Below, piece after piece: positions 1-64,000 of a stretch of 64,000 nt of DNA (position 1 is the stretch's first letter; each line of letters starts with the position of its first letter). The notes under the pieces were generated by a model. The model worked only from the letters and a program-made list of their open reading frames with translations, did no database searches and had not been told where the DNA came from. Source of the DNA: Verrucomicrobiia bacterium (GTDB lineage: Bacteria; Verrucomicrobiota; Verrucomicrobiia; Verrucomicrobiales; Akkermansiaceae); assembly GCA_947462875.1 (NCBI GenBank), contig CANHQJ010000008.1, forward strand, positions 1 to 64,000. Direction: 5' to 3'. A program made the position numbers and the translations under genes.

Positions 1-144
1 ACAAGGAGTTCCTGACATGAGAGCAATCTGGATCGCACTTTACTACCCTGAGCAAGCTTAGGGAAACTGATTGGAACCGCCCTGTACGGAGCCGTACGCA
101 GGGTGGTGTGGGACCCGGGAGCTAATCACTCCCGGGGACCCGAT
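1..144 (+). mobile_element. 3' end of a group II intron (domains V and VI)
   Basis: A 34-nt hairpin at about 75-108 has the shape of group II intron domain V: outer stem ACCGCCCTG/CAGGGTGGT (76-84 with 99-107), inner stem TACG/CGTA (85-88 with 93-96), and a two-nucleotide bulge CG on the 3' side (97-98). It is followed by a second hairpin, domain VI, with arms CCCGGGAG (114-121) and CTCCCGGG (129-136), and an end CCCGAT near 144 that fits the usual 3' terminus. This order closely follows the reverse-transcriptase gene in bacterial group II introns. The intron body and reverse transcriptase would lie left of the window. No reverse-transcriptase residues are visible here, so the call rests on RNA shape and recalled similarity. 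The last intron base could be off by one or two. Confidence 0.68.
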
Positions 145-554
145 TCGCTGTTGGCTCTGGTGGATTGGTTGATAAACCAGAAATACAAAGCCAGTAACGG
201 GAAGAGCGAGAGAATCCACCAGTAGCTTGAAGCATCTGCGGACTTGGCTGGTGGCCAAGAAACCAGTAGCGGCAACTTCATAAGATGGGCGGAAAGAATA
301 AATCCAGATGTGGCTAAAAAGGCTACGGCCAAAAAGACGAGCATTCCTTGTAGAGCTTCGATCTTAGCCCTCATTGTCCACACAATCGGAACGGCAAGTA
401 GGATCAGACTCGCACACCCCAGAGCCGCAACGGTCCCAGGCAAAGGCCACCCTGCAACGAACGGAGTCAGTGCGATCCAAGCGCTGCAGCCAACGGCCGA
501 TCCGAGAAGACCTCCGAGGTTCCATGATAATCCTGAGTGTGTTTGTTTCGTCAT
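126..554 (-). pseudogene. four-helix membrane protein, 3' end replaced by intron sequence
   Basis: The reading frame gives 142 aa starting MTKQTHSG, with four hydrophobic segments (roughly residues 15-35, 38-60, 65-88 and 108-128) and little else, so it is a small integral membrane protein of unknown function. Reading to its end, it passes the intron boundary near 144. The residues up to RANS belong to the gene, and the last ESGPRE plus the stop at 126-128 are read from antisense intron sequence. The natural C-terminus is therefore lost or lies beyond the intron. All four predicted helices are upstream of the break, so a near-complete product is possible. I chose the ATG at 554 because the open frame further upstream reads into non-coding DNA with no plausible start. 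Confidence 0.55.
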
Positions 555-847
555 ATTCTTCAGCGAACAGTATTTATTCGTAGCCCATCTGACCGTTATA
601 TCAGGTAGGCATTTCGTTAGGAAGAGAACCAGAGTTTCCTTGTTACTGCAAGAAATTTCCCAGAAAACCGTTCGTATATCAGGGCAACAGATCAGGTCGT
701 GCGGAGAGGGAGAAATGAGGCTGATATACGGACGCTCGGGAGAGCGGGTTGGATATCGGAAGGCCAACGATCATCGCCATGCGGAATCCGGGCGGGCGGC
801 AGTTTCTCGCGCACCTCCGGAGCGCTGGGTGAGATGGGGGGAATGGT
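555..847. other. intergenic region, no gene supported
   Basis: About 290 bases between the broken membrane gene and the hairpin/tandem repeat cluster. Open frames cross it on both strands, but their translations are rich in Arg, Pro and Gly with no recognisable domain and they run into the tandem repeats. I see no convincing gene, tRNA or terminator. Confidence 0.4.
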
Positions 848-891
848 CCGGTGGTTGCACCACCGGCTACCTTCTTATGTCCCTCCGGGAC
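848..891 (-). repeat. two-hairpin REP-like element, copy 1
   Basis: Two hairpins separated by exactly 12 nt. On the top strand, 848-866 is a perfect inverted repeat, CCGGTGGT / ACCACCGG with loop TGC. After the spacer 867-878, bases 879-891 form GTCCC-TCC-GGGAC. Read on the bottom strand the order is small GTCCC/GGGAC hairpin, 12-nt spacer starting AT and ending at a GCC-type junction, then the larger hairpin. The same order and spacer length recur at 41583-41626 in this window, which suggests a dispersed element rather than a single terminator. Confidence 0.55.
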
Positions 892-1045
892 GGGGAGCAA
901 TGTGATACGGACGGCGACCTTCTTTTGTCCCTTCGCGACGGGGAGCAATGTGATACGGATGGCGACCTTCTTCTGTCCCTCCGGGATGGGGGAGTATGTG
1001 GACACGGACAGGAACTTTCTTTTCTCCCTTCGCGACGGGGTCGAC
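869..1045. repeat. four imperfect 48-49 bp tandem repeats
   Basis: Units begin at about 869, 917, 965 and 1014 (periods 48, 48 and 49). Each starts ACCTTCTT or a close variant, followed by a short GTCCC...GAC hairpin core that alternates between GTCCCTCCGGGAC-like and GTCCCTTCGCGAC-like forms, then GGGGAGCAATGTGATACGGA in the first two. The third and fourth copies diverge at their 3' ends. Open frames cross the array in several frames on both strands, which is expected for a 48-bp (multiple of three) period, so I do not treat it as coding. It lies directly beside the larger hairpin at 848-866. Confidence 0.75.
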
Positions 1046-1065
1046 TCGATTCGCTACTCTTTTGC

Positions 1066-1575
1066 TTAGGCGTCTTCCAACGATGGCTGATAGCCAGCTA
1101 CGGGTTGCATCATGCGCTGGGGGATGACGAAGCGTAAGATTCCCGCGCGGCTGGGGGGCTTCAGTTCGATCAGGGACAGCGATCCTTTGCGGATTTCCAC
1201 CGCTCCGCCCTCGCCATTGGTGACCCAGGCGATGAGGGAGGAAAAGTCAGGCTCGTGGCCGACGAGGCAGACGCGTTTGAATTCGGTAAAGGCGGCAAGC
1301 TCGCGCAGGGCGATGTCCGGATGCATGCCGATGGAGAGCCACGATTGCACCACGGGACCGGGCAAGTGAGCCGCTTCACTGAAGGCTTCCGCCGTTTGTT
1401 TCGCACGCAGGAGCGGGCTGGTGAGGATGATTTCCGGCAGCAGGCTCGCCATGCGCAGGTAGGTGCCGGCGCGGCGCGCTTGTTCCAGGCCTTTGGGAAT
1501 CAGCGCGCGCTCGGAATCGCCACCGGGGAGTCCGTGGGGTTCTGCTTTGGCGTGTCGTAGCAAGAGGATTTCCAT
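1066..1575 (-). CDS. sixA: phosphohistidine phosphatase SixA family
   Basis: 169-aa histidine phosphatase (phosphoglycerate-mutase-like) protein. The N-terminal MEILLLRHAKAE contains the RHG-type motif with catalytic His8, and the second histidine motif VGHEPDF lies in the middle. Length and the R-H-A-K-A start are typical of SixA, which removes phosphate from phosphohistidine on signalling or phosphotransferase proteins in the cytoplasm. The gene starts 10 bp after the fabG stop on the same strand, so the two are probably co-transcribed. The physiological substrate in this organism cannot be read from the sequence. Confidence 0.88.
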   Translation of the reverse strand: MEILLLRHAKAEPHGLPGGDSERALIPKGLEQARRAGTYLRMASLLPEIILTSPLLRAKQTAEAFSEAAHLPGPVVQSWLSIGMHPDIALRELAAFTEFKRVCLVGHEPDFSSLIAWVTNGEGGAVEIRKGSLSLIELKPPSRAGILRFVIPQRMMQPVAGYQPSLEDA

Positions 1576-1585
1576 GGGCTTGCCC

Positions 1586-2332
1586 TTACATGGTCATGCC
1601 GCCATCCACGGCGAGCACCTGACCGGTGATGTAGCGCGCCTCGGCGCTGGCGAGAAACAGAACGGCGTGGGCGATGTCTTTCGGATCGCCGAAGGACGAT
1701 AGCGGGATTTTGGCCATGACTTCCTCGCGCACTTTTTCCGGCAGCTCGCCCGTCATATCGGTGGTGATGAATCCCGGTGCCACGGCATTGCAGGTGACGG
1801 CGCGACCGGCGAGTTCGCGGGCCACCGCCTTGGTGAAGCCGATCAGGCCGGCCTTGCTGGCGGAGTAGTTCGCCTGACCCGCATTGCCGATGAGGCCGAT
1901 CACCGAGGCGATATTGATGATGCGCGGATCGCTGGCTTTCATCAGCGTGCGCATGAAGGATTTGACGGTATTGAAAGCGCCTTTCAAATTGGTATCGAGC
2001 ACGGTATCCCAGTCCTCTTCTTTCATGCGCATCAGCAGTCCGTCGCGCGTGACGCCGGCATTGTTGATGAGAATGTTGACCTGGCCGAAATCGGCGACCA
2101 CCTGTTTGCCCAGTTCCTGTACGGCCTCGTGATCGGCGACGTCCACGGCATAAGCCTTGGCGCTGCCGGGGAAACGAGCGTTCAGCTCGTCGGCGACCGC
2201 GCCGCAACTGGAGGCACTGCGACTGACCACGGCGACTTTGGCTCCTTTTTCGGCCAAGGCGATAGCGATGGCCTGACCGATGCCCCGGCCTCCGCCGGTG
2301 ACAACTGCGACTTTTCCTTCAAGTGATGGCAT
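1586..2332 (-). CDS. fabG: 3-oxoacyl-[acyl-carrier-protein] reductase FabG
   Basis: 248-aa short-chain dehydrogenase/reductase. The cofactor motif TGGGRGIG is at residues 12-19, NNAG at 90-93, and the catalytic set Ser143, Tyr156, Lys160 is intact (SASK at 157-160). Length and motif spacing are those of FabG, which reduces 3-oxoacyl-ACP with NADPH in fatty acid elongation. No other fatty-acid gene is adjacent; its neighbours are sixA downstream and a divergent TPM-domain gene. A reductase of another pathway cannot be excluded because SDR enzymes are similar to one another, but the overall sequence is FabG-like throughout. Confidence 0.88.
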   Translation of the reverse strand: MPSLEGKVAVVTGGGRGIGQAIAIALAEKGAKVAVVSRSASSCGAVADELNARFPGSAKAYAVDVADHEAVQELGKQVVADFGQVNILINNAGVTRDGLLMRMKEEDWDTVLDTNLKGAFNTVKSFMRTLMKASDPRIINIASVIGLIGNAGQANYSASKAGLIGFTKAVARELAGRAVTCNAVAPGFITTDMTGELPEKVREEVMAKIPLSSFGDPKDIAHAVLFLASAEARYITGQVLAVDGGMTM

Positions 2333-2392
2333 GGCACGATTTTGCCCATTTTAGGTATCGTCGTCAAAACATTCCTTTGCTATCTTGCACGC

Positions 2393-2983
2393 ATGCGTTG
2401 CCCCTACTGTCGCACAGCCCTGGACGAGCAGGCTTTCGAATGCCCCTCGTGCCAGTTGAACGTGAACCGGGCGTCCCGCTTGCTGGGCAGCTTGCCACGC
2501 ATCATGCCCGGGGTGGAGGATGCCGCGGCCCTGTTGCGACCGCGCGAGATGCGCAAGCTCAACGAAAGAGTGCGGGATTTGGAACGGCGTTTTCCACAGA
2601 TCCACTTGCATGTGGTGGTGCGCAATTTCACTCCCGATCAACCGATCGAGCTGTTTGCCTTCTGGATTTTCAATGGCGGCCATCTCGCGCAAGAGGCGCA
2701 CAAGGGTGGCGAAAATCGCGGTGTGTTGTTTGTGCTGGATCCGGTGCATCATCGGATGGCGCTGATGGTGGGTTATGGATTGGAGCCGTTTTTGCGCCAG
2801 CAGGCGCTCGATCATCTGCTGGCGACAGCGGCTCCCTTGATGCGGGAGCAACGTTGGCTGATGGGTTTTCTGCGTTTGCTCGATGGACTGGATTTGTTGT
2901 TGGAATCGGCGGCGATCGAAGCCGCCGAGGCGCTGGGAGTGACTACGACATACGACACGGGAGTCGTGGATGGCGATTACTGA
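2393..2983 (+). CDS. zinc-ribbon plus TPM-domain protein
   Basis: 196 aa from the ATG at 2393, chosen because MRCPYCRTALDE begins a clean zinc ribbon (Cys3, Cys6, Cys17, Cys20). The rest resembles the TPM domain (YgcG/TPM phosphatase fold): a region with HLHVVVRNF, a glycine-containing GVLFVLDP strand, and MALMVGYGLEPFL, which is the segment typical of TPM proteins. There is no signal peptide or membrane anchor, unlike many TPM proteins, so it is probably cytoplasmic. Function is unknown. It is divergent from fabG and its end overlaps the end of the convergent hydrolase gene by 7 bp. Confidence 0.7.
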   Translation: MRCPYCRTALDEQAFECPSCQLNVNRASRLLGSLPRIMPGVEDAAALLRPREMRKLNERVRDLERRFPQIHLHVVVRNFTPDQPIELFAFWIFNGGHLAQEAHKGGENRGVLFVLDPVHHRMALMVGYGLEPFLRQQALDHLLATAAPLMREQRWLMGFLRLLDGLDLLLESAAIEAAEALGVTTTYDTGVVDGDY

Positions 2984-4392
2984 CGGCGCAGCATCACGGG
3001 CGTGGCGGCATTGCCGAAGCGGTTGATGGCGGTGATGGCGACGGCATCGCAGAGAGGCAAAACCATGCCGCCGCTGTCAGAAGGAGCGATGCGGATGGTG
3101 TGCCACTGCTTGGCGCGGCACACCTGCACGACAATCTTGTGGGTCGATGGATCCTTCACTTGCCAGCGCACGGTGATTTTTTCCCCTTCGCGCAGCGCGC
3201 TGACGAGCGGGGCCGGCGGAACAATCTTGCTGAGCCATGGCATGGGCGGGACCAGGGCGGGAGCGGTGTAGCGCGTTTTCAATTGTTCATTGATGTTGTC
3301 GCGATTCTGCATGAGGGATTTCACGCTCCAGTGCAGGTGGCCCGCGTGATTGTTGCCGATGCTCCGGCTGAGCTGCAATTGATTCACGATTTCCGTAGCC
3401 TTGCGCCCGGGGTCCTCACTGCTGCCGATACGCGAGGACGCGATGCCGGGCCAGACCGGGCGGGAGCCCTGCGCGCGCCACCACTCTAACAGAAGCGTGT
3501 AGCTTTGCGGGCCATCGATGCGCCAGTACAGCTGGGGCGCGAGGTAATCGCACCAACCGTTTTGCAGCCACTTGCGCGCATCGCAGGCGAGATCCTCGTA
3601 GGCATTCAGGCTGGCGGTGGTGCCTGTGGGGACGCCGGGCTGCCAGATGCCAAAGGGGCTGATGCCCACCCGGGCCCAGGGTTTGATGCGTTTCACCTCG
3701 GTGTAGAGTTGTTGCATGAAAGCATCCACGATTTTTCGCCGCGTTTCATTGCTCTGTCCATCGGGAAAGCGCTTGCCGCCTTGGGGGTAGGGGTAAAAGT
3801 AATCGTCGAGATGAATGCCATCCACATCGTAGCGTCGCAGTACATCGAGCATGGATGCCAGCGCGCGGTTGCGTGACTCGGCCAGTGCCGGATCGCACCA
3901 AATGAGATTTTCATACCGCTTGGTGAGATGGGCGGCGCTGCGGGTGATGTGACTGGCGGAGGCGTTGGCGGTCGCGTTGGAGAGAGCGCGGAAGGGATTG
4001 AACCACGCGTGCACCTCGATGCCGCGCAGTTGCGCTTCGCGGATGGTGAAGGCGAGTGGATCGTAGCCGGGGGATTTTCCCATGGTGCCGGTGAGCCAGG
4101 GTGACCATGGTTCCTTGGCCGATTCATAAACGGCATCGCACTGCGGGCGGACCTGAAAGATCAGCGCGTTCATGTGCAGCGACTGCATGCGATCGAGGAT
4201 GGCGCGCATTTCCGCCTGTTGCTCGGCGGCAGAGAGCTTGCTTGAGCTGGGCCAGTCGATGTTATAAATGACCGCGCACCAGGTGCCGCGAAACTCGCGC
4301 GCGATGGCGGGCACGGCCTCGCGTGAGGGCACCAGCGGCTGCGCCAGTGCTAGTGGCATGAGAAAACAGAGAGCGAGTAACAGGCGATGCAT
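2977..4392 (-). CDS. secreted GHL10 family glycoside hydrolase-like protein
   Basis: 471 aa with a signal peptide (MHRLLLALCFLMPLALAQP). The body matches the GHL10 (DUF187, YngK-like) family: EFRGTWCAVIYNIDWPSS near residue 33, then FQVRPQCDAVY, HAWFNPFRAL, the D-x-D stretch DGIHLDDYFYPYP and VGISPFGIW, all hallmarks of this TIM-barrel family. A C-terminal beta domain (WQVKDPSTHKIVVQV) follows. It probably acts outside the cytoplasm on a polysaccharide or peptidoglycan-related glycan; the substrate is unknown. It is transcribed alone, converging on the TPM gene. Confidence 0.85.
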   Translation of the reverse strand: MHRLLLALCFLMPLALAQPLVPSREAVPAIAREFRGTWCAVIYNIDWPSSSKLSAAEQQAEMRAILDRMQSLHMNALIFQVRPQCDAVYESAKEPWSPWLTGTMGKSPGYDPLAFTIREAQLRGIEVHAWFNPFRALSNATANASASHITRSAAHLTKRYENLIWCDPALAESRNRALASMLDVLRRYDVDGIHLDDYFYPYPQGGKRFPDGQSNETRRKIVDAFMQQLYTEVKRIKPWARVGISPFGIWQPGVPTGTTASLNAYEDLACDARKWLQNGWCDYLAPQLYWRIDGPQSYTLLLEWWRAQGSRPVWPGIASSRIGSSEDPGRKATEIVNQLQLSRSIGNNHAGHLHWSVKSLMQNRDNINEQLKTRYTAPALVPPMPWLSKIVPPAPLVSALREGEKITVRWQVKDPSTHKIVVQVCRAKQWHTIRIAPSDSGGMVLPLCDAVAITAINRFGNAATPVMLRRQ

Positions 4393-4445
4393 GGTCGGCT
4401 TGAACGAGCGACACTAGCAAAGCCCTGCGTGCCTGTCCACGAACT

Positions 4446-5390
4446 TTAGAGCAAGGCTCTGAGATGGGCGAGTGCGGCGCAGGCGAGGCCCTGGGGATTG
4501 TAGCCGCCTTCGAGAATGGAAACGATGCGCCCGCGGGCAAAACGATCCGCGATCGCGCGACTGCGACGGGTCATTTGTGCAAACGTTTCATCATCCCAGC
4601 GGAGCCCGCCGATGGGGTCATCGATGCGGGCATCGAACCCGGCGGAAAGAAGGATGAATTCCGGGGCAAATGCCTCCAGTGCTGGGGTGAGATGCTTATC
4701 CCATTGCTCTAACGCAATGGCGCCGTCCGAAGCATGCGGCAAGGGCAGATTGAGCGTGGTGCCTAGTCCCGCTCCTATGCCTTTTGTATTGACGCTTCCG
4801 GTGAATGGATAGATGTGATCTTCATGGAGCGAGGCGTAGAAGACATCGGCATCTTCCAGAAAAATCGCTTCCGTGCCATTGCCGTGATGCACATCCCAGT
4901 CGATGATGGCGATCCGTTTCAGTCCGTGTTTTTCCTGCAAGTAGCGGGCGGCGATGGCGACATGGTTGAAAATACAGAATCCCATGCCTTGGTTGGCCGT
5001 GCCGTGATGGCCGGGCGGACGGGTCGCGGAGAAAATCGCCTGATGCGTTCCTGACATGACGGCATCACAGGCGTCGAGTGCCGCTCCTGTGGCGCGCAGG
5101 GCGACATCGTAACTTTCCTCGCAAATGGCGGTGTCTCCCGTGCGCAAGGCATCAGCGAATGTTTCGCAATCCCGATAGACCAGATCCACGTAGCTGGCAT
5201 GATGGACGTATTGCAGCTCCTGCATCGTCGCCCGCCGCTGGCTGATAAATCGTGCGATCTCTTCCGGGCGCTGCTCCAGTGCGGCGCAGAGCGTGCGGTA
5301 GCGGAGGATCGATTCCGGATGACCCGCGCCGGTATCGTGGCGTTCGTAATCGGAATCGTAGTGGACGGCGATGCTGCGTGACGTGGACAT
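4446..5390 (-). CDS. histone deacetylase family protein
   Basis: 314 aa with the full set of class II HDAC/acetylpolyamine amidohydrolase motifs: HPESILR near residue 24, RPPGHHG with the catalytic pair His128-His129, DWDVHHGNGT supplying zinc ligands Asp166 and His168, and LSAGFDARIDDP with Asp253. Bacterial members remove acetyl groups from polyamines, other small amides or proteins; which applies here cannot be told. It stops 2 bp upstream of the initiator region separating it from the CoA-transferase-GNAT gene (5393) on the same strand, so it probably belongs to one transcript with two genes for acetyl-CoA or acyl-CoA handling, suggesting a role in acetate or acetyl turnover. Confidence 0.85.
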   Translation of the reverse strand: MSTSRSIAVHYDSDYERHDTGAGHPESILRYRTLCAALEQRPEEIARFISQRRATMQELQYVHHASYVDLVYRDCETFADALRTGDTAICEESYDVALRATGAALDACDAVMSGTHQAIFSATRPPGHHGTANQGMGFCIFNHVAIAARYLQEKHGLKRIAIIDWDVHHGNGTEAIFLEDADVFYASLHEDHIYPFTGSVNTKGIGAGLGTTLNLPLPHASDGAIALEQWDKHLTPALEAFAPEFILLSAGFDARIDDPIGGLRWDDETFAQMTRRSRAIADRFARGRIVSILEGGYNPQGLACAALAHLRALL

Positions 5391-5392
5391 GA

Positions 5393-7279
5393 TCAGGAGG
5401 CTTCGAGGATTTGTTTTCCTTGCAGTAACGATGATTGGCGGGAGAGGATGCCGCGTATGGGAATGCGGTACGGGATTTCCTCGTCGTCCAGCGCGTGAGC
5501 TTGTGCTTTGCCACCTGCTTTGACAAACAGCGTCGCCATCACTTTGTTATCGGGAATCACCGTGGCCCAGAACTCCCGGATCTTTCTCATGCGGGCGATG
5601 CGTGCCAGTTCGACTAACAGAAATTTCCCCATGCCGAGATTGCGGCAGTCCTGGTGCACGACAAATGCCACTTCCGCGGAGGATTGATCCGCATCGAGAT
5701 AATAACGCCCCACGGCACGCAGCACCTGCCGGCCGTTGACGTCGCTGAAGAGCCCCAGCGCCACATCCTTCGTCTGATCCACGGCGGCGAGTTTGTAGGC
5801 GGATTCTCCGCTCATCTGATGGCGGTGATAGCCATAGCGCATGCGTATGGTTTCCTCATCGTGGGAGTAAAAGAACTCCTGCAAGAGTCGCATATCGCTG
5901 GGGTGAAGCGGACGCAGCAGAAAGGGCTTTCCGGAAAAGGTATACAACCGCGACTCGATGGGGTTAGACGTTTTTTTTGATGCATGGGGAGGCATGCTGA
6001 AAAATTTCGGCAACCACCCGCGGGCGTGGGCCCCCGCCAGCAGGGACTCGCGATGATCGGGGTGGGCGATTTCCACCAAACGCGCGACCCGTTCCCGGAT
6101 GCTGCAACCGTAGAGATGAGCGGCACCGTATTCGGTCACCACGTGATGCACATCGCCGCGGCTGGTGCAGACGCCGCTGCCGGCATCCAGTCCTGCGACG
6201 ATGCGTGAGGCACCATCGTCATCGCCTGTGGAAGTCAGCGCGATGATGGGGCGACCTCCCTTGCTGTGTCCGGCGCCGCGGATGAAGTCCTGCAGTGCGC
6301 CCACGCCGCCGTAGAATCGATGACCGTTCGAGTCCCGCACCACCTGGCCGGTGAGGTCGATTTGGCGGGCGCCGTTGATCGCGACCATGCGGTGGTTGCG
6401 GGCGATGCGCTGCGGGTCGTTGACCCAGTCGCTCGGGTGCATTTCGATTTCGGCATTGCCATCGAGATATTGATAGAGCTTGCGGCTGCCGATCGCGTGA
6501 CTGGCGATGATTTTTCCCTTGGCGATGGATTTTTGCGAATGATCGACCGCACCGCAGAGCACCAACTCCATCAGGGCATCGCAAAACATCCCGGTGTGAA
6601 TGCCAAGATGACGGTGTTGTTTCAGCGCGCGGATCACCGCTTCGGGGCTGTTGCCGAGGCCGACTTGCAAGGTGGAACCGTCCTCGATGAGCTGCGCGGC
6701 ATAGCGGCCGATCGCGCGATGGCGATCATCCAACGAATTTTTCACGGCGACTGGCAACGTCTGCTTGTGGTCGATAAAATAGTCGATGTGGGACGCCGTG
6801 AGCCAGCAGTTCCCCGACGTGCGCGGCATGGTGGGATTGATCTGTGCCACCACGATGCGTGCGGCACGGGCGGCGGCGAGTACCACATCGACACTCACGC
6901 CTAACGAAAAACGTCCTTGTGCATCGGCGGGGGCCACTTGAATCAGAGCCACGTCGAGAGGAAGAATCCTCCGCTGAAACAGTCCCGGAATTTCCGACAT
7001 GGCGCAGGGAGTATAGTCCGCCTGTCCGCGTTCCACGGCAGCGCGCAAGGAGGGCGTGAGGAAAAACGAATTGGTGCGGATCTTCGAGGCGTAGGCTTTG
7101 TCGATCCATGGCGTGGGGCCCAGACCGTGGATGTGGGTCATTTCCACATCGATGAATGACGATGACTGCTCCAGCAGCGAATCCACCAGGGCAAAAGGCA
7201 CGGCGGCTCCTCCGGCGATGAAAATCCGGCTACCGGGCCGCACGATGTGTTTCCAATCCTGTGGGCTGAGAAGTTTCAT
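5393..7279 (-). CDS. acetyl-CoA hydrolase/CoA-transferase family protein fused to a GNAT domain
   Basis: 628 aa. Residues 1 to about 430 are an acetyl-CoA hydrolase/4-hydroxybutyrate CoA-transferase-like protein (GSRIFIAGGAAVPFAL, QVGLGNSPEAVI, TSRGDVHHVVTEYG). Residues about 452-595 form a GNAT acyltransferase with the acetyl-CoA loop QDCRNLGMGKFLL. At residue 230 the sequence reads LGIHTGMF where, as I recall, CoA-transferases of this family have a catalytic Glu (LGIHTEMF-like), so thioester-exchange chemistry may be altered or lost. The ATG at 7279 overlaps the stop of the upstream CoA-transferase (ATGA), which supports this start over a long upstream extension. The fusion is a known architecture; the GNAT substrate is unknown. 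Confidence 0.83.
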   Translation of the reverse strand: MKLLSPQDWKHIVRPGSRIFIAGGAAVPFALVDSLLEQSSSFIDVEMTHIHGLGPTPWIDKAYASKIRTNSFFLTPSLRAAVERGQADYTPCAMSEIPGLFQRRILPLDVALIQVAPADAQGRFSLGVSVDVVLAAARAARIVVAQINPTMPRTSGNCWLTASHIDYFIDHKQTLPVAVKNSLDDRHRAIGRYAAQLIEDGSTLQVGLGNSPEAVIRALKQHRHLGIHTGMFCDALMELVLCGAVDHSQKSIAKGKIIASHAIGSRKLYQYLDGNAEIEMHPSDWVNDPQRIARNHRMVAINGARQIDLTGQVVRDSNGHRFYGGVGALQDFIRGAGHSKGGRPIIALTSTGDDDGASRIVAGLDAGSGVCTSRGDVHHVVTEYGAAHLYGCSIRERVARLVEIAHPDHRESLLAGAHARGWLPKFFSMPPHASKKTSNPIESRLYTFSGKPFLLRPLHPSDMRLLQEFFYSHDEETIRMRYGYHRHQMSGESAYKLAAVDQTKDVALGLFSDVNGRQVLRAVGRYYLDADQSSAEVAFVVHQDCRNLGMGKFLLVELARIARMRKIREFWATVIPDNKVMATLFVKAGGKAQAHALDDEEIPYRIPIRGILSRQSSLLQGKQILEAS

Positions 7280-8775
7280 GGCGATTGTCTCGGATAGTGG
7301 ACATGGCGCATGTCGCCGGATTCCAGGAAGCTTTTGTGGAACGAGTAAGAGTATTCCAGCGACTGCGGCAAATGTCCGGAGCGGGTGAGATGGAAATACT
7401 CCCACAAGGCCTCGCGATACTGCGGATCCGCGCAATGGCGGATGATGGCTTCCGCGCGCTGGCGGGGATCCTTGCCGCGCAGATCCGCGACGCCGTGTTC
7501 GGTCACGACCACATGCACCGAATGTTCGCTGTGGTCCATGTGCGAGCAGGCCGGCACGATGGTGGTGATGCAGGAGTCCTTCGCGGTGGAGGGGCAAACG
7601 AAAATCGAAAGATAGGCATTGCGCGTGAAGTCGCCCGAGCCACCGATGCCGTTCATGAGTTTTTGCCCGAGCACATGGGTGCTGTTGACGTTGCCAAAAA
7701 CATCGACCTCGATCGCGGTATTCACGGCGATGATGCCGAGGCGGCGGATGATTTCGGGATGGTTGGTGATTTCCTGCGGACGAAGCACGAATCGCGAACG
7801 GTAGTGATCCAGATTCCGATAGACTTGTTGCAGCAAGGGTTGGCTCAGAGTCAGCGAAGTAGCGCTGGCGAAGCGGCACTGTTCTTGATCAATCAATTCG
7901 ATCACGGCATCCTGCAGCACTTCCGAATAGAGAGTGAACGCAGGAATGGCCGGATGCCCGCCCAGAGCGGCGAGAACGGAGTTGGCGGTATTGCCCACGC
8001 CCGACTGCAGCGGCAGAAAATCCCTGGGGATGAGACCGCGCCGCATTTCGGCAGCGAGAAAATCCGCGACGTGTGCGCCGATGCGACCGGTGATATCCGA
8101 GGCGGGGGTGAATGTCTTCGATTCGTTCGGCAGATTCGTTTCCACGATGCCGATGATCTTGCGCGGATCGACGCGAACCACTTCCGAACCGATGCGATCG
8201 CTGGCCGTGAGCAGGGGAATCGGCTGGGTGAATGGCGGTGCCGCGGGTTGGTAAATGTCGTGGATGCCGCGCAATTCCGGCGGATGATAGCGGTTCAGTT
8301 CGATGATGACACGCTTGGCATGATCGAGAAACGTCGGCGTCGCGCCCACGCTCGTGGTCAGCACGACGCTGCCGTCCTTGGCCACATCCGCGGCTTCGAC
8401 AATGGCGACATCGATCGGCCCCAGAACACCCTGCCGGATTTGCGCGGGCAGTTGTGACAGGTGCATGTCGAAAAACATCGTGTGTCCGTCATTGATGCTT
8501 TTCCGCAGATCGGGATCGGATTGATAGGGCGTGCGCCAGTGAATCGCGTTTTCGCGAGCCAGCGCTCCATCGAGCGAGGGACCGGTCGAGGCACCGGTGA
8601 TGACATTGATTTGAAACGGTTCGTCGCGCTGATGAAAGGCACGGGCACGCGCGGCGATCGCCAGCGGAACCGCCTTGACCGATCCGGCGGCGGTGAAGCC
8701 GCTGAAGCCGATGGTCTGGCCGTTCTGAATCGTAGCCGCAGCTTCGTCAGCGGTGAGTTGAGGGAATTCCGGCAT
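7276..8775 (-). CDS. succinyl-CoA/acetyl-CoA:acetate CoA-transferase family
   Basis: 499-aa enzyme of the acetyl-CoA hydrolase/succinate CoA-transferase family (Cat1/AarC type). Visible hallmarks are IGFSGFTAAGS near residue 25, VITGASTGPSLDG, PLQSGVGNTANSVLAAL, and AFTLYSEVLQD near residue 280 carrying the expected catalytic glutamate. The C-terminal half has GIGGSGDFTRNAYLS and VVVTEHGVADLRG, both family signatures. It would move CoA between acetate and succinate or related acids, linking acetate use to the TCA cycle. It is first of a likely three-gene unit with the GNAT fusion and the deacetylase-family gene, and overlaps the former by 4 bp. Confidence 0.86.
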   Translation of the reverse strand: MPEFPQLTADEAAATIQNGQTIGFSGFTAAGSVKAVPLAIAARARAFHQRDEPFQINVITGASTGPSLDGALARENAIHWRTPYQSDPDLRKSINDGHTMFFDMHLSQLPAQIRQGVLGPIDVAIVEAADVAKDGSVVLTTSVGATPTFLDHAKRVIIELNRYHPPELRGIHDIYQPAAPPFTQPIPLLTASDRIGSEVVRVDPRKIIGIVETNLPNESKTFTPASDITGRIGAHVADFLAAEMRRGLIPRDFLPLQSGVGNTANSVLAALGGHPAIPAFTLYSEVLQDAVIELIDQEQCRFASATSLTLSQPLLQQVYRNLDHYRSRFVLRPQEITNHPEIIRRLGIIAVNTAIEVDVFGNVNSTHVLGQKLMNGIGGSGDFTRNAYLSIFVCPSTAKDSCITTIVPACSHMDHSEHSVHVVVTEHGVADLRGKDPRQRAEAIIRHCADPQYREALWEYFHLTRSGHLPQSLEYSYSFHKSFLESGDMRHVHYPRQSP

Positions 8776-8906
8776 AGTGGGTTCGGCATCATGCTACAGC
8801 CGCTCCGAATCCCGTGCCAAGCGTTCTTTGCTTTATCCGTTGCGTAAAATCTGATCCGTCGCCCGAAAAGGGCGCGGAAATTCTCACGATCCTCGGGGTA
8901 TTGCTT

Positions 8907-8937
8907 GCCAAGAGCCGTGATTTGTTTTGATCTTGGC
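8907..8937. promoter_or_regulatory. inverted repeat just upstream of pyrF
   Basis: Perfect 7-bp arms GCCAAGA (8907-8913) and TCTTGGC (8931-8937) with a 17-nt loop end 2 bp before the pyrF ATG. It could be an operator or a leader stem near the ribosome entry site. No promoter hexamers could be fixed with confidence, so its role is open. Confidence 0.3.
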
Positions 8938-8939
8938 GC

Positions 8940-9716
8940 ATGCGTTTCTCGGAAAAACTGGCTCAACGAATCATCGTCACCGGCTCCCGTCTCTGTGTGG
9001 GGCTCGATCCCCGGCCTGTGGATGGCGACATCACGGCTGTGGAGGACTTTCTTAAGACGGTGGTCGATCAGACCTGGCGGCATGCCGCGGCATTCAAGCC
9101 GAACATGGCCTATTTCGAAGCGATGGGGCTGCGCGGCATTGAGATTCTCGACCGCATGCTGTCCTGGATGCCGCGCGAGGTGCCGATCATTCTCGATGCC
9201 AAGCGCAGCGACATCGGCGAAACGCAGAAATACTATGCGCATAGTTATTTCGCCCATTGGCAGGTCGATGCCGTGACCTTGAATCCGTTTCTCGGCTACG
9301 ATTCCATCGAGCCCTTTCTCGACTGGACGGGCAAAGCGGTCTATCTGCTGGCGGTGACATCGAATGCCGGATCCGCGGACTTCCAGCAGCAAGTGCTGGC
9401 GGATGGCCGTTCGGTGTTCGAGCTGGTCACGGCGCTGGGAGAGCGGGCCGCGACGGAGGGAAGAGCTACGGATGTCGGCTATGTGGTCGGGCTGACCAAT
9501 GCCGCCGGTGTCCTGGGCAAAATCCCCGACGCGCCCTTGTTGGTGCCGGGTCTGGGGGCACAGGGGGGCGATTTGGCGGCGCTGGCGGCGGCGGGTCGCA
9601 CGGCACCGGACGTCATCAACGTCTCGCGCGGGATCTTGTATGCGGGAGACGATAGCAGCTATGAACAGCGCGCGGCCACATGGGCGGCTCGCATCCGCGA
9701 GGCGTATCAGGGCTGA
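8940..9716 (+). CDS. pyrF: orotidine 5'-phosphate decarboxylase
   Basis: 258 aa. The signature DAKRSDIGET is at residues 86-95 with catalytic Lys88, preceded by GLDPRP at 21-26. The length and the T-x-N-x-x-L-G-Y-D-S block (VTLNPFLGYDS) indicate the longer type 2 PyrF. It decarboxylates OMP to UMP in the last step of pyrimidine synthesis. The final 13 bases of the gene, including the stop codon, are the left copy of an exact direct repeat whose right copy is at 10394-10406, so the gene's 3' end is a junction of the downstream insertion but its coding sequence is intact. Confidence 0.93.
   Translation: MRFSEKLAQRIIVTGSRLCVGLDPRPVDGDITAVEDFLKTVVDQTWRHAAAFKPNMAYFEAMGLRGIEILDRMLSWMPREVPIILDAKRSDIGETQKYYAHSYFAHWQVDAVTLNPFLGYDSIEPFLDWTGKAVYLLAVTSNAGSADFQQQVLADGRSVFELVTALGERAATEGRATDVGYVVGLTNAAGVLGKIPDAPLLVPGLGAQGGDLAALAAAGRTAPDVINVSRGILYAGDDSSYEQRAATWAARIREAYQG
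9704..9716. repeat. 13-bp direct repeat, left copy (end of pyrF)
   Basis: GTATCAGGGCTGA, identical to 10394-10406. The two copies bracket a low-GC block with the ankyrin gene. The bases before and after the two copies differ, so the match is exactly 13 bp. Confidence 0.85.
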
Positions 9717-9736
9717 GAGAGTGAGGCGGCAGTAAA

Positions 9737-10120
9737 ATGGGTGATAGGCGACAACTTAATGACATCTTAGCCGACGCATATTGCCACACTAGGGCGTGCC
9801 AAACGGGTGTTAGCGGGATCAACGAGATGGATCTGTGCGGAACGCCTCTCCATCTATTTGCAACCAGGGGCGACTTCGATGCGTGTAAAATTCTATTGGA
9901 TTCTGGGGCTTTGGTGGATATTCGGGACGGCGACGGATACACGCAGTTGCATGCCGCTACCTTACAAGGCCACTTAGATGTAGTGAAGCTCTTGCTTGCT
10001 CGGGGATCTGACCCAAGTTTGAACACGCCAATGTTTACGACATGCGAACTCGCCGAGGAATATCCTGAAGTTCTCAAAGTAATCAGAGAGGCTATAGACA
10101 GAGGACCTTTAGACACCTAG
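9737..10120 (+). CDS. small ankyrin-repeat protein
   Basis: 127 aa. Two clear ankyrin repeats lie in the middle: DLCGTPLHLFATRGDFDACK with ILLDSGALVDIRD, then GDGYTQLHAATLQGHLDVVK with LLLARGSDPSLN. A less clear third repeat may follow at the C-terminus (ELAEEYPEVLKVI). There is no signal peptide, so a cytoplasmic protein-binding role is likely. Codon use and GC content are lower than in both neighbours and the gene sits inside the block bounded by 13-bp direct repeats, which points to acquisition. The partner is unknown. Confidence 0.8.
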   Translation: MGDRRQLNDILADAYCHTRACQTGVSGINEMDLCGTPLHLFATRGDFDACKILLDSGALVDIRDGDGYTQLHAATLQGHLDVVKLLLARGSDPSLNTPMFTTCELAEEYPEVLKVIREAIDRGPLDT

Positions 10121-10284
10121 CAATCTGCCCAATAATGTTGGACCGTTTCCACAGCGCTAAGTTCATTTGCGTTATTAACCCGCGCACCATTTAGCTAGCA
10201 TCACCGGATACTATCGCAATACGCATTAGTAATGACATGACAAAACGGACAGCAACAGCTCATTGTCGCCGCGTATTACTGATA

Positions 10285-10357
10285 CACTGAAGGCCACTGA
10301 AATCAGTGAAAAGATAAGAGAAATTCAGCGTCCTCAGTAGATTTCAGTTTATCAGTG
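10285..10357. repeat. two-box imperfect inverted repeat in the inserted block
   Basis: Left arm CACTGA (10285-10290), 5-nt gap, ACTGAAATC (10296-10304). Right arm GATTTCAGT (10340-10348), 3-nt gap, TCAGTG (10352-10357). All 15 boxed bases pair and the gaps form an internal loop; the apical loop is 35 nt. A second palindrome, CACTGA-AA-TCAGTG, is nested at 10295-10308 and would compete with the long stem. The two-box layout recalls integron attC sites in shape only; the consensus core sites are missing. Confidence 0.6.
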
Positions 10358-10393
10358 GTTAGTTTGATTGTAGTCAAATCAGACGTTTCCTTT

Positions 10394-10406
10394 GTATCAG
10401 GGCTGA
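10394..10406. repeat. 13-bp direct repeat, right copy
   Basis: GTATCAGGGCTGA, identical to the last 13 bases of pyrF at 9704-9716. It ends 6 bp before the stop of the convergent zinc-ribbon gene. Confidence 0.85.
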
Positions 10407-10412
10407 TCGCGA

Positions 10413-11114
10413 TCAATCCGGATAGAGCATGCGACCGCAGTTTTCACACTGCGTCAGCTCGGTGGCGGCGAGTACTTTCACCAGAGTCGTGGGCACCAGT
10501 TTCATGTGGCATCCGCTGCACATGCCATTGCTGGCTTGTACAACAGCGGTGCCGTTTTTGGTTTTCATCAGACGCTCGTATAGCGGCAGAACCTCCGGGT
10601 CGATGGCGGCGGCGAGCTGGCTGCGCTCCGCGGAAAATTCCTCGCGTCGCGCGAGCAGTTGCTCCTTTTTGGTTTTCAGGTCGTTCAAGTCCTCGTTCAC
10701 CAGCGCCTGCGAGCGCGCCAGTTGCGCTTCCGCCTCCTTGACCTTGAGGCGCAAGGCATCGGCCTGCTCCATCAGTTCGAGCTCCTGTGTTTCGAGTTGA
10801 TCGATCTCTTTTTCGTAGCGGATCACCTCATTGCCCAGCGCGGTGTATTCCTCATTCTTGCGCGTTTCAAACTGTTGCTGCTTGAGGCGCGTGATGGTGT
10901 TGCGGCGTGTGCCGATGTCGAGTTCGATTTTTTTGGTAGCCACTTCGCATTGGCGCAGGGCGTCGATCGCCTTGGCCAGCAGTGCCTGGTCACCGGACAG
11001 CAGGCCGTTGGCCTGAGCTTCGTCACGAGGGATCTTTTCCAGGTCGCGGGCGATGCTGAGGAACTTTTGATCGCGTTCCTGGAGGATGAGTAAATCTTTG
11101 ATGACTGGCTGCAT
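10413..11114 (-). CDS. coiled-coil protein with C-terminal C4 zinc ribbon
   Basis: 233 aa from MQPVIKDLLILQERDQ. Residues about 10-175 are a heptad-rich, charged coiled coil, and the C-terminus has a four-cysteine ribbon (CSGCHMKL ... CENCGRMLYPD). This is the zf-RING_7 / C4-type zinc ribbon family (CdsZ, HP0958-like), whose members assist flagellar or type III assembly in some bacteria and have unassigned roles in most others. No flagellar or secretion genes are nearby. The upstream ATG in frame would add a non-conserved Arg/His-rich stretch, so the later start was chosen. Confidence 0.8.
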   Translation of the reverse strand: MQPVIKDLLILQERDQKFLSIARDLEKIPRDEAQANGLLSGDQALLAKAIDALRQCEVATKKIELDIGTRRNTITRLKQQQFETRKNEEYTALGNEVIRYEKEIDQLETQELELMEQADALRLKVKEAEAQLARSQALVNEDLNDLKTKKEQLLARREEFSAERSQLAAAIDPEVLPLYERLMKTKNGTAVVQASNGMCSGCHMKLVPTTLVKVLAATELTQCENCGRMLYPD

Positions 11115-11226
11115 GGATGGATGATGTACGGCATGGCGGCATCGGGCAAGCGTTCGCGCGAAAAAAATCATTTTGGCCAGCTTGTGATTGCCAGCGGCGG
11201 GGGCATGCGATAGTCTGTTTGTCGAA

Positions 11227-12807
11227 ATGCCTGAGGAAGATTTCCATCAAATTCAGATCCGCTGCCCCAAGTGCACCCAGCGTTTTCGCGTGGGTCCCGA
11301 GTTGAAAGGGCGCATGGTCGAGTGTGGTGCGTGCGAATTCCGCTTCCGGGTGGACGATGAGGCGCAGGTCAAGAACCGGAAATTTTATCCCGGCGAAAAA
11401 AGGGATCCCACGCTGAACCGGTACTCGCGCCAACCACATACCGAGTTTGCGGCATCCACACCCTTGGTGGCCGCGCATTATTCCGAGGCTCCTGATGTCG
11501 AGCGGTTCGAGCCTACTCCCATCGGCAAAATCATTGTCGGCATTGTGGGCGGCGGCGTGATGGCGGTCACGCTGCTCGTTCTGATCACAGGTGCTTCCCA
11601 GCATGGTTTGTTAGGCGGGGTGACGACGGATCGGCGTCTGGTGATCGCTGGTTTTGCCGCGGTGGTGGGCACCATGATGATCATCTATGCCAATCCTCGC
11701 GCGCGCGGGAAAGCGACGTTTTTTGCTTTGCTGGGCGCGCTGGCGCTGGTCTCCACGCCCATGTTCCTTACCGAGGGATCGAAGAAACTGGGCGGTGGAA
11801 ATCAAAATGCCGCACCTGTGGCTCCGCCCACGGTTACGGTAGACGGGCGCAAGAAAATTTCCGACCTGAAAGTGGAAGTTGGCTACGCACCGATGGAGAC
11901 GGCGCTTCTACAGGCGGGGCAGGGCGGCCGTGTCGTGGGCCTCTGGCTCAAAGGTCTCCGCGAGAGCAATGCGGAGATGGTGTTTGCCTACCTGATGCGT
12001 GTCAGCCAGGCTACGGAGCAGTCGCACCTGTATCCCCGGATGAATCAGAATTCCCTGATCGTGCTGATCAATCCGAAACTTTCGTTAGAAGAGCTGGCCA
12101 TCCAGTGCGCGCGTATCGGAGAAGTCAACGAGACATTGCCGGAACTCCATCTGATCGAGGTGAAAGTGGAAAACGAGCGCTTTGCTGAGCAATCGCTTGC
12201 GAAGCTCAGCGACAAGGAGGATGGCGCGTTTTACCAACTGAATTTGCGCGAATTGCAGGGCATTGACATCCGCCGCATCAACGATGCTCTGATGCGCCTG
12301 GCCCTGGCCGAACCGGTGCAGTCGCGCGATGACATCATCAAGCGCATGATCGAGTTGCTAGAGATGAGCGATCGCGAAATGCTGGCCAATATTTGCAAAG
12401 CGATGATCGTGTGGAGCGATGGCAAGGACGGCGCTCCGGAGGCGGCGATGAAGGCATCGGCGGCCCATTTTGCCTCGGCTAAGGATCTGCCCATCGAGGC
12501 CGCCACGTTTCTCGCCAAGTGGCAACAGCCGGACATTTATCCGATTCTGGAACAATTGTGGCTGAAAGAGCCGACGAATTGGGAGGAAGTGTACATGAAA
12601 TCCGGCGCACCGGCCGAAGCGGGGCTGGTCAAGCACTTGACGGAGGGCAGCAACCGGCAGCGCATGTCCGCGGCGCGCATCATCGGGCGTGTGGGTGGGA
12701 AATCCGGCGCGGAGGCCCTCCAGCGTGCGCTCGAAAGCACCACGGATCTCGAGTTGCAAACCAGCTTCACCAACGCCATCGACGCGATCCGCCAACGCCA
12801 GCCGTAG
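11227..12807 (+). CDS. zinc-ribbon membrane protein with helical-repeat C-terminus
   Basis: 526 aa. The N-terminus is an MJ0042-type zinc ribbon (CPKCTQRFRVG ... CGACEFRFRVDD), common in PVC bacteria. Three hydrophobic segments follow between about residues 98 and 180. The C-terminal 300 residues are predicted soluble and helical with HEAT-like elements near the end (LVKHLTEGSN, AARIIGRVGG, ALQRALESTTD). The likely topology puts the ribbon and the repeat domain on the same, cytoplasmic, face. No function is recognised. The start at MPEEDFHQ was preferred over an earlier ATG because it lies right before the ribbon. Confidence 0.7.
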   Translation: MPEEDFHQIQIRCPKCTQRFRVGPELKGRMVECGACEFRFRVDDEAQVKNRKFYPGEKRDPTLNRYSRQPHTEFAASTPLVAAHYSEAPDVERFEPTPIGKIIVGIVGGGVMAVTLLVLITGASQHGLLGGVTTDRRLVIAGFAAVVGTMMIIYANPRARGKATFFALLGALALVSTPMFLTEGSKKLGGGNQNAAPVAPPTVTVDGRKKISDLKVEVGYAPMETALLQAGQGGRVVGLWLKGLRESNAEMVFAYLMRVSQATEQSHLYPRMNQNSLIVLINPKLSLEELAIQCARIGEVNETLPELHLIEVKVENERFAEQSLAKLSDKEDGAFYQLNLRELQGIDIRRINDALMRLALAEPVQSRDDIIKRMIELLEMSDREMLANICKAMIVWSDGKDGAPEAAMKASAAHFASAKDLPIEAATFLAKWQQPDIYPILEQLWLKEPTNWEEVYMKSGAPAEAGLVKHLTEGSNRQRMSAARIIGRVGGKSGAEALQRALESTTDLELQTSFTNAIDAIRQRQP

Positions 12808-12934
12808 AGGCACGGGACATGACAAGGGTGGCGCCATATACCAGCGCCCGACCCGCTGTCAAGTTGATTCCGCAATGGAAAATTTATTGGTTTTTCTCAT
12901 CGCTATTCTTGCGCTTTCGTGCATAGTTGTTAGT

Positions 12935-12957
12935 GGAAATGAAATGGTTTCGTTTCC
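12935..12957 (+). promoter_or_regulatory. leader hairpin upstream of hpf
   Basis: Arms GGAAATGAAA (12935-12944) and TTTCGTTTCC (12948-12957) pair over ten positions with one G-U and a 3-nt loop. It is followed by 23 nt to the hpf ATG and has no T-run, so it is more likely a leader or operator structure than a terminator. Confidence 0.35.
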
Positions 12958-12980
12958 ATAACCATAGAAATTACAAGACC

Positions 12981-13580
12981 ATGCAAACTGCAAATGTGAA
13001 CCCACCGATTACCATTACCGTTCGTCACGAGGAACTGACTCCCTCGCTTCGGGAATACGCCGAGAAGAAGATCGAAAGTCTTCATCTCGACTACCCGAAG
13101 ATCATCGAAGCGAAGGTGATTCTCGACGTTCAGAAAAACCGACACATTGCGGAAATCATTCTTTTTTGCGCCAATCACATCACCATCGAGGCCCACAGCG
13201 AGGATCGCAGCATGTACGCGGCGATGGACGCCACGATCGAGAAGATCGCTCGGCGCATGCGTAAGCAAAAGACCCGTTTGATGAAACGGAACCGTCCGCA
13301 TCGCAACGAATCGATCCGCTATCTCGAAGAGCGCTATTTCACCGAGGAGGCGATGGATCACCCGGAGGATTCGACACACGATCCCGAGCCCTTCATCATT
13401 CATCCGGACAAATACAAACTGCGCACCATGTACAAAGAGGATGCGATCATGGAGCTGGAGCTGGGAGACCGTCCGTTCGTGCTCTACAAGTCGGCGCGGC
13501 GCGGCTGTCTCACCATCATTTACCGCCGCAAGGATGGTGAATTCGCCTCGCTCGATCTGAATGGAGAAATGCTGGAATGA
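12981..13580 (+). CDS. hpf: ribosome hibernation promoting factor, long form
   Basis: 199 aa. Residues about 8-110 are the S30AE domain (ITVRHEELTPSLREYAEKKI, then DVQKNRHIAEI), which binds the 30S decoding region. Residues about 135-195 are the C-terminal dimerisation domain (IIHPDKYKLRTM, ELGDRPFVLYKS, IIYRRKDGEFASLDL). The two-domain layout marks the long HPF that pairs 70S ribosomes into inactive 100S dimers in stationary phase. The ATG at 12981 was chosen because the earlier in-frame ATG overlaps the leader hairpin and adds unconserved residues. A strong terminator follows the gene. Confidence 0.9.
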   Translation: MQTANVNPPITITVRHEELTPSLREYAEKKIESLHLDYPKIIEAKVILDVQKNRHIAEIILFCANHITIEAHSEDRSMYAAMDATIEKIARRMRKQKTRLMKRNRPHRNESIRYLEERYFTEEAMDHPEDSTHDPEPFIIHPDKYKLRTMYKEDAIMELELGDRPFVLYKSARRGCLTIIYRRKDGEFASLDLNGEMLE

Positions 13581-13616
13581 GCCGTGTGTCAACCACGGCA
13601 TTTACCCCCTATACGC

Positions 13617-13646
13617 AAACAAGCTCCCCGATCGGGGAGCTTGTTT
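13617..13646. terminator. bidirectional terminator between hpf and the ThuA gene
   Basis: A perfect 30-bp palindrome with arms AACAAGCTCCCC-like and a central GATC. It is flanked by an A-rich left and a T-rich right end (TTGTTTCG), so it can work for both convergent genes. Confidence 0.85.
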
Positions 13647-13671
13647 CGTGTAAGGATGGAGATCGCAGCGC

Positions 13672-14523
13672 TTATTTCGCCTTTTTCGAAACGTAGCCTT
13701 CGGCGATGTTGCCTTTGTCATCGAGCTTTCCGCAGGACCAGAGCAGGCCGCGGCAGACCAGGTTGAGGAAACGCTCGTCAGCCACGGTGGCATTGTTGTG
13801 GCCGAGCGTGGTGCTGAAAATCTTGGTCTTTTTGTCGCCGAATTCATTGGTCCAGACGATCACCGCGTGGTTTTTGCCAGGCTGGGTGCCGCCGTCCTGT
13901 TTGCCTTCCGCCAGTGGCTTGGCGGTGGGCCAGTTTTTGAAGTTCCCCTCAATGCCGTGCACGTTGTTGTAGAGTTCCTCGTTGATCGTGGTCCAATCGG
14001 CAAGGCCTTTGACAACCGGATGGTCTTTCGCGGTGTAGGTGATTTCGATGGGCTTCTGCGGACCGTGACCGCTGGATTGCAGACCCAGCATGTTGAACCA
14101 GGCCGCTTCCGGCGCATCCGGGCTCATGGGTTGCTGGAATTTGCCGCTGCGATACGAGTGCATGGCGCAGTGCAGGTTGACGGCAGGCACGCCGTTTTTG
14201 TGGGCATTGACGATGTTGTCGATGATGGTTTTGTCCGTCACATCGGCGGCGCACTCGTCGTGAATCACCACATCGTAGGCCTTGGCCCAGTTCGGGTCTT
14301 TGTAGATGGCGAAGTTCGGCTTGGTCGAGCGGTCATCGGTGTATTCGATGGTCACCTGGCAGTTGACGCGGGCTTCGATGCCTTCGGACAAGATGAACTG
14401 CTGCTTGCCGTAGTCGTGACAGCAACCGCCGATCACGAGGAGAACTTTGAGAGGTTTGACTTCCGCCTGGGCAAAGCCGAGGCTTGCGAAGGCACAACTG
14501 ATAAGGAGCATTTTTCTGATCAT
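13672..14523 (-). CDS. secreted ThuA-like domain protein
   Basis: 283 aa with a signal peptide (MIRKMLLISCAFASLGFAQAE). The mature part is a class I glutamine-amidotransferase-like ThuA fold: VLLVIGGCCHDYGKQQ, YDVVIHDECAADV, GVPAVNLHCAMHSYR and a C-terminal GLLWSCGKL. ThuA proteins are linked to trehalose or other sugar use in some bacteria and are abundant in Verrucomicrobia and Planctomycetes as secreted proteins. A specific substrate cannot be named. The start is the ATG at 14523, which gives the clean signal peptide. It is a single gene ending at the shared terminator. Confidence 0.82.
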   Translation of the reverse strand: MIRKMLLISCAFASLGFAQAEVKPLKVLLVIGGCCHDYGKQQFILSEGIEARVNCQVTIEYTDDRSTKPNFAIYKDPNWAKAYDVVIHDECAADVTDKTIIDNIVNAHKNGVPAVNLHCAMHSYRSGKFQQPMSPDAPEAAWFNMLGLQSSGHGPQKPIEITYTAKDHPVVKGLADWTTINEELYNNVHGIEGNFKNWPTAKPLAEGKQDGGTQPGKNHAVIVWTNEFGDKKTKIFSTTLGHNNATVADERFLNLVCRGLLWSCGKLDDKGNIAEGYVSKKAK

Positions 14524-14618
14524 ACGGGTGAGGTGATTACTGAGCGAAACCGGGGGATTTATCAATGACATTTCTCGCGAGCTGGCGAATCGATCCTAAG
14601 AACCGGATCACAAGTGGG

Positions 14619-15170
14619 TTATTTTATCAGGGAATGCGGGGGGACGGGTGGTTTGCCCGGGATCACTTGGGTGCCGGAGCCTTGGCTTTTCCCGGTCGAG
14701 CGGCCTGCGGCATCGCGGTGCTGGCTGGAAAAACCGCTGGCTCCTGCCTGCGTGTAGGTGTGGCCCGTCAGCCGGCCGCTCGCATCGCGAAAACGGGTTT
14801 GCAAGCTTTGGGAGGACGAAGGCATCCGCGTCTCGGCGGAGCCGGTGAGCCGACCGGACGCATCGCGGAATTGCGTGGACTGGCCGTACGGAGTGCTCCT
14901 GCTTTGCGCGCTGCCCGTCAATCTGCCGCTGGCATCGCGATACTGTGTGGTGGCGCTGCTGCCAAATGGCGCACGGGTCACGGACGTGCCGATCAGGCGA
15001 CCGCTGGCATCGCGAATGGTGCTGGAAATGCTGCCATCTCCCAGCGGTCTGCGTTCGATGGTCTGGAGGATTCTGCCACTGCCATCACGTACCGTCTCCC
15101 GGGTGTTTTGGGCAAACGCAACCGCACACAGCGAGAATGTGGCGAAAAGAAGGGCGGACCAGTGTTTCAT
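14619..15170 (-). CDS. secreted RDASGRLTG tandem-repeat protein
   Basis: 183 aa. A signal peptide (MKHWSALLFATFSLCAVAFA) is followed by six repeats of about 22-25 residues, each opening with [VIYFH]RD[AG][SA]GR and usually LTG or LIG. The DASGR turn and alternating Ser/Thr/Gln-rich strands suggest a small beta-hairpin solenoid, similar in style but not in sequence to YD/RHS repeats. The C-terminus is short and Pro-rich. I do not recognise a named family. Repeats are nearly identical in phase but not in DNA sequence, so this is not a recent DNA slippage product alone. It is a single gene with no partner of known function. Confidence 0.65.
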   Translation of the reverse strand: MKHWSALLFATFSLCAVAFAQNTRETVRDGSGRILQTIERRPLGDGSISSTIRDASGRLIGTSVTRAPFGSSATTQYRDASGRLTGSAQSRSTPYGQSTQFRDASGRLTGSAETRMPSSSQSLQTRFRDASGRLTGHTYTQAGASGFSSQHRDAAGRSTGKSQGSGTQVIPGKPPVPPHSLIK

Positions 15171-15364
15171 GTGGCTCTAGGACGCAGGCAAGGGAATGTT
15201 TATTCGGAGAAGAGGAGGAAATGTCTGATGCGGGAGGCCGGAGGAAGTTGGAATCTTGTGAAAAGGGCGGAAATTCAGTGGATGCCGGATTCTGACGATG
15301 GTGCTTGATTTGGTTTTGCGTGATGGGGCAGGTTGTGGCACGGTGGGTGCTGCCGATGGAACCG

Positions 15365-16162
15365 ATGGCATGCAATCAAGAATCTAGAGCACGCCTGACA
15401 TTTCTCGGCACGGGCACTTCTACGGGCGTGCCGGTGATTGGCTGCTCCTGTGCGGTGTGTCGGTCGGCGGATCTGCGGAACACTCGTTTTCGCTCGTCGG
15501 TGCTGTTGGAATCGGCGGCGGTGACCTTGCTGGTGGATGCGGGTCCTGATTTGCGGCAGCAGGCCCTGCGCGCGGGCCTGAAGCGGGTGGATGCCGTTTT
15601 GTACACTCACGGGCACATGGATCACGTGGTGGGTTTTGATGAGTTGCGGGCGTTTTGCTGGAGTCGTGAAGAGCCGCTGCCGCTGCATGCGAACCGGGGC
15701 TGCATGAAAATTTTGCAATCGATGTTTGCCTGGGCGTTTGCCGACACCAATGTGTATCGCGGCTACATCAAGCCGGGTCCGGTGATCGTGGAGGGGGACT
15801 TTGTGATCGGCAATTGGTCCATCAAGCCGCTGCCTGTGCTGCACGGCACCGTTGAGACGAACGGGTATTTGTTTTCGTTGCCGGGCTGCCGGAGCGTGGC
15901 GTATGTGCCCGATGTCAAACATGTGCCCGATGCCACCATGGAGCTGATGGTCGGGGTGGATGTGCTGATCCTGGATGCCCTGCACTACCGCTCGCATCCC
16001 ACGCATCTCTCGGTGGCGGAGGCGCTGGAAGTGATCGAGCGCGTCCGGCCACAGCAGGCCTATCTCACGCATTGTTCCCATGAGATCGATCATGCGACCC
16101 TGGAAAACCAATTGCCGCCGCAGGTGCGCGTGGCCTATGATACCTTAACCATCGAACTATGA
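15365..16162 (+). CDS. MBL-fold metallohydrolase, PhnP-like
   Basis: About 265 aa. The metal site THGHMDHVVG (His82, His84, Asp86, His87 from the ATG at 15365) and later LPVLHG and THCSHEIDH are typical of metallo-beta-lactamase-fold hydrolases. The N-terminal GTGTSTGVPVIGCSCAVC with three cysteines matches the PhnP/lipoate-gene-linked branch, whose members hydrolyse cyclic phosphodiesters. The substrate here is not known. Several in-frame ATGs lie within 60 bases; I chose one near the conserved TFLGTGTS. The stop overlaps the next gene's start (ATGA), so the two are coupled. Confidence 0.82.
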   Translation: MACNQESRARLTFLGTGTSTGVPVIGCSCAVCRSADLRNTRFRSSVLLESAAVTLLVDAGPDLRQQALRAGLKRVDAVLYTHGHMDHVVGFDELRAFCWSREEPLPLHANRGCMKILQSMFAWAFADTNVYRGYIKPGPVIVEGDFVIGNWSIKPLPVLHGTVETNGYLFSLPGCRSVAYVPDVKHVPDATMELMVGVDVLILDALHYRSHPTHLSVAEALEVIERVRPQQAYLTHCSHEIDHATLENQLPPQVRVAYDTLTIEL

Positions 16163-17721
16163 AATCCTTTCTCTCATTCCTGCTGCTGTGCGCCCTGAGT
16201 CAGGTAGGGGCGGCGCCCGCCGCGCTGCTTCCCGAGCGTGTGGCCATTTTGTATAATTCCTCGCAACCGGAATCCCTGGAACTTGCGAAGGCCTATCAAA
16301 AAGCGAGGGGCATTCCCGAGGCGAACTTGATCGGCCTGGCGCTGCCGGATCGTGAGGAAATCACACGCGCCGAGTATGACGACATTCTCCGCAAGCCGTT
16401 GCGTGCCGAGTTTGCAAAACGCCAGTGGTGGAAACTCGGTCGCTTGGACGCCCAGATGACCATCGCGATCGAAAACCGCATCCAGGTGCTGGTCTGCATG
16501 CGGGGTGTGCCGCTCAAAATCGCCCGCATGGCGGAGGCCGCCCCGAAAAATCCCCCCGAGACTCCGGCCAACCCCACGCAGATCGCCAACGAGGCGTCGG
16601 TGGATTCGGAGCTGGCGACCTTGAGCTGGGAAGGGCAGGTGCTGAATGGTCCGCTCAAGAATGCCTACTTTGAGGCGAAGCAGGGTTTCAGCGAGATGGC
16701 ATTGCCGTATTTGTTGTTGGTGGGGCGTATCGATGGCCCCTCGTTGGCGGTGTGTCAGCGCATGATTGCGGATGCGATTCAGGCGGAAAAAAGCGGACTG
16801 TGGGGACGGGCCTATATTGATCTCGCGCAATTTTATCCGCAGGGCGAAGAGTGGATTCGTTCCTGTGCGTCACAGTGCGCGGATGTGGGCATGCCCGTGG
16901 TGGTGAACTCGTGGAAGGAGGTGTTTCCCAAGCATTACCCGATGACCGATGCGGCGGTGTATTTCGGCTGGTATGAGTGGAATGTCTGCGGACCATTCGT
17001 GAAGCCGGGTTTCCGGATGAAGCGCGGCGCGGTGGCCGTGCATTTGCACAGTTTCAGCGCGGCCACGGTGCGGAGTGAATCGGCAAACTGGTGCGGGCCG
17101 TTGCTGGCGCGCGGCGCGGCGGTGACTTTGGGCAATGTCTATGAGCCGTATCTGGCCATGACGCATCATTTCGATGTGTTGCAGAAGCGTTTGCTCGAGG
17201 GATACACTTGGATCGAGGCGGCGTATGCCTCCAGTCCCGTGGTTTCCTGGCAAGTGGTGGTACTGGGCGATCCGCTCTATCGGCCCTTCGCGCATCTCGG
17301 CGGCAGTGGGGAAAAGCTGCCGGAGGACCGCTCCTACCGCGCCTTGCGTGTGGCGAAACTTTTGCATGCCGAGCAGGACAGCAAGTTTCTCGCGGAGACC
17401 GAGCGCATCGGCCGGGAAAAAACGAATCCGGTGATGCTGGAGGCGCTGGGGCTGATCCATGCGCAACGCAAGCAAGAGGCGCAGGCGCTGCGTTTCTTTC
17501 TGGAAGCCAAGCCGCTCTATCAGAATGAGGCGGACCGCTTGCGCTGTGATCTGCATGTGATCGGGCTGGATCGCGATGCCGGGCGCACGGCGATGGCCGT
17601 GAAAAACCTGCGTGACGCGCAGCTCGTGTATGCGGATCTTCCCGAGGTGGAGGCCCTGCGTTCATGGCTGGCGATTCTCGATCCGCCACCGCCGCCGCCG
17701 GTGCAGCCGCCGCAAAAGTGA
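16159..17721 (+). CDS. TIGR03790 family secreted protein
   Basis: 520 aa with a signal peptide (MKSFLSFLLLCALSQVGAAPA). The body shows the features of the TIGR03790 family: AILYNSSQPESLELAKAYQK, a variant of Y-x-x-R-x-I-P (YQKARGIPEANLIGL), a repeat of IQVLVCMRGVPLKI, LLVGRIDGP, YFGWYEWNVCGPF and the VTLGNVYEPYLAMTHHFD region, ending in VSWQVVVLGDPLYRPF. A helical C-terminus of TPR-like character follows, then a Pro-rich tail. The function of the family is not established; it is typical of Verrucomicrobia and Planctomycetes. It is coupled to the MBL hydrolase by a 4-bp overlap. Confidence 0.85.
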   Translation: MKSFLSFLLLCALSQVGAAPAALLPERVAILYNSSQPESLELAKAYQKARGIPEANLIGLALPDREEITRAEYDDILRKPLRAEFAKRQWWKLGRLDAQMTIAIENRIQVLVCMRGVPLKIARMAEAAPKNPPETPANPTQIANEASVDSELATLSWEGQVLNGPLKNAYFEAKQGFSEMALPYLLLVGRIDGPSLAVCQRMIADAIQAEKSGLWGRAYIDLAQFYPQGEEWIRSCASQCADVGMPVVVNSWKEVFPKHYPMTDAAVYFGWYEWNVCGPFVKPGFRMKRGAVAVHLHSFSAATVRSESANWCGPLLARGAAVTLGNVYEPYLAMTHHFDVLQKRLLEGYTWIEAAYASSPVVSWQVVVLGDPLYRPFAHLGGSGEKLPEDRSYRALRVAKLLHAEQDSKFLAETERIGREKTNPVMLEALGLIHAQRKQEAQALRFFLEAKPLYQNEADRLRCDLHVIGLDRDAGRTAMAVKNLRDAQLVYADLPEVEALRSWLAILDPPPPPPVQPPQK

Positions 17722-17776
17722 CATGACGGAGAATCGGCTATTGTGCTGAGGCTTGGGTTCGGTATGTTTGGCGCGT

Positions 17777-19336
17777 ATGCATTTGGGAATTGATAGTTCG
17801 ACGCAATCGTTGAGTGGAGTGGTGGTGGATGTGGCTTCGGGCTCCATCGTGGCGGAAATGTCGGTGAATTTCGGCGCGGATCTTCCGGAATATGGTTCGC
17901 CTAACGGATTTCTCCCCGGTGGTGCCGATGGCGAAGTGCATGCGGACCCGCGGCTCTGGCTGGCGGCGTTGGATCGGATGTTGTCAGGCCTGGGGGATCT
18001 GGTGGATTTGTCGCGCATCCGCGCGGTCAGTGGCAGCGGCCAGCAGCACGGGTCGGTCTATGTCGATGGAACTTTTGCCGAGCGCCTGGAGGCCTTGGAG
18101 CCGGAAGCGGATCTGGTCGCGCAGTTGGCCGGTTCATTGAGCCGTGCGACATCGCCGATCTGGATGGATACTTCCACGGGGACGCAATGCCGGGAAATCG
18201 CAGCGGCGATGTGCGGAAATGCGGAAGTGGGCAAACGCAGCGGCTCCGGTGCGATCGAGCGTTTTACCGGTCCGCAGATTCGCAAATTCTGGCAACAGGA
18301 TCCCGATGGGTATCAGCGGACCTCGCGCGTTCATTTGGTGAGCTCGTTTCTTTGTTCGGTGCTCGCTGGCAAGCATGCGCCTATCGATTTCGGCGATGGC
18401 GCGGGAATGAATCTGATGAACCTTGCCGCGCGGCAATGGGATCACGGCCTGGTGGACGCCACGGCGCCACAATTGATGGTCAAGCTGCCAGAGTTGGCGG
18501 CAGCGGGCAGTCCGGTGGGGGCGATCGCGGAGTATTTTGTTGTGAAGTATGGTTTTTCCCCGGATTGTCAGGTGGGGGTGTTTACCGGCGATAATCCGGC
18601 ATCGCTGGTCGGCATGGGCGCGACCACACCCGGGCAGGTGGTGATTTCGTTAGGCACGAGCGACACCTTTTTTGCCGGGATGGATGCCGCGCACACGGAT
18701 CCGCGCGGCTTCGGCCATGTCTTCGGCAACCCCGGCGGGGGCTACATGTGTTTGGTCTGTTTCCGCAATGGTTCTCTGGCGCGCGAGGCGTTGCGCGATC
18801 AGTATCATCTGGACTGGTCGGCCTTCGAGCGGTCATCCCTGGCGCATACGGAAGCGGGCAATCAGGGCAACCGCATGCTGCCATTTTTCGGTCCGGAAAT
18901 CACGCCGCGTCTGGATATCCAGCAACCGGTACGCCGGGGCAGCGAGGCGTTCGAGCGCGGCGAGGAACCGCTGCTGCAAGTGCGCGGCTTGCTGGAGGGG
19001 CAGTTTTTGAACATGAAGCATCACACCGACTGGATCGGCATCAAGGTGGATCGCATTTTGCTGACGGGTGGAGCTTCGCGCAATGACGGCATCGCGCAGA
19101 TTGTCGCGGATGTGTTTGGCGCTCCGGTCGAGAGACTGGCGATCGCGAACTCGGCCGCCCTCGGCGCGGCGATTCTGGCGGCCGTGACGGATGGTCACGC
19201 GATGGAGCCTTTGCAGTCGATGTTCTGCCAACCCGCCGCCGATTCCCGCATCGATCCGACTCCCGGAGTGAACTACGGGGAAGCGCTGGCGGATTATGTT
19301 TCGCTGTTGGAGGAATACCGCAGCAGTCAAGGCTGA
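17777..19336 (+). CDS. FGGY-family carbohydrate kinase, xylulokinase-like
   Basis: 519 aa. Begins MHLGIDSSTQSLSG, the FGGY nucleotide-binding start, followed by SGSGQQHGSVYVDG near residue 85 and SPIWMDTST, which match the xylulokinase region that reads the sugar. The C-terminal half has ISLGTSDTFFAG and ILLTGGASRND, the second ATPase lobe. It should phosphorylate a keto-pentose or related sugar with ATP. The exact sugar is unproven because no isomerase or transporter lies adjacent. The ATG at 17777 was chosen because residues ahead of it break the conserved N-terminus. Confidence 0.83.
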   Translation: MHLGIDSSTQSLSGVVVDVASGSIVAEMSVNFGADLPEYGSPNGFLPGGADGEVHADPRLWLAALDRMLSGLGDLVDLSRIRAVSGSGQQHGSVYVDGTFAERLEALEPEADLVAQLAGSLSRATSPIWMDTSTGTQCREIAAAMCGNAEVGKRSGSGAIERFTGPQIRKFWQQDPDGYQRTSRVHLVSSFLCSVLAGKHAPIDFGDGAGMNLMNLAARQWDHGLVDATAPQLMVKLPELAAAGSPVGAIAEYFVVKYGFSPDCQVGVFTGDNPASLVGMGATTPGQVVISLGTSDTFFAGMDAAHTDPRGFGHVFGNPGGGYMCLVCFRNGSLAREALRDQYHLDWSAFERSSLAHTEAGNQGNRMLPFFGPEITPRLDIQQPVRRGSEAFERGEEPLLQVRGLLEGQFLNMKHHTDWIGIKVDRILLTGGASRNDGIAQIVADVFGAPVERLAIANSAALGAAILAAVTDGHAMEPLQSMFCQPAADSRIDPTPGVNYGEALADYVSLLEEYRSSQG

Positions 19337-19354
19337 GGTTGTCCGGAGCGGTGA

Positions 19355-20185
19355 TCAGGAAAGATAGGGACTGGCGAGTGCGGTGTAATCCTGTGCGGCC
19401 AGGCCCTCCTGGCACAGCTCTGTCATGCGCCGCGAAACGGTGCTCATGGCAGGCAGCGAGAGTCCCATTTGCTGCGCGAACTCAAGCGCGTAAACCGAAT
19501 CCTTGCGCATGTTATCGAGCGAGAAATGGGTATCGAAGTCGCCCGTGAGCATGCCGGGCAATTTCATTTTCGCGAGAGCCGATGCGGTGCCGTGTTGGGT
19601 GATGACTTGTTCGAATGCCTCCTTGCTGATGCCGTGGGCGAGCGATAGCCCGAGTGCCTCGGAGAGTGCCTGGATCTGGCAGGCAGCGATGAGATTGGTC
19701 GCGAGTTTGATGACCGTCGCATTGCCACAGGCTCCCATGGGGATCATGGCGCTGGCGGTGGGGGTGAGGATTTTTTCCGCCCGGGCGACGGCGGCATCGG
19801 CCCCCGCGAGGTAATACATGAGCTTGCCATCGGTGGCGGCGATTTTTGATCCGGTAAAGGGGGCGTCCACAAACGCGCAGCCGATGGCGGCGCATTGCTC
19901 GGCGAGCCAGAGCGTGGTCGGCAGATCGATCGTCGAGTGATTCATCAGCAGGTGCCGCGTGCCCAGCACGGGGCGGATTTGCTCGAACACGGAACGCAGG
20001 GCCTGTGCGTCTTTCAGATAGAAGCTGAGGACGTCCGAGGTGCGAGCGGCCTCTGCGGCATCGGCTACGAAGTCAGACAATTCCTTGGGGGTGCGGTTCC
20101 AGCGGGTGACAGTCTCGCCTGCCTGTTGCCAGTTGTCAGCACAGCGCGAGCCGATGATTCCCATGCCAAATACGGTGATGTTCAT
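19355..20185 (-). CDS. NAD(P)-binding beta-hydroxyacid dehydrogenase family protein
   Basis: 276 aa. The Rossmann motif GMGIIG is at residues 7-12 (MNITVFGMGIIGSR), the cofactor-discriminating WNRTPKEL follows at about residue 29, and the catalytic-lysine segment VIKLATNLIAA lies in the middle. These place it in the 3-hydroxyisobutyrate dehydrogenase/6-phosphogluconate dehydrogenase superfamily. The Arg in WNRT suggests NADP preference. It could reduce succinic semialdehyde, glyoxylate or tartronate semialdehyde; context does not decide. It converges on the kinase gene with an 18-bp gap. Confidence 0.82.
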   Translation of the reverse strand: MNITVFGMGIIGSRCADNWQQAGETVTRWNRTPKELSDFVADAAEAARTSDVLSFYLKDAQALRSVFEQIRPVLGTRHLLMNHSTIDLPTTLWLAEQCAAIGCAFVDAPFTGSKIAATDGKLMYYLAGADAAVARAEKILTPTASAMIPMGACGNATVIKLATNLIAACQIQALSEALGLSLAHGISKEAFEQVITQHGTASALAKMKLPGMLTGDFDTHFSLDNMRKDSVYALEFAQQMGLSLPAMSTVSRRMTELCQEGLAAQDYTALASPYLS

Positions 20186-20206
20186 GCGTGACGCGATGAT
20201 ACATGC

Positions 20207-21118
20207 TTATTGACCGTTTTCCAACTGAGTTTTGGATTTGCGGCGGAATTGTTCGTCGCGCATTTTTTTCAGATACTCGAAGTAGCGCTGCTGGGCATCG
20301 AGATCCGGTTGGTTCGATGTCGGCTTCGCCTGCGGACCGTATTTTTTCCATGGTCCGAAAGGCACCTGGGAATCCTCGACAAAGCGCCAATGCACCTGGC
20401 TGGAATTGGCGATGCCGAGGTAATCGCGCACGGCGGGGGAAATATCGATGCCGGCCCCTTTGTTGCTGGTGTTGATGGGACGTTTGTCGCCGAACACATA
20501 GGGCCAGTCATCCACGACAAACGGGCCCACATCCTCCCACTGCGCATAGCACGAGCGATTGTTCGAATAGACCTGGAGCCAGCGTCCTTTCAGAGTGGAG
20601 TTACCATCTCCCTTGGCGACGCGATGGAACCATGGCACGACCTTGCTGGCCTCGGGCCGATAGCCGCTGCGTTGTTTGTCGTTGTAGGGGAGGGCGATGT
20701 AGAAGGGATTGAGTTTGGGGACGAAATTTTTGGGACGGAACTCGCCGCTGCTGTGCGAGGCGATGCGTTTCATGGGGTCCGGGTCATCGTAGCCGCCATA
20801 ATTGTCCGCCCAGTTCAGATCCCACGAGGAGACGTGGTTCGGCACGGGGTTGTTCTGGCTGGGTTGTTCGCCGATCCAGAAAGCGGTGGAGGTGATATTG
20901 AGTTTCCACGGATAGAGCGTGCGTTCCGCGGGGGCGGCGGGGCGGGCGGCGGATGTGCTGCCGCGCGACGGCACGACGCGCATGCCGCTGGGTATGACCA
21001 CGCGCGGACCACCCGTGCTGTTTTGCGCCGCGGCGATGCCCGCCAAGACGGCAATAACCGTCACGCCCGCGCGAAGTGCGCGGGTGCATGTCCATGGTGC
21101 GGGCAATGGGAAGCGCAT
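20207..21118 (-). CDS. secreted protein with a DPBB/RlpA-like domain
   Basis: 303 aa. A hydrophobic N-terminal segment (ALRAGVTVIAVLAGIAAAQ) indicates export. Around residues 205-260 the pattern CYAQWEDVGPFVVDDW ... GIDISPAVRDYLGI resembles the double-psi beta-barrel of RlpA-type proteins, where V-T-D-x-G-P-F and I-D-L-S-x-A-A-x-x-L-G are key. The Asp before GPF and the Asp in GIDIS are kept, so a barrel with carbohydrate or murein contact is plausible. The rest has no match I recognise, and a Gln/Lys-rich helical tail closes the protein. Family assignment is inference from motif shape. Confidence 0.6.
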   Translation of the reverse strand: MRFPLPAPWTCTRALRAGVTVIAVLAGIAAAQNSTGGPRVVIPSGMRVVPSRGSTSAARPAAPAERTLYPWKLNITSTAFWIGEQPSQNNPVPNHVSSWDLNWADNYGGYDDPDPMKRIASHSSGEFRPKNFVPKLNPFYIALPYNDKQRSGYRPEASKVVPWFHRVAKGDGNSTLKGRWLQVYSNNRSCYAQWEDVGPFVVDDWPYVFGDKRPINTSNKGAGIDISPAVRDYLGIANSSQVHWRFVEDSQVPFGPWKKYGPQAKPTSNQPDLDAQQRYFEYLKKMRDEQFRRKSKTQLENGQ

Positions 21119-21298
21119 GGCGATGGAGGGGCCCCTTGCGCGTTACGCATGGGCTGCGCGTAAGTTGACACAGCCCATGAAACGCATCAAGCAGTTTTTC
21201 CCGACTCATCGTTGCATTGCCAGTATCACAAAATTGAACAGGCCCCGCCAAGATCCCCCTTGCCATGCGGGGGAGATCTGTGCATGGTTTGCCCGCTC

Positions 21299-22594
21299 AT
21301 GGCCGTCTCATCCTTCCAATCACTGCCCGGTTTTCGCGACTTCCTGCCGCGCGATTTCGCGGTGCGCCAGTATCTTCAGGAAACCTGGCGTGCGACGGCG
21401 CGGCGGCATGGATTTGTGGAGTATGAAACGCCCTTGATCGAAGACACGGGACTCTATCTGAAAAAATCCGGCGGTGAGTTGTCCACACAGCTGTTTCGTT
21501 TTACCGATCAGGGAGGTCGAGATATCACCTTGCGCCCGGAAGTTACCGCCTCTCTCGCGAGGCTGGCGGCGGATCACCAGCGCGATTTCCCCAAACCGCT
21601 CAAGTGGTTCGAGATCGGTCAGTGCTTCCGCTTTGAAAAGCCGCAAAAGGGCAGGGGACGCGAGTTTTTCCAGTTCAATGTCGATATCCTCGGCGAAAGC
21701 GCGGCGCAGGCCGATGCCGAATTGTTAGCCGTGGCGATCGATACCATGCGCGCTTTCGGTTTTGAAAAAGACGACTACCAGGTGCGCGTGTCCGATCGAC
21801 AGGCCTGGGCGGATTTCGCCGCCAAGCGCGGACTGGACTCCGAGCAACTCGCGGCCTTCCTGCAGATCGTCGACAAACTCGAACGCGAGCGGCCCGAGGT
21901 GCTGACAGAAAAACTCGCGGCGCTGGGGATCGCACTCGAGGAGGTGAAGGAATTCATCGCGAATCCCGAGAACGCTTCCGAGGCCTACCGCACCTTGCTC
22001 GCGGATCTCACCGCGCGCGGATGGGGGGAATTCGTGCGCTGGGATCTCTCGATCGTGCGCGGCCTGGCCTACTACACCGGGCTGGTGTTTGAGGTGTTCG
22101 ATGCCCGTGCTTCCATGCGCGCCGTCGCGGGTGGGGGTCGCTACGATACGCTGGTGTCGACCATTTCCGATGGGAAAATCGACCTGCCAGCGACCGGCTT
22201 CGCGATGGGGGACTATGTGATTCGCAATTTGATCGAAGAAACGCCCCACGCCCTCATGCAGATGGAAGTCTGGCTGCAGCGGAATCAGGCGGGTTGCGAT
22301 GTCTATGTGGTGATCGATCAGGAGGAAAAACGCGCCGATGCGCTGCGTCTCGTCACCGATCTTCGCACGGCGGGCGTGTCCGTGGATTTCCCGCTGATGC
22401 CGATGAAGTATAACAAGCAACTGCAACGCGCCGAGCAGGCGGGAGCGCGGTTTGCGCTGATCGTCGGCCAGGAAGATGAACAGCGGAAACTGAAAATCCT
22501 CGCCAGCCGCAGCGATGTCATGCTTTCCGCCGAGGGAATCGTGGAGGAAATCATCCAGCGCCTCCACCGTCCCGATGGCCCGCTGCTGGCCTGA
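21299..22594 (+). CDS. hisS: histidyl-tRNA synthetase
   Basis: 431 aa, class II aminoacyl-tRNA synthetase. Motif 1 region PGFRDFLPRDF opens the protein; motif 2 is FEIGQCFRFEKPQKGRGREFFQ-like with conserved Arg pair; the histidine signature GLAYYTGLVFEVFD and the motif 3 region (GFAMGDYVIRNL) are present, followed by an anticodon-binding domain (VYVVIDQEEKRADALRL onward). It charges tRNA-His. The ATG at 21299 was preferred over an upstream in-frame start that would add an unrelated Cys/Pro-rich leader. It precedes the sucCD promoter region but no terminator is evident between them. Confidence 0.92.
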   Translation: MAVSSFQSLPGFRDFLPRDFAVRQYLQETWRATARRHGFVEYETPLIEDTGLYLKKSGGELSTQLFRFTDQGGRDITLRPEVTASLARLAADHQRDFPKPLKWFEIGQCFRFEKPQKGRGREFFQFNVDILGESAAQADAELLAVAIDTMRAFGFEKDDYQVRVSDRQAWADFAAKRGLDSEQLAAFLQIVDKLERERPEVLTEKLAALGIALEEVKEFIANPENASEAYRTLLADLTARGWGEFVRWDLSIVRGLAYYTGLVFEVFDARASMRAVAGGGRYDTLVSTISDGKIDLPATGFAMGDYVIRNLIEETPHALMQMEVWLQRNQAGCDVYVVIDQEEKRADALRLVTDLRTAGVSVDFPLMPMKYNKQLQRAEQAGARFALIVGQEDEQRKLKILASRSDVMLSAEGIVEEIIQRLHRPDGPLLA

Positions 22595-22636
22595 GCGGAG
22601 CTTCCACAAATCGGCAGGAAAAAATTTCGACAAATC

Positions 22637-22676
22637 TTGACCTAGGGGAATCCCTCCCCTAGTTTCCGCGCGGAAA
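22637..22676 (+). promoter_or_regulatory. candidate sucC promoter with two abutting palindromes
   Basis: TTGACC (22637-22642) and TAGTTT (22660-22665) are -35 and -10-like with a 17-bp spacer. Inverted repeat CTAGGGG (22642-22648) / CCCCTAG (22656-22662) fills that spacer, placed as an operator would be. A second perfect palindrome of 14 bp, TTTCCGCGCGGAAA, abuts it at 22663-22676. The sucC ATG follows 17 bp later. The promoter assignment is inference; the palindromes are direct. Confidence 0.42.
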
Positions 22677-22692
22677 ATTTTTCAACAAGCGT

Positions 22693-23874
22693 ATGAACAT
22701 CCACGAATACCAAGCAAAAGAGCTCTTTGACCGCTTCCAAGTCCCCAGTCCGAAAGGGCGCGTCGCCTCCACACCTGCCGAGGCGGAAGCCGCTGCACGG
22801 GAATTCGCTGGTTCGCCTCTGGTGATCAAGGCCCAGGTGCATGCCGGTGGTCGTGGCAAGGGCACATTCAAAAACGGCTTCAAGGGCGGTGTGCATTTGA
22901 TCGAATCTCCCGAACAAGCGGCGGAATTCGCCGGCAAGATGCTCAATGAAACGCTCGTTACCGTGCAAACCGGTGAAGCGGGCCGCCTCGTGCGCAAGGT
23001 GATGATCGCGGAAGCCGTGGACATCACGCACGAATACTACCTCGCCATCCTGATGGATCGTGCGACCTGCCGTCCTGTCATCGTCGCTTCCACCGAAGGC
23101 GGTATGAACATCGAGGACGTGGCACACAACACTCCCGAAAAAATCATCCGCCAGTTCATCCACCCGCTGCTCGGCCTGCAGGCGTATGAAGTGCGCAAAA
23201 TCACCGCCGCTCTCGGCCTGACGGGAGATTTCGCCAAGCAGTTCGCGAAATTGCTCGGCAATCTCTACAAGCTTTTTATCAGCTGCGATTGCTCGATGCT
23301 GGAAATCAACCCGCTGGTCACCACACCTGATGGCCGCGTGCTCGCACTGGATGCCAAATTCGGCTTCGATGACAACGCTCTCTATCGCCATCCCGATATC
23401 GTCGCCATGCGCGATAAGGAGGAGGAAGATCCCCGTGAAGTCGCGGCCTCCGAATACGATCTGAACTACATCGGCCTCGATGGCAACATCGCCTGTCTCG
23501 TCAACGGAGCCGGTCTGGCCATGGCGACGATGGACATCATTCAACACTACGGCGGTGAGCCTGCCAACTTCCTCGACGTGGGCGGTGGTGCTTCCAAGGA
23601 GCAAGTGACCGCTGCCTTCAAGATCATCCTCGGCGACCCGAAAGTGAAAGGCATCATGATCAATATCTTCGGTGGCATCATGGACTGCAACGTGATCGCG
23701 GAAGGCGTGGTCGCGGCAGCCAAGGAAACCGGCCTGCCGATTCCCCTGGTCGTTCGCCTCGAAGGCAACAACGTCGAAGCTGGCAAAGCCACCCTCGCCG
23801 CCAGCGGCATCAACATCACCGCCGCCACCACCATGGCCGATGCGGCGGAGAAAATCGTCGCTCTCGTGGGTTAA
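22693..23874 (+). CDS. sucC: succinyl-CoA synthetase beta subunit
   Basis: 393 aa. Opens [15 protein letters not shown], the typical SucC start, with an ATP-grasp domain ([20 protein letters not shown]) and the C-terminal CoA-ligase domain ([35 protein letters not shown]). With SucD it makes succinate and ATP or GTP from succinyl-CoA in the TCA cycle. sucD follows after 35 bp, so the two are one operon. The leader carries two adjacent palindromes. Confidence 0.95.
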
Positions 23875-23909
23875 ATCGTTCGATCCAACACCTCATACCT
23901 CATCTCACC

Positions 23910-24806
23910 ATGTCCATCCTCATCAACGAAAACACCAAAGTCCTGATTCAGGGCATCACCGGCAGCTTTGGCGCGCGCCATGCCTCGCTTTCCCTCGCCT
24001 ACGGCACCAAAGTCGTGGCCGGCGTCACTCCGGGCAAAGGCGGTCAATTGTTCGAAAACACCGTGCCGATCTTCAATGGCGTGGCTGATGCCGTGCGCGA
24101 AACAGGAGCCACCGCCTCCGCGATTTTTGTGCCGCCTCCGTTCGCCGCCGATGCCATTCTCGAAGCTGCGGATGCTGGCGTGGAGCTCATCGTCTGTATC
24201 ACGGAAGGCATTCCTGTCATGGACATGATGCGCGTCAAGGAGGCCATCAAGGGGCTGCCCGTGCGCCTCGTCGGCCCGAACTGCCCCGGTCTGGTGACTC
24301 CCGGCTACGGTGAAAAATCCCACGGTGGCTGCCGCATCGGCATCGCCCCGGGCTACATCCACAAGCGTGGCAACGTTGGCGTTGTATCGCGCTCCGGCAC
24401 TCTCACCTATGAGGCGGTGTTCCAGTTGACGCAACTCGGCTACGGCCAGAGCACCTGCGTCGGCATCGGTGGCGACCCGATCAATGGCACCTCCCACCTC
24501 GATGTGCTGCAAATGTTCAACGAAGACCCTGAGACCGAGGCCATCATCATGATCGGTGAAATCGGCGGCACGGCTGAAGTCGAAGCCGCACGCTGGGCCA
24601 AGAAAAACTGCAAGAAGCCCATCGCCGGATTCATCGCCGGTGCCACCGCACCTCCGGGACGCCGCATGGGTCACGCCGGTGCGATCGTCGGCGGCGAGGA
24701 AGACACCGCCGAGGCGAAAAAACGCATCCTCGCCGAGTGCGGCATCGCCGTGGCGGAGACGCCAAGCGACATGGCCACCACCCTGCTCGCACGCTGGGGC
24801 AAGTAA
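23910..24806 (+). CDS. sucD: succinyl-CoA synthetase alpha subunit
   Basis: 298 aa. [21 protein letters not shown] is the CoA-binding start, and the phosphorylated histidine is His255 in [11 protein letters not shown]. Length and all segments agree with SucD. It pairs with SucC, and the operon is closed by a terminator whose T-run touches the stop codon of the convergent glmS. Confidence 0.96.
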
Positions 24807-24832
24807 GTCGATTGACTCGTTTTTTTCAAAGG

Positions 24833-24864
24833 TCCCGAACTCGCGAGAGTTCGGGATTTTTTTT
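24833..24864 (+). terminator. rho-independent terminator of sucCD
   Basis: Stem TCCCGAACTC (24833-24842) / GAGTTCGGGA (24847-24856) with a GCGA loop, then eight T (24857-24864). The T-run overlaps the stop codon of glmS on the other strand. The opposite side lacks a T-run after the stem, so it acts mainly on sucCD. Confidence 0.92.
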
Positions 24865-26704
24865 ACTCCACCGTCACCGATTTCGCCAGGTTGCGTGGTT
24901 GGTCGATTTCGCAGCCGCGGATGCGGGCGATGTGGTAGGCGAAGAGTTGCAGCGCGACGGCGCTGGGGATGGTCGCGACCAGGGGGTGGCAGGCGGGGAT
25001 TTCGATGACGTCATCCATGACCGCCGCCGCTTCTTCATCGCCTGCGGTGATGAGGCCGAGGATGCGCGCGCCTCGCGCTTTGCATTCCTCGATGTTGCCC
25101 AGCGTCTTGTCTTTGCCGGGGATGTCATTGGCCAGTGCGATGACCGGCGTGCCTTTTTCCAACAAGGCGATCGGGCCGTGCTTGAGCTCGGCGGCGTGGT
25201 AGCCCTCGGCGTGGATGTAGGAAATTTCCTTCAGCTTGAGGGCACCCTCCAACGCCACCGGATACATCGGGCCGCGACCGATGAAAAACGCGTGCTCGTT
25301 CGCGGCATAGGATTCGGCGATGCGGGCGATGTGATCATTTTGTGCGATGACTTGCGCGACCAGCGAGGGAATCGCTTCGATTTGCCGGGCGAAGTCCATG
25401 CCTTCCTGTCGGGAAAAACGGCGGGAACGCCCCATCTTCAGCGCCATCATCAGCAATACCGCGACTTGGCAGGTGAAGGCTTTGGTGGATGCCACCGAGA
25501 TCTCCGGTCCGGCGTGCAGGTAAATGCCGCGCCCGGTTTCCCGCGCGATCGTCGAGCCAACGACATTGCACAGACCCATCACAAACGCGCCTTTCTGATT
25601 CGCCTCGCGCACGGCGGCGAGGGTGTCGGCCGTTTCTCCTGATTGGGAAATGGCGATGACCAGATCGCTGCGGCCGATGATGGGATTGCGGTAGCGGAAC
25701 TCCGCCGCTTGCTGCACCTCGGCGGGGGTATCGGCCAGGTCTTCAAACGCGTATTCGCCGATCAAACCCGAGTGCAGGGAAGTGCCGCAGCCGACGAGCA
25801 CGATGCGATTGATCTCCGCGAGTTCGCGTGGCGACGTGCCCATGCCGGATAACACGGAAGAGCCGAGCGCGAAATCGAGACGCCCGCGTATGGCATTGCG
25901 CAAGGATTCCGGTTGCTCGTGAATTTCCTTGAGCATGAAGTGGGCGAAGCCGCCTTTTTCCGCAGCGCTGGCATCGAGTTCCAGCTCCGCCACGGCACGG
26001 TTGACCGGCACGTTGTTCAGGTCGCGGATCTCGACGTGATCGGCCTTGACGATGGCGATGTCGTTATCGTCGAGATAAATCACCCGCTGGGTGTGCGCGA
26101 GGATGGCGGCCGCGTCCGAGGCGATGATCGTTTCTCCATCGCCTATGCCCAGGACGATAGGACTGCCACGGCGGGCGGTGATGATGAGGCCGGGCTCGCG
26201 CGAGGAGATGACGGCGATGCCAAAGGTGCCCTCGACCTGATGCAGAGCATCACACACGGCCTGGAACAGATTTTCCTCGTAGCGGTCGCCGATCAGATGG
26301 GCGAGCACCTCGGTATCAGTCTCCGATAAAAAAACGTGTCCCTTCGCTTCGAGTCGTGCGCGCAGGCTGCGGTAGTTTTCGATGATGCCATTGTGCACGA
26401 GCGCGATCTCGCCGCTTTGGTCGCGATGGGGATGCGCGTTGGCTTCGGTGGGTGGTCCGTGGGTGGCCCAGCGCGTGTGGGCGATGCCGTAGGAAGGCTG
26501 GGAAAAAAGTTCCGCTGGCCACTCACACTTCGATTTTTCCTTCAGATTCGCAACCTTGCCGGGAGCCTTGCTGACGAGCAGTTGCCGCCCATCGATGATC
26601 GCCATGCCCGCTGAATCGTAGCCACGATATTCCAAACGGCGCAGCCCATGGAGCAGAATGGGAGGGGCCGCTGCCTTGCCGATGTATCCGACGATGCCGC
26701 ACAT
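24863..26704 (-). CDS. glmS: glutamine--fructose-6-phosphate aminotransferase (isomerizing)
   Basis: 613 aa. MCGIVGYIGKAA has the catalytic N-terminal Cys2 of the glutaminase domain. Two SIS domains follow (GCGTSLHSGLIGEYAF, SQSGETADTL; RGPMYPVALEGALKLKEISYIHAE), and the protein ends in LAKSVTVE as in GlmS. It makes glucosamine-6-phosphate, the first committed step to UDP-GlcNAc. No leader ribozyme was recognised in the short space before the start. It is the last gene of a glmM / LbH acetyltransferase / glmS run. Confidence 0.95.
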   Translation of the reverse strand: MCGIVGYIGKAAAPPILLHGLRRLEYRGYDSAGMAIIDGRQLLVSKAPGKVANLKEKSKCEWPAELFSQPSYGIAHTRWATHGPPTEANAHPHRDQSGEIALVHNGIIENYRSLRARLEAKGHVFLSETDTEVLAHLIGDRYEENLFQAVCDALHQVEGTFGIAVISSREPGLIITARRGSPIVLGIGDGETIIASDAAAILAHTQRVIYLDDNDIAIVKADHVEIRDLNNVPVNRAVAELELDASAAEKGGFAHFMLKEIHEQPESLRNAIRGRLDFALGSSVLSGMGTSPRELAEINRIVLVGCGTSLHSGLIGEYAFEDLADTPAEVQQAAEFRYRNPIIGRSDLVIAISQSGETADTLAAVREANQKGAFVMGLCNVVGSTIARETGRGIYLHAGPEISVASTKAFTCQVAVLLMMALKMGRSRRFSRQEGMDFARQIEAIPSLVAQVIAQNDHIARIAESYAANEHAFFIGRGPMYPVALEGALKLKEISYIHAEGYHAAELKHGPIALLEKGTPVIALANDIPGKDKTLGNIEECKARGARILGLITAGDEEAAAVMDDVIEIPACHPLVATIPSAVALQLFAYHIARIRGCEIDQPRNLAKSVTVE

Positions 26705-26716
26705 GATGATATTTTG

Positions 26717-27532
26717 TTAGAGTGAGGAGGGTGAGGGGATATCGTATTGCACGACTTCGCCGGGCCGGGTGGTGGCATGCGCGGCGATTTTACGACCGGG
26801 GTAAATGGCGGTGTGGATGCCGGTGTGGACGTGATCGCCGATGATCGCACCGAATTTCCGCCTGCCCGTGTCGACGAGACAGCCATCGACCATCGTGCGG
26901 TGGTTTTTGCCATCGTGGCGGAAATTGGAAATGATCGTGCCCGCGCCGAAGTTCACCTTCCGGCCGATCACCGAGTCGCCGACGTAGGAGAGGTGACCGA
27001 TGGACGTGTGCGAGAGGATGAGCGAATTTTTGATTTCCACCGCCTGGCCGATGTGGCAGTGGTCGCCGATGCTGGTGGCTCCGCGGATGTAACAGTTCGG
27101 GCCGATCTTGCAGTGATCGCCGATGCTGACGTTTCCTTCGATAAAAACGCCGGGCAGGATGCGCGAGCCGGTGCCTAGCTCCACATTTCCCTCGATCACG
27201 GCGGAGGGATGGATTTCTCCGTCGATGGCCGATTGCGCGAGGTGGGAGAGATGTTCTTCGTTCGCCTTCAGCAGCTCCCACGAATGCGTTAGGAGAAACG
27301 AGTGAAACGCCGTCATGGTATGTGCCAGGTCGGGTTGCTCGCCGTGCCAGGCGAGCACGCGCTCCTGGTCGTCGAGAATCGTCAGACTCGCCGATTCCGC
27401 CGCCGCCAGCCAATCGACGACGCTGATCCAGGCATGCGGATGTTTCTGCCAGCCTAGCGGAAGCGCGTGCCGGGAGAGGGGAATGTTGCCGATAGGAAAA
27501 TGCTCTAACGGATTGGTGTGTAGAATGGGCAT
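26717..27532 (-). CDS. left-handed beta-helix acetyltransferase, GlmU C-terminal-like
   Basis: 271 aa. Residues about 105-235 are hexapeptide repeats of the LbH fold (IHPSAVIEGNVELGTGS, IGDHCKIGPNCYIRGA, IGDHCHIGQAVEIKN), and the end contains GKNHRTMVDG, a substrate-binding type segment, with IIGDHVHTGIHTAIYPGRKI. This is like the acetyltransferase half of GlmU or the archaeal sugar-1-phosphate equivalents. The N-terminal 100 residues are not a nucleotidyltransferase. Between glmM and glmS it is the obvious candidate for glucosamine-1-phosphate N-acetylation. A pyrophosphorylase would then have to be coded elsewhere. Confidence 0.75.
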   Translation of the reverse strand: MPILHTNPLEHFPIGNIPLSRHALPLGWQKHPHAWISVVDWLAAAESASLTILDDQERVLAWHGEQPDLAHTMTAFHSFLLTHSWELLKANEEHLSHLAQSAIDGEIHPSAVIEGNVELGTGSRILPGVFIEGNVSIGDHCKIGPNCYIRGATSIGDHCHIGQAVEIKNSLILSHTSIGHLSYVGDSVIGRKVNFGAGTIISNFRHDGKNHRTMVDGCLVDTGRRKFGAIIGDHVHTGIHTAIYPGRKIAAHATTRPGEVVQYDIPSPSSL

Positions 27533-27544
27533 GGGGAAAAAGTG

Positions 27545-28906
<1,362 letters not shown>

Positions 28907-29108
28907 GGGGTTCGCGGTTGTTGTAGTACAGAATGGCGGTGCTGTAAAGAATCATTTGTGTCTGTAATTCGCTTTTGTTTGCTCTATTTTCGACAGATGT
29001 ATTGCCGCGCGGATTTTCACTTTTTACTAGTACAGATGGCGATTGCCCGGCAGGGCGTGTATAAATGCGCGCATCGACATTTCGCGCTTGGAAATTCGGA
29101 GGTCTGCA

Positions 29109-29918
29109 ATGCATGCTGCGCGTGTGACCGAGCATCTCGCATTAGAAGAAGACATGACGCGCATTGAGTCGATTTTTGTGCGGCATCGCAATGCGTTGTG
29201 GATCCGCGCCTCCTTCACGGGGCTGTTCACGGATTATTACATCCACCTGATGGAGCAAAAGATCCGGCACAATCCCGAACTGGACATGATGCTGAAGGAG
29301 CACATCGCCATGCTGAGCCTCTACCTGGTGACCCGCCCCTGGGCGGAAACGACGGGATGGACGGTGAACCTGCGCGCACCGCGCGTCAATTTGTTTGCCA
29401 CCGGCGGCTGCACGCAGGAGTCCATCACCGGACGCCTGTTCACCGAGGATGTGCGTGAGCCGGATCGCAATTATTTCTACTCGCAAACGACGGATCCCTA
29501 TCAAAAAGAACCGCGGCTCTCGACGATGGAAATGGAAAGCCGCAATCCCTTGCTGTGGTTCGAGCAGTTTTACCATCAGTCCGAGCAAAGGCCCGGTCGC
29601 GCGTTTCACATGGGCGATGACGACTACGCCGTGGTGGTGGCCCAGCCGGATTGCGATCTGGACTGGCTCGCATCGCTGGATGTGGAGGCGGTGAAACAAT
29701 TGGAGCAAACCGAAGAGGTGAAGCTCTTGGAAGTGCGCAAGCTGCGGTTTTTCTGCGGCTGTGATTTGATGAAAATCATGCCCTTGCTCGCATCGTGGCG
29801 GAATCGCCTGGACGATCTGTTCGGTGAACAGGAGGTCATCCAGGTGCAGTGCCCGCGCTGTGCCGCGGTCTATCCGGTGAGCCGTGAGATGGTATTGGCC
29901 TTTCAGGCGAACGACTAA
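29109..29918 (+). CDS. Hsp33-like redox chaperone
   Basis: 269 aa. The C-terminus carries four cysteines in the Hsp33 pattern: FFCGC at 216 and 218, then QCPRC at 248 and 251, with the VIQVQCPRCAAVYPVS stretch of that family. In Hsp33 these bind zinc and release it on oxidation to switch on holdase activity. The N-terminal core is diverged (Hsp33 has a more conserved AAR/LG pattern), so it is a distant member. The start at 29109 is backed by GGAGG at a normal distance (TTCGGAGGTCTGCAATG). Next gene is gpgS-like, 12 bp away. Confidence 0.72.
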   Translation: MHAARVTEHLALEEDMTRIESIFVRHRNALWIRASFTGLFTDYYIHLMEQKIRHNPELDMMLKEHIAMLSLYLVTRPWAETTGWTVNLRAPRVNLFATGGCTQESITGRLFTEDVREPDRNYFYSQTTDPYQKEPRLSTMEMESRNPLLWFEQFYHQSEQRPGRAFHMGDDDYAVVVAQPDCDLDWLASLDVEAVKQLEQTEEVKLLEVRKLRFFCGCDLMKIMPLLASWRNRLDDLFGEQEVIQVQCPRCAAVYPVSREMVLAFQAND

Positions 29919-29930
29919 ATCCCTTTTCTC

Positions 29931-30860
29931 TTGCAGTCTTTCCATCATCATCAGTTCCGGGATGTTTCGCTGCTGTGCCGGCGCAAGCAGTCTCTGAACG
30001 AATCCGTGAGCGTGGTCATTCCCACGCTGAACGAGGAATCCACGATTGCCGGCATCGTCGGAATCATTCGTGAGTCGCTGATGGAGCGGGTGCCCCTGGT
30101 CGATGAGATCATGGTGGTGGATTCCGGTTCCGAAGATCGCACCTGTGAGCTGGCGGCCGCGGCGGGGGCACGGGTGTTTCAGGCATCGCAGATCGCGGGG
30201 GAGCTCGGCGATCATCCGGGCAAGGGGGAGAATTTGTGGAAATCACAATTCGTCACGCGCGGGTCGATCTGCGTTTTTATCGATGGCGATATCCTCGACT
30301 TCCATGAAGGCTTCGTCACCGGTCTGGTGGGACCCCTCGTGGAAAACGCTTCACTCCAGTATGTGAAGGGATTCTACCGGCGCCCTTTGCAAGTCGCCAG
30401 CGGAGCGTTGGAAGAGGGTGGGGGACGTGTTTCGGAGTTGCTGGTGCGGCCGTTTTTTTCTCTGTTCTACCCGCAACTTTGCGCCTTTCACCAACCGTTG
30501 GCAGGGGAGTATGCCGTGCGCCGCGGTTTGCTGGAGCGTTTGTCTTTTCCGACGGGCTATGCTGTGGAAGCGGCGCATCTGATCGATGTGCTCGCGCTTC
30601 AGGGCATCGATGCCTTCGCGCAGTGCGATCTGCATTCGCGCCGGCACCGCAATCGTCCGTTAGACGAGCTGGGTGCCATGTCCTGCACGATTCTGCACGC
30701 ACTGCTCCAGCGCGCGCAACGGGATGGAAAGCTTGAATTGTCAGAGGAATTGGTGAACAGTTACCTCCGACCGCATGGTTCCGGCGTCACGGAAACGCCC
30801 ATTCCCACGCAGGAGCGTCCGCCCTTTGTTTCATTGAATGCCTTGTCCCACACATCATGA
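29931..30860 (+). CDS. gpgS: glucosyl-3-phosphoglycerate synthase-like glycosyltransferase
   Basis: 309-aa GT-A glycosyltransferase. VSVVIPTLNEEST opens the UDP-glucose fold at residue 26, VVDSGSEDRT follows, HPGKGENLWKS at 95 and the metal motif FIDGDI at 117 are as in GpgS (GT81). Acceptor-side segments GFYRRPL, GRVSELLVRPFFSLFYPQL and QPLAGEYAVRR are also those of GpgS. It should add glucose to 3-phosphoglycerate on the way to glucosylglycerate, a compatible solute. No phosphatase partner (gpgP) is next to it. The start is the leftmost one in frame; MQSFHHHQF has no clear ribosome site. Coupled to the GNAT gene by ATGA. Confidence 0.78.
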   Translation: MQSFHHHQFRDVSLLCRRKQSLNESVSVVIPTLNEESTIAGIVGIIRESLMERVPLVDEIMVVDSGSEDRTCELAAAAGARVFQASQIAGELGDHPGKGENLWKSQFVTRGSICVFIDGDILDFHEGFVTGLVGPLVENASLQYVKGFYRRPLQVASGALEEGGGRVSELLVRPFFSLFYPQLCAFHQPLAGEYAVRRGLLERLSFPTGYAVEAAHLIDVLALQGIDAFAQCDLHSRRHRNRPLDELGAMSCTILHALLQRAQRDGKLELSEELVNSYLRPHGSGVTETPIPTQERPPFVSLNALSHTS

Positions 30861-31294
30861 AATTGCAACTTCTCTCGATCATGGCAATGCCGGAAGTCAT
30901 CGCCCTTTTGTCCTTTCTCAATCCCTCCGTGTGCGAGGAGACGTTGCGGCTCCGCTATGAGAAAATCCTGCGCGAGTTTCCGAACTATCATGTGCTCGGT
31001 GCCTACATCGATGGCCGCTTGGCGGGCTTGACCGGCATCTGGCACGGGACCAAAATCTGGTGCGGCGATTACATGGAGGTGGACAATTTGGTGGTTCATC
31101 CGGATTTTCGCGAGCGCGGTGTGGGCACCGCCCTGTTGGAACGAGTCGAGCAAATGGCGAGGGAAAAAGGCTGCAACATCGTTGTGCTCGATAGCTATAC
31201 CAACAACCATCCCTCGCATCGCTTGTATCATCGCATGGGTTGTGAGATTTGGGGCTTCCACTTCGTCAAACCTCTGGGTGACTTTGAACACTGA
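30857..31294 (+). CDS. GNAT family acetyltransferase
   Basis: 145 aa. Motif A, VDNLVVHPDFRERGVGTALLERV, with the R-x-x-G-x-G acetyl-CoA loop, and a C-terminal SHRLYHRMGCE segment typical of GNAT. Substrate unknown. The ATG overlaps the gpgS-like stop by 4 bp, so it is translated with it. Confidence 0.8.
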   Translation: MKLQLLSIMAMPEVIALLSFLNPSVCEETLRLRYEKILREFPNYHVLGAYIDGRLAGLTGIWHGTKIWCGDYMEVDNLVVHPDFRERGVGTALLERVEQMAREKGCNIVVLDSYTNNHPSHRLYHRMGCEIWGFHFVKPLGDFEH

Positions 31295-31372
31295 GAGGCG
31301 GAAAGGGCCCTGTCTTGGAGGTTTTTGTTCGCCGTGCTTGACGTCCTGCGTGGCGAGCGTCATAGATATCGC

Positions 31373-31993
31373 ATGCGAACGATTTGTGCAGCAATAACCA
31401 TGGTGGTAATGACGCTAGGCGCAAGCGCGCAAGCGACGGCACCCATCGAGGTGGTCAACTCCGCGATTTCCGCGGTGAATGACTTGGGACGGCAGGTGGT
31501 GCTGGGAAAATTGAAAACTTCGCTGGAGCGGATGTATCCGCAGTGGAAGGACCGACTGAGCCGGCGTCTGGGCGGTGATGCGGCTCTGGAGAAACAGTTC
31601 GATGATGCGCTGGCGGAGATGATGAAGCAGGGCACCAGCATGGTTTCCTTCAAGAGCTATGGATTCCCGCGTGTCTATGAGGTGTTTCCCGGGAAAAAGG
31701 TGGAAATCATCGATGGCAAGGAAGTCGAGACATTGATCAACAAGAAGTGGATGCTGTTGATTCCGACGGAAGTCCGCTATCGGGTCATGCAAAAGCAGGA
31801 GGTGATCATCATCGAGAGCAAAGGGTTTCAGGTGGCGATCGCGGACAAGGACAAGCTGCACTGGACATTCATCGATGGCGCGGGATTGACCGTGCAGGAC
31901 TTGCGCAGCTTGTTTATCAGCTTGCCCAAGGACATGGAGCTGCCGCAGATCCAGCGCCGCACGGTGCCAAAAGAAGAACTCTTGAAAAAATAA
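31373..31993 (+). CDS. secreted protein of unknown function
   Basis: 206 aa from MRTICAAITMVVMTLGASAQA, a clear signal peptide. The mature part is mixed alpha/beta: a long helix (NSAISAVNDLGRQ ... LERMYPQWKDRLSRRLGG), then strands around KSYGFPRVYEVFPGKKVEIIDG, a VEIIDGKEV loop and a C-terminal VQDLRSLFISLPKDMELP. I recognise no family. No cysteine pairs or catalytic motif stand out. It lies between the GNAT and SET genes on the same strand. Confidence 0.6.
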   Translation: MRTICAAITMVVMTLGASAQATAPIEVVNSAISAVNDLGRQVVLGKLKTSLERMYPQWKDRLSRRLGGDAALEKQFDDALAEMMKQGTSMVSFKSYGFPRVYEVFPGKKVEIIDGKEVETLINKKWMLLIPTEVRYRVMQKQEVIIIESKGFQVAIADKDKLHWTFIDGAGLTVQDLRSLFISLPKDMELPQIQRRTVPKEELLKK

Positions 31994-32008
31994 GTCACGC
32001 GCGATACC

Positions 32009-32575
32009 ATGGGGAAGAGCAAATCGAAAGCGGAGAAGTCAGCGAAGCTGATCCGGAAAATGAAAAAAATGTGGGAACAGGCGCAAAGCGACCTTTGTGA
32101 GGTGAGGAACTCGGAGATTCATGGCAGGGGCGTTTACGCGACCCGCGCTATCAAGAAAGAAGAGAAAATCATCGAGTATGTCGGCGAGCTGATCGACAAA
32201 GCCGAGAGCGAGCGCCGCGCGCACATTCAGGCGGAACGTGCGGAAAAACATGGCGATGCCGCCGTTTATATTTTCACGGTGGATGACGAACATGACCTCG
32301 ATGGCAATCTGCCCTGGAATACCGCTCGTCTGATCAATCATTCGTGCGAGCCGAATTGCGAGGCATGGATCGATGGCACTCGCATTTTCATTCACGCGCT
32401 GCGCAACATCAAAAAAGGCGATGAGCTGTCGTTCGACTATGGCTTCGATGTGGACACGTGGGAGGAGCATCCCTGCCTGTGCGGGAAAAAATCCTGCGTG
32501 GGGCACATCGTGAGCCGCTCGCAGTGGCCGGAACTGGAAAAGAAAAAAGCGGCGAAAAAATCCGCCGCTCGCTGA
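32009..32575 (+). CDS. SET-domain protein lysine methyltransferase
   Basis: 188 aa. A Lys-rich N-terminus (MGKSKSKAEKSAKLIRKMKK) precedes a SET domain with GRGVYATRAIKKEEKIIEYVGE, RLINHSCEPNCEAW (NHSCEPNC at 110-117) and the catalytic Tyr in SFDYGFD at 144. A post-SET cysteine set is also present (Cys156, Cys158, Cys163). The Tyr, Asn-His and Cys are intact, so it should be active on a protein lysine using S-adenosylmethionine. The target is unknown; bacterial SET proteins are often taken up from eukaryotes. The tail repeats Lys/Ala. Confidence 0.83.
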   Translation: MGKSKSKAEKSAKLIRKMKKMWEQAQSDLCEVRNSEIHGRGVYATRAIKKEEKIIEYVGELIDKAESERRAHIQAERAEKHGDAAVYIFTVDDEHDLDGNLPWNTARLINHSCEPNCEAWIDGTRIFIHALRNIKKGDELSFDYGFDVDTWEEHPCLCGKKSCVGHIVSRSQWPELEKKKAAKKSAAR

Positions 32576-32577
32576 GA

Positions 32578-33432
32578 TCACCAGTCGTGCAGGCGCAAGC
32601 CCAGGGTGAAGTAGGCCCCGTCATCGTAATCTTCCGTGCGCAGGGTCTTGTCCGCGCTGTTCTGCCATCTGACCTCATTGGCCGTCACAAAACCGGCACC
32701 CGCCACCAGCCAGAGATCATCGCGGAGTTCGCGCTCGACCGTGATGCCAGCGCGGTAGCTCTGCAGGCTGAGGTAATCGGAGTTGGGCGTGTCGATATTC
32801 CAGTAACCGCCCGTCGCTTCGCCGATGAAACGGAAAATCCATGACTCGTTCACTTTGCAGCGGGCCTCCACGGTGAAGCCGCGCACGGCGAATTGCCACT
32901 GATCGTTCATGTCATAGACGAAGCCGAGATAGGGCAGCACCTGTGGCTCGCCGATCATGCGGGTGTAGGCGGCGCCGAAGTTGATGCTGAGCTTGTCATT
33001 GACTTTGTAGTCGCCGCCCAGACGCACATCGCAGAAAAAGTCGTCGGAGTCGATCGACTCGAGGTCGCTGGAAATGCCGGGGGTGATGCGGGCATTGTAG
33101 CTCCAGGGGCTGCCGTTCGGCTTGTAGACAAAAAGGAGAGGGAGTTCCAGTGCGTGCAGATCGCCGCTGTAGTCGCCCTTGATGGCATCCGGTCCCTCGA
33201 AATCGCGGTATTCATAACGGGCCGCAGGCATGAAATAGAGCGCATCGGCGAGCTGGATGGGCTTGCTGAGTGGGGACTGCAGGCGCCATTGCTGCATTTG
33301 CCAATCCGGCCCGCCATCGCTGGCCTCGAGATCGCCATACGAGAACCATTGCAGTTTGGCGACACCGAGATCGAGGTCATCGGCATAGCAGTTCAGGGAC
33401 AGACAGGTGAGCAGGGCGAGTTGGATTTTCAT
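32578..33432 (-). CDS. outer membrane beta-barrel protein
   Basis: 284 aa with a signal peptide (MKIQLALLTCLSLNCYAD). The mature sequence alternates hydrophobic and polar residues in many short strands, ends in an aromatic (LRLHDW), and has repeated Y/F-x-x-x aromatic girdles, all typical of outer-membrane barrels of about 10-12 strands. The pattern resembles the DUF6268 group. Function is unknown. Confidence 0.72.
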   Translation of the reverse strand: MKIQLALLTCLSLNCYADDLDLGVAKLQWFSYGDLEASDGGPDWQMQQWRLQSPLSKPIQLADALYFMPAARYEYRDFEGPDAIKGDYSGDLHALELPLLFVYKPNGSPWSYNARITPGISSDLESIDSDDFFCDVRLGGDYKVNDKLSINFGAAYTRMIGEPQVLPYLGFVYDMNDQWQFAVRGFTVEARCKVNESWIFRFIGEATGGYWNIDTPNSDYLSLQSYRAGITVERELRDDLWLVAGAGFVTANEVRWQNSADKTLRTEDYDDGAYFTLGLRLHDW

Positions 33433-33469
33433 GAGTTGCGTTCGGGTGGTTGTGGGCTATGATAGTGAA

Positions 33470-33799
33470 ATGACCGTTGATGACAAGCCTTCAATTTTTG
33501 CCCATCGGGTCTATGACGTCGTGCGCACGATCCCACGGGGAAAAGTGGCGACCTATCGCGATGTGGCTATGTTGCTCGGCATCCGCTCGGCTCAGGCGGT
33601 AGGCCAGGCACTGAAAACGAATCCCTTCGCTCCGGAAGTGCCCTGTCACCGGGTGATCAGCAGCAGCGGGCGATTGGGCGGGTTTTTCGGTGAGACGGCG
33701 GGAGCGCGCATCGAGCAGAAAGCGGAACTGCTGCGCACCGAGGGCGTGACTGTAGTGGCGGGGAAAATCGATATGACAGAATACGGGCACACATGGTGA
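33470..33799 (+). CDS. MGMT-family DNA alkyltransferase-like protein, short
   Basis: 109 aa. YDVVRTIPRGKVATYRDVA and APEVPCHRVISSSGRLGGF are the helix-turn-helix and active-site regions of O6-methylguanine-DNA methyltransferases; the acceptor Cys in PCHRV is intact. It lacks the N-terminal domain of Ada/Ogt, like the ATL class, but ATL proteins lack this Cys. The start at 33470 is preferred because it begins the conserved domain and is preceded by only a short leader. Confidence 0.85.
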   Translation: MTVDDKPSIFAHRVYDVVRTIPRGKVATYRDVAMLLGIRSAQAVGQALKTNPFAPEVPCHRVISSSGRLGGFFGETAGARIEQKAELLRTEGVTVVAGKIDMTEYGHTW

Positions 33800-33834
33800 A
33801 AACTCGATGGTTGTTGTGCCGTAGTTCACTGCCA

Positions 33835-36045
33835 ATGAAGTGTTTCTGGTGGCTGGCTGCGTTGCTTGCCCCTCTGCATGCGGATCTAGCGAAGCAGTGG
33901 GACAAGGAAATTGTGCCCATTTTGGAAACCTACTGCTTCGATTGCCATGCGGATGGCGTGAAGAAGGGCGACTTTTCGTTCGATGCTTATAAGAACATCC
34001 CCTCCATGCAGGCGAAGCGCGATGCGTGGAAGCGGGTGCGGGAAAATCTCGCCTACGAACTGATGCCGCCCATCGACAAGGATCAGCCTTCCAGCGAAGA
34101 ACGGCGCAAGCTGATCGCGTGGATCGATGCCGCCGTGTTTCCGGTCGATCCGAAAAATCCGGATCCCGGTCGCGTGACCTTGCGGCGCTTGAACCGCTTC
34201 GAATACCAGAACACCGTGCGCGACTTGATCGGCGTCATGCCCGATACGCAATTGCTGCCGCCCGATGACTCAGGCTACGGCTTCGATAACATGGCCGATG
34301 TCTTGACGCTATCGCCCACGCACCTCGATGCCTATCTCAACACCGCCTCGCAGGCGCTCGATGTCGCCTACGGCAGCGCGGCGAGCCCGAAGCGGCCCAT
34401 CGATCCGCGCAGCATGAAAGGCAGCTCTGCGTATGAAGATGATATTTTCACGATGTACACCGGTGGTCGCCGTTACCTGCGGCTCGATGTGAAGCCCGGC
34501 AAGTACCGCGTCACGTTCCGTCTCAGCGGCCAGCAGGCGGGCGACGAAAAGGTGAAAGCAAAAATTCTGTTAGGCACGGTCGTGAATGACATCACCGTGG
34601 CCAATACCGACCCACGCGAGTTCGCCATCACGGCCGATATCAGTCCGGAACAGCCCGGCATGGGCGTGGAATATCTCAATGACTTCTGGGACGAACGCAC
34701 CAAGGCGGACCGGAATCTGTTAGTGCATTCCATCGTGCTGGAAGGTCCTCTGGATCAGCCGAAAAAACGCAACCTGCTGCTCTTTCCCGATCGCAAGGAG
34801 GGACTCGCCGACGATCAATACATGGCGGTGATTCTGCGCAATTTCCTCTCGCACGCTTTCCGCCGCCCTGCCACGGATGCGGAGATCGCGCGCTACGCCG
34901 GCTTGGCGAAAGCCCAGCGCAAGGCGAAACAGAGCCTGGAGGATGCGATGCGTCCCGCCTTCGAGGCCGCGATGATTTCACCGCAGTTTCTGTTCCGCGA
35001 ACTGCATGCCATTTATTCGCTCGACAAGCCCGGCACCATCCTGCCTGTGCCCGAGCTTTCGCTCGCTTCGCGCATTTCGTATTTTCTCTGGAGCTCCGCG
35101 CCCGAGGATTCCACGCTTTCGCTGGCGGCGAACAAACAACTGCGGCCTTTGCTGAAAGAGGAAGTGGACCGCATGATCCGCAGCCCGAAGTCCTCGGCAC
35201 TCGTCGAGCGCTTTTTCGCGCAGTGGCTCCAGTACCAGGACGCGGCATTCATTCCCATCGATAGCAAACTCTATCCCTCGACTGTCGGTTCCATGCGTTC
35301 GCTCATGATCTCCGAGACCCGCACGTTCTGCGAAGACATGTTGAAAAACAACTTGCCCGTCACGCGCCTGATCGACGCCGATTATACCTTTGTCAATGAG
35401 ACGCTGGCACGCCATTACAATATCCCTGACGTCAAGGGCGGGGACTTCCGCAAAGTGAATCTATCGGATCCGCAGCGACGTGGTGTGCTCACGCATGGTT
35501 CCATCCTCGCGGTGACCTCCAATCCGAACCGCACCTCCCCGGTGAAACGCGGCAAGTGGGTCCTGGAAACCCTGCTCGATGCCGCGCCACCACCGCCCCC
35601 GCCGAATGTGCCTTCGCTGCCATCGTCGAAAAACGGCATCAGCTCCGCCAGTTTGCGCGAGCAACTGGAAGTGCACCGCAAGGACCCCGCCTGTGCCTCG
35701 TGCCACAAATTGATGGACGGCATCGGCTTTGCCTTCGAGGGATTTGATGTGGATGGTGCGCGGCGCGGCGGACCGGACATCGATACGCGCGGCAATCTGG
35801 CATCGGGCGAAATGGTGGACTCGCCCGCATCGCTCGCAAAAATCCTCGCCACCAAACGGGCGGACGAGTTTCACCGCGCCTTCGCCGTCAAGATGCTGAC
35901 CTTCGCCCTGGGCCGCGGTCTGGACTACTACGACAAGCCCGCCATCGATAAAATCGTCGCCCACGCCGCCAAAAACAACTACAGCCTGCACAGCTACATC
36001 CACGCAACGATCTACTCGTATCCCTTCCAGAATTATCGCAGATAG
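33835..36045 (+). CDS. DUF1592/planctomycete-type cytochrome c domain protein
   Basis: 736 aa. After a signal peptide (MKCFWWLAALLAPLHAD) there is a c-type heme site CFDCHADG (CxxCH). DUF1587 (RRLNRFEYQNTVRDL) follows, then the carbohydrate-binding-like region, DUF1592 (FLSHAFRRPATDAEI ... WSSAPEDSTL), DUF1588 (THGSILAVTSNPNRTSPVKRG) and DUF1585 (ALGRGLDYYDKPAID), in the classical PVC order. These proteins are exported heme proteins of unknown reaction, often in sulfatase or polysaccharide loci. A second CxxCH (CASCHK) sits near residue 620. Start at 33835 gives the clean signal peptide. Confidence 0.88.
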   Translation: MKCFWWLAALLAPLHADLAKQWDKEIVPILETYCFDCHADGVKKGDFSFDAYKNIPSMQAKRDAWKRVRENLAYELMPPIDKDQPSSEERRKLIAWIDAAVFPVDPKNPDPGRVTLRRLNRFEYQNTVRDLIGVMPDTQLLPPDDSGYGFDNMADVLTLSPTHLDAYLNTASQALDVAYGSAASPKRPIDPRSMKGSSAYEDDIFTMYTGGRRYLRLDVKPGKYRVTFRLSGQQAGDEKVKAKILLGTVVNDITVANTDPREFAITADISPEQPGMGVEYLNDFWDERTKADRNLLVHSIVLEGPLDQPKKRNLLLFPDRKEGLADDQYMAVILRNFLSHAFRRPATDAEIARYAGLAKAQRKAKQSLEDAMRPAFEAAMISPQFLFRELHAIYSLDKPGTILPVPELSLASRISYFLWSSAPEDSTLSLAANKQLRPLLKEEVDRMIRSPKSSALVERFFAQWLQYQDAAFIPIDSKLYPSTVGSMRSLMISETRTFCEDMLKNNLPVTRLIDADYTFVNETLARHYNIPDVKGGDFRKVNLSDPQRRGVLTHGSILAVTSNPNRTSPVKRGKWVLETLLDAAPPPPPPNVPSLPSSKNGISSASLREQLEVHRKDPACASCHKLMDGIGFAFEGFDVDGARRGGPDIDTRGNLASGEMVDSPASLAKILATKRADEFHRAFAVKMLTFALGRGLDYYDKPAIDKIVAHAAKNNYSLHSYIHATIYSYPFQNYRR

Positions 36046-36151
36046 GGTCGTTTCACGATGGATCGTGTGTCGGTGCGAAAATCGGTAAAACCTGGCATGA
36101 TTCCCATTTTCCTGCTGGCATGAACGGGGAAATCTGCTATTTGTATCATTC

Positions 36152-39100
36152 ATGCATGGATGGCATACGTTTTGGCTGAGTGTGGCATGCGCTACCGGGG
36201 TTTGCACGGCAAGTGTCGTGGATCTGGATGGCGATGGCATGTGCGATGTGTGGGAGGCCGCGTATCATGCGGATGGCCTGCTGCCCGATGCGGATGCGGA
36301 TGGGGACGGTGCCAGCAACCGCGCGGAAGCCCTGGCGGGAACCAATCCTCATCAGCTGTCTTCGCTCTTCGATGCGGACATCGAGCGCGCTGGCGGGCAG
36401 TTCGACATCCGCGTCACGGCGCAAGCGGGCAAACGCTATCGCTTGCTCAGGGCGTCGATGCCGCATGGCACCTGGCAACCGGTCGGCGAGTGGCAATTGT
36501 CCACGCAACCGGAGCTGAGTTTCTCATCGGCCGCGCTAGGACATTCTGGATTTTATCGCGTGGAAGTGGCGGATGCCGACACGGATGCCGATGGCGTCTC
36601 CGACTGGGCGGAAATGCGTTTGTTCGGCTATGATCGCACGAACCCCAACACCTTTTCCGCCACGGGCGGCGATCTCGCGGGGGTGCAGGAGTGGGTGAAT
36701 CAATTGCGTAGCGGCGGTGTCACTGCTGCCGTAACCAGCGCCAGTGCCGCGGAAAAGGAGGAGACGCCCGCTGTGATCTCCTACACCCGAGGTGGCGACT
36801 TGACGCGCCCGTTCACCCTTTTCCTGAAAACCGCTGGGCCGGACCATCCCGCGCGCGCCACGCCCTTGGCCAGTGAGTGGATGTTCAAAGACGCCCTGGA
36901 TCAGATTCTCACCGATCGCCTGCACGTGCCCGCCGGCAGCAGTTCCGCCCAGCTTCGTGTCGTTGCGATGAAGGATACGCTCGCGGAGGTGCCGGAGCAT
37001 CTGCGCGTCAAGGTCGGTGCCACCTCGCTGGACACGGCTCTCACTCTGATCGATGCCGCCAACGAGCCCGCGAGCCAACGGCTTCTTGTCGCGTACTTGC
37101 GGCCTGCCGCCGGAGTGTCATCGCTCGGATCGGGAGTCGCCACGATTCGACTTTCCGGAAATAACGACACCGCTCTCATCGCGCTGAGTTTTTCCAATCT
37201 CAATTCTCCCGTGAACTCGACACAGGTGCTCACGGAAAATTCCGCGATTCTTCAGTCGGTGCCACCGTTTAACTACGGCGGCCAGTCCTGGGCGATCCGC
37301 GCCAGTCAGAATTTCCTCACGGATCAGTCGGTGCTGGATGCCTTGTTGTCGGGTGCGATTCAGCTGAGCATTTATACCGAAGCGCACGTGACGGGCGAGA
37401 TCAGTGGCTTTTTCCAAAGCACCAATGGCTCCACCGAATTCCAGACGCCGCCCGCACCACCCGCGATCGAGACACTGACAGGTGCGGCACTGGAGCGCGA
37501 TATCTTCCGCTTCCTCACACAGGCGACTTTTGGTCCCACGCCCGAAGACTTCGATACGATGCGTGACCTGATCGCGCAGCACTCCGGGGATCGTTTGGCC
37601 GCCTATGGGGCCTGGATCGATGCGCAGTTCGCGTTGCCATCGCCCAGCCTAGAGGCCTACACCCGCGCCGCGAATGATCAGGAAATCGCCCTGTATGCCG
37701 ATCCGACCAAGTCATACGTCGATCTCGCGCGGGATCCGAACCAAATCAACGCCCGTCGCGGATGGTGGCTGCTCGCCCGACATGCTCCCGACCAGTTGCG
37801 CCAGCGTGTCGGCTTCGCTCTATCGGAAATTTTTGTGATCAGCGATGGCGACAGCACCATCGCGAACCGCGCCTATGGCATGACGAATTACTACGACATG
37901 CTCAAAAACTCGTCATCGGGTTCGTATCGCGAGTTGCTGGAAAAGGTTTCCCTCCATCCCATCATGGCGCAGTATCTTTCGCATTTGAAAAATCAAAAGG
38001 CGATCCTCGACGCGCAGGGGAATCCGCTGACCTCGCCGGACGAAAATTTCGCTCGCGAGATCATGCAGCTCTTTTCCATCGGTCTCGTGCAGCTTCACCC
38101 CGATGGCTCGTTGAAACTCGGTCCTGATGGATTGCCCATGACGGCCTACACGCAAAATGACATCGCCGCCCTGGCCCGGGTGTTCACCGGTTGGTCATTC
38201 TCGAAACGCAACAATCCCAGCACCAGCCTGACCGTGGTGGACAATACCAGTTTCTTCCAGGGAAGCGGCAACGAGCGCTTCGAAAGCTCGTGGACCAATC
38301 CGCTGAAAATGTTCTCCGCCTATCACGACATCGGCGCGAAGTCATGGCTCGGCATCACCCTCCCTGCCAATCAAACCGGCGAGCAGGACCTCGCCATGGT
38401 GCTCAATCATCTGGCCTCCCATCCGAACACCGCGCCGTTCCTTTGCCGTCGTCTCATCCAGCGTCTTGTCAGCGCCAATCCATCGCCCGGCTATCTCTAT
38501 CGCGTTTCCAATGCCTTCACCGCCTCTAACGGAAATATCGCTCAAACGGTGCGTGCGATCCTGCTCGATCCCGAGGCGCGATCGAATGCACTGGCGGACA
38601 GCATCGTGGGCTACGGCAAAGTGCGCGAACCCCTGCTGCGCTATCTTGCCGTATTGCGGGCCTTCGGAGCCAAGTCCGAGCTGCGGTTGAGCGATCTCTC
38701 CAGCTACGGTTATCCCGCCGAAGAGCTGGCGAAATTTCCGCCGAACACGACGCGCGTCCGCGTGCCGGATACCGATGGCGTTCTCGGACAGACGCCGCAA
38801 TCGGCCCCCTCCGTGTTCAACTGGTTCCTGCCCGATTACACGCCTTCCGGGAACTTGGCGGGCAATGGTCTGGTGTCGCCGGAATTGCAAATCGCCAATG
38901 AAAACAGCACTTTCACCTCCACCAACTATCTCTACACCCTCATCGATAACTCCACGGGGCAAGGGGGGGATACCTTGATCAATCAAACGCAGCCGGAATC
39001 AACCTACAATGCCAATTCCGAAAACCTGATCATTCCCTACGAGACCACACTGGAGCCGCTGTACCTGGCGGTGATGGATACCAATGACGATAACACTGTC

Positions 39101-39376
39101 GATCTGAATGAATATAAAAACAGCACCCAAATCCGTGGTGCCTGCGAGGCGGTTCTGGATCGTGTGGATTTGCTGCTGTGCGGCGGCGCGCTGAAATCCC
39201 GCTATGGCTCCATCGCCGGGCAGCCACGCGCGCTGATTCTGGATGCCGTCGTTTCGGTCCGATCGAGCTCGAATACAAGCAACACTCTCAGCACGCACAC
39301 TCTCTCCATGCGCGAACGCATCGAGGACATCCTATGGCTGGTGGTCTCGTCACCCGAATTCCTCGTGCAAAAATAA
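36152..39376 (+). CDS. DUF1800 domain protein with CHRD and calcium-binding segments
   Basis: 1074 aa. A signal peptide (MHGWHTFWLSVACATGVCTA) is followed by a thrombospondin-3-like calcium motif (DLDGDGMCDVWEAA), then a CHRD domain at about 305-425 (LVAYLRPAAG ... TGEISGFFQ), then DUF1800 from about 448 to the end (IFRFLTQATFGPTPEDF ... ARVFTGWSF ... KVREPLLRYL). Another Asp-rich loop, DTNDDNTVDLNEYK, is near residue 976. The function of DUF1800 is unknown; it usually comes with a DUF1501 protein, as here, 13 bp downstream. Confidence 0.88.
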   Translation: MHGWHTFWLSVACATGVCTASVVDLDGDGMCDVWEAAYHADGLLPDADADGDGASNRAEALAGTNPHQLSSLFDADIERAGGQFDIRVTAQAGKRYRLLRASMPHGTWQPVGEWQLSTQPELSFSSAALGHSGFYRVEVADADTDADGVSDWAEMRLFGYDRTNPNTFSATGGDLAGVQEWVNQLRSGGVTAAVTSASAAEKEETPAVISYTRGGDLTRPFTLFLKTAGPDHPARATPLASEWMFKDALDQILTDRLHVPAGSSSAQLRVVAMKDTLAEVPEHLRVKVGATSLDTALTLIDAANEPASQRLLVAYLRPAAGVSSLGSGVATIRLSGNNDTALIALSFSNLNSPVNSTQVLTENSAILQSVPPFNYGGQSWAIRASQNFLTDQSVLDALLSGAIQLSIYTEAHVTGEISGFFQSTNGSTEFQTPPAPPAIETLTGAALERDIFRFLTQATFGPTPEDFDTMRDLIAQHSGDRLAAYGAWIDAQFALPSPSLEAYTRAANDQEIALYADPTKSYVDLARDPNQINARRGWWLLARHAPDQLRQRVGFALSEIFVISDGDSTIANRAYGMTNYYDMLKNSSSGSYRELLEKVSLHPIMAQYLSHLKNQKAILDAQGNPLTSPDENFAREIMQLFSIGLVQLHPDGSLKLGPDGLPMTAYTQNDIAALARVFTGWSFSKRNNPSTSLTVVDNTSFFQGSGNERFESSWTNPLKMFSAYHDIGAKSWLGITLPANQTGEQDLAMVLNHLASHPNTAPFLCRRLIQRLVSANPSPGYLYRVSNAFTASNGNIAQTVRAILLDPEARSNALADSIVGYGKVREPLLRYLAVLRAFGAKSELRLSDLSSYGYPAEELAKFPPNTTRVRVPDTDGVLGQTPQSAPSVFNWFLPDYTPSGNLAGNGLVSPELQIANENSTFTSTNYLYTLIDNSTGQGGDTLINQTQPESTYNANSENLIIPYETTLEPLYLAVMDTNDDNTVDLNEYKNSTQIRGACEAVLDRVDLLLCGGALKSRYGSIAGQPRALILDAVVSVRSSSNTSNTLSTHTLSMRERIEDILWLVVSSPEFLVQK

Positions 39377-39389
39377 ACCCATTCCTACC

Positions 39390-40952
39390 GTGAAAAAGCA
39401 CCAGAAAGAAGACATCCGCAATCGCCGGGATTTCATCCGCCAATCCGCCTGCGCCTCGCTTGGCGTGACAGGCTTGGTCAACATGCTCGCGCAGATGCGA
39501 CTCATGACAGCTGCCATGGCCCAGGGTGGGCCGGACCCCGGATACAAGGCGATGGTTTGTCTGTTTTTGAATGGCGGCAATGATTCGAACAATTTGTTTG
39601 TGCCTGCAGGTGATCCACTCACGGATGAAGTTCGTGCGGACTATCAAGCTGGCCGCGGCGTTCTGGCGATTCCCCGCGAGCAAGCGCAGCTCGTGAACCT
39701 GCCGCCCACCACGCAGGCGTTCAAACGCCACTACGGCAACACCGTGCCCGTCATGGGCTTTCACCCGAACGCCCCGGCACTCGCCTCGATGTTCAACGCG
39801 GGCGAGCTGGCGGTCGTGGCGAATGTCGGCAGCCTCGCCTATCCGGTGCCGACTCGCGCCGATTATCTCGGAGGCAAAGTGCCGCTGCCCCAGCAACTCT
39901 TTTCCCACTCCGATCAGCAAACGCAGTGGCAATCCTCCGTGCCCGATCGCCCCTTCACCTCAGGGTGGGGCGGTCGAGCGGCGGAGCTTTTGCGCGCCTC
40001 CTACAATCCCGGCGGAACCTCGAATGTCTCGATGTCCATCTCGCTCGCGGGCGTGAATTCCTTTCAAGTGGGCACCTCGGGGCAGGTGGTGCAATACGTG
40101 GTGAGGCCTACCGGCACGGTGCCGCTCAGCGGGTTCAATGCCACCAGCACCGACACCTATGCCGGCGCGCTCAATACCGATGGTTCGTATAAAACATCGG
40201 ATCAAGGGAGGCGATTGAAAGCATTCGAGGACATCATGCGCCTTACGCATGCCAATTTGCACGAGGAGGAATACAACCGCATCATCCGCCGCGCCCGTGC
40301 GACGGAGGGCTACATCGGCGCGGCGATGACGGCTGCCGCGGCCAGCGGGGTGAACTTCGATGCCAACTTTACCGGCACCACGACCAGTCTCGGCGGCCAG
40401 CTCAAGATGATCGCCAAGCTGATTGCGGGACGCTCCACGCTGGGCAATAACCGTCAGATCTTTTTCTGTCAGGTCGGCGGTTATGACACGCACTCCACGC
40501 TGCTGACATCCCATGCTCCTCTCATGTCGGAAATTTCCACCGGGCTGAAGGCGTTTCGCGACACCCTGGTGCAGCTGGGTGTGTTCGACAATGTCGTGAC
40601 GTTCACCGCCTCCGATTTCAACCGCACCTTCACCCCGAACAGCACGGATCCCGCGCGTGCGGGCTCCGATCACGCCTGGGGCGGCCACACGCTCGTCATG
40701 GGCGGGCAGGTGAACGGCGGCGATGTCTACGGCCATTACCCGAAACTGAAAATCGGCAGCGCCACCGGCTCCATCGATGCCGGTACGAACAACCGCGGCC
40801 GCTGGATTCCCGGGACTTCGGTCGATCAATACGCGGCCGTACTCACGAAATGGATGGGGGCCAGCAGCAACGACATCGACGCGATCTTTCCCAACCTTCC
40901 GCGCTTCGACGATCCTTTCACCGTCAGCTCCGCCAATCTCGCATTCCTTTGA
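39390..40952 (+). CDS. DUF1501 domain protein, Tat-exported
   Basis: 520 aa from a GTG start. That start keeps the twin-arginine motif RRDFIRQSACASLG; no other start in frame does, so it is chosen although the Shine-Dalgarno is weak. The body has the DUF1501 features: VCLFLNGGNDSNNLFVP, VGGYDTHS, FTASDFNRTFTPN and SDHAWGGHTLVMGG. DUF1501 is sulfatase-like in fold and of unknown reaction. It follows the DUF1800 gene closely, and the next gene starts inside its stop codon. Confidence 0.88.
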   Translation: MKKHQKEDIRNRRDFIRQSACASLGVTGLVNMLAQMRLMTAAMAQGGPDPGYKAMVCLFLNGGNDSNNLFVPAGDPLTDEVRADYQAGRGVLAIPREQAQLVNLPPTTQAFKRHYGNTVPVMGFHPNAPALASMFNAGELAVVANVGSLAYPVPTRADYLGGKVPLPQQLFSHSDQQTQWQSSVPDRPFTSGWGGRAAELLRASYNPGGTSNVSMSISLAGVNSFQVGTSGQVVQYVVRPTGTVPLSGFNATSTDTYAGALNTDGSYKTSDQGRRLKAFEDIMRLTHANLHEEEYNRIIRRARATEGYIGAAMTAAAASGVNFDANFTGTTTSLGGQLKMIAKLIAGRSTLGNNRQIFFCQVGGYDTHSTLLTSHAPLMSEISTGLKAFRDTLVQLGVFDNVVTFTASDFNRTFTPNSTDPARAGSDHAWGGHTLVMGGQVNGGDVYGHYPKLKIGSATGSIDAGTNNRGRWIPGTSVDQYAAVLTKWMGASSNDIDAIFPNLPRFDDPFTVSSANLAFL

Positions 40953-41470
40953 AACGCCTCATCGCCATCCTAGCCTTGGTCCTCATCGCCGCCTGGTGGT
41001 TTTGGCCGCGCGAAAACGAGCCAACCGATGCCGTTTCCCCCGCGATGGATGCGCGGAACAACCAGCCGCTCCAGCGCGACGAATTATCCCCGGAAACGCC
41101 TGACACAGGCCTGACTCTTGTTCCCATATCGGCAGAATCCGAGCGCTTGCTGGATTCACAAGCCAGCGCCCGCGATGACATGGAAGTGATGACGGTGCTG
41201 GTGGGGGAATACCGCCGACTGCTAGGTGGCAATCCCGTGGGAGACAATGACGAAATCACTGCCGCCCTTGCCGGAAAGAATGCCAAGCAGCTCGCGCTGC
41301 TCCCCTCCAAGGTGCTGGAACGTGTGGCACCGCAGGGCCAGTTGCTGGATCGCTGGGGCATGCCGTATTTTTTCCATTCCCGCTCCGGCACCTCCATGGA
41401 AATCATCTCCGCCGGCCCCGATGGCATGCTCCATACCGCAGATGATCTCCACGGCGGCGATCCCGAGTGA
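40949..41470 (+). CDS. membrane-anchored pseudopilin-like protein
   Basis: 173 aa from a TTG (TTGA overlapping the DUF1501 stop). LKRLIAILALVLIAAWWFW is an N-terminal membrane anchor. The C-terminal DRWGMPYFFHSRSGTSMEI with AGPDGMLHTADDL resembles the calcium loop of type II pseudopilins such as GspG (GPDG/D-x-x-D). There is no prepilin peptidase site, so the resemblance may be only to the calcium loop. It is coupled to DUF1501, so it is probably part of the same exported system. Confidence 0.6.
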   Translation: MKRLIAILALVLIAAWWFWPRENEPTDAVSPAMDARNNQPLQRDELSPETPDTGLTLVPISAESERLLDSQASARDDMEVMTVLVGEYRRLLGGNPVGDNDEITAALAGKNAKQLALLPSKVLERVAPQGQLLDRWGMPYFFHSRSGTSMEIISAGPDGMLHTADDLHGGDPE

Positions 41471-41582
41471 GTGAGGAAGGGGGCGATTCTTTCGCCGGGC
41501 GATGGATGTTCCTGTCCCGCTCAGGTGATGATAAGGGTTTTGCCTTGATGGATTCGAGCAACCCGGGAATACCTTTGTCTGC

Positions 41583-41626
41583 CGTCCTAACGGGACGATT
41601 CATACCAGCCCACGGAGCAACCGTGG
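41583..41626 (+). repeat. two-hairpin REP-like element, copy 2
   Basis: CGTCC-TAACG-GGACG (41583-41597), a 12-nt spacer (41598-41609), then CCACGG-AGCAA-CCGTGG (41610-41626). Order and spacer length equal those of the element at 848-891 read on the bottom strand. It lies between the pseudopilin-like gene and the SHD1 gene, in a 268-bp gap with no other feature. Confidence 0.55.
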
Positions 41627-41738
41627 AAGGGAGTTGTTAGGGTTTGTGAGCGCCCTTTTCGACAGATTGCGGGGTATGCTCGATCGAGAGCCAGATGATT
41701 GAACTTGCGGAAAAGGAAATGTGCGACAGAATGCATCT

Positions 41739-42182
41739 ATGAAAACGGCATTTGTTCTGTTCGCCTGTTCCGCGATGGCATTCGCACAGTTTCCCTCGCC
41801 TTCGGGCAAGGGCGGGACCGGGACGCGGACGATTGATGGGGGGAACAGCGTCACCCCCGGCATCGCTCCCTCACGGCCTAACGATGAAAAGATCACGCAG
41901 TATATCACGCGGTTGTCGCTCAGCGAGTTGCGCTCGTGGACGAGCTCGGAGGGTAAGGTGATCGAGGCGAATCTGATTGCGTTCGAGGATTTGCGTGTGG
42001 AGTCGGTCAATGGAGCCATAGTCAAACAACCGGAGCCACCGAAGTATCCCACGGTGGTGAAGGACGGCAGTGTGCGTCTGGCGGTGAACCGCAAACCCGT
42101 CGTCTTGCCGCTGGCCCGTCTCAGCAAGGAGGATCAGGAATTTGTCGAAAAAATCCGCCTCCAACACGCGCCGAAGCCTTAG
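41739..42182 (+). CDS. small secreted SHD1-domain protein
   Basis: 147 aa. A signal peptide (MKTAFVLFACSAMAFAQF) precedes a Ser/Pro/Gly-rich linker, then a segment SELRSWTSSEGKVIEANLIAFED, a gap, and VVLPLARLSKEDQEFVEKIR that matches the SHD1 fold (R-x-W-x-x-x-x-G-x-x-x-x-A-x-x-V... L-s-x-x-D-q-x-y-v). SHD1 is common in secreted PVC proteins and has no known role there. Converges on glgA with a 4-bp overlap. Confidence 0.65.
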   Translation: MKTAFVLFACSAMAFAQFPSPSGKGGTGTRTIDGGNSVTPGIAPSRPNDEKITQYITRLSLSELRSWTSSEGKVIEANLIAFEDLRVESVNGAIVKQPEPPKYPTVVKDGSVRLAVNRKPVVLPLARLSKEDQEFVEKIRLQHAPKP

Positions 42183-43738
42183 GAAACGGCGGGCGGTGCC
42201 GCGGTGTTGCCCTCGCCCAGGCTTACATCGCGTTCGACGAGCGGGCGGGCTAGCATTTCCTCATACATGGCGATGTATTGCTCGGCGACTTCCTCGTGAT
42301 TGAAGCGCAGCTGGGACTCGCGCATGATGCGGCGCAGGTGCGCTTCCTTGACTTCCTGTGGCTGGCGATAGAATTCCATCGCCTGATCGGTGGCCCAGCG
42401 CAGGGCGGCGGGATCGTAGTTGTCAAAACGGAAACCATTGCCCGTGCCCGCATGGATATCGAGGTGGGTGATGGTGTCATAGAGCCCGCCTGTGGCGTGG
42501 ACGATGGGAAGCGAGCCGTAGATGGGTGCGGTCATTTGCGGCAGTCCGCAGGGCTCGAACAAGGACGGCATGAACATGAAATCAGAACCGGCGTAGCCCA
42601 TGCGCGAGAGGCGTTCATCGAAATCGACCACCGCCACCCGCCCGTGCAGACCGAAGGCGCTTACGATCTGGTGGAAGTATTTCTGGTGCGGCCCGTTCGC
42701 GATGATCGCGACTTGCAGGTCCTCGTGCCAGTAATCCGAAACGAGTTTGTGCAGGATGTCCGAGAGCAGTTGCGGGCCTTTTTGCACGGGATCGAGGCGC
42801 GAGGGCCAGAAGAACAGGGGAGCGTTCGGGTTTTCCTCCAATTGCAACTCGCGCTGCAGGGCGAGTTTGTTCTGTCGTTTGCCTTCCGTGACATGGATGA
42901 AGTGGAAGGGGTGGGGGATGAAAGGATCGGTCTCCGGATCGTAGGAAACGTCCGGCGCATTCAGGATGCCCTTGGCGCAGCCGGCCCAGTATTTTTGTCG
43001 CAGTTCCTGTCGCACGGATTCCGGCACCATGGGATGCCAGCCCTCGACGATTTCCCACAGGAAACGCGGGCTGACGGTATTGATGAAGTGGGCGGCGAAA
43101 ATTCCGCTGGTGAGCAGATCGACGGGAGTGGCGTTGCGCGCGTGCTCGTAGTTGTAGGGCATGCCGTCGTAGTAAAGATTGGCCCAGAACTCGGCGGCAT
43201 CGATGCCGTTGTCCTCGATCTGCGGCAGCCACACGCGCTGGGTGTGGATGTTGTGAACGGTGAACAGGCTCTTGATCCCGCGCCGCCGTGCCATGCCGGG
43301 AATCAGGCCGGTCATCCAGTCATTGCAGTGGATCAAATCCGGCCGCGCGTTGGGGATGATGTGGTTGATGACCTCGCGCTGGAAGACCATGGCGATCTTC
43401 ATCGATTCATCCTGATAGCCGCTGTAGACCTGTTCGCGGTAGTAAAAAATCCTGTCCTCGGCGAGGTGGATGTGGGCATCGGGCAGCACCTCGTAGTACA
43501 TCCTCAGTTGTTTTTCGTGGAAATTGAACACGTCGCCCTGGAACATGCGGCGGTAGTTCGGCAGGGCGACATGGACATCGGCCCCGAGCTCGAAGAGTGC
43601 CGAAACCAACGATGCCGAGACGTCCGCGAGTCCTCCTGCCTTGGCCGACATCCGCTGCGCATAGTTCCCCATGCCCGAGGGCAAGTAGGTGATTTCCGGG
43701 GTGACAATCAGGATGCGGGGGCGTGAGGTGCTGGACAT
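42179..43738 (-). CDS. glgA: glycogen/starch synthase, GT5
   Basis: 519 aa. Has the ADP-glucose site KAGGLADV at 33-40, and in the second half the FEPCGLPQM loop with the catalytic Glu, as in GlgA. The C-terminus is longer than usual and Pro/Ala-rich. It would extend alpha-1,4-glucan from ADP-glucose. No glgC or glgB is next to it. Confidence 0.88.
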   Translation of the reverse strand: MSSTSRPRILIVTPEITYLPSGMGNYAQRMSAKAGGLADVSASLVSALFELGADVHVALPNYRRMFQGDVFNFHEKQLRMYYEVLPDAHIHLAEDRIFYYREQVYSGYQDESMKIAMVFQREVINHIIPNARPDLIHCNDWMTGLIPGMARRRGIKSLFTVHNIHTQRVWLPQIEDNGIDAAEFWANLYYDGMPYNYEHARNATPVDLLTSGIFAAHFINTVSPRFLWEIVEGWHPMVPESVRQELRQKYWAGCAKGILNAPDVSYDPETDPFIPHPFHFIHVTEGKRQNKLALQRELQLEENPNAPLFFWPSRLDPVQKGPQLLSDILHKLVSDYWHEDLQVAIIANGPHQKYFHQIVSAFGLHGRVAVVDFDERLSRMGYAGSDFMFMPSLFEPCGLPQMTAPIYGSLPIVHATGGLYDTITHLDIHAGTGNGFRFDNYDPAALRWATDQAMEFYRQPQEVKEAHLRRIMRESQLRFNHEEVAEQYIAMYEEMLARPLVERDVSLGEGNTAAPPAVS

Positions 43739-43888
43739 GAGTGTGAGGAGAAAAGAATGTTCCGTGCCAATTCGCGCGGATTATGACTTTTTTTATGCAC
43801 ATCACCATGCTAAACCACGCATTTTTTCAGCAGATTCTCTGATCGTGCCGAATCCGTCACCGGGCCCGCCCCAAACAACCGGGCCTTA

Positions 43889-45583
43889 TCAGCGGCGGGC
43901 CACGCGAATCGCCTGGCAGACCGAGGGGAAAATCTGTTTTTTGCGGCTGACCACGCCGGGTGCGGAGAAAGAATGCGCGCTCGTGCGCTGGTAGGGCAGC
44001 GATGCCAGCAGGGCGTCATTGCCTACGGCGAGAATGTGGCTGAAGTGCTCGGTGACATCGGTAATCACCAGGCAGATCAAATCGAGGTGCTCTTTGGCGA
44101 CCAAGTGCTTCAGGTGCTGGATCAGCTCCGCCTCGCGCGCTGCGAGGGCATCCATGCCGAGCTCCTCGACCTGGGCGATGGAGATTTTCAGGCCTTCATC
44201 GGAAAATTCCTTGCGGTCGGCATTGACGATGTCATCCACAGTGCCATTCGCCAGCAAGGAGCCGATGGCGAAAAACTTGCGCGTGAAGGTGGCGGCATCC
44301 ACCCCGGCGATGCTGGCCAGCCAGTCCAGCATTTCGCGATCCAGGTCGGTGGTCGTGGGTGAGGTGAGGTTGAGCGTATCCGAAACGATGCCGGCCAGCA
44401 GGCAGAGCGAGACCCCGGGCTCGGGCGTGAGGTCGCGGTGGGCAAACTTTCTCGCCACAAGCGTGGAAGTCGAACCAACCGGTTCGTTGAGATAGCGGAT
44501 GGGCTCGCGCGACACCAGATTTCCGGCAAGGCGGTGGTGGTCGATGACTTCCACGATTTCCGCCTCTTCCACACCGCGCACGGCCTGGGCGTATTCGTTG
44601 TGATCGACGAGGGCCAGGCGCAGGCGCGGCGGGTCCACGAGGTCGGACTTCGATACCACGCCGAGCAGATGCTGGTCATCCGGCGATACCACCGGGAAAA
44701 GTTCCTGCGTTGTCGAAGCGAGGCGTTTTTTCAAGACCGAAACAGGTTCATGCGCTGAGACGGTGATGAATCCATCGTCCAGCACATTGCGCACCGTGCG
44801 CGAGCAGCGGATCAGCGTGGTGCAGGAGGCGGTGTCCTGTTTGGCCAGCAAGAGGCAGATGTTTTTTTCGCGTGCCAGTTGCTCCAGTTCCGGATCGATG
44901 CCGTAGCCGCCGGTGATGAGGAGCGCGCGCACGCCGAAATCGATCGCCAGTTTGTGCACGTAGGGTCGGTCGCCGCAGATCACGAGGAAACGATCGATGG
45001 TGCCTTCCGCCTGGGCCTGGAGCAGGCGTTTTTCCACGGTGTTTTGCGAGGAGGCGCCGACAAGAATGATGAGATTTTCCTCGTCTTCCGCATCGGGGCA
45101 GGGAGAGCCGGCGATTTCCGCATGCAGGGTGGACGCCATGTTTTTCAGGGCGACCAGCACCGTGCGCACGGCGATGCCTTCGGTCTCGGCGGGCACCAGC
45201 AATTCCAACAAATCAAGGTAGCGCAGGATGCCCATGACCAGGCCGCCGTCATCGACGACCGGCACGGCCCGCACGCCGGCGCGCAGCATTTTCTGATAGG
45301 CGATGAGGAAGGTATCGTTCGGTGAGAGCTTGACGACTTCGCGCCGGCACATCATCCCGGCGGTGGTGCGCACGTCATCGATCAGGACCGGTGCCTCGAT
45401 GCCCGCTTCCTGCAGGACCCAGGCGGTGCGTTGGGTGATTTCCCCGCAACGGGCCGCCGTGGCCAATGGCTCGCCGGTGAGGCGCAGCAGGGCCGCGTGG
45501 CCGATCGCAGAGCAAATCGCATCGGTATCGGGATTGCGATGTCCGATCACATAAAACGGCAGTTCGCTTTTCCAGGATTCCAT
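43889..45583 (-). CDS. CBS/DRTGG-containing DHH-family Mn-dependent inorganic pyrophosphatase-like protein
   Basis: 564 aa. GHRNPDTDAICSA at the start and DHHRLAGN in the middle are the metal-binding motifs of family II pyrophosphatases (DHH/DHHA2 fold). Between them are two CBS domains (around residues 75-125 and 250-310) and a DRTGG-like region. This is the regulated PPase type inhibited by AMP or ADP through CBS domains. It should hydrolyse pyrophosphate. Confidence 0.87.
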   Translation of the reverse strand: MESWKSELPFYVIGHRNPDTDAICSAIGHAALLRLTGEPLATAARCGEITQRTAWVLQEAGIEAPVLIDDVRTTAGMMCRREVVKLSPNDTFLIAYQKMLRAGVRAVPVVDDGGLVMGILRYLDLLELLVPAETEGIAVRTVLVALKNMASTLHAEIAGSPCPDAEDEENLIILVGASSQNTVEKRLLQAQAEGTIDRFLVICGDRPYVHKLAIDFGVRALLITGGYGIDPELEQLAREKNICLLLAKQDTASCTTLIRCSRTVRNVLDDGFITVSAHEPVSVLKKRLASTTQELFPVVSPDDQHLLGVVSKSDLVDPPRLRLALVDHNEYAQAVRGVEEAEIVEVIDHHRLAGNLVSREPIRYLNEPVGSTSTLVARKFAHRDLTPEPGVSLCLLAGIVSDTLNLTSPTTTDLDREMLDWLASIAGVDAATFTRKFFAIGSLLANGTVDDIVNADRKEFSDEGLKISIAQVEELGMDALAAREAELIQHLKHLVAKEHLDLICLVITDVTEHFSHILAVGNDALLASLPYQRTSAHSFSAPGVVSRKKQIFPSVCQAIRVARR

Positions 45584-45615
45584 GATGCGGGGCAGGGGAG
45601 TGGGGTCGGATAGGA

Positions 45616-46152
45616 TTACGTCGGCTGCTCGCCGCGGGCCATCACGACCTTGCCGGTGCGGACGGTTTCGATGATGTCGAACTGCGAGAACATCGTGATC
45701 GCGGCATCGGCCTTGGTGCTTTCGCCGGTGATCATGACGATGATGCTGGTGGGCGTCAGGTCGATGGTCTTGCCATTGAAGTGCTCGCAGATCTGCAGCA
45801 CTTGCGAGCGCTCGGCGGGAGAGCAGGCGATCTTGATCATGAGCAATTCACGCACCACCGAGTCATCGCTGGTGTGCTCGAAGCAATGGATGACATCGAT
45901 GAGCTTGTGCACTTGTTTGATGATCTGCTCCAGACCGTTCGGATCGCCGACGATGCCAATGGTCATGCGGGAAAAGCGCGTGTCACGGCCTTGCGAGACC
46001 ACGAGGCTGTCGATGTTGAAGCCGCGGCGCGCGAAGACCTGGCAGATGCGCATCAGCACGCCGGGGCGGTTGTTGACGAGAACCGAGAGCGTATGCACCG
46101 TTTGATTGAGCGAGGGGGCGACGGGTGTATCGGTGGTGACAATCGTTTGCAT
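45616..46152 (-). CDS. ilvN: acetolactate synthase small subunit
   Basis: 178 aa with an N-terminal ACT domain (HTLSVLVNNRPGVLMRICQVFARRGFNID-type, short motif RPGVLMRI) and the C-terminal regulatory domain (ELLMIKI, EICEHFNG-type). It sets feedback control by valine on IlvB, 50 bp upstream of it on the same strand. Confidence 0.93.
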   Translation of the reverse strand: MQTIVTTDTPVAPSLNQTVHTLSVLVNNRPGVLMRICQVFARRGFNIDSLVVSQGRDTRFSRMTIGIVGDPNGLEQIIKQVHKLIDVIHCFEHTSDDSVVRELLMIKIACSPAERSQVLQICEHFNGKTIDLTPTSIIVMITGESTKADAAITMFSQFDIIETVRTGKVVMARGEQPT

Positions 46153-46202
46153 GAAAGTGTGAGGTGGGTGGTGGAATGAAAAAAGGGAATGTCGTTAGGG
46201 AA

Positions 46203-47933
46203 TCACGTGGAACCGGTGGGCTTGGCCATTTTGTATTTCGGCGGCTCGATGAGCATGTCTTCCAGCGCGGCGCCGGCCGGGATCATCGGGAACACGTTGT
46301 CGGTCTTGATGCACTCGGCATGGATCAGGATGGGCCCGTCGTTGTAAGCGAGGGCTTTTTTGATCATGCGGGTGACATCGGCCGGGCGTTTGATATTGAC
46401 GCTGGGGATGCCGTAGGCGGCGGCCAGTTTGCAGAAGTCCGGATTGCCGATGAGGTCGACGCCGCTGAGGCGGTCATCGAAGAACAGCTCCTGCCACTGG
46501 CGCACCATGCCGAGGTAGTGGTTGTTCAACACCACGATTTTCAGCGGCAGCTTGTGAATCGCGGCGGTGGCGAGCTCGAACAAGGTCATCTGGAAACCAC
46601 CGTCGCCCGAGATCGAAATGACGGTCTTGTCGGGGCAGGCGAACTGCGCGCCGATGGCGGCGGGGAAGCCGAAGCCCATCGTGCCGGCGCCGCCGGAGGA
46701 CAGCCACTCGTAGGGGCGGTCGTTGAGGAAAAACTGCGCCGCCCACATCTGGTGCTGGCCCACATCCGTGGAGACGATGGCCTTGCCCTTGGTTTGTTTG
46801 TAAAGCTCCTGAATCACCTGTTGCATGCGCAGGCCGCCTTGCTTCTTGTAATTGAGAGGATACTTCTTTTTATAACTATCCAGATGCGCGTTCCACTCGG
46901 TGGTTTCCAGGCGGGAAATGCGCTTGTTCAGCTCGCCGAGCGCCGCCTTGGCATCGCCCACGATCTGCACGTCCGGGCGGATCATTTTGTTCATCTCCGC
47001 GTTGTCGATATCGACATGGATGATTTTCGCATTGCGGCCGAACATGTGCGGCTTGCCGATGATGCGGTCATCGAAGCGCGAGCCGACGTTGAAAATCAGA
47101 TCCGCCTCGCAGATCGCTTTGTTCGCGTAGGCGGTGCCGTGCATGCCGATCATGCCGAGCGAGAGCTTGTGCGTCTCGGGGAAAATTCCTTTGCCCAGCA
47201 GCGTGGTTGTGACGGGGCAGTTCAGCGTCTCGGCGAAATGAATCAGCTCTTCTCCGGCGCGGGAGATCATGGCTCCCTGACCGGCGAGGATCACCGGGCG
47301 CTTCGACTGCGCGATGATTTGCAAGGCTTCGTCGATGGCGGTGGGGCAGATCTTGTAGGCTTCTTCCGGATGGTAGCCGGGCAGGTCGATTTCCGGTTCC
47401 ATGTCGCCGGTGAAAGGCGATTGCGAAACGTCCTTCGGCACGTCGATCAACACCGGACCAGGGCGGCCGGTGGTGGCGATGTGATAGGCCTCGCGGGCGA
47501 CCTTGGGCAGGTCGTTCGTGTTTTTGACCAAGAAGTTGTGTTTTACGACGGGCATCGTGATGCCGAAAATGTCCGCTTCCTGAAAGGCATCCTTGCCGAG
47601 CATCCAGGTGACCTGTTGGCCGCAGATCACGATCATCGGCACCGAGTCCATCTGCGCCGTCATCAGACCGGTGACGGTATTTCCGGCACCGGGGCCGGAG
47701 GTGACGAGCACGCAGGCCGGTTTGCCGGTGGCGCGGGCGTAGCCATCGGCCATGTGCACCGCTCCTTGCTCGTGACGCACCAGAATAAACTTCATGTTGG
47801 TCTTGACAGTTTCGAGCGCATCGAAGATGGGAAGCGCGGCTCCACCAGAGTACCCGAAAACATACTCGATCCCTAATTCGTCGAGTGTTTTGATAAGCGC
47901 TTGTGCGCCGTCCATTTGTTCTTTGCTTGTCAT
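46203..47933 (-). CDS. ilvB: acetolactate synthase large subunit
   Basis: 576 aa. [11 protein letters not shown], the FAD/TPP domain [18 protein letters not shown]-type segment, and the TPP motif ISGDGGFQM ... [13 protein letters not shown] are typical of IlvB. It condenses pyruvate or 2-ketobutyrate for branched amino acids. The start at 47933 (MTSKEQMDG) is preferred over an upstream in-frame extension. ilvN follows directly. Confidence 0.95.
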
Positions 47934-48399
47934 GCTGGTAGTGGAAATTGGGGTTGGGAGGGAGAAGTTAGCAAATTCGCCCGATCTAGGCAATGCAAAA
48001 TTGTCGTTTTTTCGATAATTTGGATGATTTTTCTCAATTGGATGATCAAAAATGCACTTTTATTGAGCAAACGTGGAGATTTTTGAGTTGGCGTCTGCGG
48101 GAAATGGCGAAATTTTGCACATCGCGCCCTTGCTGCTGGGCTCTGCATCTGCTCGTTCCGAGACGGTGAAAAAAAAAAGAGGTTGCCATCGGAGTCGTCG
48201 TGAGTCATAGTTCCGGCGTCAGCACGCAAGGACGGTTCCCTCGATTCGAGTAACGCCTGCGTCAAGCTTCCTCCGTTCCGTGGTTTTTTGCCACACCTTA
48301 CCCGAACGGGAAGCGCACCCCTGATGATTGTCTCGCTTGCCTTTCTTTGGCGCGATCCTATGCAAACACCCTTCTCCCATTTTATTATTATTATCATAC
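47934..48399. other. 466-bp divergent intergenic region between ilvB and yebC
   Basis: No gene is supported. Close to ilvB is an AT-rich stretch with a 9-bp direct repeat TTGGATGAT at 48020-48028 and 48038-48046 (18 bp apart), a possible regulator site. A run of ten A lies at 48169-48178 with no stem in front of it. Near yebC there are small inverted repeats (GTGG...CCAC, CCCGAACGGG) and an AT-rich lead ending TTATTATTATTAT. Confidence 0.45.
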
Positions 48400-49164
48400 A
48401 TGGCCGGTCATAACAAATGGTCTAAGGTCAAGCACATCAAAGCCAAGGTCGACGCTGTCAAAGGTCGCATCTTTTCCAAATGTGCCCATGAGATCGCTCT
48501 CGCCGCCCGCGCCGGTGGGGCTGACCCGTCGGCGAATGCGCGCCTGCGCACGGCCATCGATAACGCGAAGGCCGTCTCCATGCCGCGGGAAAACATCGAG
48601 CGCGCCATCAAAAAGGGCACCGGTGAGTTGGGAGGAGCGGCCATCCAGGAAGTGACGTACGAGGGCTATGGCCCTTCCGGCACGGCATTCCTGATCGAGA
48701 TCGCCACGGATAATCTCAATCGCTCGGCGCAGGACATCCGCACGATTTTTTCGAAAAATAACGGCGCGGTCGCCACGCCCGGCTCCGTCGCCTATCAGTT
48801 CGATCGCAAGGGCGAAATCGTGCTACCCGCCGATGCCGCGAGCGAGGATGGCATTCTCGAACTCGCCGTCATGGCCGGTGCGGATGAGGTGTATTCGGAT
48901 GAGTCCGAGCACGTGATCCAGACCCAGCCGACCATGCTCGCCACGGTGGCGCAGGAATTGCGCGCGCAAGGCCTGCCGCTCCAGTCAGAAAAATTCACCT
49001 CCATCCCACAAACTCCCGTCGTCATCGATGATCCCGCCACGGCCCGTCAAGCGCTGAAGCTTTACGATCTGTTGGATTCCTATGACGACACGCGCAATGT
49101 TTTCACCAACTTCGAGCTATCGGACTCGGTCCTGGCGCAACTTGATTCTTCATCCATTCATTGA
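48400..49164 (+). CDS. YebC/PmpR family regulator or translation factor
   Basis: 254 aa. MAGHNKWSKVKHIKAKVD is the family start. RENIERAIKKGTGE and EVTYEGYGPSGTAFLIE follow, and the C-terminal two thirds agree with YebC (TACO1). Members act as transcription regulators or help translate polyproline stretches; which of these applies cannot be told. rho follows after 9 bp. Start by the conserved N-terminus. Confidence 0.92.
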   Translation: MAGHNKWSKVKHIKAKVDAVKGRIFSKCAHEIALAARAGGADPSANARLRTAIDNAKAVSMPRENIERAIKKGTGELGGAAIQEVTYEGYGPSGTAFLIEIATDNLNRSAQDIRTIFSKNNGAVATPGSVAYQFDRKGEIVLPADAASEDGILELAVMAGADEVYSDESEHVIQTQPTMLATVAQELRAQGLPLQSEKFTSIPQTPVVIDDPATARQALKLYDLLDSYDDTRNVFTNFELSDSVLAQLDSSSIH

Positions 49165-49173
49165 TTTTACCGC

Positions 49174-50892
49174 ATGAGCGATTCTCTCCCATCCCAACCA
49201 GATTCCACGCCACCCAAAAAGCGCGCTGCCAAAAAAGCCGCCGCGAAAAAAGTGGCAACATCGGCAGACGCCCCCGCGCCTGCTGCGAAAAAAGCGGCCA
49301 AAAAAGCGGCGACCAAAGTAGCGAAAAAAGCTGTTGCCGCCGCACCCGCTGAGGCCACCTCTTCCGCCGCTCCGAAAAAACGCGCTGCCAAAAAAGCCGC
49401 CGCCGTCACAGCACCCGAGCCTGCTGCGGAAAAAGTCAAAGTCGCACGGCCGAAAAAAGCCGCCGTCGAGACCGCGCCGCCCGCAGTCGCCAGTGTCGTT
49501 GTTTCCGTCCCCGCGCCCGCTGCCATTCCGGCACCCGCTCCTGTTCCCGTAGCGGCTCCCGCCCCCGCGCCGCAACATCAGCAGCCGCGCCCGCCGCAGC
49601 ATCAGCAGCCACATCAGCAGCAGCGCCAGCATCCGAATGACTTCAAGAAAAACAAGTTCGGCAAAAACAAAAAGAACGGCTTCGAGCGCCACCCGAAACA
49701 GAAGAACAAAAACTTCGGTAATGCCCAGGGTCCGCAGAAGTTTGATCCTGATGCCGAGCGCAATCAGGCCGTGCTGGAAGGTCCGAAGACGGAGGTCGAG
49801 GGCTTGCTGGAACTCACGCCAAAGGGCAGCGGCTTTCTGCGCAGCCTGAAGAAGAGTTTTGAAATGGCAAAAGACGATGCCTTCGTAGGAACCTCTCTCA
49901 TCAACAAGTGGGGTCTGCGTTCCGGTGCCGTGATCAAGGCGCTCACGCAAATGGGCCCGCGCGGTCCGCAGGTGGTCGAGGTGCTCGCTGTGAACGACAG
50001 CCCGCCCGAGGAGGCGCGCCGTCTGCCGCACTTCGAAGAGCTCACCGCCGTCAATCCCTCGAAGCGCATCCCGTTTGAAAACGATCAAAACCGTTTCACC
50101 ACCCGCGTGCTCGATATCATCGCGCCCGTCGGTCGTGGTCAGCGCGGTTTGATCGTCTCGCCGCCGCGTTCGGGCAAAACCACCCTCATGCTGCACATCG
50201 CGGAGTCGGTGCGCCAGCGCGAGGATGACAGCTTGCATTTGATCATCCTGCTTGTCGATGAGCGCCCCGAAGAGGTGACGGAGTTCCGCCGCGCTCTGCC
50301 GGGCGTGGAAATTTTCGCCAGCTCGAATGACGAGCACCCGCGCAATCACTGCCGCATCGCCGAGCTCACGATCGAGCGCGCGAAGCGTCTGGTCGAGGCG
50401 GGCAAGCATGTGTTCCTGCTGATGGATTCGATCACTCGTCTGGCGCGCGCTTACAACAACACCGGCTCGACGCAGGGTCGCGGCATCGGCACCGGTGGCG
50501 TCACCGTCGGTGCCCTCGAAGCGCCGCGCCGATTGTTCGCCGCCGCTCGCAATACCCGCGGTGCCGGTTCTCTCACGATTTTGGCCACCGCGCTGATTCA
50601 GACGAATTCGCGTGCGGACGAGGCGATTTTCCAGGAGTTCAAGGGCACGGGCAACATGGAGATTGTGCTGGATCGCAAGATTGCGGAAAACTACATCTAC
50701 CCGGCGGTGGATATTTTCAAATCCGGCACGCGCCGCGAGGAGCTGCTGCTGCCCGAACACATGCTGCACAAGATCCACCTGATCCGCCGCGGTCTCTCGG
50801 GACACAAGCCGCTGGAGGCGATGGAGCGGTTGACGTATTTCCTGAAAAAATTCCCGTCGAACGCGCAGATGTTGTTAGAGATCAAGGGCTGA
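49174..50892 (+). CDS. rho: transcription termination factor Rho with a Lys/Ala- and Gln-rich N-terminal extension
   Basis: 572 aa. The first about 195 residues are low complexity: repeated KKRAAKKAAAKK blocks (histone-H1-like), then Pro/Ala, then Gln/His/Pro (PQHQQPHQQQ) and Asn/Lys. The Rho core follows, with RNA-binding ELTPKGSGFLRS, Walker A PPRSGKTTL near residue 333, Walker B VFLLMDS and QTNSRADEAIFQEFKGTGN. All ATPase residues appear intact. Extended N-termini occur in many Rho proteins of Bacteroidetes and others, where they can aid RNA binding or phase separation. Downstream is yebC-linked (upstream neighbour). Confidence 0.93.
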   Translation: MSDSLPSQPDSTPPKKRAAKKAAAKKVATSADAPAPAAKKAAKKAATKVAKKAVAAAPAEATSSAAPKKRAAKKAAAVTAPEPAAEKVKVARPKKAAVETAPPAVASVVVSVPAPAAIPAPAPVPVAAPAPAPQHQQPRPPQHQQPHQQQRQHPNDFKKNKFGKNKKNGFERHPKQKNKNFGNAQGPQKFDPDAERNQAVLEGPKTEVEGLLELTPKGSGFLRSLKKSFEMAKDDAFVGTSLINKWGLRSGAVIKALTQMGPRGPQVVEVLAVNDSPPEEARRLPHFEELTAVNPSKRIPFENDQNRFTTRVLDIIAPVGRGQRGLIVSPPRSGKTTLMLHIAESVRQREDDSLHLIILLVDERPEEVTEFRRALPGVEIFASSNDEHPRNHCRIAELTIERAKRLVEAGKHVFLLMDSITRLARAYNNTGSTQGRGIGTGGVTVGALEAPRRLFAAARNTRGAGSLTILATALIQTNSRADEAIFQEFKGTGNMEIVLDRKIAENYIYPAVDIFKSGTRREELLLPEHMLHKIHLIRRGLSGHKPLEAMERLTYFLKKFPSNAQMLLEIKG

Positions 50893-50893
50893 C

Positions 50894-51970
50894 CTAGATC
50901 TCATAGCGCCACTGCTCCGGCGTCCACGCGCCTGTGGTCCATGCATCGGTGGTGGCGAATTCGCGCACGATCATTTCCTTGCCGCTGATGGTCACGTGCA
51001 GCACGGCTTGCGCCTGCGAGTGGAAGTGCGCCCCGTTATCGGTATTGAGAAAGGGCACTCCCTTTGTCGTTTTCACATCGCCCGTGCCATCCCAGCGCAT
51101 GGTCCGCCTCACGTGCGTGTGGCCACAGAGGCAGGCGGCGATGCGATAGGGTGCGATGATTTTGTAAAATGCCTGCGCGTCACCGTAGTCCCATTCGCTG
51201 TGTTTCACCTTCTCGTCCTCGATGGTGACCGAGTAGCGATGCACGTCCACGTGGTGCACCAGCACCACAGGTCGACCGCTATCGCCGACGTGTTTTTTCA
51301 AATCCTGCTCGAGAAAGGGCAGACTGCCCATCGGTGCGTAGCGGCGCTTGCGCGTCACCTCCGGCGCATCTCCCGCGACGATGCCCAGCGCGACAAAATG
51401 CACCCCGGCCCAGTCCCATGAGTAATGCAGTCCGTTTTCCGATCGGTTGACGATGCCCTTGCGGCGCTGGTTGCGGGCGATGATCTCGCGAATCATCTGC
51501 GTGCCCCCCTGCGGTCCATCGTGATTGCCGTGAATTTCACACACCGGCCAGCGCAAGATGCCTTCGCCACCATTCAGCCCCCAGTCTTTGACAAACGCCG
51601 CGCACTCGGTGGCGACCATGGTTTTTTTGCCCGGACCTTTATCGCCGTTTTCGATGATGTCACCGGCGTGGATCACACCCATCGGAACCGGCACCGTGCC
51701 ACCACCCAGAGCGGCGGGGAAAGCGGTTCCGGGAATTTCATTGAGCCAGCGCAGCAAGCCCTGGTTGGTCTTGAGCGAAGTCTCCTGCATCAGCTCCGGA
51801 TGATCCTCCTGCGCGCAGTAATGGGTATCGCCCACGACAAAAAACGAAACCACCGCCTCCTCAGGCGCCGCCGCCGCACGTTGCAGCAGCGTGCCGCACA
51901 GCGGCAGAGCTCCGAGAAACCGGCGTCGATTCATGGTCGTGGCGAAGGTGCGGTTATTCATCTCATTCAT
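50894..51970 (-). CDS. Tat-exported calcineurin-like metallophosphoesterase
   Basis: 358 aa with NRRRFLGAL, a twin-arginine signal. The motifs GDTHY, GDIIENGDKG, EIHGNHDG, LVHHVD and GHTHVRR give the full metallophosphoesterase metal site. It may start at an internal ATG at 51934, directly at NRRRF; the longer form has only a weak ribosome site. Substrate unknown. It converges on rho with a 1-bp gap. Confidence 0.83.
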   Translation of the reverse strand: MNEMNNRTFATTMNRRRFLGALPLCGTLLQRAAAAPEEAVVSFFVVGDTHYCAQEDHPELMQETSLKTNQGLLRWLNEIPGTAFPAALGGGTVPVPMGVIHAGDIIENGDKGPGKKTMVATECAAFVKDWGLNGGEGILRWPVCEIHGNHDGPQGGTQMIREIIARNQRRKGIVNRSENGLHYSWDWAGVHFVALGIVAGDAPEVTRKRRYAPMGSLPFLEQDLKKHVGDSGRPVVLVHHVDVHRYSVTIEDEKVKHSEWDYGDAQAFYKIIAPYRIAACLCGHTHVRRTMRWDGTGDVKTTKGVPFLNTDNGAHFHSQAQAVLHVTISGKEMIVREFATTDAWTTGAWTPEQWRYEI

Positions 51971-52115
51971 ACTGCCTTAAAGGAGCATTTTGGCAAGCGG
52001 GAACCATTCCTGTCTTTCCGATCCTGAAATACACTCGGCGGTGACTTCGCGGAAGTTATCCCTCCCTCCCCATCTTTCCACTGGAAAATTTCCGATTCAC
52101 CACTACGTTCGCGCC

Positions 52116-55100
52116 GTGGCGAAACAACCGGGGCAGCAGAGTGAAAAGGAGGCGGTGATTCGCATCCGCGGAGCAAGACAACACAATCTCAAGGGGCTCG
52201 ATCTCAGCATCGCACATGGCAAGCTGACGGTGGTCACCGGGCCCTCTGGATCCGGCAAGTCGTCGCTGGCGTTTCACACGCTCTATGCGGAAGGGCAGCG
52301 GCGTTACGTGGAAACGTTTTCGCCCTATGTGCGGCAGTTTTTCGACCGCATGGACAAGCCGGAGGTGGACGAGATCGATGGCATCTTGCCGGCGATCGCG
52401 ATCGAGCAGAAAAATCATGTGCGCACCACGCGCTCGACGGTCGGCACGCTGACGGAGATCAATGACTATCTCAAAGTCTATTTCGGCAGAGCCAGCCAGG
52501 GCTACGATCCGCAGACCGGCGAGGAAATCAAGCCCGATAGCCCGGAGTCCGCTCTCGCCTGGTTGTTGGCCGAGCGACTGAATCAAAACATCCTGCTGCT
52601 GTTTTCCGCGCGCGTGCCGGAGGGCGCTACGCCCGGTGATTTTTTCCCTTTGCTGGTGCAGCAGGGATTTCTGCGCGTGGTGATCTATGGCGCGGTCTAT
52701 CGCACCGATGAACCGCAGGCCTGTCCGCATGCGACATTGCCGGCGCAGTTGTGGATCGTGCAGGATCGCCTGGCGGTGAAAACCTCGCAACGCGCGCGTT
52801 TGCTCGAGGCGCTGGAAGCGGCGGCGCATCATGGCCGTGGCAGCTTCGCGGTGTGCGGCACGGATGCGGCGGCAGAAACGCTGCGCCAGTTCACCAATGA
52901 CTGGATCAATCCGGCGACGGGATTCCAGCTCTGCGAACCATCGGCGGGATTGTTTTCCTTCAATAGCCCGCGCGGCGCCTGTCCGAAGTGCCGTGGCTTT
53001 GGTCGCGTGATCGGGATCGATCTCACCAAGGCCGTGCCGGACCCCAGCCTGAGCATTCGCGAGGGAGCGGTGAAGCCGTTTCAGGGCGAGCGCGGCGAGG
53101 AATGCCAGCGCGATTTGCTGCGCTGCTGCAAGGCACATGGAATCAATGTGAATACGGCTTGGGAGGATCTCACGGAAGATCAGCGCGAGTGGGTGAACTA
53201 CGGCGAAGGCGGCGATCCCGATGATGCCTGGCGCGATGGGCGTTGGTATGGCATCAAGGGATTTTTCGATTGGCTGGAAACGAAGGCCTACAAGATGCAC
53301 GTGCGCGTCTTTCTCTCTCGCTATCGCTCCTACACCGAATGCCCGGTCTGCCGTGGCAAGCGCCTGCGGGCCGAGGCGCTGTGTTTCCGAGTGAAGGGGA
53401 AATCATTGCCGGAAATCTGGCACATGCCGGTCTGCGATCTGGTGACGTGGTTCGGCTCGCTCACGACTGCGGACAGCTCGTTGGAATTGGTCCGTACGGA
53501 AATCCACTCGCGCCTGCAATACCTCGTGGATGTCGGACTGGGCTATCTCACGCTCGATCGCCAGACGCGCACGCTTTCGGGCGGGGAAATGGAGCGGGTC
53601 AATCTCACCACCTGCCTCGGGGCCTCTCTGACGAATACCTTGTTCGTGCTCGATGAGCCGACCGTGGGACTGCACGCGCGCGACATCCAGCAACTCGTCG
53701 GCGTGATGCATCGGCTGCGCGATAAGGGCAACACCCTGGTGGTGGTCGAACACGAGGAAGCGGTGATGGTGGCGGCGGATGAAATCATCGACCTCGGCCC
53801 CGCGGCGGGCGAGCAGGGAGGTTCGCTGGTCTATCAGGGCACCGCGATCAATCCCAAACAAACGACCGGAACGATTCCCTGGCTGGATGGACGCAAAAGC
53901 ATCCCGTTGCCGAAAAAACGCCGCAAGGTGGGGCAAAAAAAACTCATCATCCGCGGAGCCTCGCGGCATAACATCAGGAAGCTCGATGTGGAAATTCCGT
54001 TAGGGATTTTCGTCTGCCTCAGTGGCGTTTCCGGTTCGGGGAAATCCACGCTCGCGCACGATGTCCTCTTTGCCAATCTGGCGCGCAAGCTCGGTCAGGA
54101 TCCCGGCGATGAACGCGAGGCGGCGACGATTCACAGCCTCACGGGCTCACAGCATGTGAGAGAGGTGTTGTTGGTCGATCAATCCGCCCTCGCACGCACG
54201 CCTCGCTCGACTCCCGCGGTGCACTGCGGTGCATTTGATTTGATTCGTCAGTTGCTGTGTGAGACCGAGCAAGCGAAGTCCGCCGGATTGCAGCCCGGAT
54301 ATTTTTCCTTCAACTCCGGTCAAGGTCGCTGCGATCGCTGCGCGGGTGCGGGCTATGAGAATGTGGAAATGCAGTTCCTCAGCGACATTCAGGTGACCTG
54401 TCCGGACTGCAGCGGCAGGCGCTATCGGCCCTCGGCGCTGGAGTTTACCCTGAGCGAAAAAAGCATCGCCGACTGGCTCGAATTGACCGTCACGGGTGCG
54501 ATCACCACGCTCGCCGCGATGTGCGAGGATGACAGCAAAAAAATCAAACGCCTCGCGCAGAAAGCCATCGAACTCTTGCGGCCCTTGGAACGTGTGGGCC
54601 TCGGCTACCTGCGGCTCGGTCAACCGCTCAATACTCTCAGCGGCGGTGAGTCGCAGCGCTTGAAGCTGTCCTCACTGCTCGGCACGCAGACCGAGGGCGG
54701 ACGTTTGTTGATTCTCGATGAACCGACCACCGGCTTACACTTTTCCGATGTCGCCACCTTGCTCGATGTCTTCCAGCAACTCGTCGATGCCGGCAACAGC
54801 GTGCTGGTGATCGAGCATCATCTCGATGTCATGGCGGCGGCGGATTGGGTGATCGATCTCGGTCCCGGTGCGGGCGCGGACGGCGGGAAAATCATCGGTG
54901 CGGGGACTCCGGAGGAGATCGCAAAAAGCGGCAGCGAGACCGCTCGCTATCTGAAGGAAAAACTCAGCGGGAAAAAAGCGAAGGCCGCCAAAACCACAGC
55001 GCCATCCGTCGTGAAAGAACCTGCACAGATCGCACTGCACGGCGCGCGCCACCACAACCTGAAAAACATCTCGCTGACGATTCCGCGCGATCAATTTGTC

Positions 55101-57626
55101 GTCGTCTCCGGGCTCAGTGGCTCGGGGAAATCGACGCTGGCGTTCGACATCCTGTTTGCCGAGGGACAACGCCGTTTCCTCGACTCGATGTCGGCCTACG
55201 CGCGGCAGTTTGCCGATCAGTTGGAGAAGCCGGATCTCGATCACCTCAGCGGACTGCCGCCCACGGTGGCGATCGAGCAACGCATTTCCCAGGGCGGGGG
55301 AAAATCGACCGTGGCCACGATCACGGAAGTCTGGAACTTCATCCGCCTGCTCTATGCCAAGCTCGGCACTCGCTATTGCTGCGGTCAGCCGGTGGAAAAA
55401 CAATCGCTCAGTGCGATGGAGCAGACGCTGCGGCGTCACTTGAAAAAGGGCCCCATCCGCTTGTTCGCGCCTTTGATCCGCGGGCGCAAGGGCTATCACA
55501 CCGAGGTCGCCACCTGGGCGCTGCAGCATGGTTACGAAACGCTACTGGTAGATAAGCAACTCATCGAGGCCGAGTCATTCCGACCGCTCGAACGCTTCAA
55601 GGAGCACGACATCGATGTGATGATCGCGCATTTCACGAGTGCGACCAAAACCATGGGCACGCAGCTCGAAGAGGCGCTGCGCATCGGCAAAGGCACGGTG
55701 CGACTGCTCACGAGTGGTAATACCTTTCAGGTATTGTCATCCCAGCAGGCCTGTGCCGTGTGCGGGACATCCTACGAGGAGCTGGATCCGCGCCATTTTT
55801 CCTTCAACTCACCGCACGGTTGGTGTCTCGAATGCCGCGGCTACGGGATGGTTCCGAAAAAACGACGCTATCTCGATGTTTCGCGTTTCGATTCCCTCCT
55901 CGCCGCCGAGGTCGATGAGGAGCGTTCGTTAGAGCGGATGGAGGCGGACGAGCTGATGACGTGCCCGGTGTGTGAAGGCGCGCGTTTGCACCGCGATTCC
56001 TCACGCGTGCAGGTGGCGGATGTGGAAATCGGTGCCTTGGCGCGACTTCCCATCACACATGCGGCACGACATTTTGAGCGCCTGAAATTTGGTGAGAACC
56101 GTCAGCAACTGATTGCCCGCGACATCATTCCGGAGATTCACCAGCGCCTGCAATTCTTGAGCAAGGTGGGGCTCGGCTACTTGCAGCTCGATCGCTCGGC
56201 ACGCACGCTCTCCGGCGGAGAAAGCCAGCGCATCCGCCTCGCGGCACAGCTCGGATCGAACCTGCGCGGGGTGCTTTATGTGCTCGATGAGCCGACCATA
56301 GGCCTGCATCCGCGCGACAACGCCGCGTTGTTGGAGACATTGATCGCGTTGCGCGATCGCGGCAATTCGCTGGTGGTGGTGGAGCATGATGAAGACACCA
56401 TCGCCGCCGCGGATTGGTTGATCGATCTCGGCCCGGCAGCGGGGCGATTGGGCGGGCAGGTGGTCTATGAAGGCAAGCCGCCGCGCCACGGCCGAGGCCC
56501 GCGCAAGCTCGCGGCGAACCAGCTTTCTCCCACACTGCGTGCCATGGCGATCGAGATGAAACATCCGCTGCGAGGAAGCCGTCGCGATGTTTCGGGCAAA
56601 CGCGAGTGGTTGCAGTTGTTAGGCTGCCATGCGAACAATTTGCAGAACATTGATGTGAAGATTCCGGTGGCTTGTCTGACGGTGCTGACGGGAGTTTCCG
56701 GTTCGGGCAAGTCGTCGTTCATGCACGGCTGCCTGGCACCCGCGGCGCGTGCGCAGGGGAAAAAATCAACCACGGCGATGATGTTCGGCAAGGCGAAGGG
56801 CTTCGAGGTGATCGAGTCGGTATTCGAGGTCGATCAGTCGCCCATCGGCAAAACATCGCGCTCCTGCCCCGCGACCTACGTGGGCATCTTCGATGAAATC
56901 CGCAAGGTCTTCGCACAGGTTCCCGAGGCGCGCGCGCGCGGCTTCGATGCCTCGCGTTTCTCGTTCAATACCGATGGCGGGCGCTGTGAGGAGTGCAAGG
57001 GAAATGGCCGGATCAAGCTGGAGATGGATTTTCTGCCGTCGGCATGGGTGCCTTGCGATGTGTGCCAGGGCAAGCGCTACAATGCGGCAACCTTGGACGT
57101 GCTCTATCGGGATTGCACCATCGCCGATGTGCTGGCGATGTCCATCGAGCAAGCCGCGCAGTTTTTCGAAGCGCACACGCGCCTCTCCGAACCACTCCGT
57201 TTGTTGAACGAGACGGGGCTGGGGTATCTGACCTTGGGGCAGGCATCGCCGACCCTATCGGGTGGTGAGGCGCAGCGCATCAAGCTGGTCAGTGAAATCT
57301 CCCGGGGACGATCGCTGCGCAAACGCATGGCGCAACTGAAACAAAGCAAGGGGAACCTGTATTTGATCGAGGAGCCGACGGTGGGCTTGCATCTGGAGGA
57401 CGTGCGGCGATTGATCGATGTGCTGCATCGCCTCGTCGATGAAGGGCACACGGTGGTGGTGATCGAGCACCACATGGCAGTGGCGGCGGAGGCAGACTGG
57501 GTGATCGACATCGGCCCCGAGGCCGGCGCGGCAGGCGGCACGGTGGTGGCGCAGGGTGCGCCGGAATCGGTGGCGAAGGTCAAAGAATCGCGCACGGCGG
57601 CATTCCTAGCGAAACAACTTGGCTGA
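52116..57626 (+). CDS. uvrA: double-length UvrA with four ATPase domains
   Basis: About 1836 aa (GTG start at 52116; an in-frame TTG at 51990 behind AAAGGAG would add 42 residues that look non-coding). It is two UvrA proteins in one chain. Walker A motifs (GPSGSGKSSL, GVSGSGKSTL, GLSGSGKSTL, GVSGSGKSSF) occur at about residues 42, 636, 998 and 1525, and the matching LSGGE signatures at about 487, 841, 1365 and 1714. Zinc-finger Cys pairs (CPKCRGFG, CDRCAGAG, CAVCGTSY, CEECKGNG) are present in both halves. UvrA finds DNA lesions for UvrBC excision. Such fused forms are known in a few phyla. The chain should act as a one-molecule analogue of a UvrA dimer. Confidence 0.9.
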   Translation: MAKQPGQQSEKEAVIRIRGARQHNLKGLDLSIAHGKLTVVTGPSGSGKSSLAFHTLYAEGQRRYVETFSPYVRQFFDRMDKPEVDEIDGILPAIAIEQKNHVRTTRSTVGTLTEINDYLKVYFGRASQGYDPQTGEEIKPDSPESALAWLLAERLNQNILLLFSARVPEGATPGDFFPLLVQQGFLRVVIYGAVYRTDEPQACPHATLPAQLWIVQDRLAVKTSQRARLLEALEAAAHHGRGSFAVCGTDAAAETLRQFTNDWINPATGFQLCEPSAGLFSFNSPRGACPKCRGFGRVIGIDLTKAVPDPSLSIREGAVKPFQGERGEECQRDLLRCCKAHGINVNTAWEDLTEDQREWVNYGEGGDPDDAWRDGRWYGIKGFFDWLETKAYKMHVRVFLSRYRSYTECPVCRGKRLRAEALCFRVKGKSLPEIWHMPVCDLVTWFGSLTTADSSLELVRTEIHSRLQYLVDVGLGYLTLDRQTRTLSGGEMERVNLTTCLGASLTNTLFVLDEPTVGLHARDIQQLVGVMHRLRDKGNTLVVVEHEEAVMVAADEIIDLGPAAGEQGGSLVYQGTAINPKQTTGTIPWLDGRKSIPLPKKRRKVGQKKLIIRGASRHNIRKLDVEIPLGIFVCLSGVSGSGKSTLAHDVLFANLARKLGQDPGDEREAATIHSLTGSQHVREVLLVDQSALARTPRSTPAVHCGAFDLIRQLLCETEQAKSAGLQPGYFSFNSGQGRCDRCAGAGYENVEMQFLSDIQVTCPDCSGRRYRPSALEFTLSEKSIADWLELTVTGAITTLAAMCEDDSKKIKRLAQKAIELLRPLERVGLGYLRLGQPLNTLSGGESQRLKLSSLLGTQTEGGRLLILDEPTTGLHFSDVATLLDVFQQLVDAGNSVLVIEHHLDVMAAADWVIDLGPGAGADGGKIIGAGTPEEIAKSGSETARYLKEKLSGKKAKAAKTTAPSVVKEPAQIALHGARHHNLKNISLTIPRDQFVVVSGLSGSGKSTLAFDILFAEGQRRFLDSMSAYARQFADQLEKPDLDHLSGLPPTVAIEQRISQGGGKSTVATITEVWNFIRLLYAKLGTRYCCGQPVEKQSLSAMEQTLRRHLKKGPIRLFAPLIRGRKGYHTEVATWALQHGYETLLVDKQLIEAESFRPLERFKEHDIDVMIAHFTSATKTMGTQLEEALRIGKGTVRLLTSGNTFQVLSSQQACAVCGTSYEELDPRHFSFNSPHGWCLECRGYGMVPKKRRYLDVSRFDSLLAAEVDEERSLERMEADELMTCPVCEGARLHRDSSRVQVADVEIGALARLPITHAARHFERLKFGENRQQLIARDIIPEIHQRLQFLSKVGLGYLQLDRSARTLSGGESQRIRLAAQLGSNLRGVLYVLDEPTIGLHPRDNAALLETLIALRDRGNSLVVVEHDEDTIAAADWLIDLGPAAGRLGGQVVYEGKPPRHGRGPRKLAANQLSPTLRAMAIEMKHPLRGSRRDVSGKREWLQLLGCHANNLQNIDVKIPVACLTVLTGVSGSGKSSFMHGCLAPAARAQGKKSTTAMMFGKAKGFEVIESVFEVDQSPIGKTSRSCPATYVGIFDEIRKVFAQVPEARARGFDASRFSFNTDGGRCEECKGNGRIKLEMDFLPSAWVPCDVCQGKRYNAATLDVLYRDCTIADVLAMSIEQAAQFFEAHTRLSEPLRLLNETGLGYLTLGQASPTLSGGEAQRIKLVSEISRGRSLRKRMAQLKQSKGNLYLIEEPTVGLHLEDVRRLIDVLHRLVDEGHTVVVIEHHMAVAAEADWVIDIGPEAGAAGGTVVAQGAPESVAKVKESRTAAFLAKQLG

Positions 57627-57670
57627 TTTTTCTCTCGTCGGAATGCGCCTGAACAACCTAGCCTGTCCCC

Positions 57671-58516
57671 GTGATTGTTGTCGCTGATACCGCCGCGTTG
57701 TTGGAAAAAATCGATGCCGTGCCGCGTCCGCTGTGCCTGGTGCCGACCATGGGCGCGCTGCACGAAGGGCACCTTTCTCTCATCCGCGCGGCGAGAGAAA
57801 ACGTAGGTGCGCAGGGCACGGTGGCGGTGTCGATTTTTGTCAACCCGATCCAGTTCGATCGCAAGGAGGACCTGGAGAAATACCCGCGTCCGCTCGAAAA
57901 AGACCTCGCCGCCTGTGAAGGAGCGGGCGCGGATCTGGTCTTCACGCCGGATGCCTCGCAGATGTATGCCGCGGATCACAGCATTGTGATTTCAGAGAAC
58001 CGCTTGTCGAACCACCTCTGCGGCGCTTCGCGGCCCGGGCATTTTTCCGGTGTCTGCACGGTGGTGATGAAACTGTTTCTGCTGTTCCGCGCGCAGTCGG
58101 CGGTGTTCGGCAAAAAGGATTTCCAACAACTGGCGATCATCCGCCGCATGGTGCGGGACTTGAACGTGCCGATCGACATCATCGGCCATGCCACCATCCG
58201 CGAGGCCGATGGCCTGGCGATGTCCTCACGCAACGTGCGCCTCAGCCCCGAACAGCGCGCCGATGCGCCGATCATCCGTCGCTCGCTCGTGGCGGCGCGT
58301 GACCTGCTGTCACTCGGCGAACGCCAGGCCGCACTCATCCTCGCCGCAGCGCGCTTTCATCTGGAGAAATCGCCGCTGCTGAAAATCGATTACCTTTCCT
58401 TAGTCGATGCCGAAACGCTGGAGCCAGTCGCCACCATTCGAAGACCCGCCATTTTAGCGCTGGCGTGTTTTTATGATAGCGTGCGTCTGATCGATCATGT
58501 CGAGCTGATGCCGTGA
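57671..58516 (+). CDS. panC: pantoate--beta-alanine ligase
   Basis: 281 aa. PTMGALHEGHLSLI (HIGH-type motif), FVNPIQFDRKEDLEKYPR, VFGKKDFQQLAIIRRMV and ADGLAMSSRN(VR)L are all signature segments of PanC. It makes pantothenate from pantoate and beta-alanine with ATP. GTG start at 57671. Its 3' end overlaps the end of the convergent membrane protein gene by 22 bp. Confidence 0.94.
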   Translation: MIVVADTAALLEKIDAVPRPLCLVPTMGALHEGHLSLIRAARENVGAQGTVAVSIFVNPIQFDRKEDLEKYPRPLEKDLAACEGAGADLVFTPDASQMYAADHSIVISENRLSNHLCGASRPGHFSGVCTVVMKLFLLFRAQSAVFGKKDFQQLAIIRRMVRDLNVPIDIIGHATIREADGLAMSSRNVRLSPEQRADAPIIRRSLVAARDLLSLGERQAALILAAARFHLEKSPLLKIDYLSLVDAETLEPVATIRRPAILALACFYDSVRLIDHVELMP

Positions 58517-59010
58517 TCGGGGTGGGGTGCGTTCTCGTTTTTGAAGAGTAGGAAGGCGAGGGCGGTGGTGAGGTAATTCGCAGCAATCAGGCGGAAATGA
58601 GTGAAATAGAGGTAGAGAAAAACTTCACCAGAGCAGAGGTATTTCACTGTTACTGCTAGGCCCAAAAGCATCAGCAGTGCTGCAATCCACCTCAGTGTGA
58701 CTGTCGCTTGCCAGAAACGCCAGCCGGGGATCAGTAACAGATTCATGAGGAGTAGCACGTGTAGCATCAAGAATGTAACACAAAAAGAATCTAGTGTGGG
58801 ATCTGTGGCAGTAAAGATGCTGGTAGCGATATCTTGCGTCACGAATGGCCATTCATGGAAAAAACATCCTTTTGGCTCAAACATTTTCTGATCATTCAAT
58901 GCGTAACCCGTTCTGAAATTCCAAGCGGCTAACAAGCAGAGAGAGAGAATACTCATCAGTATGGCCATCCGATTGCGTGTGCTGCGGGGGAACCATCCGT
59001 TCGTTTCCAT
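58495..59010 (-). CDS. small membrane protein, paralog 1
   Basis: 171 aa with about four hydrophobic segments (near residues 15-33, 75-95, 105-127 and 140-160). It shares with the next gene the N-terminal PRSTRNRMA and the C-terminal LLFKNENAPHPDH. The middle is much less similar. No known family is recognised. The gene is lower in GC than panC beside it. Confidence 0.6.
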   Translation of the reverse strand: METNGWFPRSTRNRMAILMSILSLCLLAAWNFRTGYALNDQKMFEPKGCFFHEWPFVTQDIATSIFTATDPTLDSFCVTFLMLHVLLLMNLLLIPGWRFWQATVTLRWIAALLMLLGLAVTVKYLCSGEVFLYLYFTHFRLIAANYLTTALAFLLFKNENAPHPDHGISST

Positions 59011-59035
59011 GCGGGCATGATTGCTGTAATCGGCA

Positions 59036-59572
59036 TCACGACAAGTCGATTTTTTTGCCAGATGTCACGAAGTGATCGGGCTGAGGTGCGTTCTCGTTTT
59101 TGAAGAGTAGCAGGGCGAGGGCGCTGAATAGGAAGTTGATTCCGATGCAAAACTCATGAAACAGGAAATAGGGAGAAAACATTCCGAACAGATAGAAGAA
59201 GACGATTCCAGCAAATCCGTTGAGCACGACTGTTGCTGACAGAACTCTCATCAGCCGAGATGATGAAAATATTTTCCAAAGCGGAGGCGTCAGAATTGCG
59301 ATCGGTGGTAATAGAAATAGATTGATCAAAAAGAGTAAGTTCAGCATCGATAGGTAGCTAACAGTCAGATGCCGGTGAAAATAGATGATTTCTCGCATCG
59401 CACTTGGCCAAAACACCACGACAGTAGCTTGCGGTTTTACTGCTACGGTTCCCGTATAAAATGCAGGGTAGGGGAAAAGATTCCAAATGATCATCAAAGC
59501 CAAAGAGGCATAAGCGAAGAGCATCGCGATCCGATTGCGCGTGCTGCGCGGATACCAGTAACGCCCATCCAT
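59036..59572 (-). CDS. small membrane protein, paralog 2
   Basis: 178 aa from MDGRYWYPRSTRNRIAM, with about four hydrophobic segments. It shares N-terminal PRSTRNRIA and C-terminal LLFKNENAPQPDH with the gene downstream on the same strand (58495-59010), 25 bp away, so they are a tandem duplication. The start at 59572 aligns with the start of the paralog. Function unknown. Confidence 0.6.
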   Translation of the reverse strand: MDGRYWYPRSTRNRIAMLFAYASLALMIIWNLFPYPAFYTGTVAVKPQATVVVFWPSAMREIIYFHRHLTVSYLSMLNLLFLINLFLLPPIAILTPPLWKIFSSSRLMRVLSATVVLNGFAGIVFFYLFGMFSPYFLFHEFCIGINFLFSALALLLFKNENAPQPDHFVTSGKKIDLS

Positions 59573-59672
59573 GCGCCGAGCATCGCCATTAACGCTGCGC
59601 CGACAAGTCCAAAGCAGAAGACTGGATCGTTTGTTGGGAGGCGGGAGCAGGGGATGATACATCCGCAGTTAC

Positions 59673-62600
59673 CTAGGGATTTTGCGTGGCTTTCGCTCTG
59701 GCATACAGTCGGCCGGGAACTGAGCCGCTGGCCGTGGCGGTGACCCTTACGATATCATTGGCTGGTGCGGTGGCATCGACCATGACAGTTGTTTGGAAAG
59801 TCACCGTTGTGCCGCTGGAGGTGGCTCCGGATGGGTGCCATTGCTGTAGATTGCTGGACCACTCGTAGGACAGTGCGAGGTCTGTGGATGGTGTGTTGGA
59901 TCGGCTGTGTTCAAATATCAACTGGCCTGGTGCAGCGGATACCTCGTTCAATCCTTGAGAGCCCACGCTCGGCGATGTGCCAAAAAGGTTTTCGATGCCA
60001 TTGGCGACCCCATCGCCATCGGGGTCTGCGCTAAGCGCGTTGAGGCTGTTCACCGGATAAAGCGCGATCCACGAAGCGTAGCTGTTGGATGCGGGGGCGG
60101 TTACCGTGAGTATGAAACTCTGGGAAACGACCTCGTTGAGCGCGTTGTAGCGCTCGATGGTCAAAGGGTAAGGACCTGCTGCCACATGGGCGGCGATTGT
60201 GCCGCTGATCAGGCCCGTGCCGGCAGACAAACTCAGGCCGTCGGGCACCTGTACACCTGCGGCCCATCGGAATAGGGAGGGATTGTTCAAAGTCCCTGAT
60301 CGCAGGGAGGTGACAAAAGTGAAATTGCCCGGGCTGTTTGCGTTAGCGGGTGTTACCCCCTCCAATGGTGCTTCATTGTCGGTGACCGTGACGCTGCTGC
60401 TCGCGGGGAGATAGCCTGCGGTCTCTGCGCTGATGGAAACATTGGCGACGCCGTCCACCAGGGCATCATCGATGGCCGTTAGCGAAAAACTCGCGGAAAC
60501 TTGTCCGGCCGGGATGGTGACTGTGCCCGGCACGGTCACATCGTTTGTGGACGAGGAGCTGAGAGTGATGGTGAGGTTGGTGGTGGGTGCGACCGCGACA
60601 CTCACGGTTCCCGTTGCAGCGGCGGCACCTGCGTTTTCCGCAAAGCTGGAGGGATTGATGATGAGCTGCAGCGAGGGTGCAACTGTTCCGCTGGCGAGCA
60701 GTTGCACGTTGTCGAGTGCCAGACCATCACGCGAGCCGCTGCCCGGCGAAGAGCTGGGCTGATAGAGCCAGCGCAGATAGACGGTTGAGCTCAGGTTGTT
60801 GAGCACGGCGGGCAGGGCGATGTTGGCAAAGGAAGTGACGGTGTTTTGCGCGATGGTGCCCGAGACATAAGTGGCATTTGGCACCGGGGTGAATCCGCTG
60901 GTGGGAGAGGTGGTGCTGTATTCCAAAATGAAATCGTGAGAGCGTCCTTGTTCACGGATTTTGACCACATCAAACGATATGGTGAGATTGCTCAAGGACG
61001 TGGTGTTGGCAATGGCCATGACCAGTGATCCCGTGTCAAAATTGCTGCCGGACCCAAGCAGGCCAAGTCTCGATCCATAGTTGTAGTTGCCGCCTATATC
61101 GGAGATACTGCTGCCGACTGCCATCAACGGATCTTCCGTCGTGCCGTTGTAGCATGTCCAGCCGTTCGGATACGCTGTGCCACTGGCACCTGGCGTAACG
61201 GAAAAATCCTGGCTGTAGGATCCGCTCGCGAGGGACACGGCGGGAGTGAGTGCGCGTCTGCTGCGCGCAACCGTGGATGAGGTGACAAGCCACTGGCTCG
61301 CATTCAATGATCCGGCATCATCACTGCCGAAGTAATAGGCGGATTTGCCGGTACCGACCGCTCCGACATTGGGCGGGGATGACGTTTCGTTCCCGTAACT
61401 CACGCGGCTGACGATGGCATCCGCGGCGTCTCGCAGGATTACGGCGTCTCCGCTGTTGCCCAACGCCGGCCAAACCGGAGTGCCGGAGAAAAAGGTGGTA
61501 TTGGCGCTGGAGAGAATCATTTTCCCGTCGCTGGGATCAGAGTCATCGGCTCCCAGCAGAGTGTCTTTGTCGGTGCCGTTGTAGATGACGATCAGGGTGC
61601 CCGCAGGAATGTTGTCCCATGCCGTTGTCGCCGCGAATCTCAGCCGTGAGGCAGAGTTGTCGGCCAGCGACCAGTTGCGGAAACTTCCTTGGACCAGCGT
61701 GAGAATTTCGACCCATTCCCCGGTTGCACTGCCCTGGCTGAATTCCTGGATCATGGCCGAACGTGAGAGTGCGGACCCGGTGCCGCGCAGGACGAGTCCG
61801 CTCTGGTATTGATAGCTTGTCCCGGCCGAGGCGGTCAGGACTGGACGCGCGAGCATTTGCACCGCCGCGGACAGGAACGGCTCACTTGTATTGGTGCCAT
61901 CCGATACCCTGACACGGCAACGCCAGAGCTTGCCCGCGCGACCGGGGTCGGTGCCTAACGAAACACCCTGCGCGAGCGGGGCATCTGTGAAAGCGGAGCC
62001 GTCGCTGGAGAACTGCCACTGGTATTGAATCGTTAGAGACTGGTTCTCCGGATCGCTGGCAGTGACACTCGAGACGCCCACGGTTTCGTCCGCATAGACG
62101 TTTCCGGAGGCTGAGAGAGTGAGGGCGGAAATGACAGGGGGTTGGTTGACGATCGATATGCCGACGGGTGCGGAATCATTGGACGCACCCTCGCTGTCCG
62201 TGGCACGCGCCACCAGCACCCGGTTGCCGACGGCGGGAGAAATGTTGAAGGTGTAGGGTGCCGTGGAATCCGTACCGATCGGCGAACCGTCGACCAGCAA
62301 AGACACCGAGTCAATGACGCCGGCAGTGCCGAGGCCGGTGAAATCCGAGGCGCTTACGGCAACAGGAATCGAGGAGTTGGGGGAGAATGTCTGACCATCC
62401 GTCGGTTGTGTGATGGCAACGGCGGGAGGCGGGTTGCTGGTGGCGGCCGCGGTGCCAAAAAGGGTCAGTTGTGCCGAGGTGAGACTGCCACCCGTGGTGT
62501 TGCCCGTGGTGCTGCGATCGGCGATGCGAAGCGTCCATGTTCCTGTGCTGTTCTCTCCCCAGTGACGCACCGAGCTGAAGGTCCAGTTGGCGTAATTGTC

Positions 62601-64000
62601 GTTGGAATCGCTGTGCACCGCTGTCAGTCGGCTCACCATTCCCGAGGGGGATGTCAGGGTGATTTCGAGGTTGCCGCGCGAGGTGTGGTTGATGTTGAGA
62701 CGCACGGTGACATGCTCCACGCGCACGGGATTGTCGGTGATGGAAAAGGTGTGCGTGATTCCTGTCGCGTTGTTTTCGGGAATGCCCAGTGGCAATCCGC
62801 CCGCGGTGGAGGCAATCGTGGTTTGCGCGGCAAGATTGGTCCACGTGGCGGCGAGATTCACGGCGGCATCGGCATCTATCAATCCGGCACCGAAGTTGTG
62901 ATTGAAACGAATCCCCGCTGCGTTGGTGACCCAGTCGGAATCCGTGGGCTGGAATTGGAAGGCGCTGCGAATCAAGATTTCCTGCACATCGCGCCAGCCG
63001 AGGTTGGGATTTTTTTCCAGCATCAAGGCCACGACGCCTGCCGCACTGGGGGTGGCGGATGAGGTTCCGCCGAAGTCATTCGCGTAATCGCCGCCGCTGG
63101 CCGAACTCGCCGTGTTGTAGCCATTGGTTCCCGTGCGATCCACCGTGGTGATGCCGAGGACTCCGCTCGACGGGGCACAGACAACAAGATTGCTGCCGGG
63201 TTCCGAATAATAGGCGCGATTTCCACTGGAATCTGTCGCGCCGATTGCGATCGTGTGGATGGAATTGGCGTAGCCATCGTAGTTCGAGTTATCTCCCACA
63301 TCTCCCCCGTTTCCAGCGGCCCAGAGAATGATAGTGCCTTTGTTTCCGCGGCCGGTTGTGGTGGCGTTCAGCAAGGCTTGCCGCGTCAGGGGGCCGGGTT
63401 CTTCGACTATGTTTCCCGTGTCGTTGGGGCCCCAGCTGTTGGATAAAATCGGAATCAAACCGGGCAGGTAGCTCATCGCTTCCGCCTCCTGCGCATCGGT
63501 GACCGAGGCCGCGATCAGGCGCATGCCGACAAGAGTGGCATCAGGAGCCGATCCCGAGACACCGAGGGAGTTGTTGCCTTTCGCCGCCGCATTGCCAGCG
63601 CATGCCGTGCCATGATCATCTCCGGTGCCGGGGTTGGGGTCGCTGTCATTGCCGTTCCAGTCTTTGTCGTTCACGGTATCCACGTTTGCCGTCAAGTCGG
63701 GATGCGCCGTTTGCAATCCATCGTCAACGATACCGATGCGAATCCCGGCGCCTTTGACACCACCGCTGGCTCCGAATTTCCATGCGGCCTCCATGTTCAT
63801 GTGTGTGCGCGGCACGGTCGCGTTTTTGTAGTGCCACTGATTGGTGATGAGAGGATCGTTGGGCATCGCGCGACGCGCTCTTTGGGAAGCCAGCAAGACA
63901 TCCGCGGTTTGCATGCCCTGTTGTTCGCGCATGTGTTTCATGATCTCAAGTGCGACAAATGGATCGGCAGCTTTGAGAATGACCCAGTTGGGCGCGTATG
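59673..64000 (-). CDS. subtilisin-like (S8, kexin type) multidomain secreted protease, 5' end beyond the window
   Basis: At least 1442 aa; the frame is open past the window edge (reading YAPNWVILKAADPFVAL before an internal Met), so the start and signal peptide are missing. Counting from the Met at 63941, the catalytic set is Asp73 (IGIVDDG), His110 (DDHGTACAG) and Ser294 (GGTSSATPSAAG), with oxyanion Asn211. A P-domain follows (about 385-505), then an Ig-like repeat (ITQPTDGQTF), a lamin-tail-like domain (MIQEFSQGSATGEWVEI), a Calx-beta-like domain (about 1160-1240) and a C-terminal cell-surface type region with the DPDGDGVANGIENLFG calcium motif. It probably digests extracellular protein or processes surface proteins. 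Confidence 0.87.
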   Translation of the reverse strand, partial: YAPNWVILKAADPFVALEIMKHMREQQGMQTADVLLASQRARRAMPNDPLITNQWHYKNATVPRTHMNMEAAWKFGASGGVKGAGIRIGIVDDGLQTAHPDLTANVDTVNDKDWNGNDSDPNPGTGDDHGTACAGNAAAKGNNSLGVSGSAPDATLVGMRLIAASVTDAQEAEAMSYLPGLIPILSNSWGPNDTGNIVEEPGPLTRQALLNATTTGRGNKGTIILWAAGNGGDVGDNSNYDGYANSIHTIAIGATDSSGNRAYYSEPGSNLVVCAPSSGVLGITTVDRTGTNGYNTASSASGGDYANDFGGTSSATPSAAGVVALMLEKNPNLGWRDVQEILIRSAFQFQPTDSDWVTNAAGIRFNHNFGAGLIDADAAVNLAATWTNLAAQTTIASTAGGLPLGIPENNATGITHTFSITDNPVRVEHVTVRLNINHTSRGNLEITLTSPSGMVSRLTAVHSDSNDNYANWTFSSVRHWGENSTGTWTLRIADRSTTGNTTGGSLTSAQLTLFGTAAATSNPPPAVAITQPTDGQTFSPNSSIPVAVSASDFTGLGTAGVIDSVSLLVDGSPIGTDSTAPYTFNISPAVGNRVLVARATDSEGASNDSAPVGISIVNQPPVISALTLSASGNVYADETVGVSSVTASDPENQSLTIQYQWQFSSDGSAFTDAPLAQGVSLGTDPGRAGKLWRCRVRVSDGTNTSEPFLSAAVQMLARPVLTASAGTSYQYQSGLVLRGTGSALSRSAMIQEFSQGSATGEWVEILTLVQGSFRNWSLADNSASRLRFAATTAWDNIPAGTLIVIYNGTDKDTLLGADDSDPSDGKMILSSANTTFFSGTPVWPALGNSGDAVILRDAADAIVSRVSYGNETSSPPNVGAVGTGKSAYYFGSDDAGSLNASQWLVTSSTVARSRRALTPAVSLASGSYSQDFSVTPGASGTAYPNGWTCYNGTTEDPLMAVGSSISDIGGNYNYGSRLGLLGSGSNFDTGSLVMAIANTTSLSNLTISFDVVKIREQGRSHDFILEYSTTSPTSGFTPVPNATYVSGTIAQNTVTSFANIALPAVLNNLSSTVYLRWLYQPSSSPGSGSRDGLALDNVQLLASGTVAPSLQLIINPSSFAENAGAAAATGTVSVAVAPTTNLTITLSSSSTNDVTVPGTVTIPAGQVSASFSLTAIDDALVDGVANVSISAETAGYLPASSSVTVTDNEAPLEGVTPANANSPGNFTFVTSLRSGTLNNPSLFRWAAGVQVPDGLSLSAGTGLISGTIAAHVAAGPYPLTIERYNALNEVVSQSFILTVTAPASNSYASWIALYPVNSLNALSADPDGDGVANGIENLFGTSPSVGSQGLNEVSAAPGQLIFEHSRSNTPSTDLALSYEWSSNLQQWHPSGATSSGTTVTFQTTVMVDATAPANDIVRVTATASGSVPGRLYARAKATQNP

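Follow-up and report, generated by a model that had tools for sequence, protein, structure and literature searches.

Lineage-specific islets that consist of a single gene and are flanked by short direct repeats represent transposition-like or illegitimate insertions. Integron gene cassettes, another kind of one-gene unit, are marked by the attC consensus boxes RYYYAAC and GTTRRRY. Among small bacterial ankyrin proteins, Imm-ank is listed with the immunity proteins (PMC3482391), and Bd3460 of Bdellovibrio is described as having a mass of 23 kDa, a signal peptide and six repeats and as sharing an operon with the enzyme that it targets (PMC4686830). In the window, i.e. the whole stretch of 64,000 nucleotides that was analysed, a block with one ankyrin gene (ank) lies between pyrF and a convergent cdsZ-like gene (Table 1). 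There is good support for a lineage-specific insertion of this block that duplicated 13 bp of the target.

Table 1 Features of the pyrF-cdsZ region (positions in the window)
Feature	Position	Strand	Evidence or remark
pyrF, orotidine-5'-phosphate decarboxylase, intact	8940..9716	+	TIGR02127, 202 bits vs cut-off 110.6
Left 13-bp direct repeat GTATCAGGGCTGA, identical to the last 13 bases of pyrF including the stop codon	9704..9716	+	
Inserted unique DNA, 677 bp, 47.1% G+C	9717..10393	+	G004 and G001 lack it at their pyrF-cdsZ junctions
GAGG, possible ribosome-binding site, 10 nt 5' of the ank start codon	9723..9726	+	Suggested by the sequence
ank, gene of a 127-aa ankyrin-repeat protein	9737..10120	+	Open reading frame and Pfam
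Imperfect palindrome of (C)CACTGA motifs, copy of a dispersed repeat	10278..10360		Match of model R1 at 10267-10366
Right 13-bp direct repeat	10394..10406	+	Exact match
Original 6-bp gap, pyrF stop codon to cdsZ-like stop codon	10407..10412		
cdsZ-like zinc-ribbon coiled-coil gene, convergent with pyrF	10413..11171	-	Zn_ribbon_9 and CT398_CC over Pfam cut-offs

The first-pass annotation had described an exact 13-bp direct repeat around the ankyrin gene. Both copies of GTATCAGGGCTGA were found to be exact, and with up to two mismatches allowed the 64-kb window contains no other match. Since at least two matches at this tolerance were also obtained with 23 of 100 shuffles, the count of the 13-mer is by itself not the evidence. 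The two copies are likewise the only exact ones in the own genome (G000; 3.95 Mb, 39 contigs). Copies with one mismatch occur at seven places, two of which (L036 and L037) also sit at the stop codon ending a long reading frame. Near these two no second copy of the 13-mer was found; the L036 variant is found one more time, on a different contig (L040). Duplication and unique DNA together amount to a gain of 690 bp. For the cdsZ-like gene, the NCBIfam model CdsZ gave 83 bits, which is under its cut-off of 275. The right junction (10395-10424), corresponding to the pyrF-cdsZ junction in the empty state, forms an imperfect palindrome with 15-nt arms that are 80% complementary. It overlaps the ends of both genes and is perhaps a two-way terminator.

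The empty site was detected in the congener G004. When the window was compared by blastn with the initial 80 kb of contig G004:C8, its positions 8893-9716 were aligned to 19175-19998 and positions 10394-15134 to 19986-24724. The two G004 alignments overlap by exactly 13 bp with nothing between them, and the overlap is identical to the 13-mer at 12 of 13 positions. Hence, the boundaries of the repeat and those of the extra DNA fall at the same positions. At the junction, G004 has GCGTATCAAGGCTGATGG, and the own genome, with the block and one 13-mer omitted, has GCGTATCAGGGCTGATCG. Thus, a clean empty site with one 13-mer, which had been set beforehand as a test, was seen in a relative. The earlier expectation that an intact pyrF and a short gap are left after removal of the block also agrees with the 6 bp up to the cdsZ-like stop codon and with the empty state of G004. 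In G001, a second congener, pyrF is located directly beside the same convergent cdsZ-like gene without the block; the tail at this junction has diverged. The pair of pyrF and the cdsZ-like gene was present on the examined stretch in three of ten genus genomes (G000, G001 and G004). On the pyrF stretch of the other seven the cdsZ-like gene was not found, the stretch of L005 ending about 380 bp past pyrF. Over 1542 aligned positions the flanks showed 81.4% identity between G000 and G004, 72.3% between G000 and G001 and 69.8% between G004 and G001. As the more distant congener G001 is also without the block, parsimony favours a gain in the own lineage. A DNA search, with up to two candidates scored per genome, did not detect the block in the nine other genus genomes.

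The block had been noted as lower in GC, and its 47.1% G+C compares with 59.2% for the window; among the 677-bp windows of the 64 kb, 0.55% are as low. The GC3 values are 0.52 for ank, 0.75 for pyrF and 0.71 for the cdsZ-like gene. The block is single-copy in the own genome, and no recurrence of its ends was found. Outside the palindrome, the block DNA had no match in 260 family and 386 order genomes with up to two candidates scored per genome; these sets overlap and contain the own genome, which is counted in all genome tallies given here, and the order genomes are a draw. There was no match in 72,556 plasmid records either, and no donor was found in the searched genomes or plasmid records. 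A second insertion of the block was detected neither in the own genome nor in the searched order genomes (up to two candidates scored per genome). The insertion was seen as a single event, and one event is too few to establish 13 bp as a rule.

The only part of the block that was matched elsewhere in these family and order searches is the palindrome (about 10278-10361), with 74-88% identity at eight places in five genomes of genus g13. It spans about 83 bp and has four (C)CACTGA-like motifs per arm. The alignment comprised eight sequences, namely the window and seven of the eight other places, L078 being left out. The covariance model of the palindrome matched ten places in G008, one in G006 and one in the own genome. 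Strand-wise matches, which mostly count one place once per strand, numbered 43 in G171, 46 in G194, 82 in G159, 89 in G164, six in G200, four in G021 and none in G033, with up to 150 candidates scored per genome. G001, G003, G004 and G009 gave no match to the palindrome, with 141 of 141, 150 of 361, 150 of 180 and 150 of 473 candidates scored, respectively. In relatives it appears as a dispersed repeat, e.g. at the loci L101, L127, L131, L132 and L137 and at many loci of g13. The presence in the block of a repeat that was not detected in the sister G004 would fit a donor in a related lineage. Beside the CACTGA palindrome of L133 (about 1600-1720), another palindrome was noticed by eye, which is built of CACAGATT-type motifs and has a CCGAAGTT arm, as if differing cores of iterated motifs had been swapped between the same outer arms. 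The search for known RNA families in 9600-10500 gave only a sub-threshold match to mir-205 (17.8 bits of 55 needed, E 0.29), which was rejected as a chance match arising from the palindrome. No occurrence of the exact strings CACAGAGACACAGAG, CACGAAGGACACGAAG and CACTGATACACTGA / TCAGTGGTTTCAGTG / CCACTGAAACACTGA was found in the searched papers.

The ank protein matched the Pfam families Ank_2, Ank_4 and Ank with E-values from 8.6e-14 to 2.3e-13; PF12796 reached 52.3 bits vs a curated cut-off of 27.3. In the family search (up to 16 candidates scored per genome), the best two relatives by E-value showed 43% and 51% identity over partial length, and the best identity in 56 other genomes was 40%. 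The relatives of the protein are generic only. The only other match in the own genome at E 0.001 (G000:C18:21626-21856) belongs to a 518-aa open frame and is remote, with 34% identity. An origin from a plasmid was rejected, as the block DNA was not matched in the plasmid records and the ankyrin proteins of ten such records are 31-46% identical to ank. Weak ankyrin matches with PHROG and PADLOC were read as generic, and in phage records ank resembles three Wolbachia WO records at 34-36% identity. A phage origin was also discarded: 53 peptide-seed matches were obtained in viral contigs, none of which encodes a relative, and the searches for a 20-mer of ank and for the CACTGA pattern gave no match each. 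The structure predicted from the single sequence (mean pLDDT 46) was too low in confidence to use. Judged from its ankyrin repeats, the protein is most likely a cytosolic protein binder. A putative role as an orphan of the immunity type is possible; the neighbours of ank are pyrF and the cdsZ-like gene, with no toxin gene beside it.

According to the first-pass annotation, ank had no operon context. This has to be revised, because the insertion places ank 20 nt behind the stop codon of pyrF on the same strand. The block starts equally 20 nt 5' of the ank start codon; hence, an own promoter does not fit upstream of ank within the block. With this short leader ank probably rides on the pyrF transcript, and its expression would then depend on read-through from pyrF. 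A consensus scan of 8800-9736 gave no promoter-like site. As none was found before pyrF either, the null result upstream of ank carries little weight. The consensus scan of the region gave no terminator-like site on the plus strand. The tail behind ank can fold over the palindrome, but 10121-10440 taken together does not exceed its shuffles in stability (z-score -1.03, 13 of 100 shuffles as stable).

Regarding the history of the site, it is very unlikely that the block is ancestral and was precisely lost in G004 and G001 via recombination between the 13-mers. Recombination between short direct repeats would leave this empty site, but two independent exact losses would be needed, which is much less likely than one gain, and the foreign composition, the failure to find the block in the nine other genus genomes and the diverged tail of G001 also speak against it. 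Slightly less credible still is an assembly chimera with a block that does not exist in the cell. G000 is an assembly of 39 contigs; however, 13 bp is below the usual assembly k-mers, and the neighbours and the open reading frame are intact. The earlier reading had allowed for a target duplication or a site-specific integration at the gene end. The duplication was confirmed by the empty site of G004; the site-specific part was not borne out by the pyrF loci of relatives. For 80 other pyrF loci (those kept of 129 pyrF relatives detected, with 361 to 2987 bp of downstream DNA), no repeat of the pyrF tail of at least 13 bp that brackets downstream DNA was found; the lone longer repeat is an 18-bp local tandem in L269, 12 bp behind the stop codon. 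The motif search of these loci missed the palindrome behind pyrF of G008 (L208). A search for further blocks ended by the same 13-mer had been proposed as well and yielded none in the own genome. A site-specific element would produce the same edge at the stop codon, and the core repeat restores the end of pyrF. Since the two stop codons were originally separated by 6 bp, though, there are 20 possible placements of a 13-bp duplication in which neither gene is damaged. The observed placement is the edge case, one of 20, or two of 20 if the mirror case is counted. Thus, the stop-codon edge is weak evidence for an attachment site, and the survival of both genes by itself suffices to account for a location at the end of the gene. 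The data do not support a dedicated attachment site. Five open reading frames of at least 40 aa overlap the block (127, 166, 128, 78 and 56 aa), the first of which is the ankyrin gene. Neither a recombinase nor a further gene besides ank was recognised on the block in the Pfam search, which covered the three longest frames and gave no match above cut-off for the 166-aa and 128-aa ones. It is unlikely, given these results, that the block is a passive one-gene cassette integrated by a site-specific tyrosine recombinase supplied in trans, for which the 13-mer would be the shared core and the 3' end of pyrF the attachment site. The exact edge, the restored pyrF, the intact convergent neighbour, the short leader, the palindrome in the 3' tail and the imperfect palindrome at the right junction are consistent with such a cassette. 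The single local tandem apart, recurrent use of pyrF was not seen, and no further element sharing this core turned up in the genome.

Equally unlikely is an origin as a non-autonomous, MITE-like transposon that duplicated 13 bp of its target and is akin to the family's palindromic CACTGA elements. The block contains one copy of the palindrome, and in G008 five of the ten palindromes lie within longer elements, both ends of which begin with CCC and hold CCGAAG-like motifs. Four of these five are flanked by an exact 5-bp duplication (ATGAA, TTAAA, TTGAA and ATGAT), the fifth is not. One of the four is located directly behind pyrF (L009 900-1560; G008:C78:9460-9592) and probably reached the same gene end by a separate insertion. 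The gene past this element resembles by eye the pyrF neighbour of G006 (L004) and not the cdsZ-like gene. Against kinship with these elements, the duplication of the block is 13 bp instead of 5 bp, the block ends do not recur, and the palindrome stops short of both of them. In the terminal stretches of the block no exact inverted match of at least 6 bp was found; this and the single copy in the own genome speak against a MITE or an insertion sequence. The first-pass observation that a transposase and terminal inverted repeats are lacking holds for what was tested. Palindrome copies lie inside an exact repeat pair of at least 12 bp somewhat more often than controls, at 20 of 44 vs 14 of 54 loci, but the spacings and sequences of these pairs are unrelated and define no common block. 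The 44 loci exclude L143, L152 and L162 near contig ends and duplicates on the opposite strand; the controls were loci of other genomes, 54 of 80 being long enough. That an integron gene cassette entered a secondary site has next to no probability. One gene with a short leader and a palindromic 3' region would suit a cassette, but RYYYAAC does not occur in 9704-10430 and GTTRRRY occurs once, at 10137. Therefore no attC pair exists, the cassette was rejected, and a 13-bp duplication would not be expected from it. Ku had no match in G000 or the nine other genus genomes and was detected in three of 19 searched genomes, all of other families of the order. Since Ku was not found, classical end joining is disfavoured.

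On balance, we lean towards a one-off insertion of foreign DNA with a 13-bp duplication, without a dedicated attachment site and with read-through from pyrF. The insertion and the duplication are observed. The incoming DNA would have been a foreign fragment of 677 bp with the ank gene, no room for a promoter and a 3' tail with the palindrome. This fragment would have been acquired a single time, in this species' own lineage, with the 6-bp gap that separates the two convergent genes as its target. The target was presumably opened with a stagger of 13 bp and filled in after strand transfer, so that the last 13 bases of pyrF were doubled; this is the simplest account of the duplication. Both neighbouring genes were left whole. 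The event may have been transposition-like or end-joining-like, with an enzyme that is not encoded on the block. Afterwards, ank would be expressed by read-through as part of a short pyrF-ank unit, as the 20-nt leader suggests. It is rather doubtful that the block stands for a class of promoterless, passive one-gene cassettes that are mobilised in trans by a recombinase, settle behind the stop codons of convergent pairs with 13-bp duplications and are expressed from an upstream housekeeping gene. If more blocks of the family had 13-bp duplications, this would point to an unrecognised mobility system for small cassettes.

In comparison with the known systems, the block shares with integron gene cassettes the one-gene unit, the short leader and the palindrome in the 3' part, but differs by the missing attC pair and the 13-bp target duplication. 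It has the same CACTGA palindrome as the MITE-type elements of G008, one of which is also just behind pyrF. In contrast to these elements with 5-bp duplication and CCC-type inverted ends, it shows a duplication of 13 bp, has no inverted ends and carries a gene. Like Imm-ank and Bd3460, as far as these are described in the cited sources, ank is a small bacterial ankyrin protein. Unlike the Imm-ank immunity proteins listed there, it has no toxin gene beside it, and Bd3460 differs by the signal peptide, the six repeats and the operon with its target enzyme reported for it (PMC4686830). The single-gene islets are comparable in several respects: low G+C, one gene, an empty site in a congener, a short target duplication and no recombinase gene. 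The duplication of 13 bp exceeds a usual microhomology in length. The locus gives a clean snapshot of how a foreign gene enters a chromosome harmlessly, with its convergent neighbours whole and expression possible from a housekeeping gene. In general, the block represents the acquisition of one gene, well defined and of a known kind, and is, as a single case, fairly ordinary.
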